From a virus, in the IMG/VR virus record IMGVR_UViG_3300030104_004093, positions 1 through 20,500 of that record: a DNA stretch of 20,500 bases; one strand, written 5' to 3'. The first letter of the stretch is position 1; every line of letters starts with the position of its first letter. Below, piece after piece: positions 1 to 20,500 of this stretch. The notes beneath the pieces are model-generated. The model made no database searches. It was not told the DNA's origin and was given only the letters and a program-made list of their open reading frames with translations. The position numbers were made by a program, and so were the translations under genes.

Positions 1-1
1 A

Positions 2-325
2 ATCAAGGAATTTGATAAGGTCAAAGATATTGTGATCAGATTTCTTAGAGACTTACCTGCAACCAGGAACAGTGACAAGCTATTGTATTATGAGATAATG
101 AAGGAGAATTTTCTTAAGACAGATCTCAAAGAAAGTATAGACAAATATATTTTCTTAGATGTGTTATGGGAGTTACTTACCATATCACCAGATAAATCTA
201 CAATAGTGAGAGTAAGGAGACAGATACAGAATAGAGATTTAGTGTTTGAACCTACAGATCCAGATGTTAGGAAGAAGCGTAAGATAAGATCAGTAGACAT
301 TGGCGATTGGGCAGGTGACAACTGA
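2..325 (+). CDS. phage-type conserved protein, 5' end cut by the window
   Basis: The reading frame is open to the left edge, so the N-terminus is missing; a GTG at 32 could be a start, but the residues before it read smoothly into the protein. The visible part has a TRNSDKLLYYEIM segment followed by IVRVRRQIQNRD. In phage proteins of similar layout a 'pETRnSD..L' helix is followed by 'IsRvRRkiQ', and I read this as that family. Function is unknown; the basic Arg-rich helix near residues 65-75 suggests nucleic-acid binding, which is inference. The stop overlaps the next start (TGATG), so it is the upstream member of the first plus-strand operon. Confidence 0.75.
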   Translation: MKEFDKVKDIVIRFLRDLPATRNSDKLLYYEIMKENFLKTDLKESIDKYIFLDVLWELLTISPDKSTIVRVRRQIQNRDLVFEPTDPDVRKKRKIRSVDIGDWAGDN

Positions 326-504
326 TGGAGTTTCACGCTAATTTACATGCAAGGATAGACCACTGTTCAGACTGTGGCGATGTATTGCCTGAGTTAGATA
401 GGGCAATAGAAGGTAGGTGTAAGCATTGCACTACTAAGAGAAAGCACGGAGTAGTAGACATCAACACTTGTTTTCAAGGATCTGTAATTACGTTGGAGGA
501 CTGA
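325..504 (+). CDS. zinc-ribbon microprotein, 59 aa
   Basis: This short ORF starts in a TGATG overlap with the upstream gene and ends in another TGATG overlap with the next one, which argues for coupled translation of a real gene. It has CSDCGD near residue 14 and CKHC near residue 32, a classic CxxC-x14-CxxC zinc-ribbon spacing, with an extra Cys near 49. No enzyme motif is visible. Such minimal ribbons in phage early regions usually act as nucleic-acid- or protein-binding modules; that is family knowledge, and the target here is unknown. Confidence 0.75.
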   Translation: MEFHANLHARIDHCSDCGDVLPELDRAIEGRCKHCTTKRKHGVVDINTCFQGSVITLED

Positions 505-674
505 TGCCTTATAGTAATTGTTTGCCTTGTAAACAGCAAGGAAAGATAGTTAGATTAGATGTACCTACACAAGGTCATCATAAGTATTGCAGGAAGTGTA
601 GGATAGACAGAGCATCAGATAAGATGATAAGACAGTTAAAAGAATACAAGAACTTAGTAAAGGAGTTATTATGA
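504..674 (+). CDS. zinc-finger microprotein, 56 aa
   Basis: I start it at the ATG at 504, overlapping the preceding stop, rather than at an upstream ATG at 468 that would lie wholly inside the previous gene. The protein has CLPC at residues 5-8 and CRKC near residues 28-31, followed by a basic alpha-helical tail (DRASDKMIRQLKEYKNLVKE). The CxxC...CxxC plus basic helix resembles small DNA- or RNA-binding phage proteins. It ends in ATGA, overlapping the next start. Function is not recognisable beyond zinc binding. Confidence 0.75.
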   Translation: MPYSNCLPCKQQGKIVRLDVPTQGHHKYCRKCRIDRASDKMIRQLKEYKNLVKELL

Positions 675-799
675 AATTCAAAACAAAAAAAGAAATGAAA
701 GAAATGAGCTTAGAAGAAATCACCGAGTATGAAGCTTGGGTAGGAAAGCATGCGTCACAGGCATGGCATATCAGAAGATATATGGAGATGGATGATTAA
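671..799 (+). CDS. hypothetical protein, 42 aa
   Basis: This ORF begins in an ATGA overlap with the upstream stop and ends eight bases inside the likely start of the next gene. The sequence is charged and helical, beginning MKFKTKKEMKEMSLEEITEY and ending in an RRYMEMDD tail, with no cysteines and no membrane segment. I recognise no family. The case for a real gene is the tight coupling on both sides in an operon where nearly every junction looks the same. Confidence 0.6.
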   Translation: MKFKTKKEMKEMSLEEITEYEAWVGKHASQAWHIRRYMEMDD

Positions 800-1163
800 A
801 GACATTACGATCAAACTTGGCGGTACAAAACAAGCCAAGCGTCAGTATGAGTCAGTTAGAGCAGACATAGAGACTACGTTTACTCTACCAGATGAAACAG
901 CAATGGATACTGAGAAAGCTATGGAAGCATACAAATGGGAGCTAAGACGTGCAAAGATACTGTTTAGGGAGGCGTTAATGGCTGCTACAGAGGAAATAGA
1001 TAGTAAGTCATCACCACCTAAAGCTCCGCCTGTTAAACAGCCTCCAGCAAAACCTACACCTAGGAAAGTACTTAAGGAACCAGAAGTAGATGAGGACGCA
1101 TTATTTGAATCATTAAAGAGTCAGGTGATGCAGGACTATCTTAATAAGCAGGAGTCGGATTAA
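792..1163 (+). CDS. hypothetical protein with Pro/Lys linker, 123 aa
   Basis: I prefer the ATG at 792, preceded by GGAGATG at 784-790, over the longer frame that opens at 750 inside the upstream gene. Residues 1-70 look like a compact helical domain (GGTKQAKRQYESVRADIE...). Residues 75-95 form a proline/lysine-rich linker (repeated KxPP/KPTP), and an acidic helical C-terminus ends in QDYLNKQESD. A flexible linker between two helical parts suggests a scaffold or adaptor role, but no family is recognised. Confidence 0.7.
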   Translation: MIKDITIKLGGTKQAKRQYESVRADIETTFTLPDETAMDTEKAMEAYKWELRRAKILFREALMAATEEIDSKSSPPKAPPVKQPPAKPTPRKVLKEPEVDEDALFESLKSQVMQDYLNKQESD

Positions 1164-1164
1164 T

Positions 1165-1272
1165 ATGCTAGAGATAGGGCATGGTGGTGCAGGAGATCTG
1201 CACACGTTCTTTTACAATGAATTGTTTAAGCTCATGAAACACTCTATCTCCCCCCAGGGGGGACTATGGTAA
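1165..1272 (+). CDS. possible small ORF, 35 aa
   Basis: An ATG follows the preceding stop by one base. The ORF fills the gap to the next gene and overlaps its start by 7 bases. It encodes a peptide starting MLEIGHGGAGDLHTFFYNEL with no recognised motif. The last third lies across a perfect C6-A-G6 palindrome, so the 3' codons may be dictated by that structure. It is kept because it fills an otherwise empty gap in a fully packed operon; it could equally be a leader for the next gene. Confidence 0.4.
   Translation: MLEIGHGGAGDLHTFFYNELFKLMKHSISPQGGLW
1249..1263. repeat. perfect GC-rich palindrome (C6-A-G6)
   Basis: The bases TCCCCCCAGGGGGGA form a perfect inverted repeat with 7-bp arms and a single central base, ending 2 bases before the ATG at 1266. 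The right arm could serve as a G-rich ribosome binding site for that start, with the left arm able to mask it. Confidence 0.7.
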
Positions 1273-1508
1273 GAAAGGAAGAGTTTCACCAGATGTGGGA
1301 AAAGTTTGACCGTAGATATTTACATGAGTTAATGGACATGGATCTTCAACAGTTGATTGAACATCACGTAGAAGTGGGCAATAGTTTTACTGATCTATCT
1401 GCTGCGGCTAAAAGGGCAGAGAGATACTTAAATGACGTATATAGAGTAATGCAAATGAAGAAACGTCTACAGGTAGAGAAAGATGCAATAGAGGGTACAG
1501 ATGTGTAA
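1266..1508 (+). CDS. hypothetical helical protein, 80 aa
   Basis: The ATG lies just after the GGGGGGACT segment, which is a plausible though atypical ribosome binding site. The protein is almost entirely predicted helix (MWEKFDRRYLHELMDMDLQQ, then AAAKRAERYLNDVYRVMQMK) with a coiled-coil-like heptad pattern and no cysteine or membrane segment. It resembles small phage helical-bundle proteins in composition only. It overlaps the next microprotein by eight bases, consistent with one operon. Confidence 0.65.
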   Translation: MVRKEEFHQMWEKFDRRYLHELMDMDLQQLIEHHVEVGNSFTDLSAAAKRAERYLNDVYRVMQMKKRLQVEKDAIEGTDV

Positions 1509-1578
1509 GCATGCAGTTCAGGTATGTGATGGCGAAGGATGGATGTGTTTAGATTGCGGAGAATTAATCCAAGACTAA
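1501..1578 (+). CDS. minimal zinc-knuckle peptide, 25 aa
   Basis: ATG at 1501 overlaps the end of the upstream gene. The 25-residue product has Cys-His at 2-4, Cys 9, and CLDCGE near 16-21, so nearly one residue in six is Cys or His. The spacing resembles half of the longer ribbons in this window. It overlaps the next ORF, which starts at 1539, by 40 bases in another frame; one of the two starts may be misassigned. Confidence 0.4.
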   Translation: MCKHAVQVCDGEGWMCLDCGELIQD

Positions 1579-1778
1579 ATGAGAAGAAGTTTGTACTGAT
1601 CAAATGTCCTAAGTGTGGTCAGAGTAGGGGGGGGGAGGCAAAACATAAATCATGGAAATGTTTTAGATGTGGTTATGTTATGAATAGAAAGAATACCCGT
1701 ACCCTATGGGATCCAAACAATCCAGAAGAGGTAGGACTAGGCAGAGAAGTGGTAGATAAGAAGAAAAAGTATCAATAG
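1539..1778 (+). CDS. zinc-ribbon protein, 79 aa
   Basis: A clear ribbon is present: KCPKCGQ near residues 23-29 and KCFRCGY near 40-46, like TFIIB/TFS-type or transposon-type ribbons. A hydrophilic tail ending KKKKYQ follows. Residues 1-18 are Arg-rich and less convincing, so the true start may lie downstream at a non-ATG codon; no in-frame ATG exists between residue 1 and the ribbon. A run of eight G at 1626-1633 sits in the gene and would break the ribbon if it were a homopolymer sequencing error. It is the last gene before the strand switch. Confidence 0.6.
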   Translation: MDVFRLRRINPRLNEKKFVLIKCPKCGQSRGGEAKHKSWKCFRCGYVMNRKNTRTLWDPNNPEEVGLGREVVDKKKKYQ

Positions 1779-1785
1779 AATGCTT

Positions 1786-1799
1786 CTAAGGGTTAAATG
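1786..1799 (+). repeat. 14-bp repeat CTAAGGGTTAAATG, copy 1
   Basis: One of three exact copies (1786, 1854, 3252) plus one 12-bp variant (3322). All are in the same orientation and all are in non-coding DNA. Copies 1 and 2 are 68 bp apart. Confidence 0.8.
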
Positions 1800-1853
1800 T
1801 GGGGTGCCCTAAATAGGCTGTTGTGGCGTGTAAATCCTCAGCCAGGGGCCTCG

Positions 1854-1867
1854 CTAAGGGTTAAATG
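1854..1867 (+). repeat. 14-bp repeat CTAAGGGTTAAATG, copy 2
   Basis: Exact copy of the 1786 element, 68 bp downstream. The same pairing, with a 69-bp step, recurs at 3252/3322 on the far side of the minus-strand operon. Confidence 0.8.
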
Positions 1868-1952
1868 CAAAATCCACTCAAGATTTGCACGGCATATAAT
1901 ACAATAACCAGATCCTAACCTGGTCAATTTATGTTTGTTATCCAGGTATAAA

Positions 1953-1988
1953 GGCTCGGTCAGGGGCTTGGTCAGGGGCTCGGTCAGG
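1953..1988 (+). repeat. three tandem 12-bp units (iteron-like)
   Basis: GGCTCGGTCAGG, GGCTTGGTCAGG and GGCTCGGTCAGG follow head to tail with one substitution in the middle copy and no spacer. Short direct iterons next to an A/T-rich stretch (2004-2018) are typical of replication-initiator or regulator binding sites; no initiator gene is visible in the window, so the role is open. Confidence 0.8.
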
Positions 1989-1995
1989 GTTTAAG

Positions 1996-2023
1996 GGTCT
2001 TTTCTTTATAAATAAAAAAGACC
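1996..2023. terminator. hairpin at convergent gene ends, possible terminator
   Basis: GGTCTTTT at 1996-2003 pairs exactly with AAAAGACC at 2016-2023 around a 12-nt A/T loop. It has T-rich or A-rich runs on both strands, as would suit a bidirectional terminator between the two operons. Archaeal termination depends mainly on U-runs, so the hairpin may be incidental. Confidence 0.4.
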
Positions 2024-2137
2024 GTAAACCGTAGATCTGGCCTGGCGGCTATGAATTAACCTGGTAAAACTCCCTAAGTAACGTCTCCAAAAACGACTTA
2101 GAGAGCTTTTTATATTTAAAGACCCTAGATTTTTGAA

Positions 2138-2245
2138 TCAATCCCTACAGCATTCACAGGTATCAAAAAAACATTTTTGACACCGACCCTGGACAAAATG
2201 GTTTTGTTTACACTTAACACAAATAAAACTATCTTGATAATTCAT
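2138..2245 (-). CDS. Cys-rich zinc-finger microprotein, 35 aa
   Basis: The start at 2245 overlaps the preceding stop as ATGA. The 35-residue product contains seven cysteines: CVKC near 9-12, CQKC near 22-25 and a C-E-C-C cluster near the end (CECCRD). Two CxxC pairs with a third cluster could bind one or two zinc ions. It is the last gene of the leftward operon that begins at 3118. No named family is recognised, but the cysteine pattern and coupling make it a credible gene. Confidence 0.6.
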   Translation of the reverse strand: MNYQDSFICVKCKQNHFVQGRCQKCFFDTCECCRD

Positions 2246-2376
2246 TTTTTAGATCCCTCGTTAGTAATACCTAACCTATGGCTTAACCTACAATTAATAC
2301 AGTATATATCGAAATGTGATTGTCTCCATTTATGACCACAGTCTAAACACGTTTTAAGATATGGGTCTTTATTCAT
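2242..2376 (-). CDS. zinc-ribbon microprotein, 44 aa
   Basis: The start overlaps the upstream stop as ATGA and is preceded by GAGGTG, a strong archaeal ribosome binding site, 5 nt before the ATG. The protein has CLDCGHKW near residues 10-17 and CINC near 26-29, a compact CxxC...CxxC ribbon, then a basic tail. It is the fourth gene of the leftward operon. A likely role is nucleic-acid binding, inferred only from the ribbon. Confidence 0.7.
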   Translation of the reverse strand: MNKDPYLKTCLDCGHKWRQSHFDIYCINCRLSHRLGITNEGSKK

Positions 2377-2388
2377 TTATTCACCTCT
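2366..2388 (-). repeat. 23-bp gene-junction repeat, copy A
   Basis: The same 23 bases occur at 2506-2528. Read leftward they contain the last codons (..EVNK), a GAGGTG ribosome binding site, the ATGA overlap and the first codons (MNKD) of two successive small genes. Confidence 0.85.
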
Positions 2389-2516
2389 AATTTTCTAAGT
2401 AATGATTTTAATTTATAATAAACTTCTTCGTCATAATTCATTTTTTGAAATTCCATTTCATCAACTACCAGGTGCCATAAAACCTCAAGTTCCTCTTTAT
2501 TAAAATCTTTATTCAT
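2373..2516 (-). CDS. hypothetical helical protein, 47 aa
   Basis: ATG at 2516 is preceded by GAGGTG and overlaps the upstream stop (ATGA). The sequence reads MNKDFNKEELEVLWHLVVDE then a second helix ending in KLKSLLRKLE. The pattern of a short helix-turn-helix pair with 'eEle.L...l..e' is common in small phage proteins of unknown function. Its 3' end duplicates the junction found at its own start, so the two junctions form a direct repeat. Confidence 0.65.
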   Translation of the reverse strand: MNKDFNKEELEVLWHLVVDEMEFQKMNYDEEVYYKLKSLLRKLEVNK

Positions 2517-2528
2517 TTATTCACCTCT
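2506..2528 (-). repeat. 23-bp gene-junction repeat, copy B
   Basis: Identical to 2366-2388 and 140 bp upstream of it on the transcribed strand. It suggests that the intervening small gene was inserted or duplicated as a unit with its junction. Confidence 0.85.
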
Positions 2529-2671
2529 TTAAAATCAATTACAATATTAGCCTTAGAACCATCATGATTAAAAGTAATATCATAATCTTCTATTAAATCA
2601 AATTCGCTCATATAGTTTTTAGTAAGTAAAGACCTTATCTGAAACTCATTTAAATTATTGATATTCGGCAT
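2513..2671 (-). CDS. hypothetical protein, 52 aa
   Basis: The ATG abuts the upstream stop (TAAATG). The upstream tail GAGGAA may act as the ribosome binding site. The product begins MPNINNLNEFQIRSLLTKNY, is acidic, has no cysteine, and ends in a strand-like segment (ANIVIDFKEVNK). No family is recognised. Its place between two well-supported genes of one operon, without spacer, supports it being real. Confidence 0.65.
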   Translation of the reverse strand: MPNINNLNEFQIRSLLTKNYMSEFDLIEDYDITFNHDGSKANIVIDFKEVNK

Positions 2672-3118
2672 TTATTCCTCCCAAGGCTCCCATGCCTCAA
2701 AAAAACGTTTATTAGTTAATAAACCACAATCCTGGAAATACTCCCTTAACCACTGGGCCCAATCAAGATCACTAATGTTTAAGGTCGCACCGTCCCACCA
2801 ATCCAAAAACCTATACTCAATTTTTCCATTTTGATAAAAGTTTATTTCATCACCTGGGCCGCCTGTACTTAATTGATATCTTAAGTATGGTTCGGTCATA
2901 TCAGAATAGGCACCCATTCCAACCATGCCAATATGTAGACCATAATAATCAAATTCTTCTTGGGTTTCCTCATCCTCAGCATTCATAAACCTTAAGAAAT
3001 CTTCACCCCTAGAAAGTAAGCTTTCTTTTATCCTTTCTTTACAGGTAAGGTCTCTTTTATGTTTTGCATGTGTTACCGATTTTTTAAGGGTCGGGGCCCC
3101 TTCAATGTCTAAACTCAT
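2672..3118 (-). CDS. conserved phage-type protein, 148 aa, leaderless
   Basis: I place the start at 3118 (MSLDIEGAPTLKK...) and not at the ATG at 3163, because a TATATATATA box at 3139-3148 lies inside that longer frame, about 25-30 nt before the 3118 ATG. The protein contains YYGLHIG, RYQLSTGGPGDEINFY and IEYRFLDWWDGA. A layout of 'yGL...yQLSTGGPSDEF.fy...DWFDGA' is one I know from many phage hypothetical proteins, so this looks like a member. Its biochemical role is unknown. It heads the leftward five-gene operon. Confidence 0.75.
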   Translation of the reverse strand: MSLDIEGAPTLKKSVTHAKHKRDLTCKERIKESLLSRGEDFLRFMNAEDEETQEEFDYYGLHIGMVGMGAYSDMTEPYLRYQLSTGGPGDEINFYQNGKIEYRFLDWWDGATLNISDLDWAQWLREYFQDCGLLTNKRFFEAWEPWEE

Positions 3119-3138
3119 AATTATAAGTATAGGAAGTG

Positions 3139-3148
3139 TATATATATA
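3139..3148 (-). promoter_or_regulatory. TATA box of leftward operon 1
   Basis: TATATATATA lies with its 5' edge 30 nt from the ATG at 3118, giving a start of transcription at or next to the A of the ATG. Confidence 0.7.
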
Positions 3149-3208
3149 CTTAACTGGAAGCATGGCCCCAGGGTACTTAACAAAAAAATAATAATAGTAG
3201 TAATATAT

Positions 3209-3236
3209 GATCTGGTAAAAAATAAAAATCCAGATC
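3209..3236. repeat. inverted repeat GATCTGG / CCAGATC
   Basis: Perfect 7-bp arms at 3209-3215 and 3230-3236 flank a 14-nt loop made only of A and T. The arms share the core of the CCAGATCTGG palindromes at 3392 and 4667, so it looks like a split operator for the same protein, 61-88 bp upstream of the operon 1 TATA box. Confidence 0.6.
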
Positions 3237-3251
3237 CCGTAATAGTAATGT

Positions 3252-3265
3252 CTAAGGGTTAAATG
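3252..3265 (+). repeat. 14-bp repeat CTAAGGGTTAAATG, copy 3
   Basis: Exact match to the copies at 1786 and 1854, in the same orientation. Its partner at 3322 is 69 bp away when the shared TAAGGG is aligned. Confidence 0.8.
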
Positions 3266-3321
3266 CTACAACCCTGGATTATGCCTTTTAAGGTCGAATT
3301 TTCGATCAAAAATGCGCATCT

Positions 3322-3333
3322 TAAGGGTTAAAT
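3322..3333 (+). repeat. 12-bp repeat TAAGGGTTAAAT, variant copy 4
   Basis: Core identical to the other three copies, but preceded by T rather than C and followed by A rather than G. Confidence 0.7.
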
Positions 3334-3391
3334 AACACCAAATTTTAACATTTTGGCGGGTCCTGGGTTAGCCAGACCCTAACCAGGCGGC

Positions 3392-3401
3392 CCAGATCTG
3401 G
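3392..3401. repeat. palindrome CCAGATCTGG, copy 1
   Basis: Perfect 10-bp palindrome, repeated exactly at 4667-4676 in the divergent promoter tract; eight of its bases (AGATCTGG) also occur at 2033-2040. This fits a dimeric regulator's operator. Confidence 0.6.
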
Positions 3402-3486
3402 CTCTCAAGACCTGAAAAAACCAACGAAAAAAACCAATGAAAAAAACCTAAATTTATGGTCTTAATTTCAGGTCCTGGGTTTAGGT

Positions 3487-3810
3487 CTAAAATTGGGGCG
3501 GCATTTGATACAGTTTTTCAATGCTATGAAAGCCCATGTTTTCAGTAATCTCAATGCAAAAAATGCCCCGTTGAAATTCAGTTATGTAAGTATAACCACC
3601 TTTAACGGAATCCTCATTTTTACAATCTGAGAAACTCCAAACTTTACCCTCTCCGTTCCAAGCTTTGATTAATATTAAGACCTCGGTCGGCGTTAATTCA
3701 TCCGCTGAGAAACTCCAGGGTAATAATTCATTCGAACCATCATAATGGCCGCCTCCACCATCAGGTTCTAAATTCTCCATAATGATGTCTAATAGTTCGT
3801 GGTCCTTCAT
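3487..3810 (-). CDS. hypothetical protein, 107 aa
   Basis: The start overlaps the upstream stop as ATGA at 3810. The protein starts MKDHELLDIIMENLEPDGG, has a Gly-rich patch (DGGGGHYDG), a helix PTEVLILIKAWNGEG, and a strand-rich C-terminal half ending QMPPQF. Only one or two cysteines are present and they do not form a ribbon. No family is recognised. It is the last gene of the second leftward operon, followed by the repeat-rich tract. Confidence 0.65.
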   Translation of the reverse strand: MKDHELLDIIMENLEPDGGGGHYDGSNELLPWSFSADELTPTEVLILIKAWNGEGKVWSFSDCKNEDSVKGGYTYITEFQRGIFCIEITENMGFHSIEKLYQMPPQF

Positions 3811-3953
3811 TGGCCGACCTCATCCATTAGAGTCTCAATTTCGTACATTGCCTCTTCTCCGTCTAACTCTCCATTTCTCCAGCCTTCTTTTAACTTCCAG
3901 AGTTTAACCCAGGCTTCATTTACTGCGGCAATTTCTCCAAGGTCTAAATTCAT
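3807..3953 (-). CDS. hypothetical acidic helical protein, 48 aa
   Basis: I use the ATG at 3953, which overlaps the upstream stop as ATGA, rather than one at 4010 that lies inside the upstream gene. It ends in another ATGA overlap. The sequence MNLDLGEIAAVNEAWVKLWK continues into a second acidic helix (EEAMYEIETLMDE). Two amphipathic helices suggest a small helical hairpin. No known family is recognised. Confidence 0.65.
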   Translation of the reverse strand: MNLDLGEIAAVNEAWVKLWKLKEGWRNGELDGEEAMYEIETLMDEVGQ

Positions 3954-4381
3954 TTTTCGACCTCGGTCGTGATTTCTCCATTTTCGTTTACTTCCCAAAA
4001 ATGACAACATTCATGACAGGCCCAAATAGTCGAATCTTCGAACTGTTCAACGTTCTTGGCTGGTTCTATATTCTCGACCTCATCACAGTAAGGGCAAGCC
4101 ATCGTGAAAGCTACGCTTAGACATTTTGGAATAATTTGGAAGGTCTTAGAATCATAACCTTCATATTCAAATTCATCATTATCATTTAGGTAAATATTCC
4201 TATTGTATTCTGATTCTTTAACTTCTAAGGTCTCACAATTAGAGTCTAAACATTGAGGGCAGAAATCCCACATATCCAGGGCAAAGTTATCAGAAACTCT
4301 ATAAGCCATTTCTGAACCACAGCAAGCACTTACCAAAATATTGCCTTTAACAGAAACATAAGGATTAATTGATTTAACCAT
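3950..4381 (-). CDS. multi-zinc-ribbon protein, 143 aa
   Basis: Four cysteine clusters occur in order: SACCGSEM near residue 18, CPQC near 41, CPYC near 96 and CHECCHFW near 121. The N-terminal and C-terminal halves therefore each look like one ribbon, joined by an acidic strand-rich middle (residues 50-88). 'ACCGSEM' followed by 'CPQC' resembles small phage ribbons. The start abuts the upstream stop (TAAATG), with GGAGAT before it as a ribosome binding site. It is probably a nucleic-acid or host-protein binding factor; the partner is unknown. Confidence 0.75.
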   Translation of the reverse strand: MVKSINPYVSVKGNILVSACCGSEMAYRVSDNFALDMWDFCPQCLDSNCETLEVKESEYNRNIYLNDNDEFEYEGYDSKTFQIIPKCLSVAFTMACPYCDEVENIEPAKNVEQFEDSTIWACHECCHFWEVNENGEITTEVEK

Positions 4382-4537
4382 TTATTCATCTCCTAATGTA
4401 AACTCTGGATAGTTAGCAGCGCAATAATCACAATACAATTTAGTAGTGTAATAAGTCACTTTATCGGGGTTGCACCTTATACAAGGTTTAGCAGCATTTT
4501 TAGGTTGCTTGCACCTCTTAGAATGTCCTAAGCTCAT
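4382..4537 (-). CDS. zinc-ribbon microprotein, 51 aa, leaderless
   Basis: A TATA box at 4557-4564 sits 27 nt upstream of this ATG, making it the leaderless first gene of the second leftward operon. The product has C at 9, CIRC near 19-22 and CDYC near 36-39; the early Cys/His residues (HSKRC) may add a ligand. The N-terminus MSLGHSKRCKQPKNAAKPC is basic. A DNA- or RNA-binding early regulator is plausible from its lead position and ribbon, but this is inference. Confidence 0.7.
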   Translation of the reverse strand: MSLGHSKRCKQPKNAAKPCIRCNPDKVTYYTTKLYCDYCAANYPEFTLGDE

Positions 4538-4556
4538 ATACTCCCAGAGGCTTTTG

Positions 4557-4564
4557 TATATATA
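4557..4564 (-). promoter_or_regulatory. TATA box of leftward operon 2
   Basis: TATATATA (in TTTATATATACA on the minus strand) lies 27 nt before the ATG at 4537, the same spacing as the other leaderless genes here. Confidence 0.75.
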
Positions 4565-4882
4565 AACTTCCTACGGTCAAATTGTAAGGTCTAAGATTAA
4601 ACCTGGGTACATTGTGCACCAAACTATTATTCTTTTTTTCGGGCGTGGGTTTTCAGGTCTGCCAAGCCAGATCTGGGAGCCTGGATTTTCATAGACGTTT
4701 AGGTCAGCGATCCCAAAACCCCAATCGATCTTTTAGGTTATCCAGGAAAATAGGGGGGTTGTATGTTTAGGGGGTACCACCTTTCTGGGGACTACCTTTG
4801 TCTATAAATTGTATCAAAATTTCCTACGAGGGGGTCTCTCTGCCTTAAATTTTTTTTTCAGAAAAATGTGCTATAGGAAGGA
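4565..4882. other. divergent promoter tract, non-coding
   Basis: No supportable gene. This separates leftward operon 2 from the rightward late region. It holds a CCAGATCTGG palindrome (4667), four G-runs of 4-6 bases (4753, 4770, 4787, 4830), a run of nine T (4850-4858), a second weak TATA-like TCTATAAATT at 4801 and CCWGG sites at 4602, 4680 and 4742. It probably holds control sites for both directions. Confidence 0.6.
4667..4676. repeat. palindrome CCAGATCTGG, copy 2
   Basis: Exact match to 3392-3401. It lies between the two divergent TATA boxes (4557 and 4883), a natural operator position. Confidence 0.6.
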
Positions 4883-4890
4883 TATATATA
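4883..4890 (+). promoter_or_regulatory. TATA box of the rightward late operon
   Basis: TATATATA begins 28 nt before the ATG at 4911, matching the spacing of the other leaderless genes. Confidence 0.75.
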
Positions 4891-4910
4891 CGGGTAGCCA
4901 CTGTGTTGTT

Positions 4911-5093
4911 ATGCCTTGGGCAAAGAATAAAGAGAAGCCAAAATCGTATTTGATCACACCAGGACGTGATGATGCGAGGAATGAGCTTTGGGATGAGTTA
5001 GATATGATATGCAAAGAAAATGAGAGCACGTTTGCAGACGAGATATGGGATGCCATATGGATGCATGTAGAGAGGAGTAAGAGGAATGGCTAA
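4911..5093 (+). CDS. hypothetical protein, 60 aa, leaderless
   Basis: The start is set at 4911 because the TATA box lies within the longer frame upstream. The product is MPWAKNKEKPKSYLITPGRD followed by an acidic helical region (ARNELWDELDMICKENE) and a C-terminal helix ending ERSKRNG. No family is recognised. It is the first gene of the operon that continues with the small terminase candidate, which it overlaps by eight bases, so it may be linked to packaging or to regulation of the late genes. Confidence 0.65.
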   Translation: MPWAKNKEKPKSYLITPGRDDARNELWDELDMICKENESTFADEIWDAIWMHVERSKRNG

Positions 5094-5598
5094 GGGTAAG
5101 CTGAACCGCAAGTATACGCTTGCAGACAGGCAGGCTGCGTTTAAGTTGTATTTGAAGGGTATGAATACAAGAGAGGTAGCTAGGGAGGTTAACAAGCACG
5201 GATCTTTCGATCCTCCTATGGCACATACTACAGTAGACAGATGGGTCAAGAGATATGGCTGGGACGAGGAGCGAAGCACTATGGAGCATGAGGTTATGAC
5301 TGAAACTGTGGCAGATGCTAAGCTTGATATGAAGAATATGATAGGCGAGGTAGAGGAGGTACGCCAGGAGTTTTTAGAGAGGATGCGAGGCAAGCATGGT
5401 GCGGACATAAGGGCGCACGAGTTTGCTACATTGACTAAGATGCAGGAGCAGTGGGTAGAGAATGAGAAGGAGAAGGAGGAGTTGATCGAGCATGTTACGG
5501 GATGTATAAAGAAGGCGTTAGATGAGACAATAGAGGACAACATGCTACGGCAGAATTTTTTGTTGCGCTACATTAAGCTACTGAGGGGTGAAGAATGA
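5086..5598 (+). CDS. probable terminase small subunit
   Basis: The N-terminal 60 residues form a helix-turn-helix: YTLADRQAAFKLYLKGM, then TREVAREV, then HTTVDRWVKRYGWDEER. This matches the DNA-binding domain of PBSX/phage small terminases and related HTH_23-type proteins. Residues 65-170 are long charged helices, suited to the oligomerisation core of a TerS ring. Length (170 aa) is normal for TerS. It lies upstream of TerL by about 2.8 kb with many small genes between, farther than usual, which leaves room for it being another HTH regulator. The role would be recognising viral DNA ends for packaging. Confidence 0.65.
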   Translation: MAKGKLNRKYTLADRQAAFKLYLKGMNTREVAREVNKHGSFDPPMAHTTVDRWVKRYGWDEERSTMEHEVMTETVADAKLDMKNMIGEVEEVRQEFLERMRGKHGADIRAHEFATLTKMQEQWVENEKEKEELIEHVTGCIKKALDETIEDNMLRQNFLLRYIKLLRGEE

Positions 5599-5705
5599 AG
5601 AGTAAGAGGGCATATACTATGAGTGGTAGAAAGCGCAATAGGGGTTGGAAGCATAAGATACAGGTGCTTAAGGTTTTGAATAGATTTAGGAGGTTTAGAA
5701 AATGA
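5595..5705 (+). CDS. small basic peptide, 36 aa
   Basis: This ORF begins in an ATGA overlap with the TerS candidate and ends in an ATGA overlap with the next gene, so it fills the gap exactly. The peptide is strongly basic, reading MKSKRAYTMSGRKRNRGWKH and ending NRFRRFRK: about 15 of 36 residues are Lys or Arg. It may be a nucleic-acid-binding peptide. Its 3' codons also carry the AGGAGGT ribosome binding site of the next gene. Confidence 0.55.
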   Translation: MKSKRAYTMSGRKRNRGWKHKIQVLKVLNRFRRFRK

Positions 5706-5896
5706 GTGATATGTTAGAGAGCCTTGAGACTGTTGCAGCAAACGTAGAGACAGAGTATATTTTAGTAAAAGAGAATATTGACAATATTCTTAAGAAAGGT
5801 TGGGAACAAGTTAAAGGGCGCATAGAGGCACTTCGAGAGTTAGAGGCAGTAAAGGAAGAGTTAGATAATAAATGGAGGGAATATGATGAGTGCTGA
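5702..5896 (+). CDS. coiled-coil protein, 64 aa
   Basis: AGGAGGT at 5688-5694 lies 7 nt before the ATG, a near-perfect archaeal ribosome binding site. The product is one long acidic coiled coil (MLESLETVAANVETEY... EALRELEAVKEELDNKWREY) ending in a lone Cys. No enzyme motif. It overlaps the next gene. It could be a small structural or chaperone-like subunit; no family is named. Confidence 0.65.
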   Translation: MSDMLESLETVAANVETEYILVKENIDNILKKGWEQVKGRIEALRELEAVKEELDNKWREYDEC

Positions 5897-6149
5897 CGAG
5901 GCGCAGAACTACGGTAAGAAGTACGGTAGGGTATGGACGAGTGAGGATCTTAAGATGAAGATACGCAAGGTAGAGGTGTTAAATTTTGCGAAGCGCAAAA
6001 AGGCAGGGTTGGTTGATGATATACATGACAAGGATTGGGGTCCTATAGGTGATGCTAGTTTGAAGGATTACTTGACAGGTTATCATGCAGCTATGGATGA
6101 TCTGCATATTTGGGTAATGGGACAATACGAGGAGAAAGATGGCAAATAG
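5883..6149 (+). CDS. hypothetical protein, 88 aa
   Basis: Two adjacent ATGs (5883, 5886) precede SADEAQNYGKKYGRVWTSED, and I keep the first. The protein continues with a basic helix (KMKIRKVEVLNFAKRKK) and an aromatic C-terminal helix (YHAAMDDLHIWVMGQYEE). No cysteines, no membrane segment, no recognised family. The overlap on both sides and a GAGGAG ribosome binding site for its follower show it is part of the same operon. Confidence 0.65.
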   Translation: MMSADEAQNYGKKYGRVWTSEDLKMKIRKVEVLNFAKRKKAGLVDDIHDKDWGPIGDASLKDYLTGYHAAMDDLHIWVMGQYEEKDGK

Positions 6150-6333
6150 TTTACATGCTTGGGTAGTTCAGTTGAATGAGTTAATTGATCATGCGATCAA
6201 GATCCGTAATGACAATGTTATGGAATACAAGGATAAGGAGTTAGAGGCTTTTGAGACGGGCTTGAATATTTTTACGTTGTTGATGAAGGAGATGTTGAAA
6301 GACATGTTAGGAGAGTCAGATGTGGAGGTGTAA
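6139..6333 (+). CDS. hypothetical helical protein, 64 aa
   Basis: GAGGAG at 6129-6134 precedes the ATG by 4 nt. The product begins MANSLHAWVVQLNELIDHAI and is helical throughout, with a methionine-rich hydrophobic stretch near the end (FTLLMKEMLKDML). It could be a small oligomerising helical protein. No family is recognised. It overlaps the next zinc microprotein by 14 bases. Confidence 0.65.
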   Translation: MANSLHAWVVQLNELIDHAIKIRNDNVMEYKDKELEAFETGLNIFTLLMKEMLKDMLGESDVEV

Positions 6334-6409
6334 GGCGTGTGGTATGGTTATAACGCCAATAGATGTAGAGGATCATGGTGGTTTTTGCCAGGAGTGTCGC
6401 AATGAATGA
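6320..6409 (+). CDS. zinc-ribbon microprotein, 29 aa
   Basis: AGGAG at 6309-6313 lies 6 nt before the ATG. In 29 residues it holds CKACGM near 4-9 and CQEC near 23-26 with a His near 19, which is a complete minimal ribbon and little else. It ends MNE-encoding overlap with the next gene. That such a small ORF keeps a perfect CxxC...CxxC pattern and a ribosome binding site is good support for expression. Confidence 0.65.
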   Translation: MWRCKACGMVITPIDVEDHGGFCQECRNE

Positions 6410-6536
6410 AAGTATAGACGATTTTGTAGATGGCAGTGGTTTGGTAGAATGTGATGGCTGTGGTGAGGTAGTAGAAACTGTAGACATAGACAAGTGCCCG
6501 TATTGTGATTATTATCCGTATGGAGATTTAGCATGA
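6402..6536 (+). CDS. acidic zinc-ribbon microprotein, 44 aa
   Basis: ATG at 6402 overlaps the preceding ORF by eight bases. The product has CDGCGEV near residues 17-23 and CPYCDYY near 32-38, with an acidic N-terminus (MNESIDDFVDGSG). The acidic character differs from the basic ribbons elsewhere and points to protein rather than nucleic-acid binding, which is inference. The stop overlaps the next start as ATGA. Confidence 0.7.
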   Translation: MNESIDDFVDGSGLVECDGCGEVVETVDIDKCPYCDYYPYGDLA

Positions 6537-6634
6537 ATACTTTTTTAGCTATATTCTTGATGTTTGTATTTTTTGTATCTGGTTTTTGGTTAGGGGTACA
6601 ATCGTATAGGGATTTATTAAGAAAAAAATTATGA
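6533..6634 (+). CDS. single-pass membrane microprotein, 33 aa
   Basis: ATGA overlaps link it to both neighbours. Residues 3-21 form one clear transmembrane helix (TFLAIFLMFVFFVSGFWLG), followed by a basic tail (SYRDLLRKKL) that would stay on the cytoplasmic side. Small viral proteins of this type can be holin-like, pinholin-like or superinfection factors; nothing in the sequence decides among them. It is the clearest membrane protein in the window. Confidence 0.65.
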   Translation: MNTFLAIFLMFVFFVSGFWLGVQSYRDLLRKKL

Positions 6635-6777
6635 GGAAGCGACATGCAGCAAGTGAGACAACAAAAATGACATTATGTGGATATGAGTGTACAGAGCAAG
6701 AGTATAGGAAAATGCGGGGCCGCAGGGCGGCCTTGATAACATGCAAGCATTGTTTGCAGTTGATGGGTGGCGCATGA
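6631..6777 (+). CDS. Cys-containing microprotein, 48 aa
   Basis: It is linked by ATGA overlaps at both ends. The N-terminus is basic (MRKRHAASETTK). Cysteines occur at about 16 and 20 (CGYEC) and as CKHC near 38-41. The second pair is a CxxC and the first a CxxxC, so zinc binding is possible but less canonical than in its neighbours. An EYRKMRGRRAALITC helix joins them. No family is recognised. Confidence 0.6.
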   Translation: MRKRHAASETTKMTLCGYECTEQEYRKMRGRRAALITCKHCLQLMGGA

Positions 6778-6941
6778 AGTGGCGTTTTAGCTGCCACAGT
6801 TGTGGTGAGATATATGAGATACAGCATAGGCAGTTGCACAAGACAGTGTTTTACACGCCTGAGAAAAAAGGACGGCCTACGTTAGGCTGTGTAAAGTGTA
6901 ATACAAAAGTAGTAGGAGATTTGATCGGTGGGCGCAAATGA
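6774..6941 (+). CDS. zinc-ribbon microprotein, 55 aa
   Basis: I start at 6774, where the ATG overlaps the previous stop as ATGA, rather than the ATG at 6741 inside the previous gene. The product begins MKWRFSCHSCGEIYEIQ and has a second CVKC near residues 40-43 in a basic C-terminal half. The layout is that of a ribbon with a long loop (29 residues) between the pairs. It overlaps the GTG start of the methyltransferase by 14 bases, and its stop forms ATGA with a second ORF in another frame. Confidence 0.7.
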   Translation: MKWRFSCHSCGEIYEIQHRQLHKTVFYTPEKKGRPTLGCVKCNTKVVGDLIGGRK

Positions 6942-7902
6942 GTTACGTTATGGCAGTTTGTTTAGTGGTATTGGCGGTATTGATCTTGGTATGGATATGG
7001 CAGGGTTCGAATGTGCTTGGCAGGTTGAAATAGATGACTACTGTCGAGAGATACTTAAAGCGCAATGGCCAAATTCAAAAAGATATAGAGACATCTTTAA
7101 AGTCAAAGGAGAAGAACTTGAGCCAGTTGACATTTTATGCGGAGGATTCCCCTGTCAACCAGTCTCGCTTGCAGGAAAACGTAGTGGAGTTGATGATGAA
7201 AGGTGGCTTTGGGATGAGTTCTACAGACTCATTTGCGACCTTAGGCCAAGATGGGTTGTGGCTGAGAATGTCCCAGGACTCTTATCAGCAAACTCTGGAC
7301 GGGCGTTTGCAGGAGTACTCAGGGACTTGGCCAAAAGCGGGTATGATGTTGTCTGGGACGTGTTTCCAGCGGGAGGACCAGGTGGCGTTGGAGCGCCGCA
7401 CAAAAGAGCAAGAGTCTTTATTGTGGGCTACTCCAAACACAATGGATCACTTAGAAGCGGGAATATCAGGAGCTTACAAGCAGAGTCTCAAAGGAAAGAG
7501 AGCAAGATCAAGCAATCTTCGAGAACAAGTAGTGTTAAAATGGCCGACACCGACAGTAGCGGACAGCAAAAATCACGCAACGGAAAGTCAATTCAAAAGA
7601 ATAGGAAGAAATCTAAACACCGAAGTGGCGATGCAAGAAATGTGGCCAACACCGACAAGAAGAGACTACAAAGGAGCAAGAAAACCAGAGACGTTAAAAG
7701 CAAAGGGCAGGACCGAGAGGAATACGTTACCCGATGCAATAAGGGCGCAGAGCAGTGGTTCGTTGAACCCGACGTGGGTAGAGTGGCTCATGGGATTTCC
7801 AATAGGGTGGACAGACTTAAAGCCCTCGGAAACGCAGTCGTCCCCCAAGTCGCATACAAAGTAGCAAGGATGATATATGAGTATACAGAAAAAGAGAAAT
7901 GA
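6928..7902 (+). CDS. dcm: C5-cytosine DNA methyltransferase
   Basis: It transfers a methyl group from S-adenosylmethionine to carbon 5 of cytosine in a specific DNA site. Visible motifs: SAM-binding FSGIGG (12-17), catalytic loop GGFPCQPVS with Cys 76, ENV (113-115), GAPHKRARVFIVG (155-167) and the C-terminal GNAVVP (301-306). The target-recognition region (170-285) is short and hydrophilic. Length (324 aa) is within the family range. The GTG start is chosen because AGGAG lies 9 nt before it at 6914-6918 and no in-frame ATG is near. No restriction endonuclease follows, so it is an orphan, probably protecting viral DNA. An 831-nt second frame lies inside it. Confidence 0.9.
   Translation: MGANELRYGSLFSGIGGIDLGMDMAGFECAWQVEIDDYCREILKAQWPNSKRYRDIFKVKGEELEPVDILCGGFPCQPVSLAGKRSGVDDERWLWDEFYRLICDLRPRWVVAENVPGLLSANSGRAFAGVLRDLAKSGYDVVWDVFPAGGPGGVGAPHKRARVFIVGYSKHNGSLRSGNIRSLQAESQRKESKIKQSSRTSSVKMADTDSSGQQKSRNGKSIQKNRKKSKHRSGDARNVANTDKKRLQRSKKTRDVKSKGQDREEYVTRCNKGAEQWFVEPDVGRVAHGISNRVDRLKALGNAVVPQVAYKVARMIYEYTEKEK
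6938..7033 (+). CDS. possible membrane-helix ORF inside dcm, 31 aa
   Basis: ATG at 6938 overlaps the stop of the upstream zinc protein as ATGA, the junction used throughout this operon. Residues 2-22 are strongly hydrophobic (SYVMAVCLVVLAVLILVWIW), followed by a short polar tail. It is read +1 from the methyltransferase, over its motif I. It ends at TAG 7031-7033, right against the ATG at 7034. Hydrophobicity could be a by-product of the Gly/Ile/Leu-rich motif I codons, so this may be only a translational relay or chance. Confidence 0.3.
   Translation: MSYVMAVCLVVLAVLILVWIWQGSNVLGRLK
7034..7864 (+). CDS. overlapping ORF in +1 frame of dcm, WPTP-type phage protein
   Basis: This frame is open for 276 codons entirely within the methyltransferase gene. 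Its translation has the marks of a protein type I know from phages, often annotated as methyltransferase-associated: AEDSP near 36-40, SGTWPKAGMM (96-105), then WATP (131), WPTPTVAD (170) and WPTPTRRD (204), and a C-terminal NPTWVEWLMGFPIGWTDL (245-262). The DNA that reads WPTPT here reads MADTD or VANTD in the methyltransferase frame, and NPTWVEW... overlies the motif before GNAVVP. Two family-like readings of one DNA suggest a true overlapping gene or an ancient frame change. Translation is unproven. Confidence 0.5.
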   Translation: MTTVERYLKRNGQIQKDIETSLKSKEKNLSQLTFYAEDSPVNQSRLQENVVELMMKGGFGMSSTDSFATLGQDGLWLRMSQDSYQQTLDGRLQEYSGTWPKAGMMLSGTCFQREDQVALERRTKEQESLLWATPNTMDHLEAGISGAYKQSLKGKRARSSNLREQVVLKWPTPTVADSKNHATESQFKRIGRNLNTEVAMQEMWPTPTRRDYKGARKPETLKAKGRTERNTLPDAIRAQSSGSLNPTWVEWLMGFPIGWTDLKPSETQSSPKSHTK

Positions 7903-8221
7903 AGTAAGCAGGTTATTGCGCATGTCAAACAGACATAGGAACGTAATGAGGTGGAGCGAGAGTGAAACTATAGAGCATGTAAGTAGAAAGTTTGAGATCT
8001 GCTTTCAGTTAAAGAAGTGGGGGCATGAGTTTTACACTGAAGCGATATTTGATGACAGTGGATTACGTGCAGATGTGATTGATGCAGACACAGGTATTGT
8101 GTATGAGGTGTATCAGACAGAAAGTATGGACAGTTTAAAGAAAAAAGCTATGTTTTATCCTTTGGAAGTTAGATTCGTGAGTGCTAATGAGGCCCCTTTT
8201 ACGGAGAAGATGTTGTTATGA
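7877..8221 (+). CDS. possible PD-(D/E)XK-like nuclease-fold protein, 114 aa
   Basis: It starts at 7877, overlapping the methyltransferase end by 26 bases; ATG 7922 (99 aa) is the alternative. The core reads FEICFQLKKWGHEFYTEAIF, then RADVIDADTGIVYEVYQTES with a Lys ten residues later (KKKAMFYP) and a strand VRFVSANE. A conserved Asp, then Glu after a turn, then Lys on the next strand recalls the minimal endonuclease fold seen in archaeal-virus 'RaDiv...yEv..Tes' proteins. Its place beside a methyltransferase would suit a nuclease, but the E-x-Y in place of E-x-K leaves activity in doubt. Confidence 0.45.
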   Translation: MSIQKKRNEVSRLLRMSNRHRNVMRWSESETIEHVSRKFEICFQLKKWGHEFYTEAIFDDSGLRADVIDADTGIVYEVYQTESMDSLKKKAMFYPLEVRFVSANEAPFTEKMLL

Positions 8222-8379
8222 TCAGAATATTTAGAGAAGGTGTAGTTGTTTATGAAAGTGATAATTTGTATGATATTGCAGATTGGTTGTATTATGAAGA
8301 ACAAGGTGTTAAAGACATGGTTGTAACTGTAAATCACAAGGAAGTAAAAAAAAGGGATGTACAAAGCAGATCAAAATGA
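8218..8379 (+). CDS. hypothetical protein, 53 aa
   Basis: The start overlaps the previous stop as ATGA, and its 3' end overlaps the terminase gene by 23 bases. The product MIRIFREGVVVYESDNLYDI continues with an aromatic acidic helix (ADWLYYEEQG) and a basic tail rich in Lys and Arg. Strand-turn-helix character is likely. No family is recognised. Confidence 0.6.
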   Translation: MIRIFREGVVVYESDNLYDIADWLYYEEQGVKDMVVTVNHKEVKKRDVQSRSK

Positions 8380-9832
8380 CATAACCAGGTTAGTTGCTAG
8401 TGCTTTGGATTTAGCATCCGAGAAGCCACTTACGATGGGTGAGTTTGCAGAATCTATTTTACAGAGCTATATGGATCAGGAGCCTACCGATTTTGTACCT
8501 CTTGGAGATATGCATAGAGAGTGGGAAGAGTTGTTTAACAAAGGCACTCACACCGCCATAATGTGCGCTAGAGGGCATTTAAAGACTAGCTGGAGCCTTG
8601 CAGTACTTGCTTACCACATGGCGACTTTTAAGAACTTTAGAGCGCTTTATATTTCAGCGACATTGGAACAGGCGTGGGACAAGTTAGAACAGTTTGAAGA
8701 ATTGTGTAAGCGTTCTTGGAGGCTTGAAGGTTATGTAAGATCTACAGATGACAGGAAAGCAGTATGGCGTAAGGGTGCTAAGTATTTCAATAATGGATCT
8801 AGGGTTCATGCAGCAAGTATTGGTAAGGCACTTGAGGGTCCTCACGTACACATGATTATTCTGGATGACGTTTTGCAGGAGTTTCCAAACCTTAGTGACG
8901 AGAAGGTCATACATTACATTCGTAGAGTTGTGATGCCAATGAGACTTCCTGAAGCTAAGATGTTATTGATAGGAACGCAGAAGAGAGTAGGAGATGCTAC
9001 AGATTGGGTAGAGCAAAATAAGATGTGGGACACAGTAAGACATCCTGCATTGCTTAACGATGACACGCCTAGATGGCCTGAGTATTGGACGTACGACAGG
9101 TTAATGGATGAGAAAGAAACAATGGGAAGTAGGGCGTTTGAGTCTGAGTATATGTTAAATCCGTTGGACCCAGAAAGTGCAGTTATACCTTACGAGATAC
9201 TCAATGCTTGTTTGGACAAGGGTTTGGAGATGGGCACTGCGCCAGATAATGAGGATTGGGACACTTACATGGGTGTTGATCTTGCGGTAGGTATGGACAG
9301 TAAGAATGACGAGACTGCGTATGTGATTATGGGATATAACAAGAACACACAAGAGCGTAGAGTATTGTATGCTTGGTCAGGTAAGATATATGCAAAGGGT
9401 CAGGGTTGGCTAGAGGCCCAAGTAGTAAGTATGAAGGAGTTAGCAGAGAGGTTTAATCCAAGTAAGATTATGGTAGAGTCTAATGGTTATCAGAGACTTG
9501 TAGTGCATGCAGCAGCAGACTTGGCAGGGTTGCCAGTAGTAGGGCACAATACAGGCAGAGAGAAGCACAGGCATGATGTTGGGATTCCACTTATAGCACT
9601 TAAGATGGAGCAAGAGAAGTATGCAATACCTTGGAATAAAGAAGCGACAGAAGGTAGCAGACCAGGTACACGTAAGTTAGTTGACGGTCTTAGCAGGCTA
9701 ATTTACGGTAAGAACGGAAGGCTTGAGGGTCACACACCTGATGCGGTGATGGCTTTGTGGATGTGTGAGTTAGCTATACATGACGATCATAAGCGCAAGC
9801 TAAACTACACAAAGTGGGATTACTTTGCATAA
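8357..9832 (+). CDS. terL: terminase large subunit (packaging ATPase-nuclease)
   Basis: TerL pumps viral DNA into the prohead through the portal and cuts it. The ATPase domain shows a deviant Walker A, ARGHLKTS (71-78), Walker B MIILDD (166-171) and the coupling segment LIGTQ (204-208). The nuclease domain has GVDLAVGMDS (306-315, Asp 308 a metal ligand), MVESNGYQ (372-379) and HTPDAVMALW (459-468, Asp 462). Length (491 aa) is normal. The GHLKTS form of Walker A is one seen in archaeal and some bacterial tailed viruses. The ATG follows AAGGG closely. The gene ends the operon; the next TATA box starts 2 nt after its stop. Confidence 0.93.
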   Translation: MYKADQNDITRLVASALDLASEKPLTMGEFAESILQSYMDQEPTDFVPLGDMHREWEELFNKGTHTAIMCARGHLKTSWSLAVLAYHMATFKNFRALYISATLEQAWDKLEQFEELCKRSWRLEGYVRSTDDRKAVWRKGAKYFNNGSRVHAASIGKALEGPHVHMIILDDVLQEFPNLSDEKVIHYIRRVVMPMRLPEAKMLLIGTQKRVGDATDWVEQNKMWDTVRHPALLNDDTPRWPEYWTYDRLMDEKETMGSRAFESEYMLNPLDPESAVIPYEILNACLDKGLEMGTAPDNEDWDTYMGVDLAVGMDSKNDETAYVIMGYNKNTQERRVLYAWSGKIYAKGQGWLEAQVVSMKELAERFNPSKIMVESNGYQRLVVHAAADLAGLPVVGHNTGREKHRHDVGIPLIALKMEQEKYAIPWNKEATEGSRPGTRKLVDGLSRLIYGKNGRLEGHTPDAVMALWMCELAIHDDHKRKLNYTKWDYFA

Positions 9833-9833
9833 G

Positions 9834-9841
9834 TATATATA
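9834..9841 (+). promoter_or_regulatory. TATA box of the adenine methyltransferase gene
   Basis: TATATATA begins 28 nt before the ATG at 9862, directly after the TerL stop. A leaderless transcript is expected. Confidence 0.75.
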
Positions 9842-9861
9842 CACGCAGTTTATAAACACGT

Positions 9862-10341
9862 ATGAGCTTAACACAAAGTGAATTGAAAGGGCTATTTAGT
9901 TCAGCAACTAACGAATGGGCAACACCGCAAAAATTTTACAACAAAATAAATAAAATATACAATTTTACATTAGATCCTTGTTGTACAAAAGATACGGCAA
10001 AGTGTGATACTTACTATACTCAAGAAGATGATGGTTTGTCAAAATCATGGGAAGGACATACAGTTTTTATGAATCCTCCGTATGGTAGAGAAATAAAAGA
10101 TTGGATTGCCAAGGCACATAGAGAAGCTGAGAAACCAAACACAACAGTAGTATGCCTTATACCAGCAAGAACAGACACATCATACTGGCATCAGCATTGT
10201 ATGAATGCGGCAGAGATTATATTGATCAAAGGCAGACTAAGTTTTGGAGATGGCAGTGGTAGCGCACCATTTCCGTCTGCACTAGTAGTATTTGGTAACT
10301 CTATAATAGACAGACCTTTACTTTCTGCAATAGATAGGTAA
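9862..10341 (+). CDS. dam: phage N6-adenine DNA methyltransferase (Dam, PF05869 type)
   Basis: It methylates the N6 position of adenine in DNA using S-adenosylmethionine. The family layout is plain: NEWATPQKFYNKINKIYNFT (residues 17-36), LDPCCTKDTAKC, catalytic NPPYG (near 73-77), CLIPARTDTSYWHQHC and GRLSFGDGSGSAPFPSALVV. At 159 aa it is the standard short length of phage Dam proteins. It is monocistronic or nearly so, with its own TATA box and leaderless start. No matching adenine-specific endonuclease is visible, so it is likely a defence against host restriction or a replication/packaging mark. Adenine methylation of GATC is typical of the family; the site here is not known. Confidence 0.92.
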   Translation: MSLTQSELKGLFSSATNEWATPQKFYNKINKIYNFTLDPCCTKDTAKCDTYYTQEDDGLSKSWEGHTVFMNPPYGREIKDWIAKAHREAEKPNTTVVCLIPARTDTSYWHQHCMNAAEIILIKGRLSFGDGSGSAPFPSALVVFGNSIIDRPLLSAIDR

Positions 10342-10354
10342 GTATAAATATCCG

Positions 10355-10362
10355 TATATATA
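10355..10362 (+). promoter_or_regulatory. TATA box of the ribbon-helix-helix gene and head operon
   Basis: TATATATA begins 27 nt before the ATG at 10382. This promoter probably drives the regulator and, through the ATGA overlap, the following head genes. Confidence 0.75.
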
Positions 10363-10381
10363 CTGACGTTCCCATATACAT

Positions 10382-10558
10382 ATGGGTAGAACTCGATTAG
10401 AATTATTTGGAATCACTAACGAAACTAAAAAAAAGGTTCAGATTATAGCCAAAGAAAAAAACATGAGTACAGCACGATTACTAGAGCCAGTGTTACGTAA
10501 ATACGTTGAAGAGCCTAGCAATAAAAGAATCATATATAGACACGGTAGTCGGCAATGA
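10382..10558 (+). CDS. ribbon-helix-helix regulator, 58 aa
   Basis: The leaderless start is 27 nt after the TATA box. The product begins MGRTRLELFGITNETKKKVQ, then IIAKEKNMSTARLLEPVLRK. A basic beta strand followed by two helices with an 'N-x-S...L...v.rkyve' pattern is the CopG/Arc ribbon-helix-helix fold, in which a dimer inserts paired strands into the DNA major groove. It overlaps the next gene as ATGA and leads the portal operon, so it may control late genes, possibly its own promoter. Confidence 0.7.
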   Translation: MGRTRLELFGITNETKKKVQIIAKEKNMSTARLLEPVLRKYVEEPSNKRIIYRHGSRQ

Positions 10559-10932
10559 AATATAGTATACCTGGCGGTGTAAAGAAGGAGGCTATGCTAG
10601 GTCGAAAGTTATACAAGGAGTTTGGCTACGGTGGTGGATCTGTAACTGCTATGATTAACAAGATGTTGATAAACAAAACAGAAGTCACCCACCCTATTGC
10701 AATTAAGATACACACTTACTACAGGAGACATGAGAAAGTAGATCCACAAGGTCAAAATTTTGATAATAAAAAACGTCCTAGTAAAGGCTACATTATGTGG
10801 AAGCGTATGGGCGGCGATGCAGGACATTCTTGGTCACGTAAACTAAAAAGGAGCATAGATTCCGTAAACAAAGATAAACTTAAAAAGATAAACGCTAGAT
10901 TGGAGAAGATAACAAGTGGGCTTACTCGATAG
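10555..10932 (+). CDS. conserved phage morphogenesis-cluster protein, 125 aa
   Basis: The start overlaps the regulator stop (ATGA). Residues 4-60 (SIPGGVKKEAMLGRKLYKEF...GGGSVTAMINKML...HPIAIKIHTYYRRHEKV) and 78-95 (KGYIMWKRMGGDAGHSWSRK) match a pattern common in tailed-phage head clusters: 'p.gV...A..Gl.....G.ggt.vG...A..L......p....kM..yf.RHe.dk...gyi.w.lWGGdaG..W'. It is usually a separate small gene or a domain in capsid-region proteins, with unknown function. It overlaps the portal start by 17 bases. The role is unproven but its position next to the portal is typical. Confidence 0.6.
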   Translation: MKYSIPGGVKKEAMLGRKLYKEFGYGGGSVTAMINKMLINKTEVTHPIAIKIHTYYRRHEKVDPQGQNFDNKKRPSKGYIMWKRMGGDAGHSWSRKLKRSIDSVNKDKLKKINARLEKITSGLTR

Positions 10933-12361
10933 ATTCCGTAGCAGACCTGCTCCAATTAGGAAGTCAGGAATACAAGATTACTTAGAAAAGAATATGATAA
11001 AAGATGCAAGGACACCTGTGTATTCAGGTGTAAGTTCTGATCTTGCATACAAAGAGGCTATCTTACCGCCTGTTGATCAAAACTATTTAGAGATATTAGC
11101 AGACAGGTATTCACACTTACGTACTGTAATAACTAGGATAGCTAGTCAAGCAGTAGCTAAGGAGTGGGAGTTTATTGAGTTAGGCTCAGGCAATCCTGAA
11201 GAGAAGGCTGCACTAAACAGAGTATTACATGATCCTACGAATGGGCATGCAGACATTACTGGCATGGAGTTTTTTAAGGCAGTCATTAGACAGCTTGAGA
11301 TCTTTGATGATTGTTGGGTAAGTGTTGTGTATGACAGGATGCTTGACAATGATGGTGAGACTACAGGTAAAGTAGTCAAGGAGTTATGGGTAGAAGATGC
11401 AAAGCACATGCGATTCTACGTTGATGGTTTTGGTAAGTTTATAGAGGACAAGATGTTTGATCCGTTGACTAGGCAGTTTATGTCTGGTACACACAACAAG
11501 GACACGGGCACAAAGTTAGTACCTATGGCTTACTTTTATGACATAGATGGTGAGCAGATACCATTTGCAAGGGACGAGATTATACATTTTAACAAGTATA
11601 GTTCTACTGCAAGATTATATGGACAGTCACCGATTATAGGTCTTTCTAAGAAAATCGAAACAGCGCTTGCCATTGAATCTTTACAAAACAAAGTGTATCG
11701 ATTAGAAAGACCCCCCAAAGGTTTCTTAGATATCCCAGGTCACAATGAGGACTCACTTAACAGATTAGGAGAATACATAGCAGAAGAGACAAGACGTAAT
11801 CCTAACTTTATACCGATCATTAGCAGTCAAGAAGGATCTAACACTGCTAAGTTTGTAAGCATTATGCCTAACTTTGATGAGTTAATGATGTTGCCATACA
11901 TGGACAGGATTAACAATGACATTAACGCATCGTATGGTGTTATGCCGTTAGTGGTGGGTGACATGTCAGGAGTAGGTGGACTTAATTCAGAAGGTGAGCA
12001 GATTACTATATTTGATCGTACAATACGAGAAACACAGCGTTGTGTAGAGTTAGGCTTGATAAGGCCGTTGCTAAAGCTTATGGATATTTCTACTTGGACA
12101 GTTAGGTTTAACGACATTAACGAAAGAAACGAGACACAATACTTAAACAACATGAATCTAAAAGCACAAATCATTACACAGTTTCAAAATTCAGGTATTG
12201 ATGTGGACTTAGGGGAGGATGGAGAATTAGTACTACCGAAGTCAGCAGAGAAGGTAAGGCAGGACTTTCTAAAGCGTTCCGAGGAGTCGCTGGAGGAAGT
12301 GGAGCCAAACGAGCATCTCTCTACATTGACCGAGCTTTACGAGACCTCCGAGCTGTCTTAA
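10916..12361 (+). CDS. portal protein
   Basis: The portal forms the twelve-fold ring at the capsid vertex through which TerL packages DNA and to which the neck binds. The start is GTG, giving MGLLDRFRSRP, the standard portal N-terminus. Support includes TRIASQAVAKEWEF near residue 75, DEIIHFNKYSSTARLYGQSP near 220-240, LIRPLLKLMD near 380 and the long acidic C-terminal helix. These match the phage portal families of HK97 and PBSX-type viruses; 481 aa is a normal length. It directly follows the small conserved gene and precedes the MuF-like gene, the canonical order. The last 160 nt also encode a plausible N-terminus for the MuF-like protein in the -1 frame. Confidence 0.88.
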   Translation: MGLLDRFRSRPAPIRKSGIQDYLEKNMIKDARTPVYSGVSSDLAYKEAILPPVDQNYLEILADRYSHLRTVITRIASQAVAKEWEFIELGSGNPEEKAALNRVLHDPTNGHADITGMEFFKAVIRQLEIFDDCWVSVVYDRMLDNDGETTGKVVKELWVEDAKHMRFYVDGFGKFIEDKMFDPLTRQFMSGTHNKDTGTKLVPMAYFYDIDGEQIPFARDEIIHFNKYSSTARLYGQSPIIGLSKKIETALAIESLQNKVYRLERPPKGFLDIPGHNEDSLNRLGEYIAEETRRNPNFIPIISSQEGSNTAKFVSIMPNFDELMMLPYMDRINNDINASYGVMPLVVGDMSGVGGLNSEGEQITIFDRTIRETQRCVELGLIRPLLKLMDISTWTVRFNDINERNETQYLNNMNLKAQIITQFQNSGIDVDLGEDGELVLPKSAEKVRQDFLKRSEESLEEVEPNEHLSTLTELYETSELS

Positions 12362-12417
12362 CCAGAGAGTTTCAAAGTCTTAAAGGCATAGATAACGTAG
12401 TTGAACTAAGAGAAGCA

Positions 12418-13038
12418 GTGTCAGAGGTAACTCTGATGATTTCTAAGCAGTTACGAGAAGCGATAGAAGATGACGTTACAGATGCGTATCTTAACGGTGC
12501 AAGATCTGCTTATGCAGATTCACCAGGGCTTGGTAAACAGTCATACACTCGTGATGAATTTGACTTGGAAGAAATTAGAATTTTACAATCAAGTGGTCCA
12601 CTTGGTTTGGCGTTAGGTGCTTTTGAGCAAGAACTTAACACAGAGATGAACAAAGTGATTTTTGAGGCGGCAGCACTTAACGTACCTATGGTATCTATGG
12701 TAAATCAGGTAAGAGGTGTAGCTAATACACAAGCTTGGAAGCTAGGTAGAATAGCACGTACAGAGATGTTAAATGTATTTAACGAAGGTAGATTTAGAGG
12801 GTATGCAAAAGCAGAAGATTTGTTAGAAGAACGTTTTAAGTATAACTTACAGATTATAAACGATAACCGAACTTGTGGAGCACATCAAGAGTTGAGTGGC
12901 AGGATCCCAGCAGGTGGCATGTTTTTAGATGATCTTATAGAATTGCAGCAGACAATAGGAGCTAAATACAACTTTAGACTTACAGGGAAAGCCTTATTAC
13001 ATCCAAATCAAAGGACTGTGTTGGTGATGGTAAGATGA
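12418..13038 (+). CDS. MuF / SPP1 gp7-like head morphogenesis protein
   Basis: MuF-type proteins sit inside the prohead near the portal and help genome ejection. The C-terminal motif is present: WKLGRIARTEMLNVFNEGRF, then INDNRTCGAHQELSGRI and HPNQRTVLVMVR, matching the family's 'D.rTC..C..l.G...' and 'HPnCRc' with the second cysteines replaced. I give the GTG at 12418, but the frame is open back to 12202 and the codons before the GTG (e.g. YIDRALRDLRAVLTREFQSL) read like protein. A non-ATG start or a -1 frameshift from the portal are alternatives. It lies just after the portal, as usual. Confidence 0.7.
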   Translation: MSEVTLMISKQLREAIEDDVTDAYLNGARSAYADSPGLGKQSYTRDEFDLEEIRILQSSGPLGLALGAFEQELNTEMNKVIFEAAALNVPMVSMVNQVRGVANTQAWKLGRIARTEMLNVFNEGRFRGYAKAEDLLEERFKYNLQIINDNRTCGAHQELSGRIPAGGMFLDDLIELQQTIGAKYNFRLTGKALLHPNQRTVLVMVR

Positions 13039-13109
13039 CTTGTTATTGCGGATGGGAAGGAGAAGATCATGACGGTTGTACTTGCTTAAGGAGAACAAAT
13101 GAGTGGTAG
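13035..13109 (+). CDS. Cys-rich peptide, 24 aa
   Basis: ATG overlaps the preceding stop as ATGA. The product MTCYCGWEGEDHDGCTCLRR ends four residues later; it has CxC at 3-5 and CxC near 15-17 plus a His, a possible single zinc site. It overlaps the next gene by 11 bases. It may be an expressed microprotein, but its codons also hold the AAGGAGA ribosome binding site of that gene, so it could be only a coupling leader. Confidence 0.4.
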   Translation: MTCYCGWEGEDHDGCTCLRRTNEW

Positions 13110-13338
13110 TTGTAAAAAATGTAGAGCAGGGCCAATGTCGGTGCATGTATTGCCAAGTGGATTATGTCAGGCATGTCAATCAGAAATAGAATGGAAACGA
13201 GGCCCACATATTGTAAGACAGCAGAAAATGCAGAAGGTTAAACACGATCATTACAAGAAAGGTGAAGAATACATAAAACGTAAATGGAAAGAGAAGTACG
13301 GTGACGACAGCGTAGAAGCCGTATTAGAATACAAGTAA
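13099..13338 (+). CDS. zinc-ribbon protein in the head operon, 79 aa
   Basis: AAGGAGA at 13088-13094 lies 4 nt before the ATG. It has CKKCRAG near residues 5-11 and CQAC near 23-26, then a long basic helical tail (KMQKVKHDHYKKGEEYIKRK...). A small ribbon with a basic tail inside a structural operon could bind packaged DNA or act as an HNH-less nuclease remnant; nothing in it is catalytic. It overlaps the next start by one base (TAATG). Confidence 0.65.
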   Translation: MSGSCKKCRAGPMSVHVLPSGLCQACQSEIEWKRGPHIVRQQKMQKVKHDHYKKGEEYIKRKWKEKYGDDSVEAVLEYK

Positions 13339-13877
13339 TGGTTAAGATAACGATGGATTTCGATCCAAATCTTACTAACGTTCGTGATGATTTTAATTTA
13401 TTGCCTGATGCAATAATGGAAATAACAGCAGACGCAATAGAACAAACTGCTTTAGATATTAAAGGAGAAGTAGTTGGACAAATGAATCAACCATATCCGC
13501 AAGGTTTAGGATCTGACAGAGCACTTAAGATGTCTGTAGAAATAGATGGCAAAAGAGAATTAGCAAATGGTTTAGTTACATATCATGTTGGTACAAGTTT
13601 GCCTTATGCACAACATGTTGAATATGGTACTGGGCCACATAGTGCAGAAACAGGATCGGGGGAATTTATGAAAAGTATTATTGAATGGACTGATCGTGTA
13701 TTAGGTTATGGGCCAGCTATGGCTAACTCTATTGCTAAAAATATAAGGAAAAACGGAATAGAACCTAGACCTTATTTTAGAAGGGCTGTAGTAAAAAATG
13801 CACCTAATTTTAAACTTACTTGGTCTATGATGTTAGCAGAAAGATTAGAAGCTGAAGCATTTAAATCAACAGTATAG
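13338..13877 (+). CDS. HK97 gp10-like head-tail / tail completion protein
   Basis: Proteins of this family (minor tail or neck, HK97 gp10, SPP1 gp16.1-like) close the head-tail interface. The hallmarks are present: AIEQTALDIKGEVVGQM near 30-50, LPYAQHVEYGTGPH near 90-103 and EPRPYFRRAVVKN near 150-162, that is 'YA.yvEyGT' and 'pRPFf..A'. Length (179 aa) is slightly above the usual 110-160, with an inserted loop before the RPYF motif. The order portal, MuF, gp10-like is common. The stop codon lies inside the left arm of a long inverted repeat. Confidence 0.75.
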   Translation: MVKITMDFDPNLTNVRDDFNLLPDAIMEITADAIEQTALDIKGEVVGQMNQPYPQGLGSDRALKMSVEIDGKRELANGLVTYHVGTSLPYAQHVEYGTGPHSAETGSGEFMKSIIEWTDRVLGYGPAMANSIAKNIRKNGIEPRPYFRRAVVKNAPNFKLTWSMMLAERLEAEAFKSTV

Positions 13878-14029
13878 AGACACACACCTTTGTTTCCACT
13901 GCAACTTTTCTAAGATATGTCATGTTTTTATTTTTAATTTTAAGAACGATTCGGCGGCTTATTAGCTATATAAGATATAGTCTTTCTTATATAATAAAAG
14001 TTCCAGTGGAAATGAAGGTGTCTGTCTCT
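13876..14029. repeat. long imperfect inverted repeat, 34-bp arms
   Basis: Arms at 13876-13909 and 13996-14029 pair over 34 positions: 30 Watson-Crick pairs, two G-T positions (G-U as RNA) and two C-C mismatches. The loop is 86 nt and itself contains TATATAAGA (13967-13975) and TCTTATATA (13985-13993), a 9-bp inner hairpin. The left arm starts on the stop codon of the gp10-like gene. It could be a structured RNA, a processing or termination site, or a terminal-inverted-repeat remnant. Confidence 0.8.
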
Positions 14030-14077
14030 CTCCGAAGTAGTGAAAAACTTTAATAATAATAATCTTAGAATAGGGTT

Positions 14078-15967
14078 GTGGCAGTACGCACTATCTTTAA
14101 AGAAAACGAGAACGATACAGGTTGGATAGTCTACAGGCCCGATTGGTATAATGAAAGAGTTATGGAGACATATATCTCTGCACCAATAATAGATAAACAA
14201 AATGATAAAATCCCTACAAAGACAATAAAAGATTCTATGGATTTTTACATGAAATATGGTGTATATTCATACAGACATGAAGAACAACCAATAGGATTAC
14301 CGTTAGCTTACAAAATAAAAGATGGCAAAGTAAAAGTCAGAGTAGGCATACATGATAAATTATCCATGCACAATAAAGTATGGAAGGAAATTCAAGAGTT
14401 TGGCTCTACAGGGGCCAGTAGCATTAGGGGAGAAGCGATGGATCAGGAGAAAGTTTGTGATGAAGATAGTTGCCACAATCAAATTAACGAACTAGATCTA
14501 TGGTCTGTTTCTTGGGTAGGAGATAATCCTGCTAACCCCGAAGCTACTGTTAGACAAGTAGCAATGGCTAAATCTACAGTACAAGTAACACTTGACGAGG
14601 TAGAAGGTATGGTTGAGAAAATCATAGAGCGTAGGGGCAAAGAATATTGTTTACTTGGTAAAAAGGACAGAAAGGTCTTGGGCTGCCATGATACTAGAGA
14701 AGGAGCTGTAAGGCAGGAAAGAGCCATACAAGCACGTAGATACAGCAAATCTAAAGATATACTAGATGACATACTTAAGAGTATAAATTTAGTTAAAGCA
14801 AAAGATGACCCAAAGACACCAGCAAAGCCTAGTGAAAGAAGAACAGGTAGTGACAAGAATCCTAGAGGATCTGCTGGCGGTCAACGTGGTGGAATAAAAT
14901 TAAGTGCTGCAAACATTAAAACATTAGAAGGTTACATTAAAGAACATAATAAGAAAGTAGGTAACGCTAAAGGGAAAAAGGCTAATATGGGTGCACTAAA
15001 AGCAGTGTTCCGTAGGGGTGCTGGTGCTTTCTCTACCAGTCACAGACCTAGCGTACGTAGCCGAGACCAGTGGGCATTAGGTCGTGTAAAAGCATTCTTA
15101 AGACTACTAAGTTCAGGTAGACCTTCAAATCCTAAGTATACTACAGACTACGACTTATTGCCTGCTAGTCATCCTAAGTCAACTAAAAAAGACATGAAAT
15201 CTTTAAAAGTAAAGCCACCTAAAGGACATCACTGGATGGCATACAAAGACGGTCCAGTACTTATGGTAGGTGACTATGCACCACATGAAGGTGCAGTTGA
15301 AGCATTTGAGTTTGAAGTAATAGAAGAGCATGATGATTCAAGGCTTGCTAAAGCTGAGTACCAAGGTCGTAAAGTGCAGTTAAACAAACCTTTTAGATTA
15401 AATGACGGTAAAAAGAAATTTGGTGTTTATGTAAAAAATGACAAAGGAAACATTGTACAAGTTAAGTTTGGAGATCCTAATTTAGACATAAAACGTGATG
15501 ATCCAGATAGGCGTAGAAACTTTAGGGCAAGACATAACTGCGATAACCCAGGTCCTAAGTATAAAGCAAGATACTGGTCTTGTAAGATGTGGAGTAGTAA
15601 AAGAGTATCAGATATATTAGGTAAAGGTACAATGACTACGGTAAGTACAGAATCACTTAAGAAAACAAACGATCATTTAAATGACATAATGCAAATGTTA
15701 GAAAAAGGAGTAAGTATTTCTAAAAAGAAAACACCAGGTAAAGTATGGTTTGAAAATTGTTTAGCTAATGTAAGAAGATTAGAACGTATACCAAATCGAG
15801 ATGAAGTAAGAGACGACAGGGCTTTTTGTTCAGAGTTGTGGTATAATCCAGGTAGGTTTGACATGAGATACAAAAAACCAGATGGTGGATCAGGCACTAC
15901 ATCAGGTATGCAGTTTAGGCTAGATATGGGAACATCTACAGGTCCAAGTGGCCTTAGAGGTTTTTAA
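14078..15967 (+). CDS. XkdF-like prohead protease fused to other capsid-cluster domains, 629 aa
   Basis: The start is GTG at 14078, giving MAVRTIFKENENDTGWIVYR. Residues 1-165 match the XkdF/prohead-protease pattern (YISAPIIDKQNDKIPTKTIK, then GSTGASSIRGEAM and LWSVSWVGDNPANPEA), which matures HK97-fold capsids. Added modules follow: a strand-turn with KVLGCHDTREGAVRQERAIQ near 200-220; a GAGAFSTSHRPSVRSRDQWA segment near 313-332 with a YTTDYDLLP tail; and a Cys/Arg motif RRNFRARHNCDNPGPK...YWSCKMW near 475-505. These short motifs occur in many phage capsid-region proteins, usually not all in one chain. The protein is 3-4 times the usual protease length. It lies upstream of the scaffold and capsid genes, as expected. 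Confidence 0.7.
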   Translation: MAVRTIFKENENDTGWIVYRPDWYNERVMETYISAPIIDKQNDKIPTKTIKDSMDFYMKYGVYSYRHEEQPIGLPLAYKIKDGKVKVRVGIHDKLSMHNKVWKEIQEFGSTGASSIRGEAMDQEKVCDEDSCHNQINELDLWSVSWVGDNPANPEATVRQVAMAKSTVQVTLDEVEGMVEKIIERRGKEYCLLGKKDRKVLGCHDTREGAVRQERAIQARRYSKSKDILDDILKSINLVKAKDDPKTPAKPSERRTGSDKNPRGSAGGQRGGIKLSAANIKTLEGYIKEHNKKVGNAKGKKANMGALKAVFRRGAGAFSTSHRPSVRSRDQWALGRVKAFLRLLSSGRPSNPKYTTDYDLLPASHPKSTKKDMKSLKVKPPKGHHWMAYKDGPVLMVGDYAPHEGAVEAFEFEVIEEHDDSRLAKAEYQGRKVQLNKPFRLNDGKKKFGVYVKNDKGNIVQVKFGDPNLDIKRDDPDRRRNFRARHNCDNPGPKYKARYWSCKMWSSKRVSDILGKGTMTTVSTESLKKTNDHLNDIMQMLEKGVSISKKKTPGKVWFENCLANVRRLERIPNRDEVRDDRAFCSELWYNPGRFDMRYKKPDGGSGTTSGMQFRLDMGTSTGPSGLRGF

Positions 15968-15986
15968 TTCCGAAATCAAAAAAGTC

Positions 15987-15996
15987 TTTATATATA
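15987..15996 (+). promoter_or_regulatory. TATA box of the scaffold-capsid genes
   Basis: TTTATATATA ends about 20 nt, and begins 30 nt, before the ATG at 16017. This provides a dedicated promoter for the most abundant virion proteins. Confidence 0.75.
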
Positions 15997-16016
15997 ATCC
16001 GTTCCAAATAGTAGTC

Positions 16017-16529
16017 ATGTCAAGTTGCACATGTGGAACGCATGAATCGGAAGCATCTGAGCCAGTAGAAGAAATTAAAGAGGCTCCTGAAGCAGTCGAG
16101 GCGTTAGAAGAACCAGTTAGAGAAGAAGATCTAAATAAGGAAGATGAACTTACCAAGGATCTTGAACAAACTCTCGGCAAGCTCAAAGAAGTCATGGCTT
16201 ATCTAGCAGATATGGCAGAAGATAAGAAAATGATGGAAGAGAAAGCTGAAGAGGATGAAGAAGAAGAAGAGGAAGAAGAAGAGGACGAAGAAAAGATGGA
16301 CGAAGAAAAAATGGATGAAGATGAAAAAAGATACGGTAAAAAATCCAAAGAAGATTCTTTAGAAAAATCCTTAGCAACATTAAAGAAATACGGATTTAAC
16401 GTATATTCAGGTAGCAAGAACACTCCTGCACCAAAAGAAATTGAGACTCCTAAACAACAAAAATTTGATTTCAATGATCTTGTAAACAAGTCATGGGAAG
16501 AATTAGAAGCATTAGAGAGAGGTAACTAA
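16017..16529 (+). CDS. acidic coiled-coil scaffold candidate, 170 aa
   Basis: I start at 16017, just after the TATA box, because the longer frame from 15948 would contain the promoter. The N-terminus MSSCTCGTHESEAS has two Cys and a His. Residues 60-110 form a charged coiled coil with long Glu/Asp runs (about 16256-16330), and the C-terminus (FDFNDLVNKSWEELEALERG) is a helix of the kind scaffolds use to bind the capsid protein. Position directly upstream of the capsid gene, small size and extreme acidity fit a scaffold or delta-domain-like protein. No sequence family is recognised, so the assignment is by context. Confidence 0.6.
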   Translation: MSSCTCGTHESEASEPVEEIKEAPEAVEALEEPVREEDLNKEDELTKDLEQTLGKLKEVMAYLADMAEDKKMMEEKAEEDEEEEEEEEEDEEKMDEEKMDEDEKRYGKKSKEDSLEKSLATLKKYGFNVYSGSKNTPAPKEIETPKQQKFDFNDLVNKSWEELEALERGN

Positions 16530-16531
16530 AC

Positions 16532-17686
16532 ATGGAAATTGAAGAATACATAAACGCCTACTATGGCGGAACACTAGGCATAGCAAAACGATACGGCATA
16601 GAAAAGGCAGACAATGATTTCACTGTTGCCAACCAAGCAGCAGCTTTCAATGTTGTATACGGAGCAAAGGTTTACAACCAGCTTAACACCAAGTCTGAAG
16701 TAGCAAAGCTATTAAAGAAAGAACCTTGGACACAATCAGGTTGGAGAGTTATGACAACACGTCCAGTAGATAACGGTGGTAACGCAGACTTTGCAGTAGG
16801 AACAGCAGAAGGCGATGATTTCGGAGACACAACTGCACCAACTCTAAAAGAAGTAAATGCAACTCTAAAAGAAATCGTAACACCTTACGAAATTTCAACC
16901 AAAGCAGAATTACTATCTGACGCAGATGACGGTCTAAAAGGATTAGCTGCATTTATGAGAAAAGAAATGGGAGATGCTCACGTTTTCGGTATGGATCAGA
17001 TGTTATTAGCAGATGCAGATACAGTTGTTGCAGCTAATTTAGAATCTCTTGATCGTGTAACTACTACAGATGCTTACTGTAATCCATCTGGCGGTGCATT
17101 AGATACAAGAACTGATGGAGACATGTACAACCTAACCAAGCAAACAGAAGCAGCTTGGATGGACGCAGGTCACACAGGTCACGCTGATGGAAGTAACAGA
17201 GCACTTACAACTGCAATGTTAGATGACATGATTGAAGGTGTAATGACCAATGGAGCAAACTACGCAGATTTGATTCTATTAACAGGTCACGACACATACA
17301 TGAACATTCAACAACTGTTAACCAAAGGTGGAGATGGTGGCGCAGCTACTATCCTACGTTACGATGCAGCACAAGGTGGAGCAGCTTCACAAAATGGAGT
17401 TCTCGGACAAGCTGGTCTAAACTACGACAGCAGAGTTGGTTCTTACAATGGAATACCAATTTTTGTATCACAACACGTTACAAAAGAAGCAAGTGGTACA
17501 TCCAGAATACACTTGTTGGACTTGCCACAATTCGCTTTAAGAGTTGCAGCACCAACAACCTATGTAGCTAATGATAATCTAGCTGTAACACAATCATTAA
17601 CCAAGCAGTTTGCATTAATTACTGCAATGGAATTGATTACTTACAGGTGGAACACCAGCGGTAGTGTAAGAGATTTGAACGCTTAG
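16532..17686 (+). CDS. major capsid protein, HK97-fold
   Basis: The shell subunit of the virion. GAGGT at 16519-16523 lies 8 nt before the ATG. The 384-aa chain has an N-terminal helix, a beta-rich stretch, an E-loop-like APTLKEVNATLKEIVTPYEI, SADAELLSD-type 'tKAELLSDADDGL' and a P-domain-like GHDTYMNIQQLL and YNGIPIFVSQHVTKEA before FALITAMELITYRW at the end. 'g.pi.vs' plus a closing 'ql.alta.e' segment is typical of HK97-fold capsids. There is no long N-terminal delta domain, which fits a separate scaffold. Gene order protease, scaffold, capsid supports it. Confidence 0.85.
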   Translation: MEIEEYINAYYGGTLGIAKRYGIEKADNDFTVANQAAAFNVVYGAKVYNQLNTKSEVAKLLKKEPWTQSGWRVMTTRPVDNGGNADFAVGTAEGDDFGDTTAPTLKEVNATLKEIVTPYEISTKAELLSDADDGLKGLAAFMRKEMGDAHVFGMDQMLLADADTVVAANLESLDRVTTTDAYCNPSGGALDTRTDGDMYNLTKQTEAAWMDAGHTGHADGSNRALTTAMLDDMIEGVMTNGANYADLILLTGHDTYMNIQQLLTKGGDGGAATILRYDAAQGGAASQNGVLGQAGLNYDSRVGSYNGIPIFVSQHVTKEASGTSRIHLLDLPQFALRVAAPTTYVANDNLAVTQSLTKQFALITAMELITYRWNTSGSVRDLNA

Positions 17687-17707
17687 AGTGATTGGAGGTC
17701 TTAGAAT

Positions 17708-18064
17708 ATGGTCAAGATCATCAATCATGGGCTTAAGCCTCTTATTAGGAGGATTGGCACTGGGCAGAATGTCACATTCTACCCAGGCAAAGAAGTTGAG
17801 ATCACAGATGAAGCACTCATTACTCAAATCAAGAGTAGTAAAAGAGTTGGAACCTTACAGATTAAGGATCCCGTCGGCAAAGCAGACGTTGGCGGGGGGC
17901 TTAAGACTGGGAGCAGAAAGCCTAAATCTGGGAGCAAAGCTACTAGAGCCGAACCTAAAGAAGAAGTAGACTGTCCAAAGGGCAGTTACAAATGCAAAGA
18001 CGTTTGTAAATGCGATACTGTTAAAAAGCCTAAAGGACTAAAGAAGTCCAAGAGGGCTGATTAA
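17708..18064 (+). CDS. capsid-associated hypothetical protein with Cys-rich tail, 118 aa
   Basis: GGAGGT at 17694-17699 lies 8 nt before the ATG, so this frame is chosen over another ORF in the same DNA. Residues 1-55 are beta-rich (MVKIINHGLKPLIRRIGTGQ..FYPGKEVEITDE), resembling small head-completion or tail-attachment domains. A basic Lys/Gly/Ser-rich linker (residues 60-85) follows, then CPKGSYKCKDVCKCD with four cysteines and a basic end. The Cys cluster could bind metal or crosslink. No family is named. The position right after the capsid gene suggests a virion protein. Confidence 0.6.
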   Translation: MVKIINHGLKPLIRRIGTGQNVTFYPGKEVEITDEALITQIKSSKRVGTLQIKDPVGKADVGGGLKTGSRKPKSGSKATRAEPKEEVDCPKGSYKCKDVCKCDTVKKPKGLKKSKRAD

Positions 18065-18447
18065 TGGCATCAACAGTAGTACGAACAACATTAAGACTAG
18101 ATCAGACACGCAACGCAGCAAAGTTTGAAAACACAGAGACGGCAGTCGGAGGATCTGAAACTACGGTTTTAGATAAGTTCGACTGTGCTTTGTTTCACAG
18201 ATATGCAATCCAAATCTTTAACAGTGATGGATCTGTAGCAGGAGTTGCTAAGGTTTACGGATCATTGAAAGATACTCCAGGTTCCGAGGGTGGATCTGAT
18301 TGGACACAAGTTGGAGACGATATAAGTGTAGGTACAAGTAGTAATGCACTTAAGGCAATATCAACAACACCAGTAAGACATCTATGTGTAAGGGCTACAG
18401 GCAATGGCGCAGATCTAACAGTTATTGTCTATGCGGAGCAAGTTTAG
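18064..18447 (+). CDS. virion-type beta-rich protein, 127 aa
   Basis: The start overlaps the upstream stop by one base (TAATG). The product is mostly beta strand: TLRLDQTRNAAKFENTETA, then a region with HRYAIQIFNSDGSVAGVAKV and a closing HLCVRATGNGADLTVIVYAE. It resembles in composition small capsid-decoration or head-fibre proteins that form a jelly-roll-like domain, but I do not recognise a specific family. Its location between capsid and adhesin genes is consistent with a surface role. Confidence 0.6.
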   Translation: MASTVVRTTLRLDQTRNAAKFENTETAVGGSETTVLDKFDCALFHRYAIQIFNSDGSVAGVAKVYGSLKDTPGSEGGSDWTQVGDDISVGTSSNALKAISTTPVRHLCVRATGNGADLTVIVYAEQV

Positions 18448-18450
18448 TGA

Positions 18451-19809
18451 ATGTCGACCTACAACTCCGCTGGCAGCGGTAACTTTAACGCAGACGCTAC
18501 TTGGACTGAATCAGGTCAACCTTCAACAGATGATGTAGCAGTAATTGCTAGTGGTCACACTGTAACTATGACTGCTGATGCTTCAGTAGGTTCAATAGAC
18601 ATTCAGGGAACATTAACTACTGATGGAACTGCTAGAACATTGACATTAGACGATGGTGGTCAAGGTTATATTTGTGAACACAGAGGAACAGTATCTACAA
18701 CTATTAATTTAACGATTAACAGCAATTTTGCTGGTGACAGACTTATTAGATTAAACAATGGTGGCAATGGTAATTTTAACAATGTTAGTATTACTTTACA
18801 ATCAACATCAAGAAAACTTACAATAGGCACAGAAGCAGCTTCAATAGGTGGGAATTTGACTATTGCACAAGGAGAATTTAATACAGATTCTAGCAATAAT
18901 TATGCACTTACAGTAACAGGAGGCATAAGATGTATAGGAGGAACTTTTACGGGGAATGCTTCTACTGTTGCTATAGGTTTTCTAGAAATAAATGCAGGTG
19001 GAACATTTAATGCTCCTAATGCAAGCGGTTCGCTTACAATTAATAACAAAGATACAACTACAGATAATCGAGCTTTTGATAACGATGCAACTTTTAATCA
19101 CAATAGCGGAACAGTAACAATAACGACAGCATCTTCAACAGGTTTAGATTTAACAGGAACTGGTGGAACTGGAATAAACAATTTAGTAATTAATCACGCA
19201 AGTTGCACAGGTAATTTTGAAGGGGCTATAAGTCTTGCTGGCGACCTTACCATAACTGCTGGAACTTTCAAAGCTAACACACCTGCAAGTGATACATTAA
19301 CAGTAGCAGGAGATGTAATTGTAACAGGCACATTAGGAAATGCTAACCTTGCACACGATGAAAATTATTCATTTGGAAGTCTTACAATAAACAGTGGAGG
19401 AACCTACAATGCAACAAGCGGAACTACTACTATTACTAGCGAACCAAGTTCAGGTTTTAATTTATCTAACTCTGGGACATTTACACACAATAAAGGAACT
19501 GTAAAAGTAACCTGTGCTACACAAACGACATTAACAGGTTTTAGCGGAAGTAATGCTTTTTTTAATTTTACTTATGCAGGAACAGGTTCAGGTCAAGACC
19601 AAATATGTGGAGCAAGCACAGATTTTTTTGGACAAGTAGTTATAGATAGTGCTAATTCAGAACTTCAAATGCAACAACATACTTTTAATTTATATGATGG
19701 CATTAGAATAAAACAAGGCGGATGGGACATTGGTAGCAGTAGCACTTCTGGAACTATAAATGTGTATGGCGCAGTAAGAAATGTAGGAGGCACAATAGTA
19801 GCAAGTTAG
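18451..19809 (+). CDS. beta-helix / G8-like adhesin, 452 aa
   Basis: The chain opens with GNFNADATWTESGQPSTDDV and VAVIASGHTVTMTADASVGS, a pattern like the G8-type start of many secreted and viral adhesins ('W.d..tW.....P...D.V.I..G..Vt.'). It then repeats strand units such as GSLTINSGGTYNATSGTTT, LAGDLTITAGTFKAN and AGDVIVTGTLGN, suggesting a right-handed beta solenoid. It lacks an obvious catalytic motif. Composition is dominated by Thr, Asn, Gly and Ser, with few Lys or Arg. The role is probably a receptor-binding or surface fibre protein; the absence of a tail gene between the capsid and this gene makes a head-attached fibre possible. Confidence 0.7.
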   Translation: MSTYNSAGSGNFNADATWTESGQPSTDDVAVIASGHTVTMTADASVGSIDIQGTLTTDGTARTLTLDDGGQGYICEHRGTVSTTINLTINSNFAGDRLIRLNNGGNGNFNNVSITLQSTSRKLTIGTEAASIGGNLTIAQGEFNTDSSNNYALTVTGGIRCIGGTFTGNASTVAIGFLEINAGGTFNAPNASGSLTINNKDTTTDNRAFDNDATFNHNSGTVTITTASSTGLDLTGTGGTGINNLVINHASCTGNFEGAISLAGDLTITAGTFKANTPASDTLTVAGDVIVTGTLGNANLAHDENYSFGSLTINSGGTYNATSGTTTITSEPSSGFNLSNSGTFTHNKGTVKVTCATQTTLTGFSGSNAFFNFTYAGTGSGQDQICGASTDFFGQVVIDSANSELQMQQHTFNLYDGIRIKQGGWDIGSSSTSGTINVYGAVRNVGGTIVAS

Positions 19810-19810
19810 T

Positions 19811-20500
19811 ATGGCAGAAACAATTAATATATTAGGCACGGGCGGAATAATAGAAGGAAACTTAGGAGCAGCAAACGTTAATGTAAATCTTGACAGTGCT
19901 TTAGAATTAGACGGAAGTGCAGACCATCTTACGGCTTCTTCTGCTAATTTTAGAAGTAGCGATTCTGTTGGAGCTGTAACGGCTTGGGTAAAGTCTGACG
20001 ATTATACAGGTGCAGCAAACCAAGTATTTTTTTCATCTACAGACGCAGCGACAGGCGATTATTATAAACATTTTTATATTGGTGGTGGTGACGGTAAACT
20101 TTACGTTAAATGTAAAGATTCGTCAGAAGTTTATGAATTAAGAAGCACTAATGCTATTGTAGGAGATGGAACTTGGCATCACGTTGCTGTTGTTAGTAAT
20201 GGTTCAGCAATTAGTATGTATATTGACGGCGTGGCTGAAACGGTAGTTGTTGCTGGCGGTTCTAATAATGGTGATTGGTTTGGAGATATGACTGGCAGTA
20301 AACTTGATGATGTTACAATAGGATGTAAAATTGACAATGGGGGTGCAGGTAGTTTCTTTGATGGATATATTGCAGACGTAAGATATTACTCAGACACACT
20401 TACAAATGCAGAAGTTTTAAAATTGTCAAGTAAAATTAATGCAACCACTTCAGACATAGATAATTTACAGCATTGGTGGAAATTAAACAGCACTACAATT
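19811..20500 (+). CDS. LamG/concanavalin-like protein, 3' end cut by the window
   Basis: The ORF begins 1 nt after the preceding stop and runs open for 230 codons to the window edge. The middle has a laminin-G-like domain: VGAVTAWVKSDDYTGAANQV, then GDGTWHHVAVVSNGSAISMY with IDGV, and a closing DGYIADVRYYSDTLTNAEV. This is the Laminin_G_3/concanavalin pattern ('t.sfWvk', 'W.HvA.v.dg....lYvDG', 'fdG.idevriysraLs..Ei'). Such domains bind sugars or proteins on cell surfaces; with the solenoid gene upstream this points to a receptor-binding protein. The full length is unknown. Confidence 0.8.
   Translation, partial: MAETINILGTGGIIEGNLGAANVNVNLDSALELDGSADHLTASSANFRSSDSVGAVTAWVKSDDYTGAANQVFFSSTDAATGDYYKHFYIGGGDGKLYVKCKDSSEVYELRSTNAIVGDGTWHHVAVVSNGSAISMYIDGVAETVVVAGGSNNGDWFGDMTGSKLDDVTIGCKIDNGGAGSFFDGYIADVRYYSDTLTNAEVLKLSSKINATTSDIDNLQHWWKLNSTTI

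Follow-up and report, generated by a model that had tools for sequence, protein, structure and literature searches.

A split C5-cytosine methyltransferase probably encoded by nested reading frames in phage DNA

The methyltransferase locus in the 20,500-nt stretch of viral DNA analyzed here (the window) very probably encodes a split C5-cytosine methyltransferase, the two subunits of which are read from overlapping frames. Sequence comparison demonstrated the dual coding and the division of the enzyme motifs between the frames. In the proposed arrangement, alpha, the methyltransferase-frame protein (6928–7902), would supply the S-adenosylmethionine-binding and catalytic motifs I–VIII and the C-terminal motif X. 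Beta, the +1-frame protein (approximately 7193–7864; named OV early in the analysis), would supply the target-recognition region with its WPTP modules and motif IX. We infer from the sequences that beta is made, most likely, by internal initiation near 7193–7214, and that the two polypeptides assemble to form one enzyme methylating phage DNA. The features of the methyltransferase locus given below lie on the plus strand.

Genes for phage packaging and head proteins neighbor the locus (terminase large subunit, 8357–9832; portal, 10916–12361; major head protein, 16532–17686). No restriction endonuclease was recognized among the ten proteins searched near the methyltransferase, and thus it is likely an orphan phage enzyme guarding the phage DNA against host restriction. 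A small ORF at 6741–6941, which contains CxxC twice and belongs to phrog_2834 (function unknown), overlaps the start of alpha by 14 bases.

Coding in the +1 frame

Alpha is a CDS of 324 aa with a GTG start. The maximal beta ORF (7034–7864) starts with ATG and comprises 276 aa (831 nt with the stop); it is fully enclosed by the methyltransferase ORF at an offset of +1, as the initial annotation had described. The motifs quoted there were all present: SGTWPKAGMM, WATP (residue 131), WPTP (residues 170 and 204), and NPTWVEWLMGFPIGWTDL were found in the +1 translation, and the WPTPT sites read MADTDSS and VANTDKK in the methyltransferase frame. Synonymous-codon permutation of the methyltransferase gene yielded a longest +1 ORF of approximately 104–111 codons on average versus the 276 observed. 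None of the 500 shuffles attained this length, which gives the lowest p value possible with that number (p = 0.002). The nested ORF is therefore beyond chance. The +2 frame behaved as a null under the same permutation.

Relatives with protein identities down to approximately 30–35% were collected through viral scans with OV and with alpha as queries. In nearly all loci, OV was found at +1 inside a methyltransferase. Both frames were open in 159 of 163 distinct nested loci, and the third frame in none. Among 52 monomeric relatives, which carry this recognition region in the methyltransferase frame itself, none had an open +1 frame. The source collections are partly metagenomic, and the exceptions L144 and L181 resemble single-base indels. 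In these two loci, the catalytic domain is one base out of frame with the rest (motif IX at +2, motif X at +1), which may reflect a sequencing indel or a broken gene.

Frequent +1 stops in homologues had been named in the initial annotation as the observation that would speak against a second gene. Counting them in 74 relatives gave 1 stop versus approximately 269 expected from synonymous shuffling over methyltransferase residues 90–272. Along the gene, the observed and expected numbers were 117 and 105 at residues 6–35, 69 and 123 at residues 36–89, 0 and 101 at residues 90–130, 0 and 71 at residues 131–172 (172 expected for 90–172 together), and 1 and 97 at residues 173–272. Beta must therefore be open from approximately residue 90 (window position ~7193). 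These results confirmed that ORF 7034–7864 contains real coding sequence, with the constraint starting near 7193. The open frames, the stop avoidance, and the frame-specific selection described below thus bore out the proposal that one conserved DNA is read alternately as two protein types across many viruses.

A start of beta at 7034 is doubtful. The initial ~53 codons of this ORF were unconstrained, and +1 stops are common there in the relatives; this segment appears to be dispensable in general. Because the stop depletion at residues 36–89 is partial, the comparison suggests that some relatives may start beta further upstream. An ATG at aligned residue 89/90 (7193/7196) is frequent in the relatives. 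In the window, GGAG (7186–7189), a candidate ribosome-binding site with duplex energies of -5.2 and -5.9 kcal/mol for the ATGs at 7193 and 7196, lies just 5' of it. Both ATGs derive from GAT codons of alpha. A second candidate, AGGTGG (7201–7206; -7.2 kcal/mol), precedes the ATG at 7214. These start and ribosome-binding signals are weak, and they vary between relatives. The likely beta CDS, the conserved and obligatorily open part, was set to 7193–7864 on the basis of the stop depletion, with a presumptive exact start.

Division of the enzyme motifs between the frames

To locate the selected frame, substitutions were counted by methyltransferase codon position (1/2/3) over 17 independent pairs; position 1 of this frame is position 3 of the overlapping one. 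The counts were 25/11/135 before the overlap and 84/39/217 at residues 36–100. In the recognition region, the excess moved to position 1 (456/249/245, p = 1e-15), and motif IX gave 55/23/24. In motif X, the excess was again at position 3 (38/25/93). The N/S ratios relative to expectation, calculated from 11 pairs, followed the same course. For residues 6–35, 36–89, 90–172, 173–272, 273–298, and 299–323, alpha yielded 0.06, 0.16, 0.34, 1.89, 1.61, and 0.11, and beta yielded 2.65, 1.32, 0.86, 0.33, 0.32, and 2.09, respectively. Constraint on one frame is expected to push the value of the other above 1; such values do not indicate positive selection. The pattern means that the amino acids of alpha count in motifs I–VIII and X, and those of beta in the recognition region and motif IX. 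Selection changes frame along the gene: motifs I–VIII and X are maintained in alpha, while the WPTP recognition region and motif IX are maintained only in beta. The per-frame check proposed at the outset thus revealed purifying constraint in each frame, in different zones. The accompanying claim that the methyltransferase frame keeps all its motifs did not hold, as this frame keeps I–VIII and X, its middle is unconstrained, and motif IX lies at +1.

Alpha matched PF00145 (E = 8.9e-55) and phrog_363 (E = 4e-83). Its catalytic domain (residues 6–172, 6943–7443) contains motifs I–VIII of a C5-cytosine methyltransferase, including GGFPCQP, ENV, and RxR; it is constrained in the methyltransferase frame and was modeled with a pLDDT above 90 over most of its length. 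Motif X, of the GNxVxP type, follows the recognition region as KALGNAVVPQ with an ordered C-terminal helix (7819–7899, pLDDT 86–96). The AlphaFold model of alpha superimposed on M.HhaI with a Z value of 27 and an rmsd of 1.9–2.0 over 207–209 residues. Residues 1–170 and 298–324 were ordered and M.HhaI-like, and residues 197–276 and 280–297 fell below pLDDT 50. The model thus depicts alpha without the small domain and with a disordered middle. In line with this, the alpha profile aligned with the first 166 residues of the monomeric relatives only. Motif IX and the recognition region do not share a chain with I–VIII and X: they are absent from alpha and present in the +1 frame, which indicates a split and not a monomeric enzyme.

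Beta matched phrog_1008 (E = 2.1e-33), a family itself labeled DNA methyltransferase, as did 74 of the 74 OV relatives; no Pfam family was matched by beta or by any of these 74 members. The beta profile aligned with the C-terminal recognition region and motif IX of the monomeric relatives (98.2%, E = 4.4e-14). The recognition region (7424–7759) carries WATP/WPTP modules at 7424, 7541, and 7643. It is followed by motif IX (SLNPTWVEWLMGFPIGWTDL, 7760–7819), which reads NPTWVEWLMGFPIGWT; its columns L, W, V, L, M, G, and F were invariant in the 74-row alignment. The monomeric counterpart of this motif aligned with motif IX of M.HhaI. The match of the monomer profile to M.HhaI residues 272–307 (motifs IX and X, RKLHPRECARVMGYPDSY...GNSVV) was weak, with a domain score not significant alone, and was placed by order and motif. 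Modeling of beta alone gave a mean pLDDT of 60. A fold search with this weak model returned four matches, none with E below 0.001, and no PDB match; the beta profile hit only designed helical proteins among the PDB sequences, at E >= 0.2. In two loci (L083 and L273), the C-terminus of beta runs past motif IX with the shared ending RPLExDKFQxWLxxH over alpha motif X, a further dual-coded stretch.

The DNA of beta motif IX is shared with the alpha-frame segment WFVEPDVGRVAHGISNRVDRL (7756–7818). At this site, the H, N, or D of alpha corresponds to NAT codons tracking the invariant ATG of beta. Since these codons are forced by the beta ATG, beta motif IX largely accounts for the conserved alpha string VGRVAHGVPNRVDRL, which is its shadow in the other frame.

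The same data could be read as one polypeptide produced by programmed ribosomal frameshifting, with a +1 shift after motif VIII and a return to frame 0 before motif X, to give a monomer with the order I–VIII, recognition region, IX, and X. The functional residues switch frame twice in exactly this order, and the in-frame monomeric relatives show that the fused order is workable. We nevertheless consider this improbable, as it needs two opposite shifts in one mRNA. Moreover, the stretch free of +1 stops opens at residue 90 in every relative, ~80 codons ahead of the recognition region; frameshifting at the junction would call for no such early opening. The tandem-split relatives L065, L195, and L203 also carry motif X in the beta frame. 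Even less probable is that beta is a distinct overprinting protein outside the enzyme (e.g., a regulator, an anti-restriction, or a DNA-binding protein). The lack of a Pfam family and the uninformative structure model of beta alone would fit such a protein, but beta shares homology with the recognition region and motif IX that monomeric methyltransferases carry in frame, and these are precisely the parts that alpha misses. That the +1 frame is a mere by-product of methyltransferase conservation or codon bias agrees with the unconstrained residues 36–89 (beta N/S 1.32) and is contradicted elsewhere by codon permutation, stop depletion, frame-specific substitutions, and the monomer control, so that we regard this explanation as ruled out for practical purposes and as already refuted for 7193–7864.

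Gene layouts among relatives

We consider it likely that a large clade of phage C5-methyltransferases has nested dual coding as its usual layout, beyond a single odd enzyme. The alpha signature EPDVGRVAHGVPNRVDRL would then largely be a shadow of motif IX in the other frame, interconversion with monomeric and tandem-split forms would have been repeated, and a second group (YSLSPKACxGILR) would contain a separate dual-coded segment. Because sampling with OV or alpha could be biased toward loci with the +1 protein, a further scan used a catalytic-domain alignment alone, with a pattern around motif IV. Motif IX was at +1 and motif X at 0 in 71 of the 80 loci fetched; nested is the commonest layout in the clade. 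A scan with the monomeric actinophage enzymes yielded 53 loci that keep all parts in a single frame, along with 13 nested loci. The two scans addressed the concern about retrieval bias. Altogether, the layouts comprised 176 nested rows, all with motif X in alpha as in the window, 60 monomeric rows, and 9 tandem-split rows, in which motifs IX and X are both at +1.

A FastTree phylogeny of the catalytic (N-terminal) domain required at least 12 changes among the nested, monomeric, and tandem-split states, which speaks against a single origin of the nested layout, but its inner support was weak. The tree suggests, with this weak support, that the nested layout interconverts with the other two forms. 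A likely, though weakly supported, route would run from the monomer through a tandem split (one indel) to the nested form (a second indel).

The nested form was found in the Paenibacillus phage Rani, Burkholderia phage BcepC6B, Acinetobacter phage ABMM1, and Escherichia phage N15 (gene 58), as well as in the Mycobacterium phages OwlsT2W and ShroomBoi, Bacteroides phage BF1-TP2, E. coli prophages, and Paenibacillus and Leptospira plasmids. Among the nested records with annotation inspected, the inner gene is annotated only in Rani ('g50 internal gene'); mostly, alpha alone is annotated (N15 gene 58, BcepC6B, ABMM1, and the E. coli prophages). In one E. coli prophage (L270:2056–3225), RefSeq lists two incomplete methyltransferase pseudogenes, yet the beta frame is open for 343 codons.

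The locus is likewise read in both frames in more than 150 other virus sequences, for which annotation usually presents a single gene of the pair. Since alpha is mostly the only gene shown in records of phages, E. coli prophages, and plasmids, the annotated gene, cloned alone or recoded, would probably give an inactive enzyme, and the determinant of target specificity would be missed. Alpha falls into phrog_363 and beta into phrog_1008; thus, databases already store both readings as separate families, and PHROGs splits the two frames into separate methyltransferase families. The suspicion that the WPTP family is misannotated therefore survived in part: the family is not an artefact and constitutes the recognition part of the same enzyme, and the two frames are indeed filed as separate families or the methyltransferase alone is annotated. 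Overlapping frames usually pair unrelated proteins; here, they would pair two halves of one enzyme. The co-occurrence of monomeric, tandem-split, and nested forms in one clade offers a testbed for the origin and reversion of overlapping genes.

Other overlaps were observed during the scans. An additional +1 module of the WPTP type is located in an insertion in the N-terminal part of a methyltransferase (L051:2767–2949). A second group of phage C5-methyltransferases (L274–L317; L130:2290–2760; L185:2200–2649; L107:1592–2074) contains a different +1 ORF over motifs VI–VIII and the next region. This ORF carries YSLSPKACxGILRR..RGK.LP, a segment found at +1 in 31 of 32 complete loci; the canonical RRLTPxECERLQGFP, where found, is mostly in the methyltransferase frame (17 loci). 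L107 is Streptococcus phage MM1, in which this +1 ORF is annotated as ORF14 (phrog_16143).

Comparison with known systems

The monomeric actinophage enzymes with LLPTP repeats (L084, WillSterrel gp71; L099; L102) share the catalytic domain, the WPTP-type region, and motif IX with the window locus, but everything is in one frame and the +1 frame is closed. The gp50/gp51 pair of the Paenibacillus phage Rani is the same nested pair, gp51 being the product labeled as an internal gene by the depositors. It differs in sequence (~30% identity), and the assigned function is DNA methyltransferase only. In the open-access literature, we found no paper describing a nested methyltransferase pair in phages, which is weak evidence for novelty.

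M.EcoHK31I, a restriction-modification enzyme, recognizes YGGCCR, and M.AquI recognizes CYCGRG. Lee et al. reportedly described in 1995 that the small ORF of M.EcoHK31I sits within the large ORF but uses a different frame; the two ORFs of the window locus are arranged likewise. M.EaeI is similar to M.EcoHK31I in its nested layout.

M.AquI is a tandem-split enzyme whose small subunit holds motifs IX and X and whose variable region is divided between both subunits (PMC3404938). Its natural break falls after motif VIII and before the variable region ends, a kind of layout shared by a few members of the present clade (L065, L085, L195, and L203). In contrast to M.AquI, the window keeps motif X in alpha, and the genes are nested.

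M.EcoHK31I consists of two polypeptides, the large one with motifs I–VIII and X and the predicted TRD, and the small one with motif IX (PMC3404938). By the described layout, the window locus shares the division of I–VIII and X to the large subunit and IX to the small one. A predicted recognition domain in the large subunit, a published prediction and perhaps not a defining trait, was not found in the window, where selection and homology place the recognition region in beta. Furthermore, M.EcoHK31I belongs to a restriction-modification system, whereas no adjoining restriction gene was recognized at the window locus. By the shared division of motifs, the window locus would therefore work like M.EcoHK31I, except that the recognition region is in beta.
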